Source: an uncultured Gemmiger sp. (GTDB taxonomy: Bacteria > Bacillota > Clostridia > Oscillospirales > Ruminococcaceae). From it: a stretch of DNA of 64,000 nt. Location of the stretch: assembly GCA_944388175.1 (NCBI GenBank), contig CALXHR010000002.1:62001-126000 (forward strand), given 5' to 3'. The translations under genes were made by a program, and so were the position numbers. The notes below the pieces were generated by a model. It searched no databases, had not been told where the DNA came from, and worked only from the letters and a program-made list of their open reading frames with translations. Positions 1 through 64,000 of this stretch are shown in pieces (the first letter of the stretch is position 1; every line of letters begins with the position of its first letter).

Positions 1-178
1 TTGTGTCGTCCCTGGCGCCGTCGAGGTCCACCACGTGCAGGTACCGCGCGCCGGCGTCCAAAAACGCCTGTGCCTGCGCCACGGGGTCGGCGTTGTAGAC
101 CGTCATCTGGTCGTAGTCGCCCTGGTACAGCCGCACGGCCTGGCCGCCGCGCAAATCGATAGCCGGGTACAGTTTCAT
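1..178 (-). CDS. hisA: HisA, ProFAR isomerase (N-terminal fragment, cut by window edge)
   Basis: The product isomerises ProFAR to PRFAR in histidine biosynthesis, in the cytoplasm. Only about 59 N-terminal residues are present. They begin [20 protein letters not shown], the typical HisA start with the catalytic Asp in the AIDLR motif, and continue into a VVDLDGA strand typical of the (beta/alpha)8 barrel. The start lies 15 bp after the hisH stop, so it is the last gene of the his operon seen here. HisF has a related N-terminus but lacks the AIDL...GGQ pattern, so HisA is the better call. Confidence 0.93.
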
Positions 179-193
179 AGCAGCCTCCCCCCT

Positions 194-811
194 TTACAGT
201 TCCAGAAACGCCTTGAGCAGGCGCAGGCCGGTATCGCCGGATTTTTCGGGGTGGAACTGCGTGCCGTACACAAAGCCGTTGCGCACCGCGCCGGTGACCG
301 GGATGCTGTAGTCGCTGGTGGCCAGCGTCGACGCCGCGCAGTGCTTGGCGTAGTAGCTGTGCACGTAGTAGACGTACTCGCCGCTGTGCACATAGCGGAA
401 CAGCGGGTCGGTTTCGCGCCCGGGGGCAATATCCAGCGCGTTCCAGCCGATGTGCGGCACCTTCAGCGCCGGGTCCCGCAGGTCGTCGGCCAGCGGGCAG
501 ACGTCGCCGGGGATCAGCCCCAGGCCGGCGTGGGCGCCGTACTCATAACTTTGTGCAAACAGCAGCTGCATGCCCAGGCAGATGCCCAGCAGCGGTTTGC
601 GCTGCGCCTGCTCTTTGAGCACCGGCACCAGCCCGGTGGCCGTCAGCTTGGCCATGGCGTCGGCAAACGCACCGACGCCCGGCAGCAGGATATGGCTGGC
701 CGCGCGCAGGTCCCCGGCGCGGGAAGTCACGCAGACTTCCGCCCCCAGGCTCTGCACGCTGGAGGTCAGGCTGAACAGGTTGCCGACCCCGTAATCCACA
801 ATGGCGATCAT
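194..811 (-). CDS. hisH: HisH, glutaminase subunit of imidazole glycerol phosphate synthase
   Basis: This class I glutamine amidotransferase supplies ammonia to HisF for making IGP and AICAR. The protein has 205 residues, normal for HisH. It starts with MIAIVDYGVGN; the nucleophile Cys78 sits in GICLGMQ and the His187/Glu189 pair in QFHPE, completing the triad. The reading frame stays open upstream, but the ATG at 811 matches the conserved family N-terminus and follows hisC by 16 bp. HisF is not in view and should lie beyond the left edge. Confidence 0.96.
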   Translation of the reverse strand: MIAIVDYGVGNLFSLTSSVQSLGAEVCVTSRAGDLRAASHILLPGVGAFADAMAKLTATGLVPVLKEQAQRKPLLGICLGMQLLFAQSYEYGAHAGLGLIPGDVCPLADDLRDPALKVPHIGWNALDIAPGRETDPLFRYVHSGEYVYYVHSYYAKHCAASTLATSDYSIPVTGAVRNGFVYGTQFHPEKSGDTGLRLLKAFLEL

Positions 812-827
812 GGCAGGTCCCCCTTTT

Positions 828-1886
828 TTACAGTACGGCGTCAAGCGCCGCGAAAAAGCGCTGCATCTGCTGCGGCGTGCCGATGGTGATGCGCAGCCAG
901 TCCCGGATGCGCGGCGCGTCAAAGTAGCGGATGAACACCCCCTGCGCCCGCAGCGCTTCATAAATTGTGCGCGCAGGCAGGCCGCCCGGCCGGGCGAACA
1001 AAAAGTTAGTGGCCGAGTCCAGCACCGTAAAGCCGCGTGCGCGCAGTTTTTGCGCGGTATCGGCGCGGGTGGCCAGCACCTTTTGCGTGACGTCGCGGAA
1101 ATAGGCTTCGTCGCGGATGGCGGCTTCGCCCGCCGCCTGCGTCAGCGAATTGACGTTATAGGGGCTGTAGCTGAACTTGACACGGTCCATATCGGCGATG
1201 AGTTCCGGCCGTGCAAGGCAGAAGCCGAGCCGCGCGCCCGCCAGGCTGTGCGTTTTGGAGAAGGTGTGCGTGATGACGAGGTTGTCGTACCGGTCCAGCA
1301 GCGGCAGGCAGCTGGAACCGGGGGGCGCGAACTCGATGTAAGTCTCGTCGACGATGACGATGTTGTCGGGGTTGGTTTGCAGCACGCGCTCAATCCCCTC
1401 GACCGGGGCCAGCAGGCTGGTGGGCGCGTTGGGGTTGGCGAGGACGATGGTCTCGTGCAGGCCCTCGTACCGGCGCAGATCGAGCGTGAAGTCCGCTTCC
1501 AGCGGCAGGATATGCTGCGGGATGTGCAGCAGCTCGCACAGCACCGCGTAAAAGCTGTAGGTGATATCGGCAAAGGCCAGCGGCGTGTCCCCGTCGCAGA
1601 AGGCGCGCAGCGCCAGCAACAGGTTTTCGTCGCTGCCGTTGCCGCACAGCACGTTTTCCGGCCCGACGCCCCAGTGCTGCGCAATGGCGCGGCGCAGCGC
1701 GGCGTTGGTCAGGTCGGAGTACAGCCGCAGCCCCGGCACGGCCGCCGCCACCGCCGCCGCCACGCCGGGGGCCGGCGGGTAGGGGTTCTCGTTGGCGTTG
1801 AGCTTAACGATGTTGCGGCTGGGGCGCTGCTCGCCGGGGGTGTAGGGTTCCAGCGCGGAAAGCGTTTTGGTAAAATAACGGCTCAT
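828..1886 (-). CDS. hisC: Histidinol-phosphate aminotransferase
   Basis: This PLP-dependent fold-type I aminotransferase converts imidazole acetol phosphate to histidinol phosphate using glutamate. It has 352 residues. The conserved LNANENPYPP substrate loop lies near 29-38, NPNAPT at 151-156, and the PLP-binding lysine is Lys211 in HTFSKTHSLAG, followed by GARLGF. It sits between hisD (15-bp gap) and hisH (16-bp gap), so it is certainly in the operon. No hisB (IGP dehydratase) lies between hisC and hisH, where many clostridial operons carry it. Confidence 0.96.
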   Translation of the reverse strand: MSRYFTKTLSALEPYTPGEQRPSRNIVKLNANENPYPPAPGVAAAVAAAVPGLRLYSDLTNAALRRAIAQHWGVGPENVLCGNGSDENLLLALRAFCDGDTPLAFADITYSFYAVLCELLHIPQHILPLEADFTLDLRRYEGLHETIVLANPNAPTSLLAPVEGIERVLQTNPDNIVIVDETYIEFAPPGSSCLPLLDRYDNLVITHTFSKTHSLAGARLGFCLARPELIADMDRVKFSYSPYNVNSLTQAAGEAAIRDEAYFRDVTQKVLATRADTAQKLRARGFTVLDSATNFLFARPGGLPARTIYEALRAQGVFIRYFDAPRIRDWLRITIGTPQQMQRFFAALDAVL

Positions 1887-1901
1887 GGCAGTCCCTTTGG
1901 T

Positions 1902-3191
1902 TTACGGTTCCTCAAAACGGATGGTCACGCTCTTGGCGTGGGCGTGCAGGCCCTCGTGCTCGGCGAAATTGGCGATGCGGCCCTGCACGCTGCCCAGCGC
2001 TTCGCGCGTGTAGTAGATGAAGCTGGATTTTTTGACGAAGTCGTCGACGCCCAGCGGGCTGGAAAACCGCGCGGTGCCGCTGGTGGGCAGCGTGTGGTTG
2101 GGCCCGGCGAAGTAATCGCCCAGCGCTTCAGGCACGTTTTTGCCCAAAAAGATGCTGCCGGCATTCTCGATGCGGCCCAGCACGGCGAAGGGGTCGTCGA
2201 CGCAGATCTCGAGGTGTTCGGGCGCGATGATGTTGGCGGCCTCGATGGCTTTGTCCATATCGTCGGTGACGATGATCTTGCCGTTGGCATCGACGCTGGC
2301 ACGCGCGATCTCGGCGCGCGGCAGCTGCGGGATCTGGACTTCCAGCTCGGCCTGCACAGCTTTGGCAAGGTCCCAGCTGTCGGTGACGAGCACCGGCGTG
2401 GCCAACTTGTCGTGCTCGGCCTGGCTGAGCAGGTCGGCCGCGACCCAGGCCGGGTTGCAACTGCCGTCGGCCAGCACCAGAATTTCCGACGGGCCGGCGA
2501 TCATATCGATGCCGACCTTGCCGAACACCTTGCGCTTGGCCGTGGCCACATAGATGTTGCCGGGGCCGACGATCTTGTCGACGGCGGGCACGCTCTGCGT
2601 GCCGTAGGCCAGCGCGGCCACGGCCTGCGCGCCGCCGGCCTTGAAGATGCAGTCGATGCCGGCGATGACCGCCGCCGCCAGAATACCGGCGTTGACCTTG
2701 CCGCCGGGGCCGGCCGGCGTCGTCATGACGATCTGGCGCACGCCCGCGACTTTGGCGGGGATGACGTCCATCAGCACGGTGGACGGGTACGCCGCCGTGC
2801 CGCCCGGCACGTAGACGCCCGCGCGCTGCACCGGCGTGTATTTCTGGCCCAGCACGATGCCGGGGCGGTCGGTCATGACAAAGTTTTTGTGCAGCTGCTG
2901 CTCGTGGAAATGGCGGATGTTCTCGGCCGCCATCTTCAGCGTCGTGATAAATTCGGGGTCCTGCGCTTCCAGCTCGGCAAACGCTTCGTCGATCTCCTGC
3001 CGGGTGACCTGCACCTGCGTGAGCTCGGCGTGGTCAAATTTGGCGGCGTAGTCCAGCAGGGCGGCGTCGCCGCGGGCGCGCACGTCGGCAATGATGGCGT
3101 CCACCGCGGCTTCGACGTCGGCTTCGGCGCGGATATCGCGGTTGAGGATCTGTTCCGGCGTCACTTCGTCAAAATCATACAGGCGGATCAT
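1902..3191 (-). CDS. hisD: Histidinol dehydrogenase
   Basis: This zinc enzyme catalyses the last two oxidations from histidinol to histidine with NAD+. Its 429 residues are full length for the family. Visible landmarks are the [14 protein letters not shown] segment, the [14 protein letters not shown] loop, the [11 protein letters not shown] strand and the AEHD and EHLEI histidine-bearing motifs of the active site. The start overlaps the hisZ-hisG stop by 4 bp (ATGA), indicating translational coupling to the operon's first gene. Confidence 0.97.
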
Positions 3192-4753
3192 GCAAGGGCC
3201 TCCTTCATTTTGGTCAGCAGTTCGGTCATCTGCGCATGTTTGAATTTGTAGCTGGCTTTGTTGGCGATGAGCCGCGCCGAGATCGGCATAAATTCTTCCA
3301 GCACGGTCAGGTCGTTCTCGCGCAGGGTGGTGCCGGTCTCGACGATATCGACGATGACGTCGGAAAGGCCGAGGATGGGCGCGAGCTCAATGGAACCGTT
3401 GAGTTTGATGATATCGATGTCGCGGCCGCGGCGCTCGTAGTGGTCACGCGCAATGTGCACGAACTTGGTGGCGACGCGCAGCGCGCGGCTCTCGTCGTCG
3501 GCAAAACCGGCCGGCCCGGCCACGCACATGCGGCATTTGCCCAGGCCGGTGTCCAGCAGTTCATAGACGTCGGCGTCCGATTCCGCCAGGATATCCTTGC
3601 CGGCAATGCCGATATCGGCCGCGCCGTGCTCGACATAGATGGCGACGTCGCTGGGCTTGACGAGGAAGTACCGCACACCGGCGTCGGGGTTTTCGACGAC
3701 GAGTTTGCGGGTGTCGTTGTAATCCTCGGTAGCGCGGTAACCGGCCGCGGCCAACAGCGCGTAGGCTTTGTCGCCCAGGCGGCCCTTGGGCAGCGCGATG
3801 TTGAGCCAGATTTTCTCTGCCCCGGCGTCCTGCGCGGCCGGGCGTTCGAGTTCGTCGATATACAGCGCAAAGCCGATGGCGTTGGCCCCCGGCGTAAAGC
3901 GCTGCATCAGGTAGTCGTACCGCCCGCCCTTGAGCACGGCGCGCGGCGCACCGGCCACATAGCCGTGGAACACCAGGCCGTTGTAATACTCCATCTCGTC
4001 GGCCAGGCTCAAGTCCAGCTGCACGCCGCGGCCGTCCTCGCCCAGCTGGTTCTGCAGCGCCTGCAGTTCTTCCAGCGCGGCGCGCTGGGCCTCGCACCGG
4101 CAGGCTGCACGCGCAGCCGTCAGCGTTGCGCCCAGCGGGCCGTGCAGCGCCAGCAGGGCGCACAGCGCGTCGGCGGCGTCGGCGTCCAGGCCGGCGCCTT
4201 GCGCGGCAGCGCGCAGTTCGTGGGCGTTTTTGCGGCCCAGCAGGTCCAGCAGGCGGGCGCGCGCGGACGGCGGGGTGCGCAGCGCGTCCAGCAGGCCGGT
4301 GACAAAGCCCATGTGGCTGACTTCCAGCACGGTGGGCACCGGCAGCGCGGCCAGGCTTTGCAGCGCCAGGCGCACAACTTCCCCCTGGGCGGCGGCGTCC
4401 ACCGCGCCCATGCACTCCAGGCCCATCTGGTGGATGGTCTGGAAGGTGTGGCTCTCGCGGCTGGGGCGGCAGACTTCCTCGTTATAATAAAAGCGTTTGC
4501 ACTCCCCCGGGGCGGGCTGGGCCGTCTTGGCGATGGACAGCGTCACGTCGGGTTTGATGGCCCGCAGCTTACCGTCCAGGTCGGTAAAGGTGACGACCTG
4601 GGCGTCGGGCAGAAAGCGCTGGTATTGCTGGTAGAGGGCGTACTCCTCAAAATGCGAGCAGCGGTATTTGCGGTAGCCCGCGCGCTCATACAGCGCGCGC
4701 AGGCGCAGCATGGCCTGCTCGGCCGGGGTAAAAGTTTGCAGTTCAATCTCCAT
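3188..4753 (-). CDS. hisZG: Fused HisZ-HisG, ATP phosphoribosyltransferase regulatory and catalytic subunits
   Basis: The first committed step of histidine synthesis joins ATP and PRPP. Short-form HisG needs the separate tRNA-synthetase-like HisZ as partner. Here one 521-residue reading frame contains both. Residues 1-310 are HisZ-like, with the class II synthetase-type segment FTDLDGKLRAIKPDVTL near 56-72 and GGRYD near 277-280. Residues 315-521 are a complete short HisG: NIALPKGRLGDKAY at 318-331, DIGIAGKDIL at 380-389 and the PRPP loop DIVETGTTLREN at 469-480. No stop or internal start is evident at the junction, so this looks like a true fusion. It heads the operon behind a good sigma-A promoter. 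Confidence 0.93.
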   Translation of the reverse strand: MEIELQTFTPAEQAMLRLRALYERAGYRKYRCSHFEEYALYQQYQRFLPDAQVVTFTDLDGKLRAIKPDVTLSIAKTAQPAPGECKRFYYNEEVCRPSRESHTFQTIHQMGLECMGAVDAAAQGEVVRLALQSLAALPVPTVLEVSHMGFVTGLLDALRTPPSARARLLDLLGRKNAHELRAAAQGAGLDADAADALCALLALHGPLGATLTAARAACRCEAQRAALEELQALQNQLGEDGRGVQLDLSLADEMEYYNGLVFHGYVAGAPRAVLKGGRYDYLMQRFTPGANAIGFALYIDELERPAAQDAGAEKIWLNIALPKGRLGDKAYALLAAAGYRATEDYNDTRKLVVENPDAGVRYFLVKPSDVAIYVEHGAADIGIAGKDILAESDADVYELLDTGLGKCRMCVAGPAGFADDESRALRVATKFVHIARDHYERRGRDIDIIKLNGSIELAPILGLSDVIVDIVETGTTLRENDLTVLEEFMPISARLIANKASYKFKHAQMTELLTKMKEALA

Positions 4754-4779
4754 AGTGGTCCCCTCTCTGTTCTACTGGT

Positions 4780-4808
4780 ATTATACTTTTGCGCAGTAAA
4801 GTTGTAAA
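4780..4808 (-). promoter_or_regulatory. Sigma-A promoter of the his operon
   Basis: On the minus strand TTTACA (4803-4808), a 17-bp spacer and a perfect TATAAT (4780-4785) lie just upstream of hisZG, leaving a leader of only about 20 nt. The leader has no room for an attenuator or T-box, so histidine control, if any, must act at initiation or by enzyme feedback. Confidence 0.8.
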
Positions 4809-4833
4809 GCGGCCGCGCCGCATTTTTGGAAAC

Positions 4834-4874
4834 AAAAAGGCGCACCTTTGCCTGCTAAAGACAAAGATGCGCCT
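4834..4874 (-). terminator. Rho-independent terminator after the small membrane-anchored protein
   Basis: AGGCGCA (4838-4844) pairs with TGCGCCT (4868-4874), with a further CCTTTG/CAAAG inner stem. On the minus strand the hairpin runs into TTTTTGTTT. It separates the upstream minus-strand gene from the his promoter, which starts about 26 bp further on. Confidence 0.8.
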
Positions 4875-4888
4875 GGTTTTGCAGGGTT

Positions 4889-5260
4889 TTACCCTTGGCA
4901 GCCCTGTTCGTCCCAATTGCCAAAATCAGCGGGGTCCGCAACTTTGGCGGGGTCGATCTTCCCGTCGGCGGTCTTGGGCACCTCCACCGCGCCCAGTTCC
5001 ACCGGGTTGACGTTGGGGGCATCCTCCACCGGGGCGGGGTGCGCCGCCACGGGCGGCTGGGGCGCGGCGGCAGGGGGCTCCTGCGCGGCTTCGCCAGGCA
5101 CATCGGCTTCGGGCTCGGCGGCGTCGGCGTCAGCTTCCTCCTCCGGGCCCACGATATGCTCGTACTCTTCCCCCTGATCGCGCTTGTTCAGCAGATAGGC
5201 GACTGCGCCCACAGCGGCGGCGCCCATGGCCAGACCGGCCAGCTTTTTCAGCAAAGACAT
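4889..5260 (-). CDS. Small membrane-anchored, acidic Pro/Ala-rich protein of unknown function
   Basis: Unrecognised protein of 123 residues. The N-terminus MSLLKKLAGLAMGAAAVGAVAY is a single hydrophobic anchor, followed by a charged KRDQGEEYEH stretch. A low-complexity acidic and Pro/Ala-rich tail (about residues 35-90) comes next, then a short C-terminal region with VEVPKTADGKIDPAKVADP. A TTG start two codons upstream is possible, but the ATG at 5260 has an AGAGGG ribosome site 7 nt away. It is probably monocistronic, with terminators on both sides. It resembles YtxH-like anchored small proteins only in layout, and no function is assigned. Confidence 0.7.
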   Translation of the reverse strand: MSLLKKLAGLAMGAAAVGAVAYLLNKRDQGEEYEHIVGPEEEADADAAEPEADVPGEAAQEPPAAAPQPPVAAHPAPVEDAPNVNPVELGAVEVPKTADGKIDPAKVADPADFGNWDEQGCQG

Positions 5261-5298
5261 AACCAAACCCTCTTTCTGTTTGACAAATCGTATGGTTT

Positions 5299-5327
5299 AG
5301 TATAGCACACCTGCCGCCAAAAAACAA
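5299..5327 (-). promoter_or_regulatory. Possible promoter of the small membrane-anchored protein
   Basis: TTGTTT (minus strand, 5322-5327), a 17-bp spacer and TATACT (5299-5304). The -35 lies on the edge of the preceding terminator, so the hexamer match could be partly fortuitous. Confidence 0.45.
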
Positions 5328-5352
5328 GTGCCTGTGCACGGCGCACAGGCAC
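5318..5352 (-). terminator. Terminator of the P-type ATPase gene
   Basis: A perfect 10-bp stem GTGCCTGTGC/GCACAGGCAC (5328-5337 with 5343-5352) has a 5-nt loop. On the minus strand it is followed by TTGTTTTTT. The plus side also has a short TTTT run, so it may work weakly in both directions. Confidence 0.85.
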
Positions 5353-5416
5353 CTGTTTTGAAAAGCGGGGTCTTTTTGCGGTATTGGCCAGCCGGTTGCG
5401 CCGCCGAAACAGCCGA

Positions 5417-8068
<2,652 letters not shown>

Positions 8069-8091
8069 ACAGTTCACTCCTTCTTTTGCAC

Positions 8092-8128
8092 AAAAAAAGC
8101 TCATGCACAGGATGCCCCCGTGCATGAG
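8092..8128 (-). terminator. Leader terminator (riboswitch expression platform) before the P-type ATPase
   Basis: On the minus strand CTCATGCAC (8120-8128) pairs perfectly with GTGCATGAG (8100-8108) across an 11-nt loop, then C and seven T (8092-8098). The hairpin ends about 10 nt before the AAGGAG of the ATPase, so the pump is made only if the polymerase reads through. The 5' arm (CTCATG, 8123-8128) is the same segment that closes helix P1 of the aptamer, giving mutually exclusive folds. Confidence 0.88.
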
Positions 8129-8216
8129 TCTCATTCAGTGGATCGGCGGTCCGGGCTGTACAGCCGGCATGACGAACGCGCCGCACACAAAAATCGTGTG
8201 GAATTACTCCCTCATG
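8123..8216 (-). ncRNA. yybP-ykoY-type Mn2+ riboswitch aptamer
   Basis: Read on the minus strand, the leader opens with P1 strand CATGAG (8211-8216) running into GAGGGAGTA, the hallmark 5' motif of this class. It continues with a CGATTTTTGTGTGCG hairpin, the TTCGTCA internal-loop motif, a GGCTG/CAGCC hairpin, and a 3' end ATGAGACTCATG that carries AGAC and closes P1 with CTCATG (8123-8128). This follows the published Lactococcus yoaB aptamer layout. P1 formation would occupy the 5' arm of the terminator, so metal binding should turn the gene on. The class assignment is by eye; a covariance-model search would settle it. Confidence 0.82.
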
Positions 8217-8226
8217 ACGTTTAGAT

Positions 8227-8255
8227 ATTGTACCGGTTTCCCCGGCTTTTGTCAA
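8227..8255 (-). promoter_or_regulatory. Promoter of the riboswitch-P-type ATPase unit
   Basis: Minus-strand TTGACA (8250-8255), a 17-bp spacer and TACAAT (8227-8232). The expected transcript starts just before the GGGAGTA motif of the aptamer, as needed for a riboswitch. Confidence 0.87.
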
Positions 8256-8293
8256 GATGCGCCGCGGGAAAATTTGGCACACTTTTTTGCGTA

Positions 8294-10324
8294 TTATGCG
8301 GTTTTTTCCACCGTGATGCCGGTGACGGTGACCGGCGTGTCGTCCAGCGTGTGCACGGCCGTGCGCCAGTAGTACAGCGGCGTGCCGGTGGTGAAGGTAA
8401 AGGTCATGGCATCGGGTGCGATGGCGGTAAACTCGACTTCCAGCGTATGGGTTTCCTGGTTGATGAGCCCGTGGCGCGCGTAGATATAGCTGTGGTCAAA
8501 GCCGCTGCCCGTCAGTGTGACACGGTAGGTGCCGGGGAACAGCATCCACGCGCCGCTGAGCATCTGCCCGCCGCTGCCCAGCTCGACGCCCTGCGCGGTC
8601 TGCGTGCCGTTGGTCACGCTGCACAGCGTCAGGTCCATGGCTTTTTCGTCCGCCTGCGGGGCCGGGTCCTCGGGCAGGTCCAGCGGGTCGACGCTGCCGA
8701 CGAGGATGCCATCCAACCGGTAATAGTGCAGCGCGAAGGCGTCGCGCGCCAGCTCGTCCTCGTCGATAAAGACATACAGCGTGTCGGGCGAGAGTTCGTT
8801 CATCTCCCCCGCCAGCGTCACGGCCGCCAGGTTGCCGTCCATGTGGCCCATGTAAAAGCTGTTGGACGTCCAGCCGTGGTCGGCCGCAAAGGCCGCCAGG
8901 TCCCAAAATTCCGGGTGTTCAAAGTCAAAGCTGGCGAACGCCAGGTGGGCAAACCGGCCGCTTTGGGCCAGCTGTTCCCAAGCGGGGTCGGTCAGTTGGG
9001 TCTGGTCCGCATAGGTTGCATCGTCATGGTACTGCGCGAAGCGTTTGGTGAGTTCCCCGCGCAGGCCCCAGCCCTGCACCAGTGTGCAGACCGCCAGGGC
9101 GGCGGCCGCCGCGCGCGGGCCAAAGCTGCGCAGGATGGCCCCGCCGGCGCACAGGGCCAGCAGCAGCCCGGCCAGCCAGGCCAGCCGCGCGCAGGAGGAA
9201 AACATCGCCCATACATCCATGAGCAGCTGCGGGATGGGCACCGTACAGAGCGTTTGCCCGTCCAGCGTGACGGTGTTGCCCATGGCGGCCACGGTGTCCA
9301 GCGCCAGAATGACCGCGCCGGAGACCGCCCACAGCCGGTGGCGGCGCACAAACGCCCTGGCGGCCGCCGCGCGCCCGCGCAGGCAGGCCACCACCAGCCC
9401 CAGCACGGCCAGCGCCACCGCCAGCACCGCGCCTGCGCCGATGTAGACGTCCTGCTCCCAGCTGGCAGCCAGGCCCGGCACAAACAGGTTGGCGAGGTCG
9501 GCCCCGCTGAGATACCCGTTGGAATACCCGGCAAAGTTGGAAGCAAACGCCCCCAGCGCCACCAGCTCGGCCAGGGCGGCCGCGCAGAACGCCAGCGGCG
9601 GGGCCAGCACAGCCAGCGCGCCGCGCTTTTGCAGCGCGCAGCGCACAGCATACCCCACCGCCACGATGCCCACCATGGGCAGGTAGTACAGGTGGATGCC
9701 GGCGCACAGCACGCCCAGGCCCGCCCAGACCTGGCAGGCCCGCCGGGCGTTGGGCAGCAGCGCATCGCTTTGCAGCCACACCCAGACTGCCAGCAGCACC
9801 AGCCAGTTGGCGGCCAGCGCCGTGTGCGCGAACATGCGGATGGTCAGCGCCGGGAACAGCACTGCCAGCCCCGCGCCCGCCACGCTGGCCCAGGCCCTGC
9901 CCGTCTGCCCGGGGCGCACGCCGCCCAGCCGCGCCAGAATGGCCTGCGCCAGGCCGCCCTGCAGCATGTAGCACAAAAGCCCCCACCAGCCGAAATACTG
10001 GAACCGCGCCGGCAATACCGGGCCCAGCAGCTTGAAAAACAGCGCCAGCAGCGGGATCGAGTCGGTAAACAGCACACTGGTGCGGTAGGGGTAGACGACG
10101 CTGTAGTTGGCGCCGATATACGGCAGCCGCACGGCGCTGCGGCGGAAAAACGCCCACCCCAGGTAATGCTGCGAGGGGTCGGGGCTGGCGTTATTGAGAA
10201 TCCAGTCCACCTGCGTGGGGTCCAGCACGCGCACGCCGTACAAAGCCACAAAGACCAGCGCGCCCAACAGCGCGCCGGTCAGCGGCCAGCGGTATTTTTT
10301 AATGGTACTGACGAAACCTTGCAT
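8294..10324 (-). CDS. DUF6311-like polytopic membrane protein (GT-C fold glycosyltransferase candidate)
   Basis: This 676-residue protein has about ten to twelve hydrophobic segments between residues 15 and 430, followed by a large soluble C-terminal half. The first loop reads LDPTQVDWILNNASPDPSQH and continues YLGWAFFRRSA and later SVLFTDSIPLLALFFK. This acidic first extracytoplasmic loop followed by a TDSIPL segment is typical of DUF6311 proteins, which resemble GT-C lipid-linked-sugar transferases. Substrate and activity are unknown. It starts 6 bp after an aldose-epimerase gene, suggesting a sugar or cell-envelope link. The C-terminal part (from about 430) looks like a beta-rich extracytoplasmic domain. 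Confidence 0.72.
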   Translation of the reverse strand: MQGFVSTIKKYRWPLTGALLGALVFVALYGVRVLDPTQVDWILNNASPDPSQHYLGWAFFRRSAVRLPYIGANYSVVYPYRTSVLFTDSIPLLALFFKLLGPVLPARFQYFGWWGLLCYMLQGGLAQAILARLGGVRPGQTGRAWASVAGAGLAVLFPALTIRMFAHTALAANWLVLLAVWVWLQSDALLPNARRACQVWAGLGVLCAGIHLYYLPMVGIVAVGYAVRCALQKRGALAVLAPPLAFCAAALAELVALGAFASNFAGYSNGYLSGADLANLFVPGLAASWEQDVYIGAGAVLAVALAVLGLVVACLRGRAAAARAFVRRHRLWAVSGAVILALDTVAAMGNTVTLDGQTLCTVPIPQLLMDVWAMFSSCARLAWLAGLLLALCAGGAILRSFGPRAAAAALAVCTLVQGWGLRGELTKRFAQYHDDATYADQTQLTDPAWEQLAQSGRFAHLAFASFDFEHPEFWDLAAFAADHGWTSNSFYMGHMDGNLAAVTLAGEMNELSPDTLYVFIDEDELARDAFALHYYRLDGILVGSVDPLDLPEDPAPQADEKAMDLTLCSVTNGTQTAQGVELGSGGQMLSGAWMLFPGTYRVTLTGSGFDHSYIYARHGLINQETHTLEVEFTAIAPDAMTFTFTTGTPLYYWRTAVHTLDDTPVTVTGITVEKTA

Positions 10325-10330
10325 ACGGCC

Positions 10331-11212
10331 TTACCGCGTAAAGGTCGTGGACAGCGTGGTGGACCAGCTTTCGCCCGGTTGAAGCGAAGCGGCGCAGGGG
10401 CGCTCGTCCCAGGCGAGGGGGCCGTCCTCCTCACCGGGCAGGCTGTGCCACGGCTCGATGCAGACAAAGCGCAGCGGCTTGGTGGCCTGCGACCAGATCA
10501 GCACATAGGGGTAGCCCTCGACGTTGCAGCGGACGCTGCGGCCGGTGTCTTTTTCTACCAGCGCCACGTGCGCGCTGCGCAGGTTGACCATGCAGTGGCT
10601 GTCGTGGTCGAACAGTTCATCGGTCAGCGGGATGGCGTCGGTGTTGCGGGCCAGGTAGTAGCTCTGGCCGTTGAGCAGGCCGTTGGGTAGCGCGCTGACG
10701 CACAGCGGCGACTCGATGCCGTCGAAGCGGATTTCGTAATCCTCGGTCGTATGGCGGTCGTCAAACGGGATGGCGAACGCCGGGTGGTAGCCGATGCCGA
10801 AGCGCAGCGGTTCCCCGGACGGGTTTTCGACGCAGAGGGTGTGGTGCACGGTATTGCCGTCCAGCACAAAGGTCGAGCGCAGCACAAAATCATACGGCCA
10901 GCGCGGCAGCGTCTGGGAATCGGCGCGCAGCACAAACTCCAGCGTGTCGGCGGTCTGCTGGGCCAGCGTGTGCTCCACATCGCGGGCAAAACCGTGCTGG
11001 CCGCCGGCGTATTCCTGCCCTTTGGCGATCATTTTGCCGCCGGTCAGCTTGCCGGTGTAGGGGAACAAAATCGGTGCATGGCGGCCCCAGACCGATTTGT
11101 CGGCGCACCAGAGCAGTTCCGCCCCGGTGGGTTTGTGGATGACGCTGACAGCCTCGGCGCCGTGGCTGTCCACCGTCAGGCGCAGGGTATCGTTTTCAAT
11201 GGTATACTGCAT
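10331..11212 (-). CDS. Aldose 1-epimerase family protein (LacX/GalM-like)
   Basis: This 293-residue galactose-mutarotase-like beta-sandwich enzyme likely interconverts alpha and beta anomers of a hexose or hexose phosphate. The HGFARD motif (near residue 74) and GYHPAF (near 141) carry the conserved histidines, and CIEPWHSLPG near 250 holds the region of the catalytic Glu. The closest pattern is the LacX-like subgroup rather than classic GalM. An AGGAGG site precedes the ATG. It lies 55 bp downstream of the ArsP_2-like gene and 6 bp upstream of the DUF6311-like gene, so all three may share a transcript. Confidence 0.88.
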   Translation of the reverse strand: MQYTIENDTLRLTVDSHGAEAVSVIHKPTGAELLWCADKSVWGRHAPILFPYTGKLTGGKMIAKGQEYAGGQHGFARDVEHTLAQQTADTLEFVLRADSQTLPRWPYDFVLRSTFVLDGNTVHHTLCVENPSGEPLRFGIGYHPAFAIPFDDRHTTEDYEIRFDGIESPLCVSALPNGLLNGQSYYLARNTDAIPLTDELFDHDSHCMVNLRSAHVALVEKDTGRSVRCNVEGYPYVLIWSQATKPLRFVCIEPWHSLPGEEDGPLAWDERPCAASLQPGESWSTTLSTTFTR

Positions 11213-11267
11213 AGCGGTTCCTCCTGGTTTACCCGGCGCTTGGCGGCGCCGGGGTTTTGTATTGCAT

Positions 11268-12134
11268 TTACAGGCCCAGCAGCTGCAACAGCATGCCGGC
11301 CGCCGCGCCGGCGGCCCACAGCAGGCCCGTCATAAACAGGTTTTGTTTCCAGCTGGGGTTGACGCGCCACAGCACCGCCAACCCTACACCGGCGCCCGCC
11401 GTAAGCCCGGCAAACAGGCTGCCAAAACTGATGGCGCCGTCGATATACAGCTGCGCCAGCAGCACGCTGGCCGCGCAGTTGGGCACCAGCCCCACCAGCG
11501 CGGTGAGCACCGGCTGCAAAAAGCCCATGCCGGCCAACGCGGCGGTGATGGTTTCCTCGCCCACCCAGGCAAAGCACAGGCCGATAAGCACACTGAACAG
11601 CAAAATAAACAGGAAAATTTCCACCGTGTGGCGCAGCGCCGCCAGCCAGATGCCGCTGTGCTCGTGGTGTTCTTCATGGCAGTCCACCTCGTCGGCATGG
11701 CCGGCGTACCCGCCGTACAGCGAGCGCGGCAGCACATGGCGCAGCGGCACGTCCAGCAGCGCGCCGCCCACCATGGCGAACACCGCCTTGCTGAGCAAAA
11801 GCAGCACCAGGCTGCCCCACTGGGACGGCTCGGCCGCCAGCAGCGGGACGGCCTCGTCGCTGGTGGCGATGAACACCGCCAGCAGCGTGCCGGGCGTGAT
11901 GACCCGGCTGGCGTACAGGTTGGACGCCACCGCGCTGAACCCGCACTGCGGCACGCAGCCCAGCAGCGCGCCGGGCAGGAACCCCCACCGGCCGCCGCCG
12001 GCCAACGCCTGCTCAATGCGGGCGCCGTGGTGGCGTTCCAGCCATTCGATCAGCAGGTAGGCCAGGTACAAAAAGGGCAGCATTTTTACGCTGTCGGTCC
12101 AGGCGTCCCGCAGCACATCAATCCATACTTCCAT
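11268..12134 (-). CDS. ArsP_2-family putative manganese/heavy-metal transporter
   Basis: This 288-residue inner-membrane protein has two homologous halves of about five TM segments each. Each half carries a diagnostic turn: GALLGCVPQCGFSAVA near 55-70 and LTALVGLVPNCAASVLL near 212-228. A central cytoplasmic loop rich in His and acidic residues (ADEVDCHEEHHEHSG, near 147-161) could bind metal. These features define the PF11449 'putative 10TM heavy-metal exporter' group, often labelled putative manganese transporter; biochemical proof is scarce. It is expressed from the same strand as the riboswitch-controlled ATPase, but its own upstream region lacks the riboswitch motifs. Confidence 0.82.
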   Translation of the reverse strand: MEVWIDVLRDAWTDSVKMLPFLYLAYLLIEWLERHHGARIEQALAGGGRWGFLPGALLGCVPQCGFSAVASNLYASRVITPGTLLAVFIATSDEAVPLLAAEPSQWGSLVLLLLSKAVFAMVGGALLDVPLRHVLPRSLYGGYAGHADEVDCHEEHHEHSGIWLAALRHTVEIFLFILLFSVLIGLCFAWVGEETITAALAGMGFLQPVLTALVGLVPNCAASVLLAQLYIDGAISFGSLFAGLTAGAGVGLAVLWRVNPSWKQNLFMTGLLWAAGAAAGMLLQLLGL

Positions 12135-12225
12135 CGTTACCTCTATATACTTTCGTTATGTTTGTGGCACACCGGGCGGGCGCTTTCCCCCGCGCCGCCC
12201 TGTCTAAAAGCGCGCAAAGCCGCGT

Positions 12226-12597
12226 TCAGCCAAAGCTGCGCAGCAGCTTGACGGCCGGGCGCACGGCCCGGTCCGGAATGCGTGTGCGGAACCGCGCCAC
12301 CGTGCGCGCCGAGAACGGCATCTCGTCGCTAAACGTTTCCAGCCCCAAAAAGTATTGCAGATAGGGGCTTTCGCGCACCAGCTGCACGACTTCGCGGTCC
12401 GACACGCCGTAGTGCAGCTGGATGATGCGGCAGCCCAGTGCAATGCGCGCCGGGATGGCCGCTTTGCCGCCGGGGGCGAACAGCTCGCTGTAGGCTTTTT
12501 CAAAGCCGTCCCAGTCGATGGCGTCGGCCAGCTGCACCCAGCGGTTGCGGCCGCTGAGTTCCCCATGGTAGGGCGGCAGGAAATCATACACCGACAT
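12226..12597 (-). pseudogene. IS5/IS1182-type transposase remnant (N-terminal domain only)
   Basis: About 123 residues resemble the N-terminal DUF772-type helical domain of IS5/IS1182-like transposases: WVQLADAIDWDGFEKAYSEL, then IALGCRIIQLHYGVSDREVV, then LVRESPYLQYFLGLETFSDE, ending in the RTVARFRTRIP segment. The reading frame then stops with no DDE catalytic domain in any frame downstream, and no terminal inverted repeats were found. It is therefore a broken insertion sequence. The start is uncertain because there is no good ribosome site. Confidence 0.8.
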
Positions 12598-12659
12598 CTG
12601 CTTTTCTCTTGCACGGTACACAGGCAGGCCCCCTTGTATGCGGGGGCCGCTGCCCCCGG

Positions 12660-12690
12660 TGCGCCGCGCCCGTGTAGGGCGCGGCATGCG
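12660..12690 (-). repeat. GC-rich palindrome of the CTACA-tailed repeat family
   Basis: GCCGCGCCC and GGGCGCGGC flank a TACAC loop just after the stop of the 1276-residue protein. The arm-plus-CTACA pattern is the same as in the palindrome cluster at 49.5-50.4 kb. It may act as a transcript end, but there is no T-run. Confidence 0.45.
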
Positions 12691-15600
12691 TCAATATTGC
12701 TGGATCAGCGGGAAAATCAGCGCCAGCACGCACCAGGCAACCTGGTACAGCACCAGGCCGGCCAGCGGCAGCGCCGTCAGCCCGCCGGTCAGCGTCAGCA
12801 CAAGGCCCAGCACGCAGCCCAGCAGCGCCGCGGCCGAAACCAGGGCCGAAGCCTTGCGCTCGCTTTCGGCCGCGCCGGCCGCGGCTTCCAGCCCGCCGAC
12901 AAAGCTGGCAAAGCTGCCCAGATGCAGCATATTGCCCTCGCTTTCCGGCAGCCAGGCCACCGCGGGGTCCAGCGTCTTGCGTTCCTGCGCGGTCAGCACC
13001 TTGACCGAACCGGCCGGCAGGCTGTAGGCGGCTTCCAGCAGTTGGACGTCGCAGTTGAAATCGTCGCAGTCCACCACCAGCGAAAGTCCCGAACGACGCA
13101 GGCTTTCCAGCACAATGGCGGTGTCGGGGTCGCGCTGGTAGGCGACCTGGAACATGGCGAACATCTTGCCGGAGACCGCCAGGTAGATGACCCGGCGCTG
13201 GTTGAGCGTGTGGTGCTGCTCATACTCCAAACTGGGGATTTTGACGCCGTAGTCCTGCATCAGGGCGCGGTTGCCCACCAGCACGCGGCGCTTGTTGACC
13301 CAGCCGACATAGCCTTTACCGTAGACCGTCTCGCGGTCGTCCACCTGGGCCAGCAGGCTGCGGTTTTCGCCCAGCATGCCCAGGAACACCTCGCGCAGCG
13401 TGGGGGCAGCTTCCGCCAGCATCGACGCCGCATAGACGATGGCCAGGTCGATGTGCTCGGGCATGACCGGCTTGATGCCGGACAGCGTCACACAGCCGCT
13501 GGGGAACAGGTCCCGGCTGGTGACCTGGATAACGTTGATGCGGCCCAGCTGGCGGATATCGCGCCAGCCGGGGATGACCGCGCCCACCTGTGCGGCGCTG
13601 CGCTGCATCATGCGCGCCGGCAATGCCGAGAGCAGCGTGCCGGCCAGCGGCGCGCCCAGGCAGAGCACGCTTGCCAGCGCCGTCACGGCGGCGGCGCTGT
13701 CTTTGGTGCGGATGAGCGTGATAACCAGCGCCGCCAGCGCGCAGACACCGGCCAGCCAGGCAAACTGCTGCTGGTTCTTATCGCTGGTGCCGGGGGCGGC
13801 ACTGTTGGCCAAAAAGCTGCGGAAAATCTGGGTGGGGCGGTTGATGAGCACATTGGGGTGCGGTTCGGCCAGGCCGGCCGTCACGGCGCGCAGCGCGCCG
13901 GCGTCCTTGAGCCGGTACGCGACCGAGTGTTCCACCTTGGCGCTGACAAGCCGGAAATTGGCCTGCACCGTACGCGCGCTGGTGCGTTTGCCGATGGCGT
14001 TCAGGCAGAGCACAAGCGCCGCCGGGCCTGCCAGCAACGTGACTTCCGGCGCGTAGTTCTGCGCCGCCAGCAGCACGATGCACTGTACCGCCGCGCCCAG
14101 CAGCGGCAAAACCGCCAGACTGTCCGGCGTGGGGCGCTTGACCAGCCCCAGCACGCCGCCGACCACCGTGCGCCAGCACACCGCGCCGGCCGCCACCAGC
14201 AGCACCAGCACCACGGCCGGGTAGACGCTGCCGTCGGCCAGCGGGCCGGGCAGCACCGGCAAAGCGGCCGCCAGCAGGCCCAGAACCAGCAAAACGGCGG
14301 CCACCGCCCCGGTCACCAGCGAAGCCAGCGTGTAGCGCAGCACCTGCTGGTCCAGTTCCCGCCGCACGGCGGGCGCGTCCTCGGCACGCTCATAGTCATG
14401 GCGGCGCACCGGCGGCAGTTCCGACGTCTCAAACGGCGCGGCGGAGGGGTCCTCCTGCTCGTCCTGCGCGCGGCCTGCCAGATGCAGGCCCAGCTTGCCG
14501 CGGCCACGGCGTTTTTCGCCGGCGGTCTCCTCCTGCAGAGACTGCGTCAGGCGCGCCGCGGCCGCGTCAAACGCTTCGGTATCGCCGGGGCGCCCCCCGG
14601 TGTTGATGGCTTGCGCGATATCGTGCACAAACGACGCTGTGCCCGGCTCGGCCGGGGCTGCGCCGCCGGCCAAATCCTGCGTGAAGCCGCTATGCGCGGG
14701 GGCAGCCGTGCCGCCAGCCAGGTCCTGCGTGAAGCCGCTATGCGCCGGGGCGGCCGCGCCGCCAGCCAAGTCCTGCGTGAAGCCGCTATGCGCGGGGGCA
14801 GCCGTGCCGCCAGCCAGGTCCTGCGTGAAGCCGCTATGCGCGGGGGCAGCGCCGCCGGCCAGGTCCTGCGTGAAACCGCTGTGCGCCGGGGTGGCCGTGC
14901 CAGCCAGGTCCTGCGTGAAGCCGCTATGTGCGGGGGCGGCTGCGCCACCCAGGTTCTGCGTAAAACCGCTGTGCGTCGGGGCGGCGTCCCAGTCCTTTGT
15001 GTCGCCGTCGTCGTCCGGGGTCTGCGGCGTCAGGCGGATTTTGCCGGTCAGCGTATCGACCAGGCGGTCCACCTCGTCCGGTTCGTGGGGGGTGAACAGT
15101 TCCCCGACTTGTGCGGCCAAGCCCACCACAACGGTATCGGCATTGGGGTCGCGCCCTGCGGGCACGGCAGACGGTTGGGGCGCCGCCGCCCGGGCGGCAG
15201 GCTGGGCCTGCGGCGCAGCGGGCTGGCGCGGAACCGCCGGGGCCGGCGCGGGGGCAGGCTGCGGCGCGGGGGCCGGAGCGCTTTTGGGCGCAGTGGGGCG
15301 CAGCGTGCCCCGCGCGGGGCGCACTGCGTTATACGCCTGCATAAATTCCTGCGTGCTGTCCACCGGGGCGGCGTCCAGCGCGCCCAGGTCCATCGTAAAC
15401 CCGGTGCGGGGGTCCTGCTGCGGCAGGTTCAGCGGTTCGCCCACCGGTTCCCCGGCCGCCAGTTCCGGCGCAGGGGCCGGCGGCGCGGCGGAAATCTTTT
15501 GCCCGGGCGTAAACTCTACGGTGTTGCGCTTTTTGCGGTAAACCGTGCCGGTGGCGTCTGCGTCCCTCGGCGTGCGGGCCGCCGCGGCCCGGCGCGTATA

Positions 15601-16521
15601 TTTGCTGTGCCAGACCGCTTCCTCTTCCCCGCTCTGCGGGGCGGCCGGCTGCGGTGCCGGGGCCGGCACGGCAGCCTGCGGCTGTGCGGCGGCCGGGCGT
15701 TCCGTCGTGCGTTCCTCCGGGATGACAATCTCCTCGGTCACGGCGCCGCCGCCAAACAGCCCGGCCAGCGGGTTCTGCTTTTTGGCGCTGCGGGCAGGGG
15801 GTTCCGGCTGCGGGGCCGGGGCCGCCTGCTGCACCGATTCCGGGGCGGGCGGCGGGCTGAACGGTTCCGCCGGGGCGCTGCCGCCCCCCAGTGAAACGTT
15901 GATGGGGACAAATTCGTCGGTATCCTCGGCCGAGCGCAGCCCAAACAGGCCGCGCTTCTTTTTGCCGGGTTCGCGGAGCTTGCCTTTTTCGTCGGGCACA
16001 ACGGCGACGGAATCGCGGAAAAATTTCTGGAACTGGTTTTTGCCCTGGTTCAGCGCCACCGTGTCGGCCACGTTGGCGTCGGGCGCCATTTTCAGCAAAA
16101 AGCCCTTGATGATGCCGGTGCGCGTCGTATCCCCCAGCGTGCCGGTATCCGCCGCAGCCTGCGCCGGGGAGGGCTGCTGCACCGGGACCTGCGGTTGCGC
16201 CGGGGCCTGCTGCACCGGGGCCTGCTGCACCGGGGTTTGCGGCCGTGCCGGGGCCGTGCGCGGCGGTACGGCGGCCGGCCGTGCGGCGCGCGTGCCCGGG
16301 TAGGGCGCGTCATAGCCGTCCAGGTCATCCAGGCCGGAAAACGCAATGCGGCGATCCTGTTCCGGCGTGCTTTGCAGCGGCGCGGCCGAAATGCCCACGC
16401 TGCGCAGGATCTCGTCCACCTGGTGGTCGGTCACCGTGTCCTGCACGCCGGCCGCCGTCTGCTGCTGGTTGAGTTCCTGCAGGATGCGGTCCACAGAGTC
16501 ATTGGTACGTTTGCTTGGCAT
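12691..16521 (-). CDS. Large repeat-bearing membrane protein with a degenerate P-type-ATPase-like C-terminal half
   Basis: This is a 1276-residue protein of unknown function. Residues 1-725 are mostly low-complexity Pro/Ala/Gln-rich and probably disordered, with a charged helical start (DRILQELNQQQ, VDEILRSVG) and seven copies of a 16-residue repeat, PAHSGFTQDLAGG-type, near 510-620. From about 726 come paired TM segments. Then follow a segment SVLCLGAPLAGTLLSALPAR where P1B pumps have the CPC helix, and NVIQVTSRDLFPSGCVTL where DKTGTLT is expected, so the phosphorylated Asp position reads Ser. A VGNRALMQDYGV strand and a YLAVSGKMFAMFQVAY strand resemble N/P domains; two C-terminal TMs follow. 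TGES and the GDGxNDAP hinge are missing. I infer a catalytically dead relative of P1B ATPases. It follows rlmB by 31 bp with an AGAGGAG site. Confidence 0.72.
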   Translation of the reverse strand: MPSKRTNDSVDRILQELNQQQTAAGVQDTVTDHQVDEILRSVGISAAPLQSTPEQDRRIAFSGLDDLDGYDAPYPGTRAARPAAVPPRTAPARPQTPVQQAPVQQAPAQPQVPVQQPSPAQAAADTGTLGDTTRTGIIKGFLLKMAPDANVADTVALNQGKNQFQKFFRDSVAVVPDEKGKLREPGKKKRGLFGLRSAEDTDEFVPINVSLGGGSAPAEPFSPPPAPESVQQAAPAPQPEPPARSAKKQNPLAGLFGGGAVTEEIVIPEERTTERPAAAQPQAAVPAPAPQPAAPQSGEEEAVWHSKYTRRAAAARTPRDADATGTVYRKKRNTVEFTPGQKISAAPPAPAPELAAGEPVGEPLNLPQQDPRTGFTMDLGALDAAPVDSTQEFMQAYNAVRPARGTLRPTAPKSAPAPAPQPAPAPAPAVPRQPAAPQAQPAARAAAPQPSAVPAGRDPNADTVVVGLAAQVGELFTPHEPDEVDRLVDTLTGKIRLTPQTPDDDGDTKDWDAAPTHSGFTQNLGGAAAPAHSGFTQDLAGTATPAHSGFTQDLAGGAAPAHSGFTQDLAGGTAAPAHSGFTQDLAGGAAAPAHSGFTQDLAGGTAAPAHSGFTQDLAGGAAPAEPGTASFVHDIAQAINTGGRPGDTEAFDAAAARLTQSLQEETAGEKRRGRGKLGLHLAGRAQDEQEDPSAAPFETSELPPVRRHDYERAEDAPAVRRELDQQVLRYTLASLVTGAVAAVLLVLGLLAAALPVLPGPLADGSVYPAVVLVLLVAAGAVCWRTVVGGVLGLVKRPTPDSLAVLPLLGAAVQCIVLLAAQNYAPEVTLLAGPAALVLCLNAIGKRTSARTVQANFRLVSAKVEHSVAYRLKDAGALRAVTAGLAEPHPNVLINRPTQIFRSFLANSAAPGTSDKNQQQFAWLAGVCALAALVITLIRTKDSAAAVTALASVLCLGAPLAGTLLSALPARMMQRSAAQVGAVIPGWRDIRQLGRINVIQVTSRDLFPSGCVTLSGIKPVMPEHIDLAIVYAASMLAEAAPTLREVFLGMLGENRSLLAQVDDRETVYGKGYVGWVNKRRVLVGNRALMQDYGVKIPSLEYEQHHTLNQRRVIYLAVSGKMFAMFQVAYQRDPDTAIVLESLRRSGLSLVVDCDDFNCDVQLLEAAYSLPAGSVKVLTAQERKTLDPAVAWLPESEGNMLHLGSFASFVGGLEAAAGAAESERKASALVSAAALLGCVLGLVLTLTGGLTALPLAGLVLYQVAWCVLALIFPLIQQY
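14660..14985 (-). repeat. Tandem 45-48-bp coding repeat (seven 15-16-residue units)
   Basis: Within the 1276-residue protein, seven near-identical units encode PAHSGFTQDLAG plus 3-4 Gly/Ala/Thr residues. The DNA period is 48 bp with a few 45-bp and 42-bp steps, always in frame. One isolated relative, TGFTMDLGA, lies about 130 residues earlier. The units are highly alike at DNA level, so copy number probably varies between strains. Confidence 0.9.
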
Positions 16522-16552
16522 ATTTGCTTAGCTCCTCTAGGAAAGGTGAAAT

Positions 16553-17335
16553 TTACTTCCCGCTGCGGCGGCGCAGCACCTCATAACACAGGATGCCCGC
16601 CGCCACGCTGACATTGTAGCTGTCCACGCCGGTCGCCTGGCCGGGGGCCATTTCCAGCGTCACCGCCGCGTCGCACAGTTTGCGCGTCAATGCGCCGGGG
16701 CCGCCGCCCTCGCTGCCCAGCACCAGCGCCACCGGGCCCGAAAGATCGGTTTTGGCCAGCGGCGCGCCGCCGAGGTCGGCACAGTAGACAAAAATGTTAT
16801 TTTGTTTGATGGTGCGGATGGCCTGCGCCAGATTGGCCACGCGGGCCACCGGCAGGCGGGCCGCCGCGCCGGCGCTGGCTTTCATCACGGTACCGGTGAC
16901 GCCGACACCGCCGCGCCGCGGGATGACGACGCCGTGCGCGCCGCACAGGTAGGCCGAGCGGATGATGGCCCCGAGGTTGTGCGGGTCCTCGACGCCGTCG
17001 CACAAAACTAAGAACGGCGCTTCCCCTTTGGCGTTTGCCGCCGCCAGCAAATCGTCCAGCGCGGCGTAAGCCACCTCGGCCGCGCGGGCGGCAACGCCCT
17101 GATGCTCGGCCGTATTGCACAGTTTTTGCAGCTTGTGCCCCGGCACCCGCTTGACGACGGCGCCGCAGCCTTTGGCCAGCGCCGTATAGTAACCGGCCAC
17201 CGCCGGCGGCAGCGTATCGGCCAGGTACACGGTGTCCACAGCGGCCCCGCTTTTGAGCAGTTCTGCCACCGGGTTTTTGCCCCATACCAGCGTGTCGGGG
17301 CGCGCGGGCGCCGTCTCGCGGCCTGTCTTTTCCAT
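16553..17335 (-). CDS. rlmB: 23S rRNA 2'-O-methyltransferase RlmB-like (TrmH/SpoU family)
   Basis: This SPOUT-fold methyltransferase probably methylates the 2'-O of G2251 (E. coli numbering) in 23S rRNA. It has 260 residues: an N-terminal substrate-binding domain (VWGKNPVAELL near 20) and a C-terminal knot with motif 1 NLGAIIRSA, motif 2 VLGSEGGGPG and motif 3 DSYNVSVAAGI. The start at 17335 has AGGAGG 6 nt upstream; the frame continues further but without initiation signals. A TATACT -10 (17402-17407) lies upstream with a poor -35. TrmH-family specificity is hard to read from sequence, so another RNA target cannot be excluded. Confidence 0.88.
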   Translation of the reverse strand: MEKTGRETAPARPDTLVWGKNPVAELLKSGAAVDTVYLADTLPPAVAGYYTALAKGCGAVVKRVPGHKLQKLCNTAEHQGVAARAAEVAYAALDDLLAAANAKGEAPFLVLCDGVEDPHNLGAIIRSAYLCGAHGVVIPRRGGVGVTGTVMKASAGAAARLPVARVANLAQAIRTIKQNNIFVYCADLGGAPLAKTDLSGPVALVLGSEGGGPGALTRKLCDAAVTLEMAPGQATGVDSYNVSVAAGILCYEVLRRRSGK

Positions 17336-17841
17336 GTGTCCCTCCTGCGGCGGCGCAACGCCTGCCGCACCTTGATTTTTACTCCTGCTTATACAGATAT
17401 CAGTATAGCACAAAACCACCCCTTTTGCCACCATTTTTTCAGCTTTTTCGGCGGCGGGCGGTCCCGGTCCGCCAAAAACGCGCGCCAAAAGTGCAGAACG
17501 CCCCCGTGCACACCGCCAGACCTGCCCCGCAGGGCCGGTTATACAGTTTGTAGACGGGTTTTGCTTTCCCTGCGGTGGAAAACTCTGTGGAAAGTGTGGA
17601 AAACCCCCGCCCCGCGCCGCTTTTCCACTTTTTGGCGGGGCGGTTTTGCACCGGATGTGGAAAAGTTTTCCCCATAACAGGGCGGATAAGGCGTTGTGCC
17701 AACCCCGCAATGCGATGAAAATTTGCGGCAAAAGTGCCAAAATTTCCCGCGGAATTTACAAAGCCCGCGTAAGGCACTTCTGCAGGCGGGAAATGATACA
17801 AAAGTACATTTGCGCGGCGGGCCGCGGTGTAAAAAATGTTG
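17336..17841. other. Gene-free stretch with a cluster of DnaA-box-like 9-mers
   Basis: No coding region is credible here. Between 17574 and 17674 there are six TTTTCCACA-like 9-mers (the DnaA box consensus is TTWTNCACA): reverse orientation at 17574-17582 (variant), 17586-17594 (variant), 17595-17603 and 17656-17664; forward at 17621-17629 (variant) and 17666-17674 (weak). A GC-rich inverted repeat (CGCCCCGC/GCGGGGCG) surrounds the central box. Further right, AAGTGCC and GGCACTT form the ends of a loose inverted repeat before the fba promoter. Confidence 0.55.
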
Positions 17842-17870
17842 TTGCTTTTTTATCAAAGTCAGGGTATAAT
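17842..17870 (+). promoter_or_regulatory. Promoter of fba
   Basis: TTGCTT (17842-17847), a 17-bp spacer and a perfect TATAAT (17865-17870). The leader is about 75 nt long before the GGAGG site at 17938-17942. Confidence 0.82.
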
Positions 17871-17950
17871 GAAACCAATGACACGCTGGGTATGTGTGCC
17901 CGCCCGGGTGCGCACCCTGTCTGCCGTAAAAGGATATGGAGGTATGTGAT

Positions 17951-18814
17951 ATGCTGGTAAATGCTACCAATATGCTGCTGAAAGCACGCGACGGCCACTA
18001 TGCCGTGGGCCAGTTCAACATCAACAATCTGGAGTGGACCAAAAGCATCCTGCTGACTGCGCAGGAGCTCAACTCCCCTGTGATTCTGGGTGTTTCGGAG
18101 GGCGCCGGCAAATATATGACCGGCTTTAAGACGGTAGCCGCCATGGTCAAGGCCATGGACGAGAGCCTGGGCATCACGGTGCCTGTGGCGCTGCACCTGG
18201 ACCATGGCACCTACGAGGGCGCCAAGGCCTGCGTCGCCGCCGGTTTCACCTCCATCATGTTTGACGGCAGCCACTACGATATCGAGGAGAACGTCGCCAA
18301 GACCACCGAGCTGGTTGCGCTGGCGCACGACCACGGCCTGTCCATTGAAGCCGAAGTCGGTTCCATCGGCGGCGAGGAGGACGGCGTCGTCGGCATGGGC
18401 GAGATCGCCGACCCCGCGCAGTGCGCGATGATCGCCGGCCTGGGCATCGATTTCCTGGCCGCCGGCATCGGCAACATCCACGGCAAATACCCCGCCAACT
18501 GGAAGGGCCTGGACTTTGACGCGCTGGACAAGATCCACGGCGCGACCAACAACATCCCGCTGGTGCTGCACGGCGGCACCGGCATCCCCGAGGATATGAT
18601 TAAGAAAGCGATCAGCCTGGGTGTCTCCAAGATCAACGTCAATACCGAGTGCCAGCTCAGCTTTGCCGACGCGACCCGCAAGTACATCGAGGCCGGCAAG
18701 GACCTGCAGGGCAAGGGCTTTGACCCGCGCAAACTGCTGGCCCCCGGCGCCGAAGCCATCAAGGCCACCGTGCGCGAGAAGATCGAGCTGTTCGGTTCCG
18801 CCAACAAGGCGTAA
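17951..18814 (+). CDS. fba: Class II fructose-bisphosphate aldolase
   Basis: This zinc aldolase cleaves fructose 1,6-bisphosphate to DHAP and glyceraldehyde 3-phosphate in glycolysis. The 287 residues include the metal and active-site motif HLDHG at 82-86, GSHY near 107, GIGNIHGKYP near 177 and the phosphate-binding HGGTGIPE and INVNTE segments. The ATG at 17951 is preferred over one 15 bp upstream because GGAGG lies 8 nt before it and it gives the usual N-terminus. It is monocistronic, with its own promoter and a strong terminator. Confidence 0.97.
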   Translation: MLVNATNMLLKARDGHYAVGQFNINNLEWTKSILLTAQELNSPVILGVSEGAGKYMTGFKTVAAMVKAMDESLGITVPVALHLDHGTYEGAKACVAAGFTSIMFDGSHYDIEENVAKTTELVALAHDHGLSIEAEVGSIGGEEDGVVGMGEIADPAQCAMIAGLGIDFLAAGIGNIHGKYPANWKGLDFDALDKIHGATNNIPLVLHGGTGIPEDMIKKAISLGVSKINVNTECQLSFADATRKYIEAGKDLQGKGFDPRKLLAPGAEAIKATVREKIELFGSANKA

Positions 18815-18850
18815 CGGCAGCGCTTCCAGCACATTCCAATGCAACCGGCA

Positions 18851-18889
18851 CCGCCCGGCGGGAGTTTTCCCGCCGGGCGGTTTTGTTTT
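18851..18889 (+). terminator. Terminator of fba
   Basis: A perfect 12-bp stem CCGCCCGGCGGG/CCCGCCGGGCGG (18851-18862 with 18869-18880) has a 6-nt loop and then TTTTGTTTT. Confidence 0.95.
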
Positions 18890-18962
18890 GCGCCGCCCGG
18901 CCGCAAAGGCGGGGCGGATTTCCCCGGCCGGAATCCCTAGAATTTTTCTGGGGTTTCCCCCC

Positions 18963-18991
18963 TTGCCAACAGCCGTCGTCCGTGCTACAAT
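18963..18991 (+). promoter_or_regulatory. Promoter of the copA-csoR operon
   Basis: TTGCCA (18963-18968), a 17-bp spacer and TACAAT (18986-18991). The -10 abuts a GC-palindromic CsoR-type operator. Confidence 0.82.
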
Positions 18992-19014
18992 ATACCCATA
19001 CCCTGTTGGGGTAT
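18991..19014 (+). promoter_or_regulatory. CsoR-type copper operator
   Basis: The palindrome ATACCCTGTTGGGGTAT (18998-19014) has TACCC/GGGTA arms characteristic of CsoR sites, and a further ATACCC lies directly before it at 18992-18997. It covers the transcription start region, so apo-CsoR would block copA and Cu(I) binding would release it. The csoR gene is the last gene of this operon. Confidence 0.75.
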
Positions 19015-19071
19015 TAACCCGGGTTGCCGGATGCCTGCCCCCCCTACCCTTTTATAGAAGGAGAACCCTGT

Positions 19072-21708
19072 ATGCAGCAAACCTACCATATTACCGGCAT
19101 GACCTGCGCAGCCTGCTCGGCCCGGGTGGAAAAGAGCGTTTCCGCCCTGCCGGGCGTGCAGCAGTGCAGCGTCAACCTGCTCAAAAACAGCATGGCCGTG
19201 ACCTACGACGACAAAGCCCTGACGAGCGGCGGCATCATTGACGCCGTTGAGAAAGCCGGTTACGGCGCGGCCGTGCAGGCCCCGCGCGGCAAGGCAGCTG
19301 CCGGTGCGCCGCGTGAGAACCCGGCCGAGCTTGCCCGGCGCGAATACCTGGCCATGCGCCGCCGCGTCGTGTGGAGTTTTGTGTTCACCGTGCCGCTGTT
19401 TTATATCTCGATGGGCCACATGATGGGCTGGCCGCTGCCCACCTTCTTTTTGGGCAGCGAAAACGCCATGACCTACGCCCTGACGCTGTTTTTGCTGGCG
19501 CTGCCGGTGGCCATCATCAACCACAAATACTATAAACAGGGCTTCAAGACGCTGGCGCACGGTTCGCCCAACATGGACTCGCTGATTGCGCTGGGGTCCG
19601 GCGCGTCGCTTTTGTACGGTGTGTATGCGCTGTACAAAATCGGCTGGGGGCTGGGCCACGGCGACGCAGCCATGGTGCAGCAGTTCACCCACGATTTGTA
19701 CTTTGAGGGCGCGGCCACCATTTTGACGCTGATTACGCTGGGCAAGTTTTTTGAAGCGCGCGCCAAGGGCCGTACCTCGGACGCCATCAACAAGCTGCTG
19801 GACCTGGCGCCCAAAACCGCCACCGTGCGGCGCGGCGGCGTTGAGAGCGTGATCCCGGCCGAGGAGGTGGAACCCGGCGACACCGTCGTCGTCAAAGCGG
19901 GCGAGCGCATCCCCGTGGACGGCGTCCTGCTGGAGGGGCATGCCTCGGTGGACGAGAGCGCCATCACCGGCGAAAGCATCCCTGTGGACAAGCAGCCCGG
20001 CGACAAGGTGACCGGCGCGACGATCAACCAGAGCGGCTGGTTCACGATGCGCGCCGACAAAGTCGGCGAGGAGACGACGCTGGCGCAGATCATCCGCCTG
20101 GTGGACGAAGCGACGTCCTCCAAGGCTCCCATCGCCAAACTGGCCGACAAAGTCGCCGGTGTGTTTGTGCCGGTGGTCATTGCCATTGCGCTGGCCGCCA
20201 TGGCCGTGTGGCTGCTGTGCGGCGCGAGCTTTGAGTTTGCCATGACCATCGCGGTGTCGGTGCTGGTCGTCTCTTGCCCGTGCGCGCTGGGGCTGGCCAC
20301 ACCCACGGCCATCATGGTGGGCACCGGGCGCGGGGCCGCCAACGGCATCCTGATTAAATCCGCCGAAGCGCTGGAGACCGCGCACAGCGTCGACGTCGTC
20401 GTGCTGGACAAAACCGGCACCATCACGCAGGGCAAGCCCCAGGTCACCGACATTGTCTGTGCCGCCGGTGTGCAGCCGGAACAGCTGTTGCAGGCCGCCG
20501 CTTCGCTGGAAGCGTTGTCCGAACATCCGCTGGCCCAGGCCATCACGGCCGAAGCCGCACGCCGTGGTGTTGAAACGCAGCCCGTCACAGCTTTTGTGCA
20601 GACGCCCGGCCAGGGCCTGCGCGGCGACATAGCCGGGCAGGCGCACCTTGCCGGCAACCAGAAACTGCTGGACGCCGCCGGTGTGCATGACCCGGCGGTG
20701 GAACGCCTGCAGGACGAGATGGCCGCCGCCGGCAAGACGCCGCTGTTTTTTGTCGCGGGCGGCAAGCTGCTGGGCATGATCGCCGTGGCCGACGTCGTCA
20801 AACCGACGAGCCGCCAGGCTATTGCCGATTTGCAGGCCCTGGGCATTGAGGTCGTGATGCTGACCGGCGACCACCAGAAAACCGCCGAAGCCATCCGCGC
20901 GCAGGTTGGCGTCGACCGCGCCGTGGCCGAAGTGCTGCCCCAGGACAAAGAGCGCGAGGTGCGCCGCCTGCAGCAAAGCGGCAAGACGGTGGCCATGGTG
21001 GGCGACGGCATCAACGACGCCCCGGCGCTGGCGCGCGCCGACGTGGGCATTGCCATTGGCGCGGGCACCGATGTGGCAATGGAATCCGCTGACATTGTGC
21101 TGATGAAAAACGACCTGCTGGACGTTGCCGCGGCCATTGAACTTTCCAAGGCGACGATCCGCAACATCAAGCAGAATCTGTTCTGGGCGTTTTTCTACAA
21201 CGCCATCTGCATCCCCGTGGCGGCGGGGTGCTTCTACGCAGCGTTCGGCCTGAAAATGAACCCCATGGTTGCCGCGCTGGCGATGAGTTTCAGCTCGGTG
21301 TTCGTGGTGTCCAACGCGCTGCGGCTGCGGTTCTTTGCGCCCAAACACGGCGTGGCGTCCCCCGCCGCCGTACCGGCGCAGCCGCCCGCCGCCGTCGCCA
21401 TTACCCAGGCAAAAGCCGCCCCGGCGGTTTTGCAGCCGCAGGCCGACGCGCCTGCGCAGACCACACCCACCACAGGAGGGAATGTTATGAAAAAGATCGT
21501 ACACGTGGAAGGCATGATGTGCCAGAACTGCGTCAAACATGTGACGCGCGCGCTGCAAGGCGTGCCCGGCGTGCAGGACGTCGCCGTCAGCCTGGAGGAC
21601 AAGCGCGCCGCCGTGACGGCGGACGCGAGCGTCACCGACGCGGCGCTGACCGCCGCCGTGACCGAGGAAGGCTACGAAGTGACCGGGGTCGAGACCGATG
21701 AAGGCTGA
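19072..21708 (+). CDS. copA: Cu(I)-exporting P1B-type ATPase with fused C-terminal CopZ-like domain
   Basis: This inner-membrane pump expels Cu(I). It has 878 residues: an N-terminal HMA domain with GMTCAAC (Cys12, Cys15), the TM region, a TGES actuator, the metal-site C402-P-C404 in [13 protein letters not shown], the phosphorylation Asp446 in [16 protein letters not shown] of the nucleotide domain and GDGINDAP. After the last TM helices, a Pro/Ala linker leads to a complete second HMA domain (residues 806-878, GMMCQNC). A C-terminal HMA is unusual; the linker retains a ribosome site and ATG (21487), so free CopZ may also be made. The start has AAGGAG upstream. Confidence 0.96.
21487..21708 (+). 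CDS. copZ: Internal in-frame start: free CopZ-like copper chaperone
   Basis: Within copA and in the same frame, AGGAGGG (21474-21480) lies 6 nt before an ATG that opens [18 protein letters not shown], a textbook start of a 73-residue CopZ/HMA chaperone with metal cysteines 12 and 15. This is the ribosome site expected of a separate copZ gene, kept after removal of the copA stop. If used, one mRNA yields both a CopA-CopZ fusion and free chaperone. Use of the internal start is inferred, not shown. Confidence 0.6.
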
Positions 21709-21961
21709 CAAGGAAAAGGTCACCCGCTCGCTGAAAATTGCGCGCGGCCAGCTGGACGGCGTGCTGCGCATGATTGAGGAGGACCGCTACTGCGTCGATA
21801 TCGCCAACCAGCTGCTGGCGACGCAGGCGCTGTTGAAACGGGTGAACCAGGAAATTTTGCGCGCACACATCCGCAGCTGCGTGCGCGAAGCGCTGCAGAC
21901 CGACGAGCCCAACCCCAAAGTGGAGGAAGCGCTGCAGCTGCTGGAAACGCTGGCCAAATAA
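21698..21961 (+). CDS. csoR: CsoR-family Cu(I)-sensing repressor
   Basis: This 87-residue all-helical tetrameric repressor has the C-H-C sensor pattern: Cys32, His57 and Cys61, with the same spacing (25 and 4) as the Cu-binding triad of characterised CsoR proteins. The N-terminal [23 protein letters not shown] region is the DNA-contacting helix of the family. The start overlaps the copA stop by 11 bp, indicating translational coupling. It should repress its own operon through the operator at 18991-19014. RcnR- and FrmR-type sensors have different ligand sets, so copper is the best call. Confidence 0.93.
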
Positions 21962-21967
21962 GCCGAA

Positions 21968-22014
21968 CGCCGCCCGGCGGGGAATCCCCGCCGGGCGGCG
22001 CTTTTGCTTTATTT
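21968..22014 (+). terminator. Terminator of the copA-csoR operon
   Basis: A 15-bp perfect stem (21968-21982 with 21986-22000) closed by a 3-nt AAT loop, followed by CTTTTGCTTTATTTT. Confidence 0.95.
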
Positions 22015-22025
22015 TAGGGTTATGC

Positions 22026-22895
22026 TTACGCGCAAGAATCCGGCGTGTGGGGCGGGGTCTCGCCTTGCACCTGGACGACGCCGTCCGCGCCCGCAAGATC
22101 GCGGATGATCTGCCCCACGGCGGGCGCCGTGATGTGCCCGGCCAGCGGGTTTTTGATGCTGAGGATCGGCGTCGTGACCGTCGCCTCGACCTCGCTGCGC
22201 TCAAACGCCAGGTCGGTATCCTGCATTTCGCAGTCGATCAGGCGCAGCCCCTTGCAGTAGCACAGCGGCTGGGTGCCGATGATCTTGCAATGATCAAACG
22301 TCACGTTCTCGCAGTACCAGGCCAGGTACTCGCCTTGGACGACGCTGTTTTTGACCGTGACGTTTTTGGCGTGCCAGAACGCGTCTTTGGTGTCGAATAC
22401 GCAGTTTTCAAAAGTCGAATCCTCGATGTATTGGAACGAGTACTTGCCCCGCATGCGCACGTTTACAAAGTGCAGGTCCCGGGCGCGCAGCATAAAGTAT
22501 TCGCTGTCGGCCGTGCAGTCGGTCATCGCCAGCCCGCGCACCGACCAGCCGAACTCCGGCGAGACGATGTCGCAGCCGCGCATCGTGACGTCGGCACACT
22601 CGCGCAGGGCCTTGATGCCGTGGAGTTTGGTGTCCGCAATCGTCACATGGTCGGCGTACCACAGCGCCGCGCGGCAGTTTGCGGTCATCTCGCTGCCGCG
22701 GATCGTCAGGCCGTGGTCATGCCACAGCGGGTAGCGCAGGTCAAAAAAGCAGGTTTCCACCTCGATATCCGCACATTCTTTGAGCGCGCTCTCGCCGTCG
22801 GCGGGGCCGGCGAAACGGCAGTTGACAACGCGCAAGCCCCGGCTGCCGTACAGCGCGCGCTCGGCGTCAAACGTCTGGTTTTGGATGGTCTGCAT
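22026..22895 (-). CDS. DUF3737 family right-handed beta-helix protein
   Basis: This 289-residue protein is built of short repeats of about 17-20 residues with alternating hydrophobic and Cys/Asp positions (for example VTMRGCDIVS, VTVKNSVVQG, VTFDHCKIIG, LRLIDCEMQD). The pattern predicts a right-handed parallel beta-helix and matches DUF3737 proteins of gut Firmicutes. No signal peptide is seen, so it is probably cytoplasmic. Function is unknown. A GTG one codon upstream is an alternative start; GGAAGGGA lies before both. The gene is transcribed alone from a promoter divergent to the peptidoglycan-binding pair. Confidence 0.85.
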   Translation of the reverse strand: MQTIQNQTFDAERALYGSRGLRVVNCRFAGPADGESALKECADIEVETCFFDLRYPLWHDHGLTIRGSEMTANCRAALWYADHVTIADTKLHGIKALRECADVTMRGCDIVSPEFGWSVRGLAMTDCTADSEYFMLRARDLHFVNVRMRGKYSFQYIEDSTFENCVFDTKDAFWHAKNVTVKNSVVQGEYLAWYCENVTFDHCKIIGTQPLCYCKGLRLIDCEMQDTDLAFERSEVEATVTTPILSIKNPLAGHITAPAVGQIIRDLAGADGVVQVQGETPPHTPDSCA

Positions 22896-22976
22896 CACAA
22901 AAAGGTCCCTTCCCTGTCAAATCAAAGATTGCAGGCGGCGCGCAGGCCGCCCTGCCGGGGCCTATGCCCCACCCTT

Positions 22977-23005
22977 AGTGTAGTACAACGGCCGCAAAAT
23001 AGCAA
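22977..23005 (-). promoter_or_regulatory. Promoter of the DUF3737 gene
   Basis: Minus-strand TTGCTA (23000-23005), a 17-bp spacer and TACACT (22977-22982). The roughly 75-nt leader contains two GC-rich inverted repeats of unknown role. Confidence 0.6.
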
Positions 23006-23097
23006 ATGCCGGTTTTGCATGGCGGCGCATAGGCAAAAGGCATAGGTCCCGCACCGGGGCCGCCCGCCCGGCATACACTGGCGCAGGAGGTGTTTGT

Positions 23098-25722
23098 ATG
23101 CCCAACGGAACTTTGACCGTATACGCATCGGTCGCCGGGCAGGCCGCGCCGCTGCCCGGCGTGCGCATCACGGTGCGGGACGAAAGCGGCGCGCTGCTGG
23201 CGCAGCGCACGACCGACGCCGTCGGGGCCGCCGCGGTCGACCTGCCCGCGCCCGACGCGCAGTACAGCCTGGACGAAGCCAACACCGCCGTGCGGCCCTA
23301 TGCCGTCTACCGGCTGGAAGCAGAATGCGACGGCTGGCAGGCGCAGGTGCTGGACGGCGTGCAGGTGTTCGACGGCCAGCAGACGGTGGCGCGGCTGGCG
23401 TTTTTGCCGGATTCCGCCGCCGTGGTGCGCGGCGACGAGCGGCAGGTCACGACGATCCCGCCGCACGCGCTGTTTGCCGGGGACGGCGGCAGCGGCCCCA
23501 CGCCCCAGACCATAGCGCCCCGTGTGTTAAGCGAGGTCGTCATCCCGCAAAAGATCACGGTGCACCTCGGCGCGCCGTCGTCGAGCGCGCGCAACGTGAC
23601 GGTACCGTTCCAGGACTATATCGCCAACGTCGCGTCCAGCGAGATCTACCCCACCTGGCCGGAGCAGGCGTTGCGCGCGAACATTCTGGCGCAGATCAGC
23701 CTGGCGCTCAACCGCGTATGGACCGAGTGGTACCCCAGCCGCGGCTATGCGTTCCACATCACCGGGTCGCCGGGGTATGACCAGGCGTATGTTGAAGGCC
23801 GCACGGTGTTTGCGGTGATGGAGCGGCTGACCGCCGAGCTGTTCAACACCTATGTGCGCCGCGCCGGCGACGCCGAGCCCTATTTTACCGAGTACTGCGA
23901 CGGCAAACTGGTCACCTGCCCCGGCATGAAGCAGTGGGGCACCGTCGACCGCGCCAACGAGGGCATGAACGCGCTGCAAATTTTGCGTTACTACTACGGC
24001 GACCGCGTGCAGCTGGCCACGAGCCAGAACATCGCGGCCATCCCCAGCAGCTGGCCGGGCGTCACGCTGCGGCGCGGGTCCTCCGGCGTCAGCGTGCGCA
24101 TTTTGCAGCGGCAGCTTTCGCGCATCGCCAAGGACTACCCCGCCTTTGGCAAGCCGGAAGCCACCGGCATTTTTGACGAAGTGACGGAGACCAGCGTCAA
24201 ACGGTTCCAAAAGCAGTTCAGCCTGACGGCGGACGGCCTCGTCGGCAAAGCGACGTGGTACAAAGTCAGCTACATCTACGTCAGCGTCAAGGACCTGGCC
24301 GAGCTGACCAGCGAAGGTGAGAGCGCCGAGGGCGTGCAGAGCGCCGGGGCCTGGCCGGGCGTGGTGCTGCGGCGCGGCAGCACCGGCAGCGCGGTGGAGC
24401 AGGCACAGTTCTGGCTTTCGGAACTGGCGCAGTTTGACAGCGCGCTGCCCGACCCCACCGTCGACGGCCATTTTGGTGCCGGGACCGAGCGCGCGGTGAA
24501 AACTTTCCAGCAGCGGCAGGGGCTGACCACCGACGGCGCGGTGGGCCAGGCCACCTGGGACGCGCTGTACGCCGCCTGGGTGGATATGCAAAACGACCTG
24601 GGCGGCACGGCCTGGCCCGGCACAGCGCTGCGGCGCGGCAGCACCGGCATGGAGGTGCGGCTGGTGCAGTTCTGGCTGCGGCTGGCCGCCGACAACTACG
24701 CGGCGCTTTCCCCCGTGACGGTGGACGGCAGCTTTGGCGCGGCCACCGTGCGCGCGGTGGAAGCGTTCCAGGGGCGGTTTGGCCTGACGGCGGACGGCGT
24801 TGTGGGGCGCGCGACCTGGGCCAAGCTGCGTGAAGTCGCGTTGGCTGTAGCCAACAACCTTGTGGGACCGGACGCCGCGCCCGGGCAGTTCCCCGGCACA
24901 GTGCGCAGCGGCAGCCGCGGCACCGCCGTGCGCGCCGTGCAGTACTACCTGCGGCGGCTGGCCGCCTATTACAGTGAGGTCCCTACCGTTACCGTGGACG
25001 GCGTGTTCGGTGCAGCCACCGTGCGGGCCGTCAAAGCCTGGCAGGCCCACGCCGGGCTGACGGCGGACGGCGTGGTGGGCCCGCAGACCTGGCAGAGCCT
25101 GTATGCGGCCGCCGAAGCGCTGGCCGGCAGCGGGCCGGTGGTGCGCGTGGCGGAGCCGGATATCCCCGCGCGCACGCTGCACGCCGGCGATACCGGCCCG
25201 GCGGTGCTGCGCGTAAGCCAGTTGCTGCACTTTTTGGGCCAGTGGCTGACGGATATCACCTTTTTGCAAGGCGGCGGCCCCGCCCCGCAGTACACCGCCG
25301 ACCTGGCCGACACCGTGCGCAGTGCCCAGCGCTACTTTGCGCTGCCCCAGACCGGGGAGGTTTCGGCAACGGACTGGCAGGCCTTTGTGCAGGCCGCCCG
25401 TGCCCTGGCCGAAGTCAACCCCGCGGCCGCTGCGCCCCGCCCCGACGGCGTGTGGCCGGCCGCCGCGCTGGCCCAGGGCAGCGCCGGGCCCGCCGTGCGC
25501 CAGGTACAGCGCTGGCTGAACTGCCTGGCGGCCGCCGACCCCGCCGGTGCCTTTGTGCCGCAGACCGGCGCGCTGGACGCCGCCACGCGCCGGGCGCTGG
25601 CGCAGTACCAGCAGGCCCACGGCCTACCCACCCGCGGCGTGGTGGATGCCGCCACCTGGCGCAGTTTGCAGCAAAACGCCGCCGCGCTGTGCCGCTGCCC
25701 CTGCCAAAAGGAGGGTCTGTGA
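23098..25722 (+). CDS. Peptidoglycan-binding protein with SpoIID-like domain and six PG_binding_1 repeats
   Basis: An 874-residue protein without signal peptide or TM segment. Residues 1-105 form a beta-sandwich (VRITVRDESGALLAQRTT; carboxypeptidase-regulatory-like). Residues about 150-310 resemble SpoIID/LytB amidase-enhancer domains: VPFQDYIANVASSEIYPTWP, ILAQISLALNRV, CPGMKQWGTVDRANEGM. From about 320 come six PG_binding_1 repeats, each with L(R/A)RGS.G..V and TVDG.FG..T..AV..(F/W)Q...GLT.DG.VG..TW patterns; the fifth is degenerate. The role is presumably cell-wall or cortex binding, but the export route is unclear. It is followed after 1 bp by an M15 peptidase gene. AGGAGG precedes the ATG. 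Confidence 0.82.
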   Translation: MPNGTLTVYASVAGQAAPLPGVRITVRDESGALLAQRTTDAVGAAAVDLPAPDAQYSLDEANTAVRPYAVYRLEAECDGWQAQVLDGVQVFDGQQTVARLAFLPDSAAVVRGDERQVTTIPPHALFAGDGGSGPTPQTIAPRVLSEVVIPQKITVHLGAPSSSARNVTVPFQDYIANVASSEIYPTWPEQALRANILAQISLALNRVWTEWYPSRGYAFHITGSPGYDQAYVEGRTVFAVMERLTAELFNTYVRRAGDAEPYFTEYCDGKLVTCPGMKQWGTVDRANEGMNALQILRYYYGDRVQLATSQNIAAIPSSWPGVTLRRGSSGVSVRILQRQLSRIAKDYPAFGKPEATGIFDEVTETSVKRFQKQFSLTADGLVGKATWYKVSYIYVSVKDLAELTSEGESAEGVQSAGAWPGVVLRRGSTGSAVEQAQFWLSELAQFDSALPDPTVDGHFGAGTERAVKTFQQRQGLTTDGAVGQATWDALYAAWVDMQNDLGGTAWPGTALRRGSTGMEVRLVQFWLRLAADNYAALSPVTVDGSFGAATVRAVEAFQGRFGLTADGVVGRATWAKLREVALAVANNLVGPDAAPGQFPGTVRSGSRGTAVRAVQYYLRRLAAYYSEVPTVTVDGVFGAATVRAVKAWQAHAGLTADGVVGPQTWQSLYAAAEALAGSGPVVRVAEPDIPARTLHAGDTGPAVLRVSQLLHFLGQWLTDITFLQGGGPAPQYTADLADTVRSAQRYFALPQTGEVSATDWQAFVQAARALAEVNPAAAAPRPDGVWPAAALAQGSAGPAVRQVQRWLNCLAAADPAGAFVPQTGALDAATRRALAQYQQAHGLPTRGVVDAATWRSLQQNAAALCRCPCQKEGL

Positions 25723-25723
25723 T

Positions 25724-26413
25724 ATGGCAAAACTGTTTGTGTACGACGCCTACACCAACCGCTTTACGCACTATACCCTGCGCGAAAACGACCCCATGCC
25801 CTACGCCTACAGCACCACGCTGACGGTGCGGGAGTTCCGCGGTTCCAGCAGCGCCGACGTGCTGTGGACCACCACCGCCGCCATGGAAGCCTGGAACCTG
25901 ACCCGCCGCCGTTTTGGCAGCGCCATCCCCGTCGGGTATGCGTTCAAGCGCATCTGGGAGGGCGGCCACGGCACCACCAGCCAGCACTACGCCGGCGTAG
26001 CGTTTGACACCGGGCAGCGGCTTTCTGCCGCCAGCCGCCGGCGGCTGCACAGCGCCGCCGAAGCCAGCGGCGCCTGGGGGTATGTGGAGCCGCTCTCGAT
26101 GACGCCGACTTGGGTGCACTTTGACCGCCGCTACGGCAAACCGGCCTGCCCCAACACCACGGCAGGCTACCCCACGGTGCGCCGCGGCAGCAAAAGCACC
26201 TATGTGCTGATTTTGCAGGACGCGCTCAACGCGCTGGGCTACCCCAGCGGCGCACTGGACGGGATCTTTGGCAGCGCGACCGAGACCGCCCTGAAAGCCG
26301 TGCAGCGCAGTTTTTCGCTGACGGCCGACGGCATCTGCGGCTGCCAGAGCTGGAAAAAGATTGCGTCGGCGGCGGTGGGCATCGGGCGCACAGCCACCGT
26401 CGTTGATTCATGA
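25724..26413 (+). CDS. M15-type D,D-peptidase-like protein with PG_binding_1 domain
   Basis: A 229-residue protein with no signal peptide. The central domain has the M15 zinc peptidase (VanY/DacB-like) ligands: His88 and Asp95 in TTSQHYAGVAFDTG and His132 in WVHFD, with Glu122 as candidate catalytic base. A PG_binding_1 domain follows (VRRGSKSTYVLILQDALNAL and GIFGSATETALKAVQ, near 153-205). It probably cleaves D-Ala-D-Ala or cross-bridge bonds in peptidoglycan. It starts 1 bp after the larger peptidoglycan-binding gene with GGAGG upstream, so the two are co-translated partners. A phage-lysin origin is possible, but no phage genes surround it. Confidence 0.83.
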   Translation: MAKLFVYDAYTNRFTHYTLRENDPMPYAYSTTLTVREFRGSSSADVLWTTTAAMEAWNLTRRRFGSAIPVGYAFKRIWEGGHGTTSQHYAGVAFDTGQRLSAASRRRLHSAAEASGAWGYVEPLSMTPTWVHFDRRYGKPACPNTTAGYPTVRRGSKSTYVLILQDALNALGYPSGALDGIFGSATETALKAVQRSFSLTADGICGCQSWKKIASAAVGIGRTATVVDS

Positions 26414-26431
26414 CCGCCCGGCTGGTATAAT
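26403..26431 (+). promoter_or_regulatory. Promoter of the nitroreductase gene
   Basis: TTGATT (26403-26408), a 17-bp spacer and TATAAT (26426-26431). The -35 lies in the last codons of the M15 gene. Confidence 0.82.
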
Positions 26432-26467
26432 AGCGGTATCACCAACGCCGAAAGGATGGGATCGTAA

Positions 26468-27052
26468 ATGTCTGCACCGGATGTCCTGCGCTTTTTGCGC
26501 AGCCGCCGCACCTTCCGCCGCTTTTTGCCGCGCGCCGTCGACCCGGCTATCCTGCGCGAAGCCATCGACGCCGCGCGCATCGCCAGCTGCGGGTGCAACC
26601 GCCAGACCCTCAAATACCTGATCGTGCAAAGCGCGCCCGCCGTGGCCGCCGTGCAGCCGCTGGTTCACTGGGCCGCCTGCCTGCCGCCGGAACAGGGCTG
26701 CCCGCGCCCCGGTGAGGAACCGGTCGCCTTTATCGCCGTCTTGCAGGACACACGCCTGCCCGGCTGCAGCGACACCGACGTCGGCCTGGCGCTGGGCAGC
26801 CTGACGGCCGCGGCCTGGGCGCACGGCGTGGGCAGCTGTATCATGGGGTCCATCGACCGGCCCGCGCTGGCCCGCCTGCTGGACCTGCCGCCGCACCTGA
26901 CCCTGCGCTACATGGTGGCGCTGGGCTACCCGGCGCACCAGAGCCATCTGGTGCCGATGCAAAACGGCAGCATCGACTACTACCTGGACGACGCGCGCGA
27001 CTACTGCGTGCCCAAACGCCCGCTGGAGGAAGTGCTGTTAAAAACCCTGTGA
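26468..27052 (+). CDS. Nitroreductase family FMN protein
   Basis: A 194-residue flavoprotein of the NfsA/FRP fold. The N-terminal SRRTFRRFLPRAVD matches the FMN-phosphate-binding RxSxRxF region, GCNRQTL lies at the second flavin loop, and DVGLALGSLTAAAWAHGVGS is the conserved dimer helix. The C-terminus has the LGYPAH motif. It likely reduces quinones, nitro compounds or a specific metabolite with NAD(P)H. Short members like this are hard to assign to a substrate. It is transcribed alone, with its own promoter and terminator. Confidence 0.9.
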   Translation: MSAPDVLRFLRSRRTFRRFLPRAVDPAILREAIDAARIASCGCNRQTLKYLIVQSAPAVAAVQPLVHWAACLPPEQGCPRPGEEPVAFIAVLQDTRLPGCSDTDVGLALGSLTAAAWAHGVGSCIMGSIDRPALARLLDLPPHLTLRYMVALGYPAHQSHLVPMQNGSIDYYLDDARDYCVPKRPLEEVLLKTL

Positions 27053-27074
27053 CCCTGCCACACCAGGCGTGCTG

Positions 27075-27107
27075 TACCGGCCCCGACCCACGGGAGCCGG
27101 TATTTTT
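27075..27107 (+). terminator. Terminator of the nitroreductase gene
   Basis: TACCGGC (27075-27081) pairs with GCCGGTA (27096-27102), followed by TATTTTTA. Confidence 0.8.
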
Positions 27108-27111
27108 ATGC

Positions 27112-27127
27112 GCCGCAAATTTGCGGC
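27112..27127. repeat. Perfect 16-bp palindrome upstream of cstA
   Basis: GCCGCAAATTTGCGGC is perfectly self-complementary and has no T-run. It lies about 110 bp before the cstA promoter and could be a protein-binding site or part of the preceding transcript end. Confidence 0.5.
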
Positions 27128-27204
27128 TTCCCCTGCAAAATCACCCGCTGCTCGGCTTGTTACAACAAAAAAACGCCCATATATTTTCTACTGACTGTAT
27201 AAAT

Positions 27205-27230
27205 ATTCGTCATTTTAACAAATTATGAAT
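27205..27230. promoter_or_regulatory. AT-rich imperfect inverted repeat upstream of the cstA promoter
   Basis: ATTCGTCAT and ATTATGAAT face each other across 8 bp (7 of 9 positions match). They sit immediately upstream of the -35 hexamer in the most AT-rich stretch of the region, the usual place for an activator site. The regulator is unknown. Confidence 0.4.
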
Positions 27231-27236
27231 AAACGA

Positions 27237-27265
27237 TTGACACTGCCGCCCGGCCGCGCTACAGT
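27237..27265 (+). promoter_or_regulatory. Promoter of cstA
   Basis: A perfect TTGACA (27237-27242), a 17-bp spacer and TACAGT (27260-27265). Confidence 0.85.
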
Positions 27266-27312
27266 TAAACAGCAAGCGATTGTAATTTATAAGAAGAGAG
27301 GGAGCAAAAAAC

Positions 27313-29019
27313 ATGAATACGCTTGTGATTGTACTGATCGCAGCGGTGTGCCTGGTATGTGCGTACGCCGGGTACGGCCGCTGGATCGCCAAACAGTGGG
27401 GCATCAACCCCAACGCCAAGACCCCGGCTGTGCGGCTGGAGGACGGCAAAGACTACGTACCCACCGACGGCTGGACGGTGTTCAGCCACCAGTTTTCTTC
27501 CATTGCGGGCGCCGGGCCTGTGACCGGCGCCATCCAGGCGGCGGCGTTCGGCTGGCTGCCGGTGCTGCTGTGGATTCTGCTGGGCGGCATCTTTTTCGGC
27601 GCGGTGACGGATTTCGGCGCGCTGTACGCCAGCGTCAAGAACGATGGCAAATCGATGGGCCTGCTGATTGAAAAATACATCGGCAAATTTGGCCGCAAGG
27701 TATTTTTGCTGTTCTGCTGGCTGTTCACGCTGCTGGTCATTGCAGCGTTTGCCGACATGGTGGCCGGTACCTTCAACGCCTATGAGACGGTGGACGGTGT
27801 GAGCCAACTGGCCGCGGCCGCCCAGACCAACGGCGCGGCGGGCAGCATCTCGCTGTTCTTCATCGTGTTTGCGATGCTGTTCGGCCTTGTGCAGAAAAAG
27901 TTCGCCCTGACCGGCTGGCGCGAGATGGTGCTGGGCCTGGCATGCACGGTGGCCGCGCTGGCGGCCGGCATGCTGCTGCCCCTCACGCTGGGCAAAGAGG
28001 GCTGGCTGTACATCACCTTTATCTACATCTTCTTTGCGGCCACGCTGCCCATGTGGCTGCTGAAACAGCCCCGCGACTTTATGACCACCTTTATGTTCGT
28101 GGGCATGATTGCGGGTGCGGTGCTGGGCCTGCTGGTGGCCCACCCGGCCATGAACCTGCCGGTGTACACCGGCTTTACCAACGAAAGCCTGGGCACGCTG
28201 TTCCCCATCCTGTTTGTGACGGTGGCCTGCGGCGCGGTGTCCGGCTTCCACAGCCTGGTGTCGTCGGGCACGTCGTCCAAGACCATCCGCGATGAGCGCG
28301 ACATGCTGAAAGTCGGCTACGGCGCCATGGTCACCGAGAGTTTGCTGGCCGTGCTGGCGCTGTGCGTGGCCGGCGCGGCGGCCGCCGCCGACGGCACCCC
28401 GGCCGCGGGCACGCCGTTCCAGATTTTCTCCAGCGGCGTGGCGGGCTTCTTTGAGATGTTCGGCGTGCCGGTGTACATTGCCCAGTGCTTTATGACGATG
28501 TGCGTCAGCGCCCTGGCGCTGACCAGCCTGGACGCCGTCGCCCGCATCGGCCGCATGAGCTTCCAGGAGTTGTTCAGCACCGACGACATGGCCCATGCCG
28601 AGGGCTGGCGCAAAGTGCTGTGCAACGTGTACTTCGCCACCATCATCACGCTGGCGGGCGGCTTTGTGCTGGCCAAGATCGGCTACAACAACATCTGGCC
28701 GCTGTTCGGCTCGGCCAACCAGCTGCTCAGCGCGCTGGTGCTGGCGACGCTGTGCGTGTTCCTGAAAGTGACGGGCCGCAGCAACAAGATGCTGTTCCCG
28801 CCGCTGGTCATCATGCTGTGCGTCACCTTTACGGCGCTGGTGCAGCGCGTCATTGCGCTGGTGCAGGCCGTGGCCGCCGGCAGCGCGACCTTCCTGGTGG
28901 AGGGGCTGCAGCTCATCATTGCCGTGCTGCTCATCGCGCTGGGCGTGACGATCGTGCTCAACTCGCTGCGCGCGTACGCCGCCAGCAAACAGGACAGCGA
29001 AAAAGCCACGGTGCACTGA
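27313..29019 (+). CDS. cstA: Carbon starvation protein CstA-type transporter
   Basis: A 568-residue protein with about 14-16 TM segments. The N-terminal pattern AGYGRWIAKQWGINPNAKTPA followed by HQFSSIAGAGPVTGAIQAA and LGGIFFGAVTDFGALYAS is diagnostic for the CstA/BtsT family. Characterised members take up pyruvate or peptides under nutrient limitation. The substrate here is not readable from sequence; pyruvate is the leading possibility. It has its own promoter with an AT-rich upstream inverted repeat, suggesting activation under a nutritional signal. Confidence 0.93.
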   Translation: MNTLVIVLIAAVCLVCAYAGYGRWIAKQWGINPNAKTPAVRLEDGKDYVPTDGWTVFSHQFSSIAGAGPVTGAIQAAAFGWLPVLLWILLGGIFFGAVTDFGALYASVKNDGKSMGLLIEKYIGKFGRKVFLLFCWLFTLLVIAAFADMVAGTFNAYETVDGVSQLAAAAQTNGAAGSISLFFIVFAMLFGLVQKKFALTGWREMVLGLACTVAALAAGMLLPLTLGKEGWLYITFIYIFFAATLPMWLLKQPRDFMTTFMFVGMIAGAVLGLLVAHPAMNLPVYTGFTNESLGTLFPILFVTVACGAVSGFHSLVSSGTSSKTIRDERDMLKVGYGAMVTESLLAVLALCVAGAAAAADGTPAAGTPFQIFSSGVAGFFEMFGVPVYIAQCFMTMCVSALALTSLDAVARIGRMSFQELFSTDDMAHAEGWRKVLCNVYFATIITLAGGFVLAKIGYNNIWPLFGSANQLLSALVLATLCVFLKVTGRSNKMLFPPLVIMLCVTFTALVQRVIALVQAVAAGSATFLVEGLQLIIAVLLIALGVTIVLNSLRAYAASKQDSEKATVH

Positions 29020-29040
29020 ATCTTTGGCAACCTTTGACGC

Positions 29041-29069
29041 TTGACAAAAGACCCCTTTGCGCGTACAAT
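29041..29069 (+). promoter_or_regulatory. Promoter of the amino-acid ABC importer
   Basis: A perfect TTGACA (29041-29046), a 17-bp spacer and TACAAT (29064-29069), starting 21 bp after the cstA stop. Confidence 0.88.
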
Positions 29070-29133
29070 ACCGGTATGGCTGCAACGGCGCGGCTGCGCG
29101 CCGGGCCGCTGCCCCAAGCAAAACCGTACAGCT

Positions 29134-29166
29134 GCCCCGGTATCCCCTGTGGGTACCGGGGCTTTT
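29134..29166 (+). terminator. Leader hairpin, possible attenuator of the ABC importer
   Basis: GCCCCGGTA (29134-29142) pairs with TACCGGGGC (29154-29162), followed by only four T. It lies within the untranslated leader between promoter and substrate-binding protein. GGCTGC earlier in the leader could pair with GCAGCC just after the hairpin. It may regulate read-through or simply protect the mRNA. Confidence 0.45.
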
Positions 29167-29208
29167 GGCAGCCAAGGGAAAGGACAGACAAAAGAAGGAG
29201 GAACCCCC

Positions 29209-30066
29209 ATGAAACGCAAACAATGGGCCAGCCTGCTGCTGGCGGCAGCGCTGGGCGTGAGCCTGGCGGCTTGCGGCAGCACCGCAAACAGCGACGTGCC
29301 GGACGGCGACGGCGACCCCGCCACGCTGACCGTGGCGATGGAATGCGCCTACGCCCCCTACAACTGGACGCAGAGCGACGACGCCAACGGCGCGGTGCAG
29401 ATCCGTGATTCGAGCGATTACGCCTACGGCTACGACGTGATGATGGCCAAAAAAATTGCCGAAGCGCTGGGCCAGGAAATTCAGATCGTCAAGCTGGACT
29501 GGGACAGCCTGATCCCCGCCGTGATGAGCGGCGACGTCGACTGCGTCATTGCCGGCCAGTCCATCACCAGCGAGCGCGCGGCGCAGGTCGATTTTTCCAA
29601 CCCGTACTACTACGCTTCCATCATCACGCTGGTCAAGAAGGACGGCCCCTACGCCAACGCGCAGAGCGTCGCTGACCTGAGCGGCGCAGTGTGCACCAGC
29701 CAGCTGGGCACCATCTGGTATGACGTCTGCCTGCCGCAGATTCCCGAAGCCGACATCCTGGCCGCGCAGGAAACTGCGCCCGCCATGCTGGTGGCGCTGG
29801 ACAGCGGCGCGTGCGACGTCGTCGTGACCGACCGCCCCACCGCCCAGGCCGCCGTGGCCGCCTACCCCGACCTTGTCGCGCTGGACTTTGGCGGCGGCGA
29901 GAATGACTTCCAGGTCAGCGAGGAAGAGATCAACATCGGCATCTCGATGAAGAAAGGCAACACCGCGCTGAAAGACGCCATCAACGAGGTGCTGGCCACC
30001 ATGACCACCGACGACTACAACGCGATGATGGACGAAGCTATCAGCGTGCAGCCGCTGAGCGAATAA
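29209..30066 (+). CDS. Amino-acid ABC transporter substrate-binding lipoprotein
   Basis: A 285-residue periplasmic-binding-type lipoprotein: the signal peptide ends in the lipobox LAAC with Cys22. The mature part has the family-3 solute-binding fold (YAPYNW, YGYDVMMAKKIAEALG, VDCVIAGQSITSERAAQVDFSNPYY). It captures a polar amino acid for the permease and ATPase genes that follow. Specificity (glutamine, histidine, arginine or cystine) cannot be told from sequence. AAGGAGG lies 7 nt before the ATG. A stem-loop without T-run follows the gene. Confidence 0.92.
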   Translation: MKRKQWASLLLAAALGVSLAACGSTANSDVPDGDGDPATLTVAMECAYAPYNWTQSDDANGAVQIRDSSDYAYGYDVMMAKKIAEALGQEIQIVKLDWDSLIPAVMSGDVDCVIAGQSITSERAAQVDFSNPYYYASIITLVKKDGPYANAQSVADLSGAVCTSQLGTIWYDVCLPQIPEADILAAQETAPAMLVALDSGACDVVVTDRPTAQAAVAAYPDLVALDFGGGENDFQVSEEEINIGISMKKGNTALKDAINEVLATMTTDDYNAMMDEAISVQPLSE

Positions 30067-30076
30067 GCATCCCCCC

Positions 30077-30109
30077 TGCCCCAGACGGCCTTTGCGCCCG
30101 CCTGGGGCA
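30077..30109 (+). other. Intercistronic stem-loop after the binding-protein gene
   Basis: TGCCCCAG (30077-30084) pairs with CTGGGGCA (30102-30109) and there is no T-run. Such structures commonly stabilise the upstream mRNA, so the binding protein is made in excess over permease and ATPase. Confidence 0.55.
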
Positions 30110-30151
30110 ATGGCATGCCGCCCCGGGCTGGATCAGTAAAGGAGTTCCCCC

Positions 30152-30973
30152 ATGCAAAACTTTTTTGGAAACTGCGCCAACGTATTGCAGCAGTACGGGT
30201 TTTCTTACCTGCGCGGCGCAGGCACCACGCTGCTGCTGGCGCTGGTGGGCACGTTTTTTGGCTGCCTGATCGGCTTTGCCGTGGGCGCCATGCAGACCAT
30301 CCCTGTTGACAAACAGCGCGACCCCGCCTGGAAGCGCGGCCTGGTGCACCTTTTGCACGGCGTGCTGCGCTGCTATGTGGAGCTGTTCCGCGGCACGCCG
30401 ATGATCGTGCAGGCGGTGTTCATCTACTACGGCCTGATGCAGTTTGGCGTCAAGCTGGATATGTGGGCCGCCGGGTTCCTGATCGTCTCCATCAACACCG
30501 GCGCGTACATGGCCGAAACCGTGCGCGGCGGCATCGTATCCATCGACCCCGGCCAGACCGAGGGCGCGATGGCCGTCGGCATGACGCACTGGCAGACGAT
30601 GGCGCACGTGATTTTGCCGCAGGCGCTGCGCAACATCATCCCGCAGATCGGCAACAACTTCATCATCAACATCAAAGATACCTCGGTGCTGTCGGTCATC
30701 TCGATCACCGACCTGTTCTTTGTGCACAAGAGCGTCGTCGGCGCGCTGTACACCTACTTTGAGAGCGCGACCATCGTCATGATTATCTACCTGACGATGA
30801 CGCTGCTGGCCAGCTACCTGCTGCGCCTGTGGGAGAAAGCGCTGGACGGCCCGCAGAACTACGACCTGAACACCACCGACACGCTGGCCTACACCAGCGG
30901 CATGTACAACGCCCCCGACCCGGTGCACGAACCGCAGAACCTGGACAGGAAAGGAGAGGCCGCCCATGTCTGA
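30152..30973 (+). CDS. Amino-acid ABC transporter permease
   Basis: A 273-residue HisM/GlnP-type permease with five to six TM segments. It has the [11 protein letters not shown] signature near residue 75 and the EAA-loop [27 protein letters not shown] that docks the ATPase. It forms a homodimer with the ATPase encoded next. The C-terminal roughly 35 residues form a hydrophilic tail. Its stop overlaps the ATPase start by 8 bp, so the two are coupled. Confidence 0.93.
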
Positions 30974-31706
30974 GCATATCATTGAAGTACGCCACCTTTC
31001 CAAAAGTTTCGGCACCCATGTGGTGCTGCGCGACGTGGATTTCACGGTGGACCCCGGCGACGTCACCTGCGTCATCGGCGCGTCTGGCAGCGGCAAGTCG
31101 ACGCTGCTGCGCTGCATCAACCTGCTGGAAACGCCCACAAGCGGCGCGGTGCTGTTCCACGGGCAGGAGATCACGGCCAAAGCCTTTGACCCCTGCGCCT
31201 ACCGCGCCAAGGTGGGCATGGTGTTCCAGAGTTTCAATTTGTTCAACAACATGACGGTGCTGGAAAACTGCACGGCCGGCCTGCGCTATGTGCTGCGCCA
31301 GGACAAAGAGACTGCCCGCCGCACCGCGCTGGAAAACCTGGAAAAAGTGGGCATGGCCCCCTACATCCACGCCAAGCCGCGGCAGCTTTCGGGCGGGCAG
31401 AAACAGCGCGTGGCCATTGCGCGCGCGCTTTCGATGCAGCCGGAAGTGCTGTTGTTTGACGAGCCGACCTCGGCCCTGGACCCGCAGATGGTGGGCGAGG
31501 TGCTGACCGTTATGCGCCAGCTGGCCGCCGACGGGCTGACGATGATTGTCGTCACGCACGAGATGGCCTTTGCGCGCGATGTGTCCAGCCATGTGGTGTA
31601 CATGGCCGACGGCGTCATTGCCGAGGAAGGCACCCCCGCCGATATTTTTGAGCACCCGCAGAACCCCCGCACGGTGGAGTTTTTGTCCCGCTTCCGCCAG
31701 CAGTAA
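30966..31706 (+). CDS. Amino-acid ABC transporter ATP-binding protein (GlnQ type)
   Basis: A 246-residue ABC ATPase powering the importer. Walker [10 protein letters not shown] at 38-46, Q-loop [10 protein letters not shown], signature [15 protein letters not shown], Walker [13 protein letters not shown] and the switch histidine in VTHEMAFAR are all intact. It is the last gene of the three-gene operon and overlaps the permease gene. Confidence 0.96.
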
Positions 31707-31731
31707 CGCGGTGTGCGCCCCGCATAACGGG

Positions 31732-31771
31732 AAGCCCCGCGCTGTGCCGTACGGCACAGCGCGGGGCTTTT
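31732..31771 (+). terminator. Terminator of the amino-acid ABC importer operon
   Basis: A 38-bp perfect palindrome (31732-31769) with AAGCCCCGCGC/GCGCGGGGCTT ends followed by TTTT. It is among the strongest hairpins of the window. Confidence 0.9.
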
Positions 31772-31820
31772 GCAATGCTGGAAAACGGGCGCGCCGGGCG
31801 GCTGCGCCGCCCCTTGGCGT

Positions 31821-32231
31821 TTAATAGTTCATGATATCCTTGACGGCGCCCGACATCGAGAACAGCTTGGCCGAGAGGTGGTCAAGGTAGACGATGCCCA
31901 GCTTGTGGCCGGTCTCGTCGTTGTACAGATCCTCCAGCTGGGGCATGACCTTGAACGCGGCTTCCTGCGCTTCGGGGGTGTTGTCAAAGTTGGCGGTGCC
32001 CTGCACGCGCAGCCATTCGCCGCGGTCGTTGGCGGCGCAGAGTTCCAGGTTGGTGTTGTCCAGCAGCTGCTTGTACGCCGCCTTATGTTTGCCGATGGCG
32101 ATGCACAGGTGGTCCTTGTACCACATGGCAAAGCCCAGCGGGCGCACGCGCGGCAGGTAGCCGTCCACCGTGGCCAGGTAGAAGGTGGGGTTCTCTTTCA
32201 AAAATTGCATGATCTCTTCCTGGGGTTTCAT
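31821..32231 (-). CDS. Pyridoxamine 5'-phosphate oxidase-like flavin split-barrel protein
   Basis: A 136-residue split beta-barrel protein that likely binds FMN or F420-like flavin: FYLATVDGYLPRVRPLGFAMWY in the N-terminal half and ELCAANDRGEWLRVQGTANF in the middle match the family. Small members of this family in Clostridia act as flavin reductases or general stress proteins; the substrate is unknown. It begins 22 bp after dapL, so it is probably the last gene of that transcript, though a metabolic link to lysine synthesis is not evident. Confidence 0.87.
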   Translation of the reverse strand: MKPQEEIMQFLKENPTFYLATVDGYLPRVRPLGFAMWYKDHLCIAIGKHKAAYKQLLDNTNLELCAANDRGEWLRVQGTANFDNTPEAQEAAFKVMPQLEDLYNDETGHKLGIVYLDHLSAKLFSMSGAVKDIMNY

Positions 32232-32253
32232 GGCGTTCCCTCCTTTTGGGTTC

Positions 32254-33444
32254 TTACAGCGTGGCCAGCGCGGCTTTCAGGCGCTCGGCCGCCTGCTGCG
32301 TGCGGGCGGCGTCGCCAAAGGCCGTCAGGCGGAAATACCCCTTGCCGCAGGGGCCAAAGCCCTCGCCGGGGGTGCCGACGATGCGGGCGGTGTCCAGCAG
32401 CCAGTCAAAAAACTCCCAGCTGCCCATGCCGCCGGGGCAGCGCAGCCAGATGTAGGGGCTGTTTTTGCCGCCGCAGTACCACACGCCGGCTTCATCCAGC
32501 GCGGCCGCGATGACAGCGGCGTTTTTGCGGTAGTAGTCGAGGTTCGCCTGGATCTCGCGCATGCCCTCGGGCGTAAAGACGGCTTCGGCCCCGCGCTGCA
32601 CGATGTAGGCCACGCCGTTGAACTTGGTGGTCTGGCGGCGCAGCCACATCTTGTTCAGGCTCTGGCCGCCGCGCACGATGGCCTGCGGCACGATGGTGTA
32701 GCCGCAGCGCGTGCCGGTGAAGCCGGCGATTTTGGAAAAGCTGCACACCTCGACGGCCACTTCTTCGGCGCCTTTGACCTCGTAGATGCTGCGGGCCAGG
32801 CCCGGCTCGGTGACGAAGCACTCGTAGGCGGCATCATACAGCAGGATGGCGTCGTGCGCTTTGGCCCAATCCACCCAGGCTTGCAGCTGCGCGACGGTGT
32901 ATGCCGCGCCGGTGGGGTTGTTGGGGCTGCAGAGGTACACAATGTCCGCCGCGGGGGCTTCGTCCGGCATGGGCAGGAAGTTGTTTTCCGCCGTGGCGGC
33001 CAGGTACAGCACCTTGCGCCCGGCCATGACGTTGTCGTCGACGTAGACCGGGTAAACCGGGTCGGGCACAAGGACGGTATTGTCGGCGCTGAACAGATCC
33101 AGCAGGTTGCCGAGGTCGCTCTTGGCGCCGTCCGAGATGAAAATTTCCGAGAGGTCCAGCGTCACGCCGCGCTGCGCATAATACTTGCGGATGGCTTCGC
33201 GCAGGAATTCATACCCCTGCTCGCTGGGGATGTAGCCGTGGAACGTCTCTTTGTGGCCCTGTTCCTCGACGGCTTTGTGCATGGCGTCCACCACCGGGCG
33301 CGCCAGCGGCAGCGTCACGTCGCCGATGCCCAGGCGGATGAGGTCGGCGTCTGGGTGGGCTTTCTGGTAGTCGGCCACCTTGTGGGCGATGGTGCTGAAA
33401 AGATAACTCTCGTTGAGTTCGGCATAATGCGGGTTGAGTTGCAT
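32254..33444 (-). CDS. dapL: LL-diaminopimelate aminotransferase
   Basis: This PLP enzyme converts tetrahydrodipicolinate directly to LL-diaminopimelate, bypassing the acyl-blocked route. It has 396 residues. It starts with NPHYAELNESYLFSTIA, the DapL signature, and has IRLGIGDVTLPL near 36-47, NNPTG at 175-179 and the PLP lysine Lys238 in CSFSKIAGFTGTRCGY. It pairs functionally with DapF encoded just upstream. It has its own promoter in the 70-bp gap in addition to possible read-through from dapF. Confidence 0.96.
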   Translation of the reverse strand: MQLNPHYAELNESYLFSTIAHKVADYQKAHPDADLIRLGIGDVTLPLARPVVDAMHKAVEEQGHKETFHGYIPSEQGYEFLREAIRKYYAQRGVTLDLSEIFISDGAKSDLGNLLDLFSADNTVLVPDPVYPVYVDDNVMAGRKVLYLAATAENNFLPMPDEAPAADIVYLCSPNNPTGAAYTVAQLQAWVDWAKAHDAILLYDAAYECFVTEPGLARSIYEVKGAEEVAVEVCSFSKIAGFTGTRCGYTIVPQAIVRGGQSLNKMWLRRQTTKFNGVAYIVQRGAEAVFTPEGMREIQANLDYYRKNAAVIAAALDEAGVWYCGGKNSPYIWLRCPGGMGSWEFFDWLLDTARIVGTPGEGFGPCGKGYFRLTAFGDAARTQQAAERLKAALATL

Positions 33445-33481
33445 GACGGTCCCCCTCTTGTAACAAATGTTCTACAAAATA

Positions 33482-33510
33482 ACTGTAACACAATTCGGGG
33501 GCCTGTGCAA
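33482..33510 (-). promoter_or_regulatory. Promoter of dapL
   Basis: Minus-strand TTGCAC (33505-33510), a 17-bp spacer and TACAGT (33482-33487), in the gap after dapF. Confidence 0.7.
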
Positions 33511-33514
33511 GTCT

Positions 33515-34372
33515 TTACGGGTCCGGCAGGTCCACCGTGCCGGTAAACACCGTCTGTGCCGGGCCGGTCAGCAGCACGGTGTCGTCGGGCAGGACGCAGA
33601 CGTCCAGCACGCCGCCCGGCAGTGCGACGGCCACCGGCCGGCTGCGCGGGCAGGCTCCCCGCAGCGCCAGCGCCGCCACCGCTGCGCAGGCCCCGGTGCC
33701 GCAGGCCAGCGTCGCGCCGCTGCCGCGCTCCCACACGGTCATTGTCAGCGCCTGCGGGGCGTCCCGGTGCACAAACTCCACATTGACCCCCTGCGGGAAC
33801 GCCGGGTGCCGCGCCAGCGCCGCGCCCCACCGCGCCAACTGCGCGCCGGCGGGCGGCGCGCCCTGGCACAAAACGACGCAGTGCGGGTTGCCCAGGCTGA
33901 TGCAGCTGACGCGCCAGCTGCGCCCGGCCGCTGTGAGCGGGGTCTCCAGCAGCGGCCCGGGGCCAAGACCGACGGCGGGCAGGTCCTCCGCCTTGGTGGA
34001 AAACCGCCCCATGCCGGCGCGCCATCGCCCCGGCGCGGTGCGGTACAGCGTCTTGCGCCCGGCGCGCAGGGTGTCCAGTTCGATGCGGTCTTTGCGCACG
34101 CCGTGGGTGTAGAGGTATTCGGCCACGCAGCGCACGCCGTTGCCGCACATAGCCCCCTCGCTGCCGTCGGCGTTGAACATGCGCATCGTGGCGTCGGCGT
34201 CGGCCAACAGCGGCGGCAGAATGCAGATGAGCCCGTCCGCCCCGACGGAGACATGCCGCCGCGAAAGCTGCGCCGCCAGCGCGCCGGGGTGCGGCGGCAG
34301 GCCGCTTTGGCGGCAGTCCAGGTAGATGTAGTCGTTGCCGGCGCCCTGCATTTTGGTAAAGTGCAATCGCAT
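33515..34372 (-). CDS. dapF: Diaminopimelate epimerase
   Basis: This cofactor-independent racemase makes meso-diaminopimelate from the LL form for lysine and peptidoglycan. It has 285 residues in two alpha/beta halves. The catalytic cysteines are Cys76 in EGAMCGNGVRC and Cys224 in TLACGTGACA; the N-terminus has FTKMQGAGNDYIYLD. The gene lies divergent from acpP-proS and upstream of dapL. The promoter is not clear: a TACACT -10-like element exists without a good -35. Confidence 0.96.
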   Translation of the reverse strand: MRLHFTKMQGAGNDYIYLDCRQSGLPPHPGALAAQLSRRHVSVGADGLICILPPLLADADATMRMFNADGSEGAMCGNGVRCVAEYLYTHGVRKDRIELDTLRAGRKTLYRTAPGRWRAGMGRFSTKAEDLPAVGLGPGPLLETPLTAAGRSWRVSCISLGNPHCVVLCQGAPPAGAQLARWGAALARHPAFPQGVNVEFVHRDAPQALTMTVWERGSGATLACGTGACAAVAALALRGACPRSRPVAVALPGGVLDVCVLPDDTVLLTGPAQTVFTGTVDLPDP

Positions 34373-34445
34373 GGGTATCCCCCCTCCCCCGCCAGTGTAT
34401 GCGGCGGCGCGCGGCGGCAGTACGGCGCATTTTCGCCCGGCCCCC

Positions 34446-34474
34446 TTGACATCCCCGGGCAGATACGCTATATA
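34446..34474 (+). promoter_or_regulatory. Promoter of acpP-proS
   Basis: A perfect TTGACA (34446-34451), a 17-bp spacer and TATATA (34469-34474), with an AT-rich start region up to the AAGGAG of acpP. Confidence 0.85.
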
Positions 34475-34516
34475 TGTTATGGATCATTCTTACTATATAT
34501 AAAAGGAGTTATTGCA

Positions 34517-34753
34517 ATGGATTCCGAAGTTTTTGCCCGCATCCGCGACTACCTGGCCGACCAGCTGGAGGTCGAACCCGAAAAGATCAGCCTGGACAGC
34601 GACATCGTCAATGATTTCGGCGCCGACAGCCTTGACGTCATCGACATGATTACCACCCTGTCCGACGAGTTCGGCGTCGAGATTCCCGACGAGGACATCG
34701 AGGGCTTCCACACCGTGGGCGACGTGGTGAATTATCTGGAGGAGCGGCTGTAA
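34517..34753 (+). CDS. acpP: Acyl carrier protein
   Basis: A 78-residue acidic four-helix protein carrying growing acyl chains. The phosphopantetheine attachment Ser38 is in the GADSLD motif, followed by VIDMITTLSDEFGVEIPDED, the usual helix II-III region. AAGGAG lies 7 nt before the ATG. It is not next to other fatty-acid genes but heads a two-gene unit with proS, 30 bp downstream. It could serve fatty-acid synthesis or a dedicated pathway; its ordinary sequence favours the former. Confidence 0.93.
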   Translation: MDSEVFARIRDYLADQLEVEPEKISLDSDIVNDFGADSLDVIDMITTLSDEFGVEIPDEDIEGFHTVGDVVNYLEERL

Positions 34754-34783
34754 TTTTGCGCCGCCGGATGTGAAGGAGTAGAC

Positions 34784-36223
34784 ATGGCAAGCGAAAAGAA
34801 AAAGATGGTAGAAGCGATCACCGCGCAGGAGGTCGATTTTGCCCAGTGGTACACCGATATCTGCACCAAGGCCGAGCTGGTGGAATATTCCAGCGTAAAG
34901 GGCTTTGTGGTGCTGCGCCCCTACGGCTATGCGATCTGGGAGAATATCCAGAAAGACCTGGACGCCCGTTTTAAGGCCACCGGCCATGAGAACGTGGCGA
35001 TGCCGATGCTGATCCCCGAGAGTTTGCTGAAAAAAGAGGGCGAACTCGTCGAGGGGTTTGCCCCCGAGGTGGCCTGGGTGACGGCGGGCGGCAGCGAGCC
35101 GCTGGAGGAACGCCTGGCCGTGCGCCCCACCAGCGAGACGATGTTCAGCGACCACTTTGCCCATGTTCTGCAAAGCTACCGCGACCTGCCGATGCTGTAC
35201 AACCAGTGGTGCAGCGTGGTGCGGTGGGAGAAATCTACCCGCCCGTTCCTGCGCACGCGCGAATTCTGGTGGCAGGAAGGCCACACCATCCACGAGACGG
35301 CCGCCGAAGCCGAAGCCGAGACCGAGCAGCAGCTGAACTGCTACGCCGATTTCTGCGAGCGGGACCTGTGCATCCCGGTGCTGAAAGGCCGCAAGACCGA
35401 CAAGGAGAAGTTTGCCGGGGCTGAGGCCACCTACACCATTGAAGCGATGATGAAGGACGGCAAAGCGCTGCAGAGCGGCACGAGCCATTTCTTTGGCGAT
35501 AAGTTCAGCCGCGCCTACGATGTGACCTTTACCGGCCGCGACAACACGCTGCAGTACCCGTTCCAGACGAGCTGGGGCGCGTCGAGCCGGTTGATCGGCG
35601 CCATCATCATGACGCACGGCGACGACGACGGCCTGATTTTGCCGCCGGCCATCGCGCCCGTGCAGGTGGTCATCGTGCCGGTGGCCGCCCACAAGCCCGG
35701 CGTGCTGGAAAAAGCCCGCGAGCTGGCCGAGACCCTCCAGGGCATCGTCCGCGTCAAGGTGGACGACAGCGACAAAGCCCCCGGCTGGAAGTTCAGCCAG
35801 TGGGAGATGAAGGGCGTGCCGCTGCGCATCGAGGTCGGCCCGCGCGATATCGAGCAGGGCCAGTGCGTGCTGGTGCGCCGCGATGACCGCCAGAAGCAGT
35901 TCGTCAAGTTTGAGGACCTGACCACCGCCGTGCCCGCCGCGCTGGATGCGCTGGCCAAAGCGCTGTACGACCGCGCGCTGCAAAACCGCGAAGCGCGCAC
36001 CACCAGCGCCACCACGATGGAGGAAGTCAAGCAGAAAGCGGCGGCTTCCACCGGGTTCATCAAGACGATGTGGTGCGGCGAACTGGCCTGTGAGGAAGCG
36101 ATGAAAGAGCAGGCCGGGCTTTCCAGCCGCTGCATGCCCTTTGCGCAGGAGCATCTTTCCGACGTGTGCCCCGTCTGCGGCAAACCCGCCAATGCGATGG
36201 TCGTGTGGGGCGTCGCGTACTAA
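34784..36223 (+). CDS. proS: Prolyl-tRNA synthetase, archaeal/eukaryote-like type
   Basis: This class II synthetase charges tRNA-Pro. Its 479 residues with no internal editing insertion and with a C-terminal extension mark the ProS type 3 (archaeal-like) form. Motif 2 is RWEKSTRPFLRTREFWWQEGHT, motif 3 the SWGASSRLIGAIIM region, and the C-terminal zinc module has Cys pairs in MWCGELACEE and VCPVCGKPAN. It follows acpP by 30 bp with GAAGGAG upstream. Confidence 0.96.
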   Translation: MASEKKKMVEAITAQEVDFAQWYTDICTKAELVEYSSVKGFVVLRPYGYAIWENIQKDLDARFKATGHENVAMPMLIPESLLKKEGELVEGFAPEVAWVTAGGSEPLEERLAVRPTSETMFSDHFAHVLQSYRDLPMLYNQWCSVVRWEKSTRPFLRTREFWWQEGHTIHETAAEAEAETEQQLNCYADFCERDLCIPVLKGRKTDKEKFAGAEATYTIEAMMKDGKALQSGTSHFFGDKFSRAYDVTFTGRDNTLQYPFQTSWGASSRLIGAIIMTHGDDDGLILPPAIAPVQVVIVPVAAHKPGVLEKARELAETLQGIVRVKVDDSDKAPGWKFSQWEMKGVPLRIEVGPRDIEQGQCVLVRRDDRQKQFVKFEDLTTAVPAALDALAKALYDRALQNREARTTSATTMEEVKQKAAASTGFIKTMWCGELACEEAMKEQAGLSSRCMPFAQEHLSDVCPVCGKPANAMVVWGVAY

Positions 36224-36463
36224 ACCGATACAAACGGCGGGCAGCGCCCGGGCGCAAACCACCGTAAGAGAACAAAGGCTTTATACAAACTGCGCAGCAC
36301 CGCAAGACCGCTGCAAAGTGGCAGATGCAAGGCAGAGGGCTGCCGCCCCCCGGTGGGATGCAGCGCCCTGCAACGCAGCAGATGCCGCCTTGCAGGCAGG
36401 TTTTGCGGTTTTGCTTTCTGGGGGACTGTGCCATACCGCACCGCCCGCTTTGGGTAACTTAGG

Positions 36464-37558
36464 ATGTTCGTTTTTCTTTTGACTTTGCTGGTCTATGGCC
36501 TGGGCCTGGTGCTGACTGCCGTCGGCAGCCGGCTGGCCGGGCGCTGCACAACCTGGTGCTGCGCGCTGTGCGGCTTCCCGATGTGGGTGGTGGGCGGCAC
36601 GGTGGCCCCCTTTTGCCTGGCGCTGCCGCAGCTGGTGCTGGCGCTGCTGGCCGCGGGGCTTTCGGTCACGTCGCTGGCGGTGGGCACGGCGCTGGCCGGC
36701 GCGGTGGCCAACCTGGGGCTGGCGCTGGCCGTCTGCCTGCTGAACCGCCGCCACGCTGTGGCGGTGGACCGCAGCGAGTTCTGCCGCAAATGCCTGATTT
36801 TGCTGGCGGCCTGCGCCGTGCTGGCCGTGTTTGTGCGCGACGGCACGTTGAGCTATACCGGCACCGGTCTGCTGATGGGGCTGTTTGTGCTGTTTGTGCT
36901 GTTGAGCATCGTCTACCAGCGTCGCTACATCTACGGCGAGGGGTTGGACTTTGTGGGCACGGCCCCCACGCCCGACAAACCGCCGGTGCGCGACCCTTCG
37001 GCCACCTACGGCTACACGGCGCACACAATGGCGTTCCCCGTGATGAGCGTATTCAACGCACTGAAAAACCTGGCCGGCGTTGTGGGCGGGCTGGCCCTGC
37101 TTTCCGCCGGGGCGCAGGCGCTGGTGTACAGCACCGCGACGCTGGCCGACCTGACCGGCACCATCCAGGCGCTGTGGGCCGCTACGCTCATCAGCTTTGG
37201 GTTCTGCCTGCCGCTGCTGGCCGACGCGCTGGACCACCCGCTGGGTTCGGTGTGGAAAAAATTCTCGGTGCGGTGCCGGTATTTCCCGCCCAGCACGCTG
37301 CCGCTGCAGCTGCTGAACGGCGCAATTTTGAACCTGACGCTGGCGCTGCCGTTTTCCAGCCTGATGTACCGCAAACGCCTGCCGTTTGGCGCGCAGTACC
37401 GCCACTACGACCTGCCGGTGCTGGCCGCGCTGGCGCTGGTACTGCTGCTGCCGCCGCTGCTGCGCCGCCGGCTGTACCGCTGGCAGGGCACGGCCTGCCT
37501 GGCGCTGTACCTTTTGTATGTGGGCGCGGCCCTGCTGGCGCCGCAGGCAGGCGCATAA
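36464..37558 (+). CDS. CaCA-like (Na+/Ca2+ exchanger-related) membrane protein with degenerate ion-binding motifs
   Basis: A 364-residue protein with about ten TM segments in two similar halves separated by a cytoplasmic loop near 150-185. In each half a segment resembles the alpha-repeat of calcium/cation antiporters: VVGGTVAPFCLALPQLVLAL with VGTALAGAVANLGLAL in the first, and AATLISFGFCLPLLADAL with LLNGAILNLTLALPF in the second. The acidic residue of the normal PE motif is replaced (PQ and PL), so cation exchange by the usual mechanism is doubtful. The ribosome site is poor and the start is not certain. Family placement is by pattern only. Confidence 0.55.
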   Translation: MFVFLLTLLVYGLGLVLTAVGSRLAGRCTTWCCALCGFPMWVVGGTVAPFCLALPQLVLALLAAGLSVTSLAVGTALAGAVANLGLALAVCLLNRRHAVAVDRSEFCRKCLILLAACAVLAVFVRDGTLSYTGTGLLMGLFVLFVLLSIVYQRRYIYGEGLDFVGTAPTPDKPPVRDPSATYGYTAHTMAFPVMSVFNALKNLAGVVGGLALLSAGAQALVYSTATLADLTGTIQALWAATLISFGFCLPLLADALDHPLGSVWKKFSVRCRYFPPSTLPLQLLNGAILNLTLALPFSSLMYRKRLPFGAQYRHYDLPVLAALALVLLLPPLLRRRLYRWQGTACLALYLLYVGAALLAPQAGA

Positions 37559-37583
37559 CCCCAAACCGGACGCCCAACCCAAG

Positions 37584-37630
37584 CAAAAAGCCCGCCGCAC
37601 AAGAAATTGTGCGGCGGGCTTGCTTTGTTT
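37584..37630. terminator. Bidirectional terminator between the CaCA-like gene and gpmI
   Basis: A 14-bp stem AGCCCGCCGCACAA/TTGTGCGGCGGGCT (37589-37602 with 37607-37620) with a GAAA tetraloop. The plus side continues TTGCTTTGTTT and the minus side CTTTTTGCTT, so both convergent genes can end here. Confidence 0.92.
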
Positions 37631-37660
37631 ATGCGGGAGTGATGCCTTATGCCAAAGCGC

Positions 37661-39187
37661 TTATTCGACGATGATGCTCTTGCCCGTCATTTCCGGCGGG
37701 GTGGGCAGGCCGATGTAGGGCATCATGGTGGGGGCGATGTCGGCCAGGCAGCCGCCCTCGCGCAGTTTGACGTCGCCGGCGCCGATGACCGCAAACGGCA
37801 CCACGTTGGTGGTGTGCGCGGTGAAGGGGGTGCCGTCGGGGTTTTCCATCTTCTCGGCGTTGCCGTGGTCGGCGGTCAGGAAAACGACGCCGCCCATCTT
37901 GAGCGTGGCGTCGACCACCTTGCCGACGGCCGCGTCGACGGCTTCGACGGCCTTGACGGCGGCGTCAAACACGCCGGTGTGGCCGACCATGTCGCAGTTG
38001 GCAAAGTTGAGGATGACGACGTCGTAGTTGCCGCTCTCGATGCGCTTGGCGCATTCCTCGGCCACTTCGGGGGCGCTCATCTCGGGTTTGAGGTCGTAGG
38101 TGGCCACCTTGGGGCTGGGGATGACCTTGCGGTCCTCGCCGGCGTAGGGGGCTTCGACGCCGCCGTTGAAGAAGAAGGTGACGTGGGCGTACTTCTCGGT
38201 CTCGGCGATGCGCAGCTGGGTCTTGCCGTGGGCGGAGAGCCACTCGCCCAACACGTTCTTGAGTTCAACGGGCGGGTAGGCGACCTCGACGTTGGGCATG
38301 GTGGCGTCATACTCGGCCATGCAGACATAATGCACGGGGAAACGGCCATAGCGGCGCTCGAACCCGTCAAACTCGTCGTCGACGAAGATGCGGGTCATCT
38401 GGCGGGCGCGGTCGGGGCGGAAGTTCATGAAGATGACGGTGTCGCCCTCCTGCACGCGGCCGCCCTCGCAGGTGATGACGGGCACGACAAACTCGTCGGT
38501 GACGCCGTCGGCGTAGCTCTGCTCAATGGCTTCCTTGGCGTTGGCGGCGCGCTTGCCCTCGCCGTAGACAAAAGCGGCATAGGCTTTCTCTTCGCGGTCC
38601 CAGTTCTTGTCGCGGTCCATGGCGTAGTAGCGGCCGGTGACGGTGGCAATCTGCCCGATGCCCAGCTCGTCCAGCTTGGCCTGCAGGTCGGCCAGGAACC
38701 CCTCGCCGGAGTGGGGGTCGGTGTCGCGGCCGTCCATGATGCAGTGCAGATAGACCTTGGTAGCGCCCATGTGCTTGGCCATATCCAGCACGCCGAACCA
38801 GTGGTCGGCATGGCTGTGCACGCCGCCGGTGCCCACCAGGCCCATCAGGTGGATAGCCTTACCGGCGTCGATGGCGGCTTTCATGTTGTTGACCAGCACG
38901 GGGTTGCGCTTCATCTCGCCGTCCTGGATGGACTTGGTGATGAGGGTCAGCTGCTGGTAGACGATGCGGCCGGCGCCCATGTTGGTGTGGCCGACTTCCG
39001 AGTTGCCCATCTGGCCATCGGGCAGGCCGACGGCCATGCCGGAAGCGTTGATGGTCGTCATGGGGTATTTGGTGAAAATCTCATCCAGGCGCGGCGTGTT
39101 GGCGGTGGTGACGGCGTTGCCGAAAGTTTCGGCCGGCGTCCAGCCAAAGCCGTCCATGATGCAGAGAAGGACAGGTTTTTTGCTCAT
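37661..39187 (-). CDS. gpmI: Cofactor-independent phosphoglycerate mutase
   Basis: This dinuclear Mn2+ enzyme interconverts 3- and 2-phosphoglycerate. It has 508 residues. The N-terminal metal Asp is in LCIMDGFGW, the phosphoserine nucleophile is Ser63 in GNSEVGHTNMGAG, and metal ligands near the C-terminus are in NFANCDMVGHTG and TADHGNAE. It is the last gene of pgk-tpiA-gpmI, 106 bp after tpiA, with AAGGAG upstream. Its Mn2+ dependence gives a loose link to the manganese-riboswitch pump elsewhere in the window. Confidence 0.97.
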   Translation of the reverse strand: MSKKPVLLCIMDGFGWTPAETFGNAVTTANTPRLDEIFTKYPMTTINASGMAVGLPDGQMGNSEVGHTNMGAGRIVYQQLTLITKSIQDGEMKRNPVLVNNMKAAIDAGKAIHLMGLVGTGGVHSHADHWFGVLDMAKHMGATKVYLHCIMDGRDTDPHSGEGFLADLQAKLDELGIGQIATVTGRYYAMDRDKNWDREEKAYAAFVYGEGKRAANAKEAIEQSYADGVTDEFVVPVITCEGGRVQEGDTVIFMNFRPDRARQMTRIFVDDEFDGFERRYGRFPVHYVCMAEYDATMPNVEVAYPPVELKNVLGEWLSAHGKTQLRIAETEKYAHVTFFFNGGVEAPYAGEDRKVIPSPKVATYDLKPEMSAPEVAEECAKRIESGNYDVVILNFANCDMVGHTGVFDAAVKAVEAVDAAVGKVVDATLKMGGVVFLTADHGNAEKMENPDGTPFTAHTTNVVPFAVIGAGDVKLREGGCLADIAPTMMPYIGLPTPPEMTGKSIIVE

Positions 39188-39234
39188 ACGGGTACAATCT
39201 CCTTAATGCGGTACAAAATCCGGGGGATGCTTAC

Positions 39235-39269
39235 AAAAGACGGCCCGGCAGCCGGGCTGCCGGAGCGTC
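39235..39269 (-). terminator. Terminator-like hairpin between tpiA and gpmI
   Basis: An imperfect stem with GACG ends and an inner CCCGGCAGCC/GGGCTGCCGG core (39239-39269). On the minus strand it is followed by TTTTG. It probably attenuates rather than ends transcription, because no strong promoter was seen for gpmI. Confidence 0.55.
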
Positions 39270-39293
39270 TGCTGTGGTAGGGCCCTGGGCGGG

Positions 39294-40064
<771 letters not shown>

Positions 40065-40119
40065 ACAAAAAAACTCCTTCCAAACTCAAAGGTCCTGCGC
40101 CCGGGCGGGGCAGGCATCC

Positions 40120-40151
40120 AAAAGGGCGCGGCGGCCCTGCCGCCGCGCCCT
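40120..40151 (-). terminator. Terminator-like hairpin between pgk and tpiA
   Basis: A perfect 12-bp stem AGGGCGCGGCGG/CCGCCGCGCCCT (40123-40134 with 40140-40151), loop of 5, followed by TTTT on the minus strand. The short T-run suggests partial termination, lowering tpiA and gpmI relative to pgk. Confidence 0.65.
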
Positions 40152-40158
40152 GCGGGAA

Positions 40159-41367
40159 TCACGCGTTCTGAATGACAGCGATGCCGGGCAGTTCCTTGCC
40201 CTCGAGGTATTCCAGCGAAGCGCCGCCGCCCGTGGAGATGTGGGTCATCTTGTCGCCCAGGCCCATCTGCTGCACAGCCGCCGCGCTGTCGCCGCCGCCA
40301 ATAACGGTGGTGGCGTCGCTCTCGGCCATCGCCTTGGCCACGGCCAGCGTGCCCTCGGCCAGGGTCGGGTTCTCAAACACGCCCATGGGGCCGTTCCAGA
40401 CCACCGTCTTGGACGCCTTGACGGCGTCGGCAAACAGTTTCATCGTCTGGGGGCCGATGTCGCAGCCTTCCTTGTCGGCGGGCATCGCGGTCACAGGCAC
40501 GACGGTGGTGTCGACCGGCGCGTCGATGGGATCGGGGAAGTTGTCGATGCAGACGGTGTCGATGGGCAGCAGCAGCTTGACGCCCTTGGCCTGCGCCTTC
40601 GCCATCATCTCTTTGCAGTAGTCGATCTTGGAGTCGTCGCACAGGCTCTTGCCGATCTCATTGCCCTGGGCTTTGAGGAAGGTGTAGGCCATGCCGCCGC
40701 CGATGATCAGCGTGTCGACTTTCTCAAGCAGGTTGGAGATGACGTTGAGCTTGTCCGCCACTTTGGCGCCGCCCAGGATGGCGGTGAAGGGGCGCTCGGG
40801 GTTGTTGACGGCGTTGCCGAGGTACTTGATCTCTTTTTCCATCAGGTAGCCGACGGCGGTATCCTGCACATACTTGGTGACGCCGGCGGTGGAGCAGTGG
40901 GCGCGGTGGCAGGAGCCGAACGCATCGTCCACATAGGCGTCCGCCAGGGAAGCCAGTTCCTCGCTGAAGGTGTCGATGTTCTTGGTCTCCTCTTTGCGGA
41001 AACGGGTGTTCTGCAGCAGCACGACGTCGCCGTCCGCCATGGTGGCGACAGCGGCCTTGGCCTGCGGGCCGACGACTTCGTCGTCATCGGCAAAGGTGAC
41101 GGGCTGGCCGAGTTTCTCGCTCAGGCGCACCGCGACGGGGGCCAGGCTGAACTTGGCCTCGGGGCCGTTTTTGGGCTTGCCCAGGTGGCTGCACAGGATA
41201 ACCTTGGCGCCGTCGTTGACCAGTTTCTGGATGGTCGGCAGCGCCGCGTTGATGCGGTTGTCGTTGGTGATGACGCCGTCCTTCATCGGGACGTTGAAAT
41301 CGCAGCGGACAAGCACGCGCTTGCCGGCGTAATTCTCATCATCGATGGTCTTTTTACCCAAACCCAT
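40159..41367 (-). CDS. pgk: Phosphoglycerate kinase
   Basis: This enzyme makes ATP from 1,3-bisphosphoglycerate. The 402-residue two-domain protein has the N-terminal [15 protein letters not shown] motif, SHLGKPKNG, the hinge region near [11 protein letters not shown], and the C-terminal GPMGVFENP and GGGDSAAA nucleotide sites. It is the first gene of pgk-tpiA-gpmI with a sigma-A promoter 70 bp upstream and GAGGAG before the ATG. The gapA gene often found before pgk is not here. Confidence 0.98.
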
Positions 41368-41435
41368 AGTAAAAACTCCTCTCGGTATGGTATTTACCAG
41401 TTTTACCGGGGCAATGCCCCTGATGGCCTGCTTCT

Positions 41436-41464
41436 ATTATACGCACAAACCGCGCCGCGCGCAA
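41436..41464 (-). promoter_or_regulatory. Promoter of the pgk-tpiA-gpmI operon
   Basis: Minus-strand TTGCGC (41459-41464), a 17-bp spacer and TATAAT (41436-41441). The leader has a short GGGGC/GCCCC hairpin. Confidence 0.78.
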
Positions 41465-41514
41465 GCCTTTTTGACACTTTTTTAACCGCCACAGGGCGCG
41501 GCAAACCGCCGGCG

Positions 41515-41543
41515 TTGATTTCCCCGCCGCCACATATTATAAT
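41515..41543 (+). promoter_or_regulatory. Promoter of the YihY-acyltransferase unit
   Basis: TTGATT (41515-41520), a 17-bp spacer and TATAAT (41538-41543), divergent from the pgk promoter 50 bp away. Confidence 0.85.
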
Positions 41544-41593
41544 GGAGGTAGTACACGGCCGGGCGCCCGCCCGCCGGGAAGGAGGACGCCCCC

Positions 41594-42439
41594 ATGAAAC
41601 CTGCCTGGCAGCGCGCCAAAGCGTTGACGCTGGCGGTGTTGGGCCCGTTTTTGGGCCGCAACATGCCGGTGTTTGCGGGCTGCGCCACGCTGTTTTTGCT
41701 GACGGCGTCCTTTCCGCTGCTGATCGGCGTACTGGTGGTGGTCAACCACCTGCCGGGGTATTCCATCCACGATGTGGCGGAGCTGCTGTTCCGGTTTTTG
41801 CCCCATGTGCCCGAGATCCAGGACACCATTTTGGGCGTGCTGGATAGCCTGAACGCCCAGTCCACGACGTTTGTGGCGTCGTTTGCCTTTATCACGACGC
41901 TGTTTTCGGCGTCCAGCGGCATGGCGGCCATCCAGAAGGGCCTGCAGCGGCTGACGCCCGGCGCGCGCTTTACGCTGTATGACCGGCTGCTGGCCGTCGT
42001 GTACACCATCGTGTTCCAGGGGCTGTTGCTGGCCGTGCTGTTGCTGCAGGGCCTGCGCTCGATTTTTGCGCCGCTGCGCGCGCTGCTGGTGGAAAACCCC
42101 GCCTGGGACGCCCTGCTGGACTGGCTGGGCCGCTGGATCAGTTTCAGCGACCTGTTGGCGATCCCGGTGCTGTTTGTGCTGATTTTGCTGATGTACACCT
42201 TTATGCCGGGCGGCAAGCGCCCGCTGCGCCCCCAGGTGCCCGGCACCGTCTTTACCACGGCCGGGTGGGTGGTGTTTTCGCGCGCGTTCTCGTTTTACAT
42301 CGTACATTTCTGGCGGCTGTCGTACATCTACGGTTCGCTGACCGCCATTGTGCTGATGATCTTGTGGCTGGATATCATCATCAACCTGTTTTTCCTGGGT
42401 GCGGCGCTCAACGCGGCGCTGGCGCGCAAAATTGACTGA
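41594..42439 (+). CDS. YihY/BrkB-family membrane protein
   Basis: A 281-residue protein with six TM segments. LFLLTASFPLLIGVL near 33, the SASSGMAAIQKGLQRL segment near 105-120, the MYTFMPGGKRPLRPQVPGT loop near 200 and the YGSLTAIVLMILWLD helix near 250 are the marks of this family. Its function is unsettled (once called ribonuclease BN; proposed transporters or virulence factors). It is cotranscribed with the acyltransferase 19 bp downstream. Confidence 0.9.
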   Translation: MKPAWQRAKALTLAVLGPFLGRNMPVFAGCATLFLLTASFPLLIGVLVVVNHLPGYSIHDVAELLFRFLPHVPEIQDTILGVLDSLNAQSTTFVASFAFITTLFSASSGMAAIQKGLQRLTPGARFTLYDRLLAVVYTIVFQGLLLAVLLLQGLRSIFAPLRALLVENPAWDALLDWLGRWISFSDLLAIPVLFVLILLMYTFMPGGKRPLRPQVPGTVFTTAGWVVFSRAFSFYIVHFWRLSYIYGSLTAIVLMILWLDIIINLFFLGAALNAALARKID

Positions 42440-42458
42440 ACTGCAAAGGATGTGCCCT

Positions 42459-43487
42459 ATGCTGAAAACCCCTGCCCACTACCGCTCCGGGCTGGACCTG
42501 GTCCGCCTGGCGGCGCTGCTACCGGTGCTGTGCTACCACTTTTGTATTGAAGCCGCCCGCAGCGGCTTTGCGGTGCCTGCGGCGCTCATCGGCCGCGGCA
42601 TGGCCGACTGGGTCGAGGTAGGGCTGGCGTGGTTTTTTCTGCTTTCGGGCGCGGCGCTCTGCCTGCAATGGCAGGGCCGCTTTGCCTGGCGGCCCTACCT
42701 GGCGGGGCGTGCGGCGGCGATGTACCCGGCGTTCTGGCTGGGCTTTGCCGTGCTGTTTTTGTACGGCGAGGTGCTGCACGGCAACAACCCCGACGTGCCG
42801 CGCTGGCGGGTGGTGTTCTCGGTGCTGGGGCTGGACGGTTACTTAGCCCCGCTGACCGCCACGTTTTATAAAATCGGCGAGTGGTTTTTGGGCGTGATTT
42901 TGCTGTTGTACCTGCTGTTCCCGCTGCTGCTGTGGTGCATGAACGCCCGCGCCCGGCGGCGCGGGCTGCTGGCGGCGATGCTCCTGCTGCAACTGGCCTG
43001 GCCGTTTGTATGCCCCGCCCCGCTGGAAGCCGGCCACACCGTGCTGGGCCGCCTGCCGGCATTTGCGCTGGGCGTGTGGTTCGGCATGCGGCTGCGGGCG
43101 GGCAGCGGTTTTTCACCGCGCCAGAAAACTGCCCTGGCCGTGGCGGCGCTGGCCTGCCTGGCGCTGCTGCCCTGGACGCCGGACGCGCTGCGCCTTACGG
43201 TGCTGCTGGCGCTGGCCGCCGCGCTGTTTTGGGCGGTGTATGCGCTGGGGCAGCGGCTGCCCCAACGCAGTTGGGGCGTTTTGCGCCGCGCCGCCGGGTG
43301 GAGCTACGGCGTCTACCTGGTGCACCACGTGCTGCTGACGCTGGTGCTGCTGCCGGCAGCCGGGCGCGTGGGCGCGCCGCTGGCGGTTTGGTTCCCGGTA
43401 TTTTTGCTGGCAAGCTTTGCACTGGCCGCCGTGCTGACAGCGCTGGCCGCACCCCTGGGCCGCGCGCTGCGGCGGCTGGCACACTGA
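42459..43487 (+). CDS. Acyltransferase 3 family membrane protein
   Basis: A 342-residue protein with about ten TM segments. The N-terminal YRSGLDLVRLAALLPVLCYHF matches the family start with Arg and His of the proposed active site, and WFFLLSGAALCL follows. Such enzymes O-acylate cell-surface polysaccharides or other envelope molecules. The acceptor is unknown. AAAGGA precedes the ATG. The C-terminal part with SYGVYLVHHVLL is typical of the group. Confidence 0.88.
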   Translation: MLKTPAHYRSGLDLVRLAALLPVLCYHFCIEAARSGFAVPAALIGRGMADWVEVGLAWFFLLSGAALCLQWQGRFAWRPYLAGRAAAMYPAFWLGFAVLFLYGEVLHGNNPDVPRWRVVFSVLGLDGYLAPLTATFYKIGEWFLGVILLLYLLFPLLLWCMNARARRRGLLAAMLLLQLAWPFVCPAPLEAGHTVLGRLPAFALGVWFGMRLRAGSGFSPRQKTALAVAALACLALLPWTPDALRLTVLLALAAALFWAVYALGQRLPQRSWGVLRRAAGWSYGVYLVHHVLLTLVLLPAAGRVGAPLAVWFPVFLLASFALAAVLTALAAPLGRALRRLAH

Positions 43488-43496
43488 CACAACAGT

Positions 43497-43541
43497 AGCC
43501 CCCGGACGGCGGAATGGCACCGCTGCCCGGGGGCTTGTTTT
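43497..43541 (+). terminator. Terminator after the acyltransferase gene
   Basis: AGCCCCCGG (43497-43505) pairs with CCGGGGGCT (43527-43535), with an inner partial stem, followed by TGTTTTA. Confidence 0.85.
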
Positions 43542-43551
43542 ATGTTCTGCG

Positions 43552-44757
43552 TTATGCTTCGGCAATCTTGATCGCATCCAGTGTCAGGCCGCGGAAGGCC
43601 GCATACGCCTCTGCCTTTTGGGCCAGGACGCTTTGTTCGGCGGGCGCAAGGGGCGCAAACGGCGTAAGTGTGATCTGCGCTTTGCCGCGCGCGGTCTTGA
43701 CTTTCCACACACCGGCGACCTGCCCGCCGCGCAGGAAGACGTTGGGGTTGGCCACCGTGCGCCAAACCTGCCGCTGCAGCGCGGTGTCGGGCAGCAACAG
43801 CGCCCGGTCGCGCGCGTCCAGGTAGGGGTCGTGCGCACCCAGCAGCGCCAGTGGCTGGGCCGGCGGCGCGATCTGCTGCAATGCCGGCAGGTCCTGCGCC
43901 AGCAGGTAAGCGGTCTTGCCGCCCAGCTGCACGGGGACGAGTTCCCCCGCCACCGCGCCCCACAGACGTTTGGCCTGCTGCGGGCTGCACCCCAGCCAGA
44001 CTGCCAGGCCGCCCACGGTGGCCGGGCCGTAGGCGTGCAGGAATTTGCGCGCCAGCCAGGCCGGGGCCGCCGGGTCCAGTGGCAGTGGACGGCCGACCCA
44101 CCGCGTGTAGGCGGTGAACGTGGGGCTGCCCGCCTGCCGCGCCCCGAACACAACCAGCCCCAGGTACGCGCAGGGCCGCAGTGCAAAGGAGACGACCGCC
44201 CCGCCGACGGTCTGCCGGCCGCTGGGGTCGTACATCGAGGGAGCGTCCCACTTTTGCCGCAGCGCTGGCGGCAGCTCCTGCGCGGCAGCCGCGGCCAGCG
44301 TGCGGTCCAGTTCCTCTTTGCTTTGCACGGTGCAGCCGTCCAACAGACGGGCGGCGCGCCGTACCAGGGCCAGCGCTTCGTCCCACGGCAGGCCGAGGAA
44401 ATCCAGGGCCAGCGTGACGCCGCGGGTGTAGATCCAAGGTTCCTCGCCGGGCTGCGCGGCCAGCGCCGCCAGAAATGTTGCGCTTTCCGCCGTGGGGAAC
44501 ACCGCCGGCACACCGCGCCAGCTCCAGGCTTGCAGCAGCGTCTTTTGCTGTTCCAGCGCGCTGCGCAGCGCCTGCTGCGGGATGCCGGGCATGCGTGCGT
44601 GCATCGCGGTCTCCCACGCGCCGGGCGGGGTGTTCTGCACACCGCACACACCGGCCGCCGCAAGCAGTTCGTCCGGCGGGTAGGCACGGTCCAGGTGATG
44701 CACCGCCAGGCGGTACTGCCGCACTTGGTCGGCGGTGATCGGTACGCCCTTGGCCAT
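43552..44757 (-). CDS. AlkZ-like winged-helix DNA glycosylase family protein
   Basis: A 401-residue protein of the HTH_42/AlkZ-like group. Tandem winged-helix domains form a DNA-binding cradle. The N-terminal part has GVQNTPPGAWETAMHAR with the Gln-x-x motif at the position of the catalytic QxQ of AlkZ; KWDAPSMYDPSGRQT and ARKFLHAYGPATVGGLAVW lie in the middle, and LLGAHDPYLDARDR with the C-terminal beta-barrel end the protein. Relatives unhook interstrand crosslinks or remove alkylated bases. The exact lesion is unknown. It lies 69 bp after the pullulanase gene on the same strand. Confidence 0.85.
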   Translation of the reverse strand: MAKGVPITADQVRQYRLAVHHLDRAYPPDELLAAAGVCGVQNTPPGAWETAMHARMPGIPQQALRSALEQQKTLLQAWSWRGVPAVFPTAESATFLAALAAQPGEEPWIYTRGVTLALDFLGLPWDEALALVRRAARLLDGCTVQSKEELDRTLAAAAAQELPPALRQKWDAPSMYDPSGRQTVGGAVVSFALRPCAYLGLVVFGARQAGSPTFTAYTRWVGRPLPLDPAAPAWLARKFLHAYGPATVGGLAVWLGCSPQQAKRLWGAVAGELVPVQLGGKTAYLLAQDLPALQQIAPPAQPLALLGAHDPYLDARDRALLLPDTALQRQVWRTVANPNVFLRGGQVAGVWKVKTARGKAQITLTPFAPLAPAEQSVLAQKAEAYAAFRGLTLDAIKIAEA

Positions 44758-44789
44758 GCGCGCTCCCCCTTTCTTTTGTAGCAGGCAAA

Positions 44790-44822
44790 GCGCCGTACGC
44801 CCCCGCCACGGGCGTGCGGCGC
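44790..44822 (-). terminator. Possible terminator between pullulanase and the AlkZ-like gene
   Basis: GCGCCGxACGCCC pairs with GGGCGTxCGGCGC with one mismatch. On the minus strand only TTT follows, so termination would be partial. Confidence 0.45.
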
Positions 44823-44826
44823 CGGT

Positions 44827-46755
44827 TTATTCCGCCAGCAAAATGGTCACGCTGCGCGGCGGCAGTTCCAGCGCATCACGGCACAGCGGGCCAAACGGCG
44901 TGGTGCCGGCGTGGGTGCCGTCGCACAGGCGGCGCCAGGTGCCGTTGGGCAGCGGCGCCCACTGGCGCGTGGGTTCGGGGTTATAGAACACCGCCAGCTG
45001 GCCGGCGGGGTCGTTGCCCTCGGTTTCAGGCACAAAGCCGATGAGCCACCCCGGCAGCGCCAGCAAAAACGGCTCGGGGTCGCCGTAGGCGCCGGTCAGG
45101 CGCGGGTAGGCGCGGCGGATGGCCAGCAGCCCGCGGTAAAACGCCGTAAGGGCCGCAAACTCCGGCCGGTGGGCGCGCGTCCAGTCCAGGGTGTTGAGCG
45201 CGCGCGGCCCGCGGTAGGTGTTGGGGTCGCCGTATTTGGTGCGGCCGAACTCCTCGCCCGCCTGCAAAAACGGCAGGCCCTGGCAGGTCAGGAAAATACC
45301 CGCCGCCATGCGGTTTTGGGCCAGCAGCTCGGCGTCGGCGGCGTTGTAGTCGCCGCGGCGGCCCACGGCGACGAGTTTGTCCCACAGGGTGAAATTGTCG
45401 TGAGCCGAGACATACTGCACCACCTGCATGGCCTGCTTGACCGCGATGCCGTGCGCGCCGCTGCGCCAGGCGCCGACGGCGTGCAGAATCTCATACCCGC
45501 TTTGCGGCGCGCCGTTGACGTACCCGGCGTTGCCGGCGTCAAAGACGTTGCCCTTGATGGCGTCGCGCGTATCGTCGCAGAAAAAGCCGATGCGGTCGCT
45601 GAGCGCGGGGATGGCGCGCTTGTCGCAGGGGCGCGCGCCGCCCTCCATATAGGTCGCGCCGCCGGTCCACGGCTCGCCGTACATCAGGATGTTTTCGCCG
45701 CCGGGCAGCGCGTCCAGCGCGGTGCGGATGGCGTTCATCGTCTCGACGTCCTCCAGCGCCATCAGGTCAAAGCGGAAGCCGTCGATGTGGTACGCTCTCG
45801 CCCAGTACAGCACCGAGTCCACGAGGTATTTGCGCACCATCGGGCGCTCGCTGGCCAGGTCGTTGCCGCAGCCGGACCCGTTGGTGACGCGCCCGTCGGG
45901 CCACTGGCGGTTCCAGTAGCCGGGCACCGTGCGCTCCAGCCAGCTGTCGGTGTGGTAGGTGTGGTTGTACACGACGTCCATGATGACGCCCAACCCCGCG
46001 CGGTGCAGCGCGGCCACCATGGCGCGGCATTCCCGCACGCGCACCGCGCCGTCGAACGCGTCGGTGGCGTAGGAGCCTTCGGGCACGTTATAGTTCAGCG
46101 GGTCGTACCCCCAGTTGTAGCCGCCGGGGGCCGTCTCGTCGACGGTGGCATAGTCAAAGATCGGCTGCAGCTGCACATGCGTGACGCCCAGCTGCTTGAG
46201 GTAGTTCACGCAGGTGGGGTGCTGGCCGTCACCGTCCAGCGTCGTGTCGTCGGGCACAAAGCCCAGGTAGGTGCCGCGCCAGGCTTCGGGCACGCCGCTG
46301 TGCACGTCGGCTGAAAAATCGGCCACGTGAACCTCCCACACGCAGCGCGCGTGGGCCGGGATGTCGGGGCGGCGGTCGCCCTGCCAGCCGTCGGGCGCGG
46401 CGGCCGCCAGGTCGATGACCATGCCGCGCTGCCCGTTGGCCCCCGCCGCGCGGGCGTAGGGGTCGACGGCTTCGGCCGTGCGACCGCCGGGGAATTGCAG
46501 CTGGTATATATAGTACACGCCGTTCAAATCCCCCGGGACTGTGGCGGCCCATACCCCCTGCCCCGCCGGCTGCAGCGCGTGGCTGCCCAGCTGCGCGGCG
46601 CCGGGCTCAGCGTCGGTGCCGGTAGCGTACAGCTGCAGCGTGACGGCCGACGCCGTGGGCGCCCACAGCTTGAACACCGTCTGCGCGGGCGACCAGACGG
46701 CCCCCAGATCGTTGGCATCATAATACGGCAGTTCGCAGGCTTGCTGCCAGTTCAT
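44827..46755 (-). CDS. pulA: Type I pullulanase (GH13)
   Basis: This 642-residue enzyme hydrolyses alpha-1,6 branches of glycogen, pullulan or limit dextrins. An N-terminal CBM48-like domain (FKLWAPTASAVTLQLY near 29-44) precedes the GH13 barrel with YNWGYDPLNYNVPEGSY, region I DVVYNHT, region II GFRFDLMAL (nucleophile Asp), region III MYGEPW (acid/base Glu) and region IV VSAHDNFTLWDKL. There is no signal peptide, so it acts inside the cell on storage glycogen or imported oligosaccharides. The ATG at 46755 is used; upstream codons lie over the promoter. Confidence 0.95.
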   Translation of the reverse strand: MNWQQACELPYYDANDLGAVWSPAQTVFKLWAPTASAVTLQLYATGTDAEPGAAQLGSHALQPAGQGVWAATVPGDLNGVYYIYQLQFPGGRTAEAVDPYARAAGANGQRGMVIDLAAAAPDGWQGDRRPDIPAHARCVWEVHVADFSADVHSGVPEAWRGTYLGFVPDDTTLDGDGQHPTCVNYLKQLGVTHVQLQPIFDYATVDETAPGGYNWGYDPLNYNVPEGSYATDAFDGAVRVRECRAMVAALHRAGLGVIMDVVYNHTYHTDSWLERTVPGYWNRQWPDGRVTNGSGCGNDLASERPMVRKYLVDSVLYWARAYHIDGFRFDLMALEDVETMNAIRTALDALPGGENILMYGEPWTGGATYMEGGARPCDKRAIPALSDRIGFFCDDTRDAIKGNVFDAGNAGYVNGAPQSGYEILHAVGAWRSGAHGIAVKQAMQVVQYVSAHDNFTLWDKLVAVGRRGDYNAADAELLAQNRMAAGIFLTCQGLPFLQAGEEFGRTKYGDPNTYRGPRALNTLDWTRAHRPEFAALTAFYRGLLAIRRAYPRLTGAYGDPEPFLLALPGWLIGFVPETEGNDPAGQLAVFYNPEPTRQWAPLPNGTWRRLCDGTHAGTTPFGPLCRDALELPPRSVTILLAE

Positions 46756-46789
46756 GGTGATCCCCCTTTTATGGATAAAAGACAGTGTC

Positions 46790-46818
46790 ATTGTAACAGT
46801 TTGGCAAAATGTTTGCAA
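46790..46818 (-). promoter_or_regulatory. Promoter of pulA
   Basis: Minus-strand TTGCAA (46813-46818), a 17-bp spacer and TACAAT (46790-46795). Confidence 0.82.
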
Positions 46819-46856
46819 GACGCCGCGCCGGCCGGAAAAATTTTTGTTGCTTTTGC

Positions 46857-46886
46857 TTGACAACGCACCGCTTTATGTGCTATGGT
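46857..46886 (+). promoter_or_regulatory. Promoter of the YtrA-type regulator/ABC operon
   Basis: TTGACA (46857-46862), an 18-bp spacer and TATGGT (46881-46886). The -10 overlaps the left arm of a 24-bp palindrome. Confidence 0.75.
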
Positions 46887-46907
46887 TAATTACACAAGTA
46901 ATGAACC
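46884..46907 (+). promoter_or_regulatory. Palindromic operator of the YtrA-type regulator
   Basis: GGTTAATTAC (46884-46893) faces GTAATGAACC (46898-46907) across ACAA. Nine of ten arm positions pair. It covers the -10 and start region, the right place for autorepression by the GntR/YtrA protein encoded first in the operon. Operator assignment is by position and symmetry. Confidence 0.75.
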
Positions 46908-46944
46908 AGTAAACCAAAGCGAAAGGCGGTGAGCCCCTGCCCCC

Positions 46945-47310
46945 ATGCGGAACGAACAGACCCTGATCTACTTACAGATCGCCCAAATGCTGGAGGATGG
47001 CATCCTGCGCGGCATCTACCCGGAGGAAACGCAGGTGCCCAGCACCAACGAACTGGCGCGCACGCTGCGCATCAACCCGGCCACCGGGGCCAAGGGGCTG
47101 AACCTGCTGGCGGAGGATGGCATCCTGTACAAGCGGCGCGGCCTAGGCATGTTTGTGGCCCCGGGCGCGGCCGAGCGCATCCGCGCCAAACGGCGCAGCG
47201 AATTTTTGCAGCAGTATGTGCGCCCCCTGGCCGCCGAAGCCCGCAAGCTGGGTCTGACGGCTGAGGAATTGCAGGCCATGCTGCGCGACGCCTGCGAAGA
47301 GGAGGAATGA
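46945..47310 (+). CDS. GntR-family transcriptional regulator, YtrA subfamily
   Basis: A 121-residue repressor with an N-terminal winged helix: PIYLQIA-like start (LIYLQIAQMLEDGILRGIYP), VPSTNELARTLRINPATGAKGLNLLAEDGILYKRRGLGMFV, then a short C-terminal helical dimerisation tail of about 45 residues. The short tail without effector domain is the YtrA hallmark. These proteins usually repress ABC exporter operons induced by cell-envelope antibiotics. The ABC genes start 3 bp downstream. Confidence 0.94.
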   Translation: MRNEQTLIYLQIAQMLEDGILRGIYPEETQVPSTNELARTLRINPATGAKGLNLLAEDGILYKRRGLGMFVAPGAAERIRAKRRSEFLQQYVRPLAAEARKLGLTAEELQAMLRDACEEEE

Positions 47311-47313
47311 GCG

Positions 47314-48201
<888 letters not shown>

Positions 48202-48202
48202 G

Positions 48203-48859
48203 ATGAAAAAGACGCTGTGGCTGCTGCTTTTACCCCCGCTGCAGTTGATGGGCGTGCTGCTGGTACTGTACATGGCGCTGTGCGGGCTGTGCCTGCTGTT
48301 TGGCGCCGAAAGCCTGTTTGGCACCTACCTGATGGGCGGCAGCTTTGCGTTTTCTCTGGTGGCGGCGCTGTGCGCCGCCCAAGCCACCGCCGCCTACTGC
48401 CCGCTGGCGCTGAGCCTGGGCGCCACCCGCCGCGCGCTGCGGGGCGGGGTCGCGGCGGCCTGGGTGGCCCTTGCGCTGCTGGCCCACGGGGCCACGCTGC
48501 TGGTGAACTGGCTGGCGTTTGCGCTGTTCCCGCCGGAGCGCGCCAGCCGCGCCTGGCTGTACGGGTTTTCGCGCCATCCGCTGCCGGGGCTGGGGGTGGC
48601 GCTGCTGCTGGCCGGGGCCTCGCTTTGGACCGGCATGCTGCAAACCCAGGGCCGCACGACGGCGCGCAACGTGCTGCTGGTGCTGTTTGAGATCCTGCTG
48701 TTTGCACAGGTCTTTGTATTTTTGCTGTTGAGCCACCTGGCCCCCGCTTTGCCGGCGGCGGTACTGCCGCTGTACGGCGGGGCGCTGGCGGCGCTGGGGC
48801 TTGTGTTCCTACTGCTGGCCCTGCGCCGGCTCAAGACCCTGGCCGTCAGCCAGGGGTAA
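48203..48859 (+). CDS. ABC exporter membrane subunit 1
   Basis: A 218-residue hydrophobic protein with six TM segments and no soluble domain, starting MKKTLWLLLLPPLQLMGVLL. It follows the ATPase by 1 bp with AGGAGG overlapping the end of the ATPase gene. No family motif beyond an ABC-2-like topology was recognised; context defines the role. Confidence 0.8.
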   Translation: MKKTLWLLLLPPLQLMGVLLVLYMALCGLCLLFGAESLFGTYLMGGSFAFSLVAALCAAQATAAYCPLALSLGATRRALRGGVAAAWVALALLAHGATLLVNWLAFALFPPERASRAWLYGFSRHPLPGLGVALLLAGASLWTGMLQTQGRTTARNVLLVLFEILLFAQVFVFLLLSHLAPALPAAVLPLYGGALAALGLVFLLLALRRLKTLAVSQG

Positions 48860-48872
48860 GGAGGGATTTCCC

Positions 48873-49541
48873 ATGAAACGTACCCTGTGCGCCACGCTGC
48901 GCTACCTGTGCGAAGATCTGGTTTTGCCGCTTACGGCCCTGCCGGTGTTTGCCCTGCTGGGCGTGGGGCTGGGCGTGCTGGCTGCGCTGCTGGGCACCCC
49001 GCAGGACGCGCCGCTGGCCGCCGCCGTGGTCATGCTGCTGGTCGGCGTACTGCTCACGGTGGTTTTGTCCATCGTCTATTTTTCCAACTGGTTCGCGGTG
49101 CTGCTGGCCTTCCCGGCCAACCGGCGGGGGCTGCTGGCCGGGCTGTTGCTGTTCTGCCTGGGCGTCAGCGCGTTGGCGCAGCTTACGACCCTGGCCGTGG
49201 GCAGCCTGTGCACGCTGGGTTTTGGCGCGGCGTTTGGCCAGCCGCTGGCGATGCCGTGGCAGCAGATCCCCGCGTTTGTGTGGCCGTGCTGCCTGCTGGG
49301 GCCGGTGCTGGGCGGCGTGGTGCTGGGCGGGCTGCAATGCCGGTTTGGCGCGGCGGCATTTTGGGTGGTGTATTTTGTGTTCCTGGGCCTGTGCAGCACC
49401 GCCAGCTGGTGGCTGCCCGTGCTGACGGACCGTTTTTCGCCCACCGGCCTGGCAGCGCTGGGGGCCGGCGCGGGCCTTGCGCTTTTGCTGTTGGCGGCGC
49501 TGGCCGTGCGCTGGCTGCTGCGCGCGGCGGTCAAAGTGTGA
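48873..49541 (+). CDS. ABC exporter membrane subunit 2
   Basis: A 222-residue protein with six TM segments, starting MKRTLCATLRYLCEDLVLPL. The N-terminus and topology resemble the preceding subunit, so the two probably form a heterodimeric membrane channel. AAGGAGG precedes the ATG. It is the last gene of the operon. No clear terminator follows; the palindromic repeat cluster begins instead. Confidence 0.8.
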   Translation: MKRTLCATLRYLCEDLVLPLTALPVFALLGVGLGVLAALLGTPQDAPLAAAVVMLLVGVLLTVVLSIVYFSNWFAVLLAFPANRRGLLAGLLLFCLGVSALAQLTTLAVGSLCTLGFGAAFGQPLAMPWQQIPAFVWPCCLLGPVLGGVVLGGLQCRFGAAAFWVVYFVFLGLCSTASWWLPVLTDRFSPTGLAALGAGAGLALLLLAALAVRWLLRAAVKV

Positions 49542-50399
49542 ACGCCGCACCGATGATTTTTAAAAAATAATTTTTGTGCGGCGGGGCCAAGGCCCCACCC
49601 TACAATATAAGGCATACGCCATACGAACCACGAACGGGTGGCACAAGCACCGTTTTGCGGGCGGCATGTATGCCGCCCCTACGCATAGACCCAACGCAGT
49701 CGCAACCAAAAAACGGTACCGTAAGGCAAACGGACACGGGCCGCATACATGCGGCCCCTACAATACGAGGAAAACGTCATACATACCATAAACAGACGCC
49801 GGTTTATTGTGTTGCTCCCTTTGCTTGTTTACCTGTCGTTCCCGGTCGGTTCGTAGGGGCCGCATGTATGCGGCCCGCAAATCTTCCGTCGCCACCCGTC
49901 TCCGAGGTCATAGACGCGATACCGGGTGTTTGTAGGGGCGGCATATATGCCGCCCGGCAGGGGTGAAAAACCACGCGGGGTTTCACTTGAAAAACGGCCG
50001 TTTTCGCCGCCCTGTAGGGCGAGGTCTTGACCCCGCCGCATCGATGATTTTTTTATTCTTATGTGCGGCGGGCGAAATCGCCCGCCCTACAATACAAGAC
50101 ATACGCCATACAACCCATAAACGGGCGGCACGGGCACCGTTTCGCGGGCGGCATGGTTGCCGCCCCTACGCATTAGACCCAACGCGGTCACAACGCAAAA
50201 CCGGTATCGTGGGGCAAACGGACACGGGCCGCATGCATGCGGCCCCTACAAACCGACCGGGAACGGCAGGCGAATAGGTAAGGCTGATCTCTGCCGCAGA
50301 TCACCACGGCGGGGTCAAGACCCCGCCCTACAGAACAAGGGAAACGTGCGACCGCCCCCTGCCGGGCGGCATACGTACGGCCAAGGCTGATGCAACCAT
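49542..50399. repeat. Gene-free cluster of CTACA-tailed palindromic repeats
   Basis: There is no credible gene here. At least ten GC-rich inverted repeats of about 20-28 bp are present, most with a core like GCGGCATNNATGCCGC or GCCGCATNNATGCGGC and tailed by CCCTACA (or preceded by TGTAGGG when inverted). Approximate positions are 49579, 49660, 49738, 49853 (inverted), 49932 (inverted), 50013 (inverted), 50064, 50144, 50226 and 50307. A longer unit of roughly 160 bp around 49610-49770 recurs at 50100-50255 in direct orientation. Open frames in this stretch are translations of the repeats. Confidence 0.9.
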
Positions 50400-50443
50400 A
50401 ACCAAAACCGCCTGCGCGGGATATCGCACAGGCGGTTTTGGTT
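50400..50443 (-). terminator. Terminator of the yggS operon
   Basis: A 15-bp stem AACCAAAACCGCCTG/CAGGCGGTTTTGGTT (50400-50414 with 50429-50443). The T-rich arm on either strand makes it usable in both directions. Confidence 0.85.
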
Positions 50444-50454
50444 GTGAACCGGTC

Positions 50455-51180
50455 TTATCCTTTTTTGCTGTAGTCCCGCGCGCCATAGATGGCCGTGCCG
50501 ATGCGCACCATGGTGGCGCCCTCGGCAATGGCGGCAGCGTAGTCGTGGCTCATGCCCATCGAGAGCGTGTCCAGCATGGCGTTGGCGTACCCGCGGGCGA
50601 CGGCCGCGGCCAGCAGCTCCCGCATCTGGGCAAAAAAGCGGCGGGTGGCGGCATCGCCGGCGTCGGCAGGCGGGATGGCCATCAGCCCGCACACGCGGAT
50701 GTGCGCCTTGGCGGCCGCGGCATCCAGCAGCGGCCACAGCGCGTCGGGCGTGACGCCGCTTTTGCTGGCTTCCCCGCCGATGTTGACCTCCAGCAAAATA
50801 TCCTGCCGGATGCCCAAACGTTCGGCGGCCGCATCAATCCTGTCGAGCAGGCGGGTGCTGTCGACGCTTTGGATCAGCGCCGCGCGGCCCACGACCTTGT
50901 TGACCTTGTTGGTCTGCAGATGGCCGATGAAATGCCCCGGTTTGCCGGCGTAGGCCCCGGCGTCGGTCTTTTCAACAAGTTCCTGCACGTGGTTTTCGCC
51001 AAACAGGTCGATGGGCAGGTCGGCGCTGTAGCGCACTTCCTCCACTGTGCGGGTCTTGCAGGCCGCACACAGCAAAACATCCGCCGGGTCGCGCCCGGCG
51101 CTGCGGGCCGCGGCGGCCATCGTCTCCCGGATTTGGGCGACGGCTTCGGCCATAGCCTGTTTCTGCGCTTCGGTAATCAT
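50455..51180 (-). CDS. YggS/PLPBP family PLP-homeostasis protein
   Basis: This 241-residue alanine-racemase-like barrel binds pyridoxal phosphate and balances PLP and amino-acid pools. The PLP lysine is in LLCAACKTRTVEEV; GENHVQELVEK, GHFIGHLQTNKV, VDSTRLLDRI and the C-terminal LSMGMSHDYAAAIAEGATMVRIGTAIYG motif are all standard. The frame is open far upstream, but the ATG at 51180 gives the family N-terminus and overlaps the preceding gene by 4 bp. The usual partner sepF is absent. Confidence 0.94.
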   Translation of the reverse strand: MITEAQKQAMAEAVAQIRETMAAAARSAGRDPADVLLCAACKTRTVEEVRYSADLPIDLFGENHVQELVEKTDAGAYAGKPGHFIGHLQTNKVNKVVGRAALIQSVDSTRLLDRIDAAAERLGIRQDILLEVNIGGEASKSGVTPDALWPLLDAAAAKAHIRVCGLMAIPPADAGDAATRRFFAQMRELLAAAVARGYANAMLDTLSMGMSHDYAAAIAEGATMVRIGTAIYGARDYSKKG

Positions 51181-51734
51181 CGCGTTTCCCCCTCGCTGTA
51201 GACGGCGCGCGCGCCGCCGATGAACGGCGGGCGGGTGCGCGCACAGAGCAGGATAGCCTGCCCGATATGGTCCAGGGACAGGCGCACCGGCACCGCCACG
51301 CGGCGCAGATGCATGCCGATGAGCGTGCCGCCGATGTCCATGCCGGCGGCGGCGCGCACTTCCTCGACCAGAACGGGGTCGCGGAACGCGCGCCAGCAGT
51401 TGGTGGCCCAGCTGCCGCCCGCGTGCGGCTGCGGGACGGCGGACACGATGGTATACCCGCCCGCTTTGGCGGCTTCGCTTTCCAGCACGATGGCGCGGTT
51501 GAGATGCTCGCAGCATTGCGCGGCGAGGAAAACGCCCTGCGCCTGCAAGGGCGGCAGCACGCCGGCCAGCACGGCGGCCGCGGCTTCCATGCTGGAATCG
51601 TGCCCGATGTGCCCGCCCATGATCTCGCTGCTGGAACAGCCGACGACAAAGAGGTCGCCGGTCTCGAGGTGCGCGGCCGCGAGCAGTTCCTCGGTCGCCT
51701 GGCGCGCCTGGAGTGTCAGTTGCTGAAATTCCAT
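51177..51734 (-). CDS. YwlG/DUF436 family protein (TIGR01440-like)
   Basis: A 185-residue conserved protein. FVVGCSSSEIMGGHIGHDSS near 29-48, the FLAAQCCEHLNRAIVLE segment near 69-85, and GMDIGGTLIGMHLRRVAVPV near 131-150 match the uncharacterised YwlG/DUF436 family of Firmicutes. In B. subtilis ywlG lies near glyA; here it overlaps yggS by 4 bp, hinting at a link to PLP or amino-acid metabolism. Function is unknown. Confidence 0.88.
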   Translation of the reverse strand: MEFQQLTLQARQATEELLAAAHLETGDLFVVGCSSSEIMGGHIGHDSSMEAAAAVLAGVLPPLQAQGVFLAAQCCEHLNRAIVLESEAAKAGGYTIVSAVPQPHAGGSWATNCWRAFRDPVLVEEVRAAAGMDIGGTLIGMHLRRVAVPVRLSLDHIGQAILLCARTRPPFIGGARAVYSEGETR

Positions 51735-51873
51735 CTGGTACCCTCCCCTGCCGCCCGGTGGGGCGGCGTTTTGTGTTGTGTATTCCGGCGCTGCCGTGCT
51801 GGCCTTTTAAGGCGGCCTGCGGCCGCCGGGACGCCGCGGTTTTTCGTCTGCGTATGGCGCACCGCAAAGGGCG

Positions 51874-52878
51874 TCAAACCAGTACGTCCTTGATGAGCAG
51901 GCTCAACCCGCCGGTGGCGGAGTGGATGAACTCCACCGCGTCGTCGGAGTTGCACAGTTCCGCCGGGATCTTAATCTCGATGCCGGACTCGGTCTTAAAA
52001 CTGCGGCTCTCGAGCTTTTTGATGCGCGCCGGGCTGACGGTGACGCGGTCCTGCGCCTGGACGCCGGTCTCGGCCAGGGCAGCTTCAAACGCCGGGGCGG
52101 CCAGGGGGTAACTTTCCCGCATGCGGGTGCAGACGTCCTCGACGGCGATGGTGTTGTCGACGGCCTGGTTGCGCACCATCAGTTCGACGGCGGTCTCGGT
52201 GCCGCCGTCAAACGGCGGCACGTCGTCGAGGGCTTCCGGCTCGGGGTAGGCGTCCTTGACGGCGGCGACGGCGGTCTCGCACACGGCCTTGAGCTTGGCT
52301 TTTTCGGGCAGGGCTTCGGCGCAGCCGAACACGCGGGTGGAAAGGTAGAAATCCTTTTTTTCGTCGAGGGCGTACTTTTTCTCCAGCAGCCGCACCGTGC
52401 CGTTGGCGCGGTCGATGAGCGCGGCCTCGTCGGCTTTGGGGGTCCCGGGCAGCAGCGTGCGCTGCGGCACCATGCGGCTGAAACTGCCGTTGCCCAGTGT
52501 CTGGGTGTCGTGGGTGTAGCCGGGGCGGTAGTTGAGTTTGAGCACGCCGTAGTACGGCACGCCGCCGACGGTGAAGTCCACGACGGCCAGGTCCCCGGCC
52601 GGGATGGCCGGGTATTGCAGCATCTGCTCAAAGATCACGCCGGCGATACGGCGCGAAAGGTCCACAAAGTCCTGGTTGTGCGCCATCTCCTGCGCAAAGG
52701 CGGAGTCGGGCAGGAAACGGCAGGTTTTGCCGTCGTCGCTGGCAAACGCCTTTTCCAGCGCGGCGGCGAAATATTCGTGCAGGTCGGCGTCAAGGTCCAT
52801 GACGCGGTCCGAGAGCAGCGGCGCCGACGCGCCGGGGTCCAGCAGGTGCAAAATAACCTGCGAGATGGCAAGTTCCAT
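51874..52878 (-). CDS. 37-kDa nucleoid-associated protein family (NdpA/YejK-like)
   Basis: A 334-residue member of the NA37 family: MELAISQVILHLLDPG at the start, a central FVDLSRRIAGVIFEQML and VVDFTVGGVPYYGVLKLNYRPGYTH segment, and a C-terminal KTESGIEIKIPAELCNSDDAVEF region. Relatives associate with the nucleoid; firmicute copies are little studied. The ATG at 52878 has AAGGAG about 10 nt upstream; an upstream TTG would erase that site. It is preceded by a divergent small gene. Confidence 0.85.
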   Translation of the reverse strand: MELAISQVILHLLDPGASAPLLSDRVMDLDADLHEYFAAALEKAFASDDGKTCRFLPDSAFAQEMAHNQDFVDLSRRIAGVIFEQMLQYPAIPAGDLAVVDFTVGGVPYYGVLKLNYRPGYTHDTQTLGNGSFSRMVPQRTLLPGTPKADEAALIDRANGTVRLLEKKYALDEKKDFYLSTRVFGCAEALPEKAKLKAVCETAVAAVKDAYPEPEALDDVPPFDGGTETAVELMVRNQAVDNTIAVEDVCTRMRESYPLAAPAFEAALAETGVQAQDRVTVSPARIKKLESRSFKTESGIEIKIPAELCNSDDAVEFIHSATGGLSLLIKDVLV

Positions 52879-52975
52879 AGGGTGATAACTCCTTTTATGA
52901 TACAAACGGTAAGATTTGCCGCGGTTGGCGGGCGGCCGGGCGGGCAGACTATCTATACGAAAGGAGGACTACCCT

Positions 52976-53191
52976 ATGCCGACACCACTGACCCCGCAGG
53001 AGCGCGAAGCGCTTTTGCGCCGCACCGCCCCCGGCCGCCAGAAACAGGCCGAAGCCTTTTTGCGCGGCCAAAGCCCCGGCGTGATGCAGCGCTACGCGCC
53101 CGACGCCGTGGCCGACCCCGAACAGGGCTGGGTCGAGGGCAACGAGACCGTGCAGCGCCTGGCGCGCTGGCGCGAAGAAGCGATCTATTGA
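52976..53191 (+). CDS. Small conserved-type hypothetical protein (71 residues)
   Basis: Unrecognised. It starts MPTPLTPQEREALLRRTAPG with a strong AAGGAGG 8 nt upstream. The sequence is charged and mostly helical, with QKQAEAFLRGQSPGVMQRYA in the middle and a Trp-containing C-terminal helix. It has no TM or signal segment. It is oriented away from the nucleoid-associated gene and towards the thioesterase gene on the other strand. Confidence 0.7.
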   Translation: MPTPLTPQEREALLRRTAPGRQKQAEAFLRGQSPGVMQRYAPDAVADPEQGWVEGNETVQRLARWREEAIY

Positions 53192-53236
53192 CCCGCAGAC
53201 GGCGCGGCCCCGTGACACCGGGGCCGCGCTGCGCGT

Positions 53237-53626
53237 TTACTCCCCGGTTTTGGCTTGCGCCTTGGCGGTAAAGCGGTCATTGTCGATGACGACGCGCTCA
53301 TGCTCGGCGTGGGCGACCTCGCCCGCTGCGTCGCAGACGCGGGCCGTAAAGGTCAGGCGGCGGCCGTCGACGGCGGTCAGCGCGCAGTCGCACCGCACCG
53401 TCATGCCCACCGGCGTGGGCGCGGTGTGCGCCAGCGTCAGCCGCGTGCCCACGGTGCCCTTGCCCGGTTCCAGTTCCGGCGCAACGGCCTGCCAGCAGGC
53501 TTTTTCGATCAGCGCGGCCACCGCCGGGGTGGCCAGCACCGGCAGTTCGCCGCTGCCCAGCGCCCGGGCGGTGTCCGCCGTGGTGACGCAAAGTTCCGCA
53601 TGCCCGCAAATGCCCGGCTGCAACAT
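53237..53626 (-). CDS. Hot-dog fold thioesterase, FlK-like
   Basis: A 129-residue hot-dog protein resembling fluoroacetyl-CoA thioesterase FlK. The segment LATPAVAALIEKACW holds Thr and Glu, and GTRLTLAHTAPTPVGM holds His, matching the FlK Thr/Glu/His set. Most gut homologues have no known role in fluoroacetate and may hydrolyse another acyl-CoA. The ATG at 53626 has GAGGT upstream. It is monocistronic and divergent from the uracil permease. Confidence 0.85.
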   Translation of the reverse strand: MLQPGICGHAELCVTTADTARALGSGELPVLATPAVAALIEKACWQAVAPELEPGKGTVGTRLTLAHTAPTPVGMTVRCDCALTAVDGRRLTFTARVCDAAGEVAHAEHERVVIDNDRFTAKAQAKTGE

Positions 53627-53703
53627 GGTAACAGGACCTCTTTCCAGCTGATTTTGTGCTTTTATTATATCGGCCCGCCCCGCGAAATGCAAGCCGCGCG
53701 CCC

Positions 53704-53732
53704 TTGCGTTTTGGCGGCAAAGCCGCTATACT
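53704..53732 (+). promoter_or_regulatory. Promoter of uraA
   Basis: TTGCGT (53704-53709), a 17-bp spacer containing a GGCGGC/GCCGC inverted repeat, and TATACT (53727-53732). The spacer symmetry could matter for a regulator, but no PyrR leader structure is evident. Confidence 0.72.
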
Positions 53733-53814
53733 GGATACGTACCAACCGGGGAAGCGGCGCAGCGCGCCTTTTCCCCTTTTTTGCGGCGGATGTGTAAACA
53801 AACGGGAGGATACC

Positions 53815-55146
53815 ATGAGCGAAAAGAAACTGGACTATACCCAGGGCATCTACAATGCCCGCGAGCTGGGCGCGCCCCGCGTGCTGATTTTGGGCGCACA
53901 GCATATGTTTGCGATGTTTGGCGCCACGGTGCTGGTGCCGCTGCTGACGGGGTTGAGCGTCAGCACCACGCTGCTGTGCGCCGGGCTGGGCACGCTGTTG
54001 TTCCACCTTTTGTGCAAGGGCCGGGTGCCGGCGTTTCTGGGTTCCAGCTTTGCCTATCTGGGCGGGTTCACCATCGTGACCAACAGCGGCGCCAACCCCG
54101 AAAATCTGCCCTACGCCTGCGCAGCGGTGGCGTTCTCGGGCCTGGTGTACGTGCTGTTCAGTTTGCTGATCTCGGCGTTCGGCATCCGGCGGATGATGAA
54201 GTTCTTCCCGCCCGTTGTGACGGGGCCCATCATCATCGCCATCGGCCTGATTCTGGCCCCCAGCGCCATTGAAAACTGCCAGAGCAACTGGCTGCTGGCC
54301 TTTGTGGCGCTGGCCACCGTCATCGCCTGCAACATCTGGGGCAAGGGCATGGTCAAAATTTTGCCCATCCTCATCGGCGTGCTGGTGTCCTATGCGGTGG
54401 CGCTGGCCACCGGCGCGGTGGACTTTGCCCCCATTGCCGACGCCGCGTGGTTCGGCATCCCGCTGCGCAAAGAGGAGATGGGCCTGTTCGCCATCGACGG
54501 CAGCGAGACGTTCATCAGCGCGCTGTTCACCATCGTGCCCATTGCGCTGGCGACGATGATGGAGCACATCGGCGACATTGCGGCCATCAGCGCCACGACC
54601 GGCAAAAACTACATCCGCGAGCCGGGGCTGAACCGCACGCTGCTGGGCGACGGCCTGGCCACGACGATGGCCGGCCTGCTGGGCGGCCCCGCCAACACCA
54701 CCTACGGCGAGAACACCGGCGTGCTGGCGCTGACCAAAATTTACGACCCGCTGGTCATCCGCATTGCGGCGGTGTTTGCGCTGGTGCTGAGCTTCTGCCC
54801 CAAGTTTGAGGCCGTCATCAACACCATCCCCTCCGGCATCGTGGGCGGCATCAGCTTTGTGCTGTACGGCATGATCTCGGCCATCGGCGTGCGCAACGTG
54901 GTCGAGAACAAGGTCGATTTCACCAACTCGCGCAACCTCATCATCGCGGCGGTCATTCTGGTCTGCGCGCTGGGCTTTGACTCGGTGGGCGGCATCACCT
55001 TCACCGTCGCCGGCATGGCGGTCAACCTGTCCGGCCTGGCCATCGCGGCCATCGCGGGCATTGTGCTCAACGCCATCCTGCCCGGCAACGACTACGAATT
55101 TGACGAGGGCACCAACGACGGCGAGGGCGCCAGCCTGCGCGTCTGA
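53815..55146 (+). CDS. uraA: Uracil permease (NCS2/UraA family)
   Basis: This 443-residue 14-TM nucleobase:cation symporter probably imports uracil. Its N-terminus LGAQHMFAMFGATVLVPLLTG, the GSSFAYLGGF segment, the SALFTIVPIALATMMEHIGDI helix with the substrate-binding Glu, and LLGGPANTTYGENTGVLALT with the second Glu match UraA rather than xanthine or uric acid carriers. GGGAGGA precedes the ATG. An uncharacterised protein follows 25 bp later. Confidence 0.94.
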   Translation: MSEKKLDYTQGIYNARELGAPRVLILGAQHMFAMFGATVLVPLLTGLSVSTTLLCAGLGTLLFHLLCKGRVPAFLGSSFAYLGGFTIVTNSGANPENLPYACAAVAFSGLVYVLFSLLISAFGIRRMMKFFPPVVTGPIIIAIGLILAPSAIENCQSNWLLAFVALATVIACNIWGKGMVKILPILIGVLVSYAVALATGAVDFAPIADAAWFGIPLRKEEMGLFAIDGSETFISALFTIVPIALATMMEHIGDIAAISATTGKNYIREPGLNRTLLGDGLATTMAGLLGGPANTTYGENTGVLALTKIYDPLVIRIAAVFALVLSFCPKFEAVINTIPSGIVGGISFVLYGMISAIGVRNVVENKVDFTNSRNLIIAAVILVCALGFDSVGGITFTVAGMAVNLSGLAIAAIAGIVLNAILPGNDYEFDEGTNDGEGASLRV

Positions 55147-55171
55147 TTTTACAAAAAAGGGAGGGTCCGCT

Positions 55172-55522
55172 ATGACTGCGGCAGATTTTACCGGCCTGCA
55201 CCTGCAATACAAGACCGAGCAGCAGCCCGGCGAGGTGCCCGCCGCCATCGAGCATGATTTTGACGCCGGGCGCATGGTGGACCACTACTATGTCACGCCC
55301 TCGCCCGCGTTTTGGGCCGACGAGGGCGTGCAGGCACTGGGCACGGTGGCTGGCATCCTGTTTTTGCAGCAACCGGACGGCGCGCCGTGGCAGATCTTGG
55401 TGCACGAACCGGCCATGGTCAAAGAGGTCATTTTTGAGATGCCGGACGCCGAGTTCCGCGCCATGCTCAACGCAAACGGCGTCGTGCTGCCCGGCGAGCC
55501 GGGCTTTGTGCCGCCGCAGTAA
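55172..55522 (+). CDS. Hypothetical protein cotranscribed with uracil permease
   Basis: A 116-residue soluble protein of no recognised family. It starts MTAADFTGLHLQYKTEQQPG with GGGAGGG upstream and contains DHYYVTPSPAFWADEGVQ and FLQQPDGAPWQILVHE. It has no TM, signal or known motif. The 25-bp gap to uraA and the shared terminator say it is in the same operon, so a role near uracil uptake or salvage is possible but unproven. Confidence 0.75.
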   Translation: MTAADFTGLHLQYKTEQQPGEVPAAIEHDFDAGRMVDHYYVTPSPAFWADEGVQALGTVAGILFLQQPDGAPWQILVHEPAMVKEVIFEMPDAEFRAMLNANGVVLPGEPGFVPPQ

Positions 55523-55591
55523 GCACCGCCGGGACCGCCTTGCCCAGTGCAGCGGCGTAACCACACGCCGGGACCACACCCATACAGTTTG

Positions 55592-55643
55592 CCCGCCGTG
55601 GCGGAAGAGTCTTTCCCCTTCCCGCCACGGCGGGTCTTTTTTT
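55592..55643 (+). terminator. Terminator of the uraA operon
   Basis: A 13-bp stem CCCGCCGTGGCGG/CCGCCACGGCGGG (55592-55604 with 55622-55634), followed by TCTTTTTTT. Confidence 0.92.
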
Positions 55644-55712
55644 GCTTTTGGCGCGGCGGGCGGCTTTTTGCACCTCCCGCAAATTTTTTTGCTGCTTTTT
55701 TGCGCAAAGGGG

Positions 55713-55741
55713 TTGACAGCGGCGCGCAACAGTTGTAACAT
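55713..55741 (+). promoter_or_regulatory. Promoter of the Zn/Cd efflux operon
   Basis: A perfect TTGACA (55713-55718), a 17-bp spacer and TAACAT (55736-55741). The weak -10 overlaps the start of the operator. Confidence 0.78.
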
Positions 55742-55760
55742 ATGAACAGATAAACATATG
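55739..55760 (+). promoter_or_regulatory. SmtB/ArsR-type operator
   Basis: Two CATATG blocks flank AACAGATAAA (55739-55760), giving ATATG...CATAT symmetry with an internal TGAACA half-site as in SmtB/CzrA operators. It lies over the -10 and start of a gene encoding an SmtB-type sensor. Confidence 0.72.
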
Positions 55761-55774
55761 AAAGGATGTTCCCC

Positions 55775-56131
55775 ATGCTTCCCTATGAATCCCCCCCTGC
55801 GGCGCAGCCGCTGGACGAGCAGGCGTTGCAACGCCTGCAAAACGACCTGCCCGACGACGAAGTGCTGTACGATTTGGCCGAGCTGTTCCGCGTATTTGGC
55901 GACACGACCCGCATCAAGGTGCTGTACGCCTTGTTTGAGAGCGAACTGTGTGTCAACGACATCGCCCAGGTGGTGGGCATCTCGCAGAGCGCGGTCAGCC
56001 ACCAGCTGCGGCTGCTGAAAGCCAACAAGCTCGTCAAGTTCCGGCGCGACGGCAAGACGGTCTACTACTCGCTGGACGACGACCACGTGCGCAGCATGAT
56101 CGCGCTGGGCATGGAGCATGTAGAAGAGTAA
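55775..56131 (+). CDS. ArsR/SmtB-family Zn(II)/Cd(II)-responsive repressor
   Basis: A 118-residue winged-helix repressor. The recognition helix is in CVNDIAQVVGISQSAVSHQLRLLKANKLV. The C-terminal alpha-5 ligands Asp102, His104, His115 and Glu118 reproduce the D-x-H...H-x-x-E zinc site of SmtB/CzrA; a lone Cys59 near alpha-3 could add a Cd/Pb ligand. The ATG at 55775 is preferred over 55766, which would overlap the AAAGGA ribosome site. It controls the HMA protein and P1B ATPase that follow. Confidence 0.94.
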   Translation: MLPYESPPAAQPLDEQALQRLQNDLPDDEVLYDLAELFRVFGDTTRIKVLYALFESELCVNDIAQVVGISQSAVSHQLRLLKANKLVKFRRDGKTVYYSLDDDHVRSMIALGMEHVEE

Positions 56132-56164
56132 TACCATTTACCATAAAAACGGAGGGACCCCGCC

Positions 56165-56380
56165 ATGCAAAAGAAATACAACATTGAAGTCGACTGCGCC
56201 AACTGCGCCGCCAAGATCGAGACCGCCATCAAAGCGCTGCCCGGCGTGAAAAACGCCAGCGTAAGCTTTATGGCGCAGAAACTGCTGCTGGAAGCCGACG
56301 ACGCGCAGTTCCAAAGCGTTTTGCAGCAGGCCGTGCGCGCTGCCAAAAAGATCGAACCGGATTTTGAGATCGAGCTGTAA
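56165..56380 (+). CDS. HMA-domain metal chaperone
   Basis: A 71-residue ferredoxin-like HMA protein: MQKKYNIEVDCANCAAKIET has the metal motif with Cys11 and Cys14. Loop sequence DCANC, rather than GMTCxxC, is typical of Zn/Cd-type HMA domains that are normally fused to ZntA/CadA. Here it is a separate gene, and the ATPase encoded 24 bp downstream lacks its own N-terminal HMA, so the two likely act together. Confidence 0.92.
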   Translation: MQKKYNIEVDCANCAAKIETAIKALPGVKNASVSFMAQKLLLEADDAQFQSVLQQAVRAAKKIEPDFEIEL

Positions 56381-56404
56381 CAGCGCGCCGGAGGGAAACA
56401 GACT

Positions 56405-58273
56405 ATGACAAAAAAACAGAAAAAGACGCTGCGGCGCATCCTGCTGGCCGCGGCGCTGGTTTTGTGCGCCGTTTTGGCGCTGCAGGTGCTGCCGCTGCCG
56501 TGGTACGGCCAGCTGGCGGTGTGGCTGGTACCGTACCTGGTGATCGGCTACGACGTGCTGTACAAGGCCGTGCTGGGCATCAAGAGCGGCGAAGTGTTTG
56601 ACGAAAACTTTTTGATGGCCGTGGCCACCGTGGGCGCCATGGGCTGCGGCGAATACGCCGAGGGCGTGGCCGTCATGCTGTTTTACCAGGTGGGCGAACT
56701 GTTCCAGAGCTATGCGGTGGGCAAAAGCCGCCGCAGCATCAGCGCACTGATGGACATCCGCCCCGACAGCGCCAACTTGGAAGGCCCCGACGGCACGCTG
56801 ACCGTAACCGACCCCGACGAGGTGCCGGTGGGCGCGGTGATCGCCGTGCGCCCCGGCGAAAAAATCCCCCTTGACGGCGTGGTGGAAAGCGGCGAGAGCA
56901 CGCTGGACACCGCCGCCCTGACCGGCGAGAGCCGCCCGCGCACCGTGCGCCCCGGCGACGAGGTCATCAGCGGCTGCGTCAACCAGCAGGGGCTGCTGCG
57001 CATCCGCACGACCAAAGTGTACGGCGAGTCCACCGTGGCCAAAATTTTGGACCTGGTCGAAAATTCCAGCCTGAAAAAGGCGAAGGTGGAAAACTTCATC
57101 ACCAAATTTGCGCACTGGTACACCCCGGCCGTCTGCGCGGCGGCACTGGCGCTTGCGGTGCTGCCGCCGCTGGTACTGGGCGGCGGCTGGGTCACCTGGC
57201 TGCTGCGCGCGCTGACCTTCCTGGTCATCAGCTGCCCCTGCGCGCTGGTCATCTCGATCCCGCTGACGTTCTTTGGCGGCATCGGCGGCGCGTCGCGCTG
57301 CGGCATTTTGGTCAAGGGCGGCAACTACCTGGAAGCGCTGGCCCACACCGGCACGGCGGCCTTTGACAAGACCGGCACGCTGACCAAAGGCGTGTTCAAG
57401 GTCACACAGACGGCGCCCGCGCCCGGCGTGGCGGCGGACGAGTTGTTGGAACAGGCCGCTTTGGCCGAGAGCTACTCCAGCCACCCGATCAGCAAAAGTT
57501 TGCGCGAAGCCTGCCCCGGGCTGGACGCCCGCCGCGCCGCCGACGCGCAGGAGATCGCCGGGCAGGGCGTGCGCACACGGGTGGACGGCCGCACCGTGCT
57601 GGCCGGCAACGCCCGCTTGATGGAAGCCAACGGCATTGCGTACACGGCGGGCAGCGGCGCTGGCACCGTGGTGTATGTGGCGCGCGACGGGCAGTTTTTG
57701 GGGTCGATCCTGATCTCGGACGAAGAAAAGCCGACGGCCCGCCCCGCCGTGCAGGACCTGCGCGCGCAGGGCGTGCGCACCGTGATGCTGACCGGCGACG
57801 ACCCGGCCGTGGCGCGGCAGGTGGCGCAGGACCTGGGCATTGACGAAGTGCACGCCGGGCTGCTGCCCGCCGGCAAAGTGCAGCAGGTGGAAGCGCTGCT
57901 GGCCCAGAAAGAAAACGGCAAAATGCTGGCCTTTGTGGGCGACGGCATCAACGACGCGCCGGTTTTGATGCGCGCCGACATCGGCATCGCCATGGGCGCG
58001 CTGGGCAGCGACGCCGCCATCGAGGCCGCCGACGTCGTGCTGATGGACGACGACCCGGCCAAGATTGGCCTGGCGATGCGCATCGCCCGCAAGTGCATGG
58101 CCATCGTCTACCAGAACATCGTGTTCGCGCTGGGCGTCAAGGCGCTGTGCCTGCTCTTGAGCGCCGTGGGCGTGGCCAACATGTGGTGGGCCGTGTTTGC
58201 CGACGTCGGCGTCATGGTGCTGGCGGTGCTCAACGCCACGCGGATGCTCAACGTGCATTCCTACCAGAAATAA
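56405..58273 (+). CDS. Zn2+/Cd2+-exporting P1B-type ATPase (ZntA/CadA-like)
   Basis: A 622-residue inner-membrane pump without N-terminal HMA domain. It starts with a basic KKQKKTLRRILL segment before TM1. It has the TGES actuator motif, the metal site C277-P-C279 in SCPCALVISIPL (the VISIP form is typical of Zn/Cd/Pb P1B-2 pumps), the phosphorylation Asp321 in DKTGTLTKG, SSHPIS of the nucleotide domain and [10 protein letters not shown]. It sits under the SmtB-type repressor. Cu is unlikely given the CPC context and sensor type. Confidence 0.95.
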   Translation: MTKKQKKTLRRILLAAALVLCAVLALQVLPLPWYGQLAVWLVPYLVIGYDVLYKAVLGIKSGEVFDENFLMAVATVGAMGCGEYAEGVAVMLFYQVGELFQSYAVGKSRRSISALMDIRPDSANLEGPDGTLTVTDPDEVPVGAVIAVRPGEKIPLDGVVESGESTLDTAALTGESRPRTVRPGDEVISGCVNQQGLLRIRTTKVYGESTVAKILDLVENSSLKKAKVENFITKFAHWYTPAVCAAALALAVLPPLVLGGGWVTWLLRALTFLVISCPCALVISIPLTFFGGIGGASRCGILVKGGNYLEALAHTGTAAFDKTGTLTKGVFKVTQTAPAPGVAADELLEQAALAESYSSHPISKSLREACPGLDARRAADAQEIAGQGVRTRVDGRTVLAGNARLMEANGIAYTAGSGAGTVVYVARDGQFLGSILISDEEKPTARPAVQDLRAQGVRTVMLTGDDPAVARQVAQDLGIDEVHAGLLPAGKVQQVEALLAQKENGKMLAFVGDGINDAPVLMRADIGIAMGALGSDAAIEAADVVLMDDDPAKIGLAMRIARKCMAIVYQNIVFALGVKALCLLLSAVGVANMWWAVFADVGVMVLAVLNATRMLNVHSYQK

Positions 58274-58283
58274 GGACAAATAC

Positions 58284-58327
58284 ACAAGGCCCGGTCCCCT
58301 GCAGGGGACCGGGCCTTGTTTTGTTTT
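58284..58327. terminator. Terminator after the Zn/Cd efflux operon
   Basis: A 36-bp perfect palindrome (58284-58319) centred on CTGCAG, ending CCTTGT and running into TTTTGTTTTG. The convergent lipoprotein gene may also use it. Confidence 0.92.
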
Positions 58328-58334
58328 GTGATGT

Positions 58335-59540
58335 TCAGGGAACTTCCAGCACATAACTCGGTCCGCTCATTTCCCCCGCCGCACCGCCGCTTTCGGCAAT
58401 GTTGTACACCACCCAGCAGTGGTCCGGCAGCGGCACCCACACCGAAACGCCCGACGGGATGTCGGGATTGCGCTGGCTGTAACGCCGGCTTCGCAGGGAT
58501 TCCGGTGTGACTGTGAGCGGCAGCGGGCGGGCATTGTCCCAGGCATACAGGATTTTCCGTGCCGGGTCGCCGCCAAAACCGTCGTCGTACGTACCGTCCC
58601 GCAGGGATGCAAATTTGCGGTTGAGCTGGTCACAGACCTGCTGCCGTTCTTCGGGGCTCAGGACGTTCCCTTCCGGCGGCTCTCCGTAGGTTTCATGCAG
58701 ATCCAGCGGCAGGGGCCACTTACCGGGAATGGAGGTTTCTTCCTCCTCCACATTCTCGCCCCACATACCGTCCGGCTGGCGGGCAGCGTGATACTGCACC
58801 CGTGTCCCCCGCACTTCGGCCGCGCGCAGCCCCAGCGGGTCGGCCAGCCGGCCCTGAATGGAGTAATACACGCCCTGCAGCGTATCGCCCTGGATCGTCT
58901 CCCGGCCGCCGCCATTGCCCAGGCTTACCCAATCTTCCCCCTCGGCCAAAGCATCTGTCACCCACATGTAAAATGGAGAAAAAAAGTCCACCTTGCCCGT
59001 TTCGTCAAACCACAGGTTGTACGTATGTTCCCCCGCCAGCAGCGGCGTAACGCCGGGATCGACTACCGTAAGCGACATATACGGAATTTCGTACAAACCG
59101 CCGGCCAGCATGATCTCGGCGATCTTCAGGCCGTCCAGTTCTTCCAGTGGGTTGCCCGCCGCCAGCACCCGGTCCGACAGCGCCGCGCGCACCTTCTCCG
59201 CATCCCCTTCATACAGCCCCTGCGCCAGCAGGTAACCGTTTTTCCGGGCGGCCTCAGCCTCGGCGCGCGGCATAAACTGCCAGGTCTCGCTCTCATAGCT
59301 GCCGAAAGCCTTGCCCTCCCAGGTCACCGGCAGCATTTGATACTGCAGCGCAAGGGACGGGTCCGGCGTGGGTGTGGGCGTAGGCTGCGGCGTGGCCGTG
59401 GGCTGCGGGGCGGGTGCAGCTGTGGCAGCAGGTTCCCCTGCCGGGGGCGCCTCCGCACTGTCAGGCAGCAGCGGCCCGCCGCAGGCTACCAGCAAGAGCA
59501 GCAGAACGCTCACCATAGAAAGCCTTGCAAAAGGTTTCAT
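58335..59540 (-). CDS. Putative lipoprotein of unknown function
   Basis: 401 residues. The signal peptide MKPFARLSMVSVLLLLLVAC ends in a lipobox with Cys20. A Pro/Thr/Ala-rich linker (about 25-62, PTPTPTPDPS) is followed by a soluble domain of about 330 residues with aromatic-rich segments (GSYESETWQFMPRAEAEA, YEIPYMSLTVVDPG, WFDETGKVDFFSPFYMWV). It is anchored to the outer face of the membrane. No enzymatic motif or family was recognised. AGAGGA lies upstream. Confidence 0.82.
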   Translation of the reverse strand: MKPFARLSMVSVLLLLLVACGGPLLPDSAEAPPAGEPAATAAPAPQPTATPQPTPTPTPDPSLALQYQMLPVTWEGKAFGSYESETWQFMPRAEAEAARKNGYLLAQGLYEGDAEKVRAALSDRVLAAGNPLEELDGLKIAEIMLAGGLYEIPYMSLTVVDPGVTPLLAGEHTYNLWFDETGKVDFFSPFYMWVTDALAEGEDWVSLGNGGGRETIQGDTLQGVYYSIQGRLADPLGLRAAEVRGTRVQYHAARQPDGMWGENVEEEETSIPGKWPLPLDLHETYGEPPEGNVLSPEERQQVCDQLNRKFASLRDGTYDDGFGGDPARKILYAWDNARPLPLTVTPESLRSRRYSQRNPDIPSGVSVWVPLPDHCWVVYNIAESGGAAGEMSGPSYVLEVP

Positions 59541-59555
59541 CCCGCATTCCTCTTT

Positions 59556-59612
59556 TCTGCGCTTTTTTTTCTGCGCTTTTTTTCAGTATAGCACAGCAAA
59601 GGCCTTTTACAA
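59556..59612 (-). promoter_or_regulatory. Promoter and leader tandem repeat of the lipoprotein gene
   Basis: Minus-strand TTGTAA (59607-59612), a 16-bp spacer and TATACT (59585-59590). Between start site and ribosome site a 14-bp unit, AAAAAAAGCGCAGA on the minus strand, occurs twice in tandem (59556-59583). Slippage there could change leader length. Confidence 0.5.
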
Positions 59613-59804
59613 AAGTAAAAATTTGCAAAATTCAGGCGTTCAGCGTGCGGTTGACGTGGCTGACCGATTTGACGTAGGCCACCAGCAGTTTCCAGCAGCC
59701 ATAGCCCAAGGCGCAGAGGGCCAGGTCCGCCTTTTCCAAAACAAAGTTCCCCGCCCTGGCAGACGGGGACGACCTGTTTTTGTTCTGTTGGGATGCCTGC
59801 CGCG

Positions 59805-60536
59805 TCAGCCCACCGCCGCAGCAGGGTCCCGGTAGACGCCGTCTTGCAGGCATTCCAGGTGGACGTGTGCTTCGCCGTGCGCTTCGGCCGGGACAGCCCC
59901 CACTTTGCCCAGGGTATCGGCAGCGGAAACTTCGTCGCCGGTTTTCACCTGCGGGTCCGTCAGGCCACAGTAGCGCCACACCAGGCCGTCGGCATCGGTG
60001 ACTTCCACCACGCCACCCCAGAGGGCGTCCTCGCTGACGTTGGTGACTTTGCCCGGCTGCACGGGGGTGACGGCGGTACCTTCCGCGGCGGCATAGTCGG
60101 CGCCGTTGTGGGTGCGCCAGTCGCCCAGCGTCTCGTTATAGACCAGTTCTTCGCCGCTGAACTCCGCCACCGGGGCCGCCTGCCAAAGTTCCGGCAAGGC
60201 GGCAGAGGGCGCGGAGGGCGCGGCCGCGGCGGACGGCGCGGCAGAGACAGCCGCCGGCGCAGAGGGCGCCCCAGACGAGGCATCCTGCCCAGAGGGCGGC
60301 GCCGAGGGCGTAGAGGTCGGTTCCGGCACGTCGCTGGCCGGGTTGTTGACGGTGACGTCGGGCTGGTCCCATGTGCTGTCCTCCTGCAGGGCGTCTTTGT
60401 GGGGCTGCGTCAAGTCCGCCATGTTGTTGACGACGCTGCGCAGCGCCAGAATGCCCGCCGCCGTGGCCGCGAACACCAGCGCCAGGCAGAACAGGTAAAG
60501 GCCTTTCTCCCTAAAAAAAGATTTGATATGGTTCAT
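59805..60536 (-). CDS. Membrane-anchored LytM/M23 domain protein (SpoIIQ-like)
   Basis: 243 residues: one N-terminal TM anchor (about 12-32), a low-complexity Ser/Ala/Pro region (about 70-115) and a C-terminal LytM domain. Zinc ligands are present as His143 and Asp147 in THNGADY and His226 in HVHLE, with His224 as one catalytic histidine. The other, normally in a YxH motif, is replaced by Gly (RYCGLTD). The domain is therefore probably weakly active or inactive. Layout matches SpoIIQ-type scaffold proteins of spore formers, or a divisome LytM factor. No spore genes adjoin it. Confidence 0.82.
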   Translation of the reverse strand: MNHIKSFFREKGLYLFCLALVFAATAAGILALRSVVNNMADLTQPHKDALQEDSTWDQPDVTVNNPASDVPEPTSTPSAPPSGQDASSGAPSAPAAVSAAPSAAAAPSAPSAALPELWQAAPVAEFSGEELVYNETLGDWRTHNGADYAAAEGTAVTPVQPGKVTNVSEDALWGGVVEVTDADGLVWRYCGLTDPQVKTGDEVSAADTLGKVGAVPAEAHGEAHVHLECLQDGVYRDPAAAVG

Positions 60537-60647
60537 CGTTCCCCCGTCCTTTACGGCAAAATTTGTGGTTGCCTGTAGTGTGGGACGCCAGGGGACGATT
60601 TATACACGCAAAACGCGGCGCGTTAAGCTGGGCAAAAAAGCGCGCTG

Positions 60648-61790
60648 CTATTTGCAGGAATGCATCGCGGGGAAGCGCTGCTGCAACAGTTCCAAAAACG
60701 CCACTTCGTCCTGCGGGGTGGCGAACGCCTGGCGGTCAAAAACCCAGGCCGCATTGTACCGGACCTGGTAGAGGGAGATGGCGCGCGGCGTTACCAGCAG
60801 CCACAGTTTTTCGGTATACGGCAGGCTCCCCTGTGCGCCGCTGGCGAGGTTGGTGTGCGCCATCGCGTCGGGGGCAAACACCGTCACGTCTTTGCCCGCC
60901 AAACTCTGCGACACCTTGCGCACGCTATACCGCCAGAACAGGTACGCCGCACCGAGCAAAAGAACGAGGAACAGCACGTTGGACGGGTCTTGCACCACCG
61001 CCCATACCATGTACGCCGTGCACAGCAGCAGTACCAGACCGCTTACCCAGTTCCGCCGCCAATACGCCCCCACACGCCGGACTGCGCGCAGGCTCTCGCG
61101 GCAGATCGCATCGGCCCTGGCCGGGTCGCACTGCTGTACCAGTACCGGGTCGCCGCCCTCCTTGCAGAAAAAGCCGACCGGGGCGTCCGCTTCGGCCACA
61201 GCGGCAGCGGCCCAGCCGGCGGGGGCCGGGGCGGCCATGGCCTGTTCCAGCGCCTGTTTCCAGCGGGGCAGCGGCTGTTCCCGGTTGAAAGCGGACAGCG
61301 GCACACCCAGGCCCGTGCCATCCCGGAACACCAGCACCAGGCCGAAAGAGTCCGTGCGCACGGTGCGCAGCGCAGCCGCCGGGCGGGTCACCTTGGCGGC
61401 AAGCGGCCCCACGGCGGGGCCTTCACCGTACAGGATGCCGTCCTGCAGGCGCAGCGTGCAGGGCTTGCCGACGAGTTGCTGGACGCCGCCGCGCCCCAAG
61501 GTAGCCAACACACCGAGATACGCAAGTTTTACCCCCAGGAAGTACCCCAGCCCAATAAGAACCGCCAGCGGGACCGCCAGAAAAACAGCGTCCACCGCCA
61601 GCTCCAGCGGCGCAGCGCCGTTTGCCACGACCGCGCGCCAAAGCACACACCCGTACGGCAGCCCCGCCACGATCACCAGAAAAATGCAAAAGGTACGGGC
61701 GACCTTGTGGGAAGCCGAACCCTTTGTGCGGGCGATTGCCTCGACCAGGCGGCGATAGTCCTTTTTGTCCAGCGTATAGTGCAGTTCCAT
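60648..61790 (-). CDS. YcxB-like membrane protein with two YcxB units
   Basis: 380 residues. Unit one (1-190) has two TM segments (about 30-50 and 62-90) followed by a beta-rich domain ending FRDGTGLGVPLSAFNRE. Unit two (200-380) has TM segments near 248-285 and ends LLVTPRAISLYQVRYNAAWVFDRQAF and a helix EVAFLELLQQRFP. The PH-like domain after a TM pair, ending in an aromatic strand and helix, is typical of YcxB-like proteins. The function of the family is not established. GAGAGGA precedes the start. Confidence 0.72.
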   Translation of the reverse strand: MELHYTLDKKDYRRLVEAIARTKGSASHKVARTFCIFLVIVAGLPYGCVLWRAVVANGAAPLELAVDAVFLAVPLAVLIGLGYFLGVKLAYLGVLATLGRGGVQQLVGKPCTLRLQDGILYGEGPAVGPLAAKVTRPAAALRTVRTDSFGLVLVFRDGTGLGVPLSAFNREQPLPRWKQALEQAMAAPAPAGWAAAAVAEADAPVGFFCKEGGDPVLVQQCDPARADAICRESLRAVRRVGAYWRRNWVSGLVLLLCTAYMVWAVVQDPSNVLFLVLLLGAAYLFWRYSVRKVSQSLAGKDVTVFAPDAMAHTNLASGAQGSLPYTEKLWLLVTPRAISLYQVRYNAAWVFDRQAFATPQDEVAFLELLQQRFPAMHSCK

Positions 61791-61875
61791 CCGGTTTCAT
61801 CCTCTCTGCAAGCGGTTTCCCTGGTATTGCCGGGGCGGGGCGCGCTTGCAGCGCCCCGCGCGGCGCAGCTGCGCT

Positions 61876-62859
61876 TTACACGCGGCCGTGCAGCACGTCC
61901 AGCAGGTCCATGACAGCCAGCGTGCGCGCGCGGGCGGCGGCTTCGGCGGCGGTGTCGTGCGACGCGATGATGCGCGCAAACTCCGCAAACTCATACGCCA
62001 TGCGGAAGCGCGTTGCCGCCGGGGCGTTGGTGCGCGTGCCGCTGCCGCGCACGCCGCCCAGCACGCTGTACACCGTGGGCAGCGCGTTGGTGCCGCCCTC
62101 GACATGCAGCGAGCCGCCGGGGCCCTGCAGCACCAGGCCGTTGACGCCCTCACTGTCTTTGGCGGCCAGCGCGGCGGCGGTAAAACCGCCGTAGTCCAGC
62201 AGCGCCAGGCCGGCGGTGTCGACGCCGTTTTCGGCCCGGCTGGCGCGGTACTCGGCGCGCTGCGGCGCGCCCAGCAGCCCGGTGAGCAGGTGCAGGTTGT
62301 AGACGTTCATATCGTTGAGCGCGCCGCCCTGGCAGGCGGGGTCGAACGTTGTGTTCCAGATGCCGTTGAGGAAATCGTCATACCGGCGGCTGCGCGCGCA
62401 AAAACTGGCCATGGCCCCGCGCACGGGGCCGAGCTTGGGCAGTTCCGCCTGCAAAAAGGCGTACTGCGGCAGGTAATAGGTGGTGATGGCCTCCAGCAGC
62501 ATGACGTTCTTTGCGTCGGCCAGCGCATAGAGTTCCCGCGCTTCGGCCGCCGTGCCGGTGAACGGCTTTTCCAAAATGACGTGGTACCCCGCCGCCAGCG
62601 CCCGACTGGCGGCCGCGTAGTGCAGGTGGTTGGCAGTGCCGATGTACACGGCGTCAAACCCGCCCGCGGCGTAGCAGGCGGCTTCGTCGGTATACACGGC
62701 CGGGATGCCGTACTGCTGCGCCCAGGCGCGGGCTTTGGCGCCGCTTTGCGGGCGGCAGCACAGCGCCGTGACGGAAAGTTCCGGCATTTCGGGCAGGTGC
62801 TGCAAAAATTCATCGACGATGCGGCTGGTGGACAGCACGGCCAGACGTAAAGGCTGCAT
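61876..62859 (-). CDS. Gfo/Idh/MocA family NAD(P)-dependent oxidoreductase
   Basis: A 327-residue Rossmann-fold dehydrogenase. N-terminal LRLAVLSTSRIVDEFLQ, AVYIGTANHLHYAAASRALAAG and the catalytic-lysine motif HVILEKPFTGTAAEA are conserved; the C-terminal beta-sheet domain contains GGALNDMNVYNLHLL. Members act on sugars, inositols or bile pigments; the substrate cannot be told. The first glycine motif is atypical (STSRIV in place of GxGxxG-like), so cofactor affinity may differ. AGGAGG precedes the ATG at 62859. Confidence 0.9.
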   Translation of the reverse strand: MQPLRLAVLSTSRIVDEFLQHLPEMPELSVTALCCRPQSGAKARAWAQQYGIPAVYTDEAACYAAGGFDAVYIGTANHLHYAAASRALAAGYHVILEKPFTGTAAEARELYALADAKNVMLLEAITTYYLPQYAFLQAELPKLGPVRGAMASFCARSRRYDDFLNGIWNTTFDPACQGGALNDMNVYNLHLLTGLLGAPQRAEYRASRAENGVDTAGLALLDYGGFTAAALAAKDSEGVNGLVLQGPGGSLHVEGGTNALPTVYSVLGGVRGSGTRTNAPAATRFRMAYEFAEFARIIASHDTAAEAAARARTLAVMDLLDVLHGRV

Positions 62860-62993
62860 AACGTTCCCCTCCTGTAGAAAAACGGGTTTTGGTGGTTTGT
62901 ATACAAGGCGTGGCGGGGTACGGCCCTGCCCGGCATGGCAGGACATGCGCCATACAAGCCGGCAAACCCGATGCGCCCGCGCCTTTTGAACCG

Positions 62994-63022
62994 ATTATAC
63001 CACGCGAAATTTCCCGTTGCAA
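62994..63022 (-). promoter_or_regulatory. Promoter of the Gfo/Idh/MocA oxidoreductase gene
   Basis: Minus-strand TTGCAA (63017-63022), a 17-bp spacer and TATAAT (62994-62999). The palindromic TTGCAA also serves as the -35 of the divergent prfC promoter. Confidence 0.8.
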
Positions 63023-63045
63023 TTCGCCGTCAAACCATGTATGAT
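63017..63045 (+). promoter_or_regulatory. Promoter of prfC
   Basis: TTGCAA (63017-63022), a 17-bp spacer and TATGAT (63040-63045). It shares its -35 with the divergent oxidoreductase promoter, so both cannot be occupied at once. Confidence 0.78.
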
Positions 63046-63063
63046 AGGGTACGGTAGTAACAT

Positions 63064-63085
63064 AGAGGAGTGTACCCCGATGTGA
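63064..63085 (+). promoter_or_regulatory. Start-stop mini-ORF (ATG-TGA) in the prfC leader
   Basis: AGAGGAG (63064-63070), 9 nt, then ATG (63080-63082) followed at once by TGA (63083-63085). The real prfC start lies 65 nt downstream with its own AAAAGGAG. Initiation followed by immediate termination at UGA needs RF2, and RF3 (the prfC product) assists factor recycling, so a feedback role is possible. This is an inference. Confidence 0.45.
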
Positions 63086-63149
63086 CCTGGGCTTTTTGCA
63101 GTTTGACCACCGCTTGATATGGGAGAGAAGAAAAGGAGCAACTATTTCC

Positions 63150-64000
63150 ATGGCATCATTGCGCGAAGAAATCGAAAACCGGCGCACGTTTGCGATCATC
63201 TCGCACCCCGACGCCGGCAAGACGACGCTGACTGAAAAACTGCTGCTGTACGGGGGCGCGATCCAGACCGCCGGTTCGGTTAAGGGCAAGCAGAGCGCCA
63301 AGCATGCAGTGTCCGACTGGATGGACATTGAAAAGCAGCGCGGCATCAGCGTGACGTCGTCTGTTTTACAGTTCCACTACCAGGGCAAGTGCATCAACAT
63401 CCTGGACACCCCCGGCCACCAGGATTTCAGCGAGGACACCTACCGCACGCTGATGGCGGCCGACTGCGCCGTCATGGTCATCGACGCCGCCAAGGGCGTC
63501 GAGGCACAGACCATCAAGCTGTTCAAGGTCTGCACGCTGCGGCATATCCCCATCTTCACCTTCATCAACAAGATGGACCGCGAAGCCCGCGACCCCTTTG
63601 AGCTGATGGACAACATTGAGGAGATTCTGGGCATCAAGACCTACCCGATGAACTGGCCCATCGGCTGCGGCAAAGGGTTCAAGGGCGTGTTTGACCGTAA
63701 CATCCGCCGCGTGCTGGCGTTTGAGAGCGACGGGCGCGCCAACGGCGTCAAGATGGTGGACGAGATTGAGGCCGAGCTCGGCGACCCCGCGCTGGATGGG
63801 CTGATCGGGGCCGAAAACCACCAGAAACTGGCCGAGGACATTGAGCTGTTGGACGGCGCGGCCGAGGAGTTTGACCTGGAAGCCGTGCAGCACGGCGAAC
63901 TTTCGCCGGTGTTTTTCGGCTCGGCGCTGACGAACTTTGGCGTAGAACCGTTTTTGAAAGAGTTTTTGCGCCTGACCCCCGCCCCGCTGCCGCGCAAGGA
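63150..64000 (+). CDS. prfC: Peptide chain release factor 3 (5' part; runs off the right edge)
   Basis: This translational GTPase removes RF1/RF2 from the ribosome after termination. About 283 N-terminal residues are present: G1 [16 protein letters not shown], the switch region [15 protein letters not shown]3 [14 protein letters not shown] and G4 FINKMDRE. The combination of [18 protein letters not shown] with [12 protein letters not shown] separates RF3 from EF-G and TetM. The 3' half lies outside the window. AAAAGGAG precedes the ATG. Confidence 0.97.

Follow-up and report, generated by a model that had tools for sequence, protein, structure and literature searches.

What can a protein do for the cell when it is built like a heavy-metal pump but has lost the motifs of a pump? 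P-type ATPases are taken to depend on one phospho-aspartate cycle, and the gene at 12691..16521 (minus strand) of the window, i.e., the whole analysed stretch of 64,000 nucleotides from an uncultured Gemmiger sp., encodes a protein of 1276 residues without the signatures of this cycle. The best reading of our results is an order-specific family of pseudo-P-type ATPases; our literature search returned no description of a prokaryotic pseudo-P-type ATPase or of an rlmB-linked protein of such build. We estimate a probability of about one half that the family is an ancient pseudo-pump which does not pump and acts instead as a scaffold or sensor anchored in the membrane. If a prokaryotic family this old and conserved does without the phospho-aspartate cycle, the P-type fold has been reused beyond pumping.

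Predicted fold and domain plan of the C-terminal half

A disordered, repeat-rich N-terminal half is followed by a C-terminal half for which AlphaFold predicts the fold of a P1B-ATPase (pLDDT 89.6, pTM 0.83). The top Foldseek match of this half was CopA (4bbj; E 1.3e-17, TMq 0.58), and 49 of the 50 matches listed are described as P-type ATPases or as domains of such pumps, the remaining one (9byb_A) being described only as a membrane transport protein. The protein is related to P1B-type ATPases and has their predicted fold, with eight long membrane-type helices, MA-MB plus six, in the order MA-MB-M1..M6. At the level of profiles, TIGR01525 matches 57 of 60 family members and a CopA model 59 of 60. 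The window protein itself scores 36.2 bits against TIGR01525, far below the curated cut-off of 346; the NCBI pump models match it far below their cut-offs, and no Pfam family matches it over threshold.

The domains (all on the minus strand) are unequally preserved. MA, MB, M1, and M2 (residues 715-859; 13945..14379) are placed by the AF2 model and include an MB glycine found in 153 of 157 orthologues. They lead into a shrunken remnant of the actuator domain (residues 860-911; 13789..13944), whose median length in the family is 52 residues vs 117-135 in four pumps. M3-M4 (residues 912-984; 13570..13788) are followed by the first part of the P domain (residues 985-1020; 13462..13569), delimited by alignment and model. 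The N domain (residues 1021-1128; 13138..13461) is the best conserved part and has held its size (108 residues vs 99-152 in pumps), whereas the second part of the P domain (residues 1129-1203; 12913..13137) is shortened to 75 residues vs 107-135. M5-M6 (residues 1204-1276; 12694..12912), again from the AF2 model, complete the bundle. These lengths, like the dN/dS values below, come from a set of 161 rows that includes four duplicates (L219-L222), as does the set of 160 rows used for comparing motifs with shuffled sequences.

Lost and kept motifs

Motifs were counted over 157 distinct aligned orthologues, five fragments having been dropped earlier. In the alignment, the phosphorylation signature DKTGT, the dephosphorylation loop TGES, and the GDG of the hinge GDGxND at its aligned columns each occur in 0/157, so far as these sequences go a complete loss among the relatives examined; a single GDG..D string lies away from the hinge columns, in L089 (among 146 orthologues). 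The sequence-only reading had likened the C-terminal half to a P-type ATPase with TSRDLFPSG at the place of DKTGT, TGES and GDGxND missing, and a VGN in the N domain, all of which is borne out (TSRDLFPSG at residues 1001-1009, 13495..13521; VGN at residues 1082-1084). It had named two outcomes that would speak against it, a structure unrelated to the P-type fold and orthologues retaining DKTGT; prediction gave a P-type fold and no orthologue examined has DKTGT, so both tests failed to refute it. The catalytic Asp is indeed missing from the window protein, as it had read, though not from the whole family: an Asp stands at the aligned site in 63 relatives and is absent in 94, including the window protein, and is followed by Lys in none. 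It is therefore the KTGT signature, not the Asp itself, that is lost throughout.

Since the Asp persists in these relatives and the Asp of TGD in 156/157, there is a remote chance of residual HAD chemistry. The family might still be an enzyme that catalyses another phosphoryl or hydrolytic reaction at an altered HAD site, made of Asp-Ala-x-x-Leu-Phe and the Asp of TGD. This would also accord with Ser or Thr at the TGD Thr column in 116 orthologues and with PF00702 (HAD hydrolase), which at E<=0.01 matches 11 of the 60 members. The majority without the motif I Asp, and the loss of the following Lys and of GDGxND in all 157, make such an enzyme very improbable.

At the CPx metal site of M4, where the window protein reads APL in place of CPC, the first column is Cys in 3/157 and the last in 0/157, while the Pro is kept in 133/157. 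The loss of Cys weighs against an ATP-independent channel or facilitator, in which the bundle would pass metal or another solute passively, gated by the cytosolic domains. For such a channel speak the entire P1B bundle of the model, the M4 proline and the MB glycine, and fairly conserved residues at or in the membrane helices (Asp800 in 133, Asn855 in 130, Trp1263 in 125, and Tyr1259 in 116 of 157); these residues also count against the pseudo-pump reading. However, only two of the 21 most conserved columns fall within MA-M6, the mean entropy of which is as high as that of the remaining regions outside P1 and N, and we consider a channel unlikely. The N domain holds 14 of these 21 columns, and its two pocket glycines are invariant (157/157); the His of SEHP occurs in none of the orthologues and is Pro in the window protein.

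Distribution, selection, and the rlmB neighbourhood

Far from being an oddity of one genome, the protein belongs to an order-wide family. Of 295 genomes sampled from the order, 273 have an orthologue at E<=1e-40. Within the source genome's family, the C-terminal half finds a match at E<=1e-3 in 147 of 148 sampled genomes, which places the observation beyond chance; 143 of these 147 are orthologues as we read the E-values, some being cut by contig ends. No full-length orthologue was found at E<=1e-30 in the sampled genomes outside the order. The collection scan was made with the closer alignment (A2), the wide alignment (A1) being too divergent. The order-wide presence of orthologues indicates that the loss of motifs is not local decay. 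Nearly every genome sampled from this order, to which Gemmiger, Faecalibacterium, and related dominant commensals of the gut belong, carries the gene. Even genomes of 0.7 and 0.9 Mb retain it, which suggests that it is likely important to the cell.

Against nine Gemmiger relatives, dN/dS was 0.09-0.40 for the C-terminal half and 0.16-0.47 for the N-terminal half; these codon comparisons show purifying selection on the gene. A decaying pseudogene, kept open by GC-rich chance, could account for the lost catalytic motifs and for the long frames also seen on the antisense strand, yet ratios well below 1 in both halves, a single order-wide family with invariant residues, and a fixed gene order contradict it and leave it a negligible probability.

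The ATG of the open frame is preceded by an RBS-like GAGGAG and lies 31 bases past the stop of rlmB (16553..17335, minus strand; NCBIfam TIGR00186, 189 bits vs a cut-off of 160), its upstream operon partner. As the sequence-only reading had proposed looking for, orthologues stand beside rlmB in related genomes across the order, and rlmB is directly upstream in 131 of 132 loci with upstream room (overlapping sets); this fixed site provides a direct experimental handle. The best downstream candidate is the gene of elongation factor G (EF-G), found in 17 of 60 loci and thus not universal. By gene order, the pairing with rlmB, plus EF-G in part of the loci, hints at a link to translation or ribosome biology.

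Pseudoenzymes often regulate active kin, and the window does hold the three true P-type ATPases reported earlier (PF00122 at 7115, 19804, and 56762), which would suit a protein that regulates a true pump as its subunit or serves as its decoy, whether as heterodimer or through a shared chaperone dock. The fixed neighbour, however, is rlmB and not a pump. Two small genomes, 97% complete, keep the gene without a P1B pump, which argues against such a role; the only PF00122 match in each is one pump of the IPEG (P2-like) type. We regard a pump subunit as very improbable.

The N-terminal tail, possible role, and other degenerate pumps

Near its start, the window protein carries two copies of a helix motif (minus strand), SVDRILQELN (residues 9-18; 16468..16497) and QVDEILRSVG (residues 34-43; 16393..16422). 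Among 156 distinct relatives, 109 carry the motif, VDxIL, within 70 residues of the start (110 of 160 rows vs 0.32 in shuffles), and it was not found in 47, some with truncated starts; in the AF2 model of a relative (L134) the region is a small helix of low to middling confidence. A strict VDDIL pattern searched in the DNA of 61 genomes gave 33 matches vs 6 for the reversed pattern as control. Of the 30 inspected, 20 are N-termini of the pseudo-pump family and 10 lie elsewhere, none of the latter at the start of another recognisable protein. Further along, NQFQKFFRDSVAVVP (residues 162-176; 15994..16038, minus strand) follows a pattern, F..FF..[STHA][VA].[VIQ], that is present in 57 of 156 distinct relatives and in no shuffles. 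The long tails of seven family proteins showed no known domain, the two weak Pfam matches falling in their C-terminal halves.

The seven repeats described before are real: by TRF, a 45/48-bp unit is repeated in tandem about seven times at 14654..14981 (minus strand), corresponding to 15-16 residues (HSGFTQDLAGG), and seven HSGFTQ units begin at residues 517-610. As a hallmark of the family they fail, for they are a local feature whose number varies among close relatives (by regex, three units in the 95%-identical L104, one in L105, and three in L106), and the VDxIL helix is far commoner in the family. The 16-residue units seem to have expanded recently, within Gemmiger.

With the parts needed for pumping lost, the protein is probably a membrane-bound anchor or sensor. 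It would no longer pump; the eight-helix bundle would serve as membrane anchor, the preserved cytosolic N domain may bind a protein or some other ligand, and the long disordered tail, in many members with VDxIL at its tip, could capture a cytosolic partner, making the whole a membrane tether or sensor. The earlier proposal, a metal pump turned scaffold or sensor, is supported in its P1B kinship; the role fits but is inferred. A tether role cannot be universal, as L235 of another family has 545 residues and no tail and the helix motif was not found in 47 of the 156 relatives. In a more specific version, the dead copper-type pump would recruit a ribosome or a factor of rRNA maturation (RlmB, EF-G, or the large subunit) and hold it at the membrane by means of the VDxIL helix, and the domain that once bound ATP would be the sensor; we offer this as a speculative and rather doubtful extension.

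The family shares with P1B heavy-metal ATPases (CopA/ZntA; TIGR01525) the predicted fold, the MA-MB-M1..M6 plan, the N-domain glycines, and the TGD Asp; unlike them, it is without DKTGT, TGES, GDGxND, CPC, and the SEHP His, its A domain is half-size, and it has a long disordered tail in most members and the linkage to rlmB. The human ER protein TMEM94/ERMA likewise has a P-type-like fold without TGES, but is eukaryotic, has ten TM helices, is nearest to SPCA, retains the site D417, and is not P1B-like (PMC12134183). The pseudo-pump falls outside this SPCA-like class of ten helices, its model having eight helices with CopA as the best fit. Whether TMEM94/ERMA pumps is disputed, a cryo-EM study being against it and another paper reporting an ER Mg2+ ATPase (PMC12134183, PMC13322241). 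Apicomplexan guanylate cyclases also join a degenerate P-type domain to another function, but are eukaryotic cyclase fusions of the P4 type; most signatures are described as not identifiable in the P4-ATPase-like domain of PfGC-beta (PMC6592433).

A second degenerate P1B pump is encoded elsewhere in the source genome (L004:388-2382; G000:C5). It resembles the pseudo-pump in having lost catalytic motifs but, with 272 bits against TIGR01525, lies far nearer to genuine pumps. The tree made for it includes 25 of the 31 family rows selected, and its filter skipped L255 and L256; the long branch of L257_pump in it is a wrong-frame artefact. Intact and degenerate homologues of this second pump occur side by side in Gemmiger, and those of L255 and L256 are degenerate too, which rules out its decay as local to one species.

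The gene and its predicted fold

From our analysis of the minus-strand open frame at 12691-16521 (1,276 codons), the ATG start is preceded by GAGGAG and lies 31 bases after the stop of the upstream gene, whose product matches RlmB above the curated cut-off. The sequence-only reading had seen a repeat-rich protein with a P1B-ATPase-like C-half that lacks DKTGT, TGES, and the GDGxND hinge; its motif readings were borne out on re-reading, as were the seven repeat units and the three P-type ATPases within the window. A Pfam search with this pseudo-pump gave nothing beyond chance (best E 5.6). NCBIfam TIGR01525 matched the C-half at E 3e-9 (36 bits; cut-off 346), and a PDB sequence search found the copper ATPase 3rfu (E 2e-9). 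The P-type fold of the C-half was upheld by its AlphaFold2 model (69 sequences; pLDDT 89.6, pTM 0.83), which has the A/P/N domain layout and eight long membrane-type helices, and whose first Foldseek match was CopA 4bbj (E 1.3e-17; TM 0.58 by query length). By description, 49 of the 50 best Foldseek matches were P-type ATPases or domains thereof, the remaining one being an unnamed membrane transport protein; the rmsd of full-length matches was mostly ∼10 Å or more, which indicates that domain positions differ.

The full-length model of an 866-aa relative (L134) likewise has a confident C-half, and its disordered tail includes short, mostly low-confidence helices at 10-18, 29-38, 166-175, and 191-199. 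Among 156 distinct relatives, 109 carry a [VIL][DEN]x[IL][LI]..[hydrophobic] motif within their first 70 residues, the value for shuffles of the 160-row set being 0.32, and in other families of the order, too, similar strings are found close to the protein start. HSGFTQDL repeats number seven in the window protein and, by regular expression, three each in relatives L104 and L106, one in L105, and none in L107, L111, and L115. Directly downstream of the gene, at 12226-12687, is a 153-aa frame that we take to resemble a transposase fragment; the corresponding position in L035 is occupied by a similar frame.

Lost catalytic motifs and retained residues

The loss of the catalytic motifs is shared by the relatives, as intact DKTGT, TGES, or GDG was found in none of the 157 distinct orthologues aligned. 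The phosphorylation-site column holds Asp in 63 of them and is never followed by Lys; the CPC position has Pro in 133, with the preceding Cys in 3; and the SEHP His of the N domain is kept in none. The Asp of TGD is present in 156, with Ser/Thr at the Thr position in 116, and two N-domain glycines are invariant, aligning with pump glycines that are presumably part of the nucleotide pocket. In a row set that includes four duplicates, the A domain (median 52 residues vs 117-135 in four pumps) and P part 2 (75 vs 107-135) are reduced, whereas P part 1 (36) and the N domain (108) are of pump size. The N domain holds 14 of the 21 columns whose entropy is below 0.8 bits and P part 1 holds 3; MA/MB, M1-M2, the A remnant, and P part 2 contribute a single column each. 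On balance, this conservation pattern would favor a cytosolic binding role. The membrane helices also have four fairly conserved polar or aromatic residues (Asp800, Asn855, Tyr1259, and Trp1263), so the pseudo-pump may instead be a channel. Against nine Gemmiger relatives, dN/dS was 0.09-0.40 for the C-half and 0.16-0.47 for the N-half, where seven of the nine dS values are above 1 and thus rough.

Linkage to rlmB and distribution

The check for orthologues beside rlmB in related genomes found them across the host family and beyond: rlmB is the immediate upstream gene, in the same orientation, in 40/40 loci of that family, in 20/20 loci representing 20 other families of the order, and likewise in 71 of 80 named loci, a set partly overlapping the unnamed ones. 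Eight of the other nine named loci have no room upstream, and in L158 rlmB is 638 bases off and the frame starts late. The median spacing of 25 bases suggests co-transcription; a 545-aa protein from another family (L235, genome G180) has no N-terminal tail and still follows rlmB by 25 bases. No other neighbor in 60 loci is nearly as constant: 17 have an EF-G gene (NF009381) downstream (e.g., L237:4473-6545), and 20 carry an 8-oxoguanine glycosylase-like gene on the upstream side. Just upstream of rlmB, 15 of the 60 loci encode a small protein of ∼87 aa (e.g., L041:5726-5986); it has a hydrophobic stretch at its C-terminus and matches no NCBIfam or Pfam model.

Matches at E<=1e-3 were found in 147 of 148 host-family genomes, 143 of which carry orthologues as judged by E-value (some cut by contig ends), the exceptions being G016, G056, G070, G102, and G125. 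In the order, which we take to be GTDB Oscillospirales (NCBI places Gemmiger under Oscillospiraceae, Eubacteriales), 294 of 295 sampled genomes match at E<=1e-3 and 273 at E<=1e-40, a line placed beyond the 4.7e-36 reached by the best pump from outside the order. Of the 22 below it, 14 are under 90% complete; the eight good genomes (G174, G208, G234, G248, G276, G357, G394, and G411) indicate that some members may have lost the pseudo-pump or diverged strongly. Full-length matches occurred in 9 of 245 class-sample and 2 of 199 phylum-sample genomes, all members of the order; in these samples there was none outside it at E<=1e-30, and the remaining matches at that level span only model positions ∼202-485, like true pumps. 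The closest named relative, at 95% identity, comes from a Candidatus Gemmiger excrementipullorum MAG, and Gemmiger formicilis and Faecalibacterium strains are also members. In L088/L244 (G169), a relative outside the host family, the gene is split by an in-frame TGA.

Possible role and a second degenerate pump

The proposal of a scaffold or sensor derived from a metal pump is supported in substance, binding partner aside: the protein is an old, order-specific pseudo-P1B-ATPase. That it is a membrane tether or sensor we put at about even odds (∼0.5). A pump-subunit role is argued against by G068 (0.7 Mb) and G087 (0.9 Mb), both 97% complete, which keep the pseudo-pump though the sole PF00122 pump of each, with DKTGT and GDGxND present, has IPEG in M4 and is therefore not of CPC type. 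Our literature search found no prokaryotic pseudo-P-type ATPase described. The closest known systems are TMEM94, whose pumping is disputed (PMC12134183; PMC13322241), and the P4-like domains of apicomplexan cyclases (PMC6592433).

A tree that combines 25 members of the family with 19 pump-like rows has one branch parting the two (support 70/87), and the pump side, minus one faulty row, has 99/97; with these supports, a single origin of the family appears only moderately supported. The same genome encodes a second P1B ATPase without catalytic motifs (L004:388-2382; contig C5 of G000, about 53652-55643; 664 aa), in which TGES reads TGPA, DKTGT reads GKEGV, and GDGxND is lost, with SDHP kept. The tree, which omits L255 and L256, places L004 among the pumps, apart from the pseudo-pump family. 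Nine of the 11 relatives retrieved besides its own copy carry DKTGT; the other two, L255 (TGSD, DKDGA) and L256 (TGSD, QKDGI), are degenerate in ways unlike L004, which points to a second pump line losing its catalytic site within Gemmiger.
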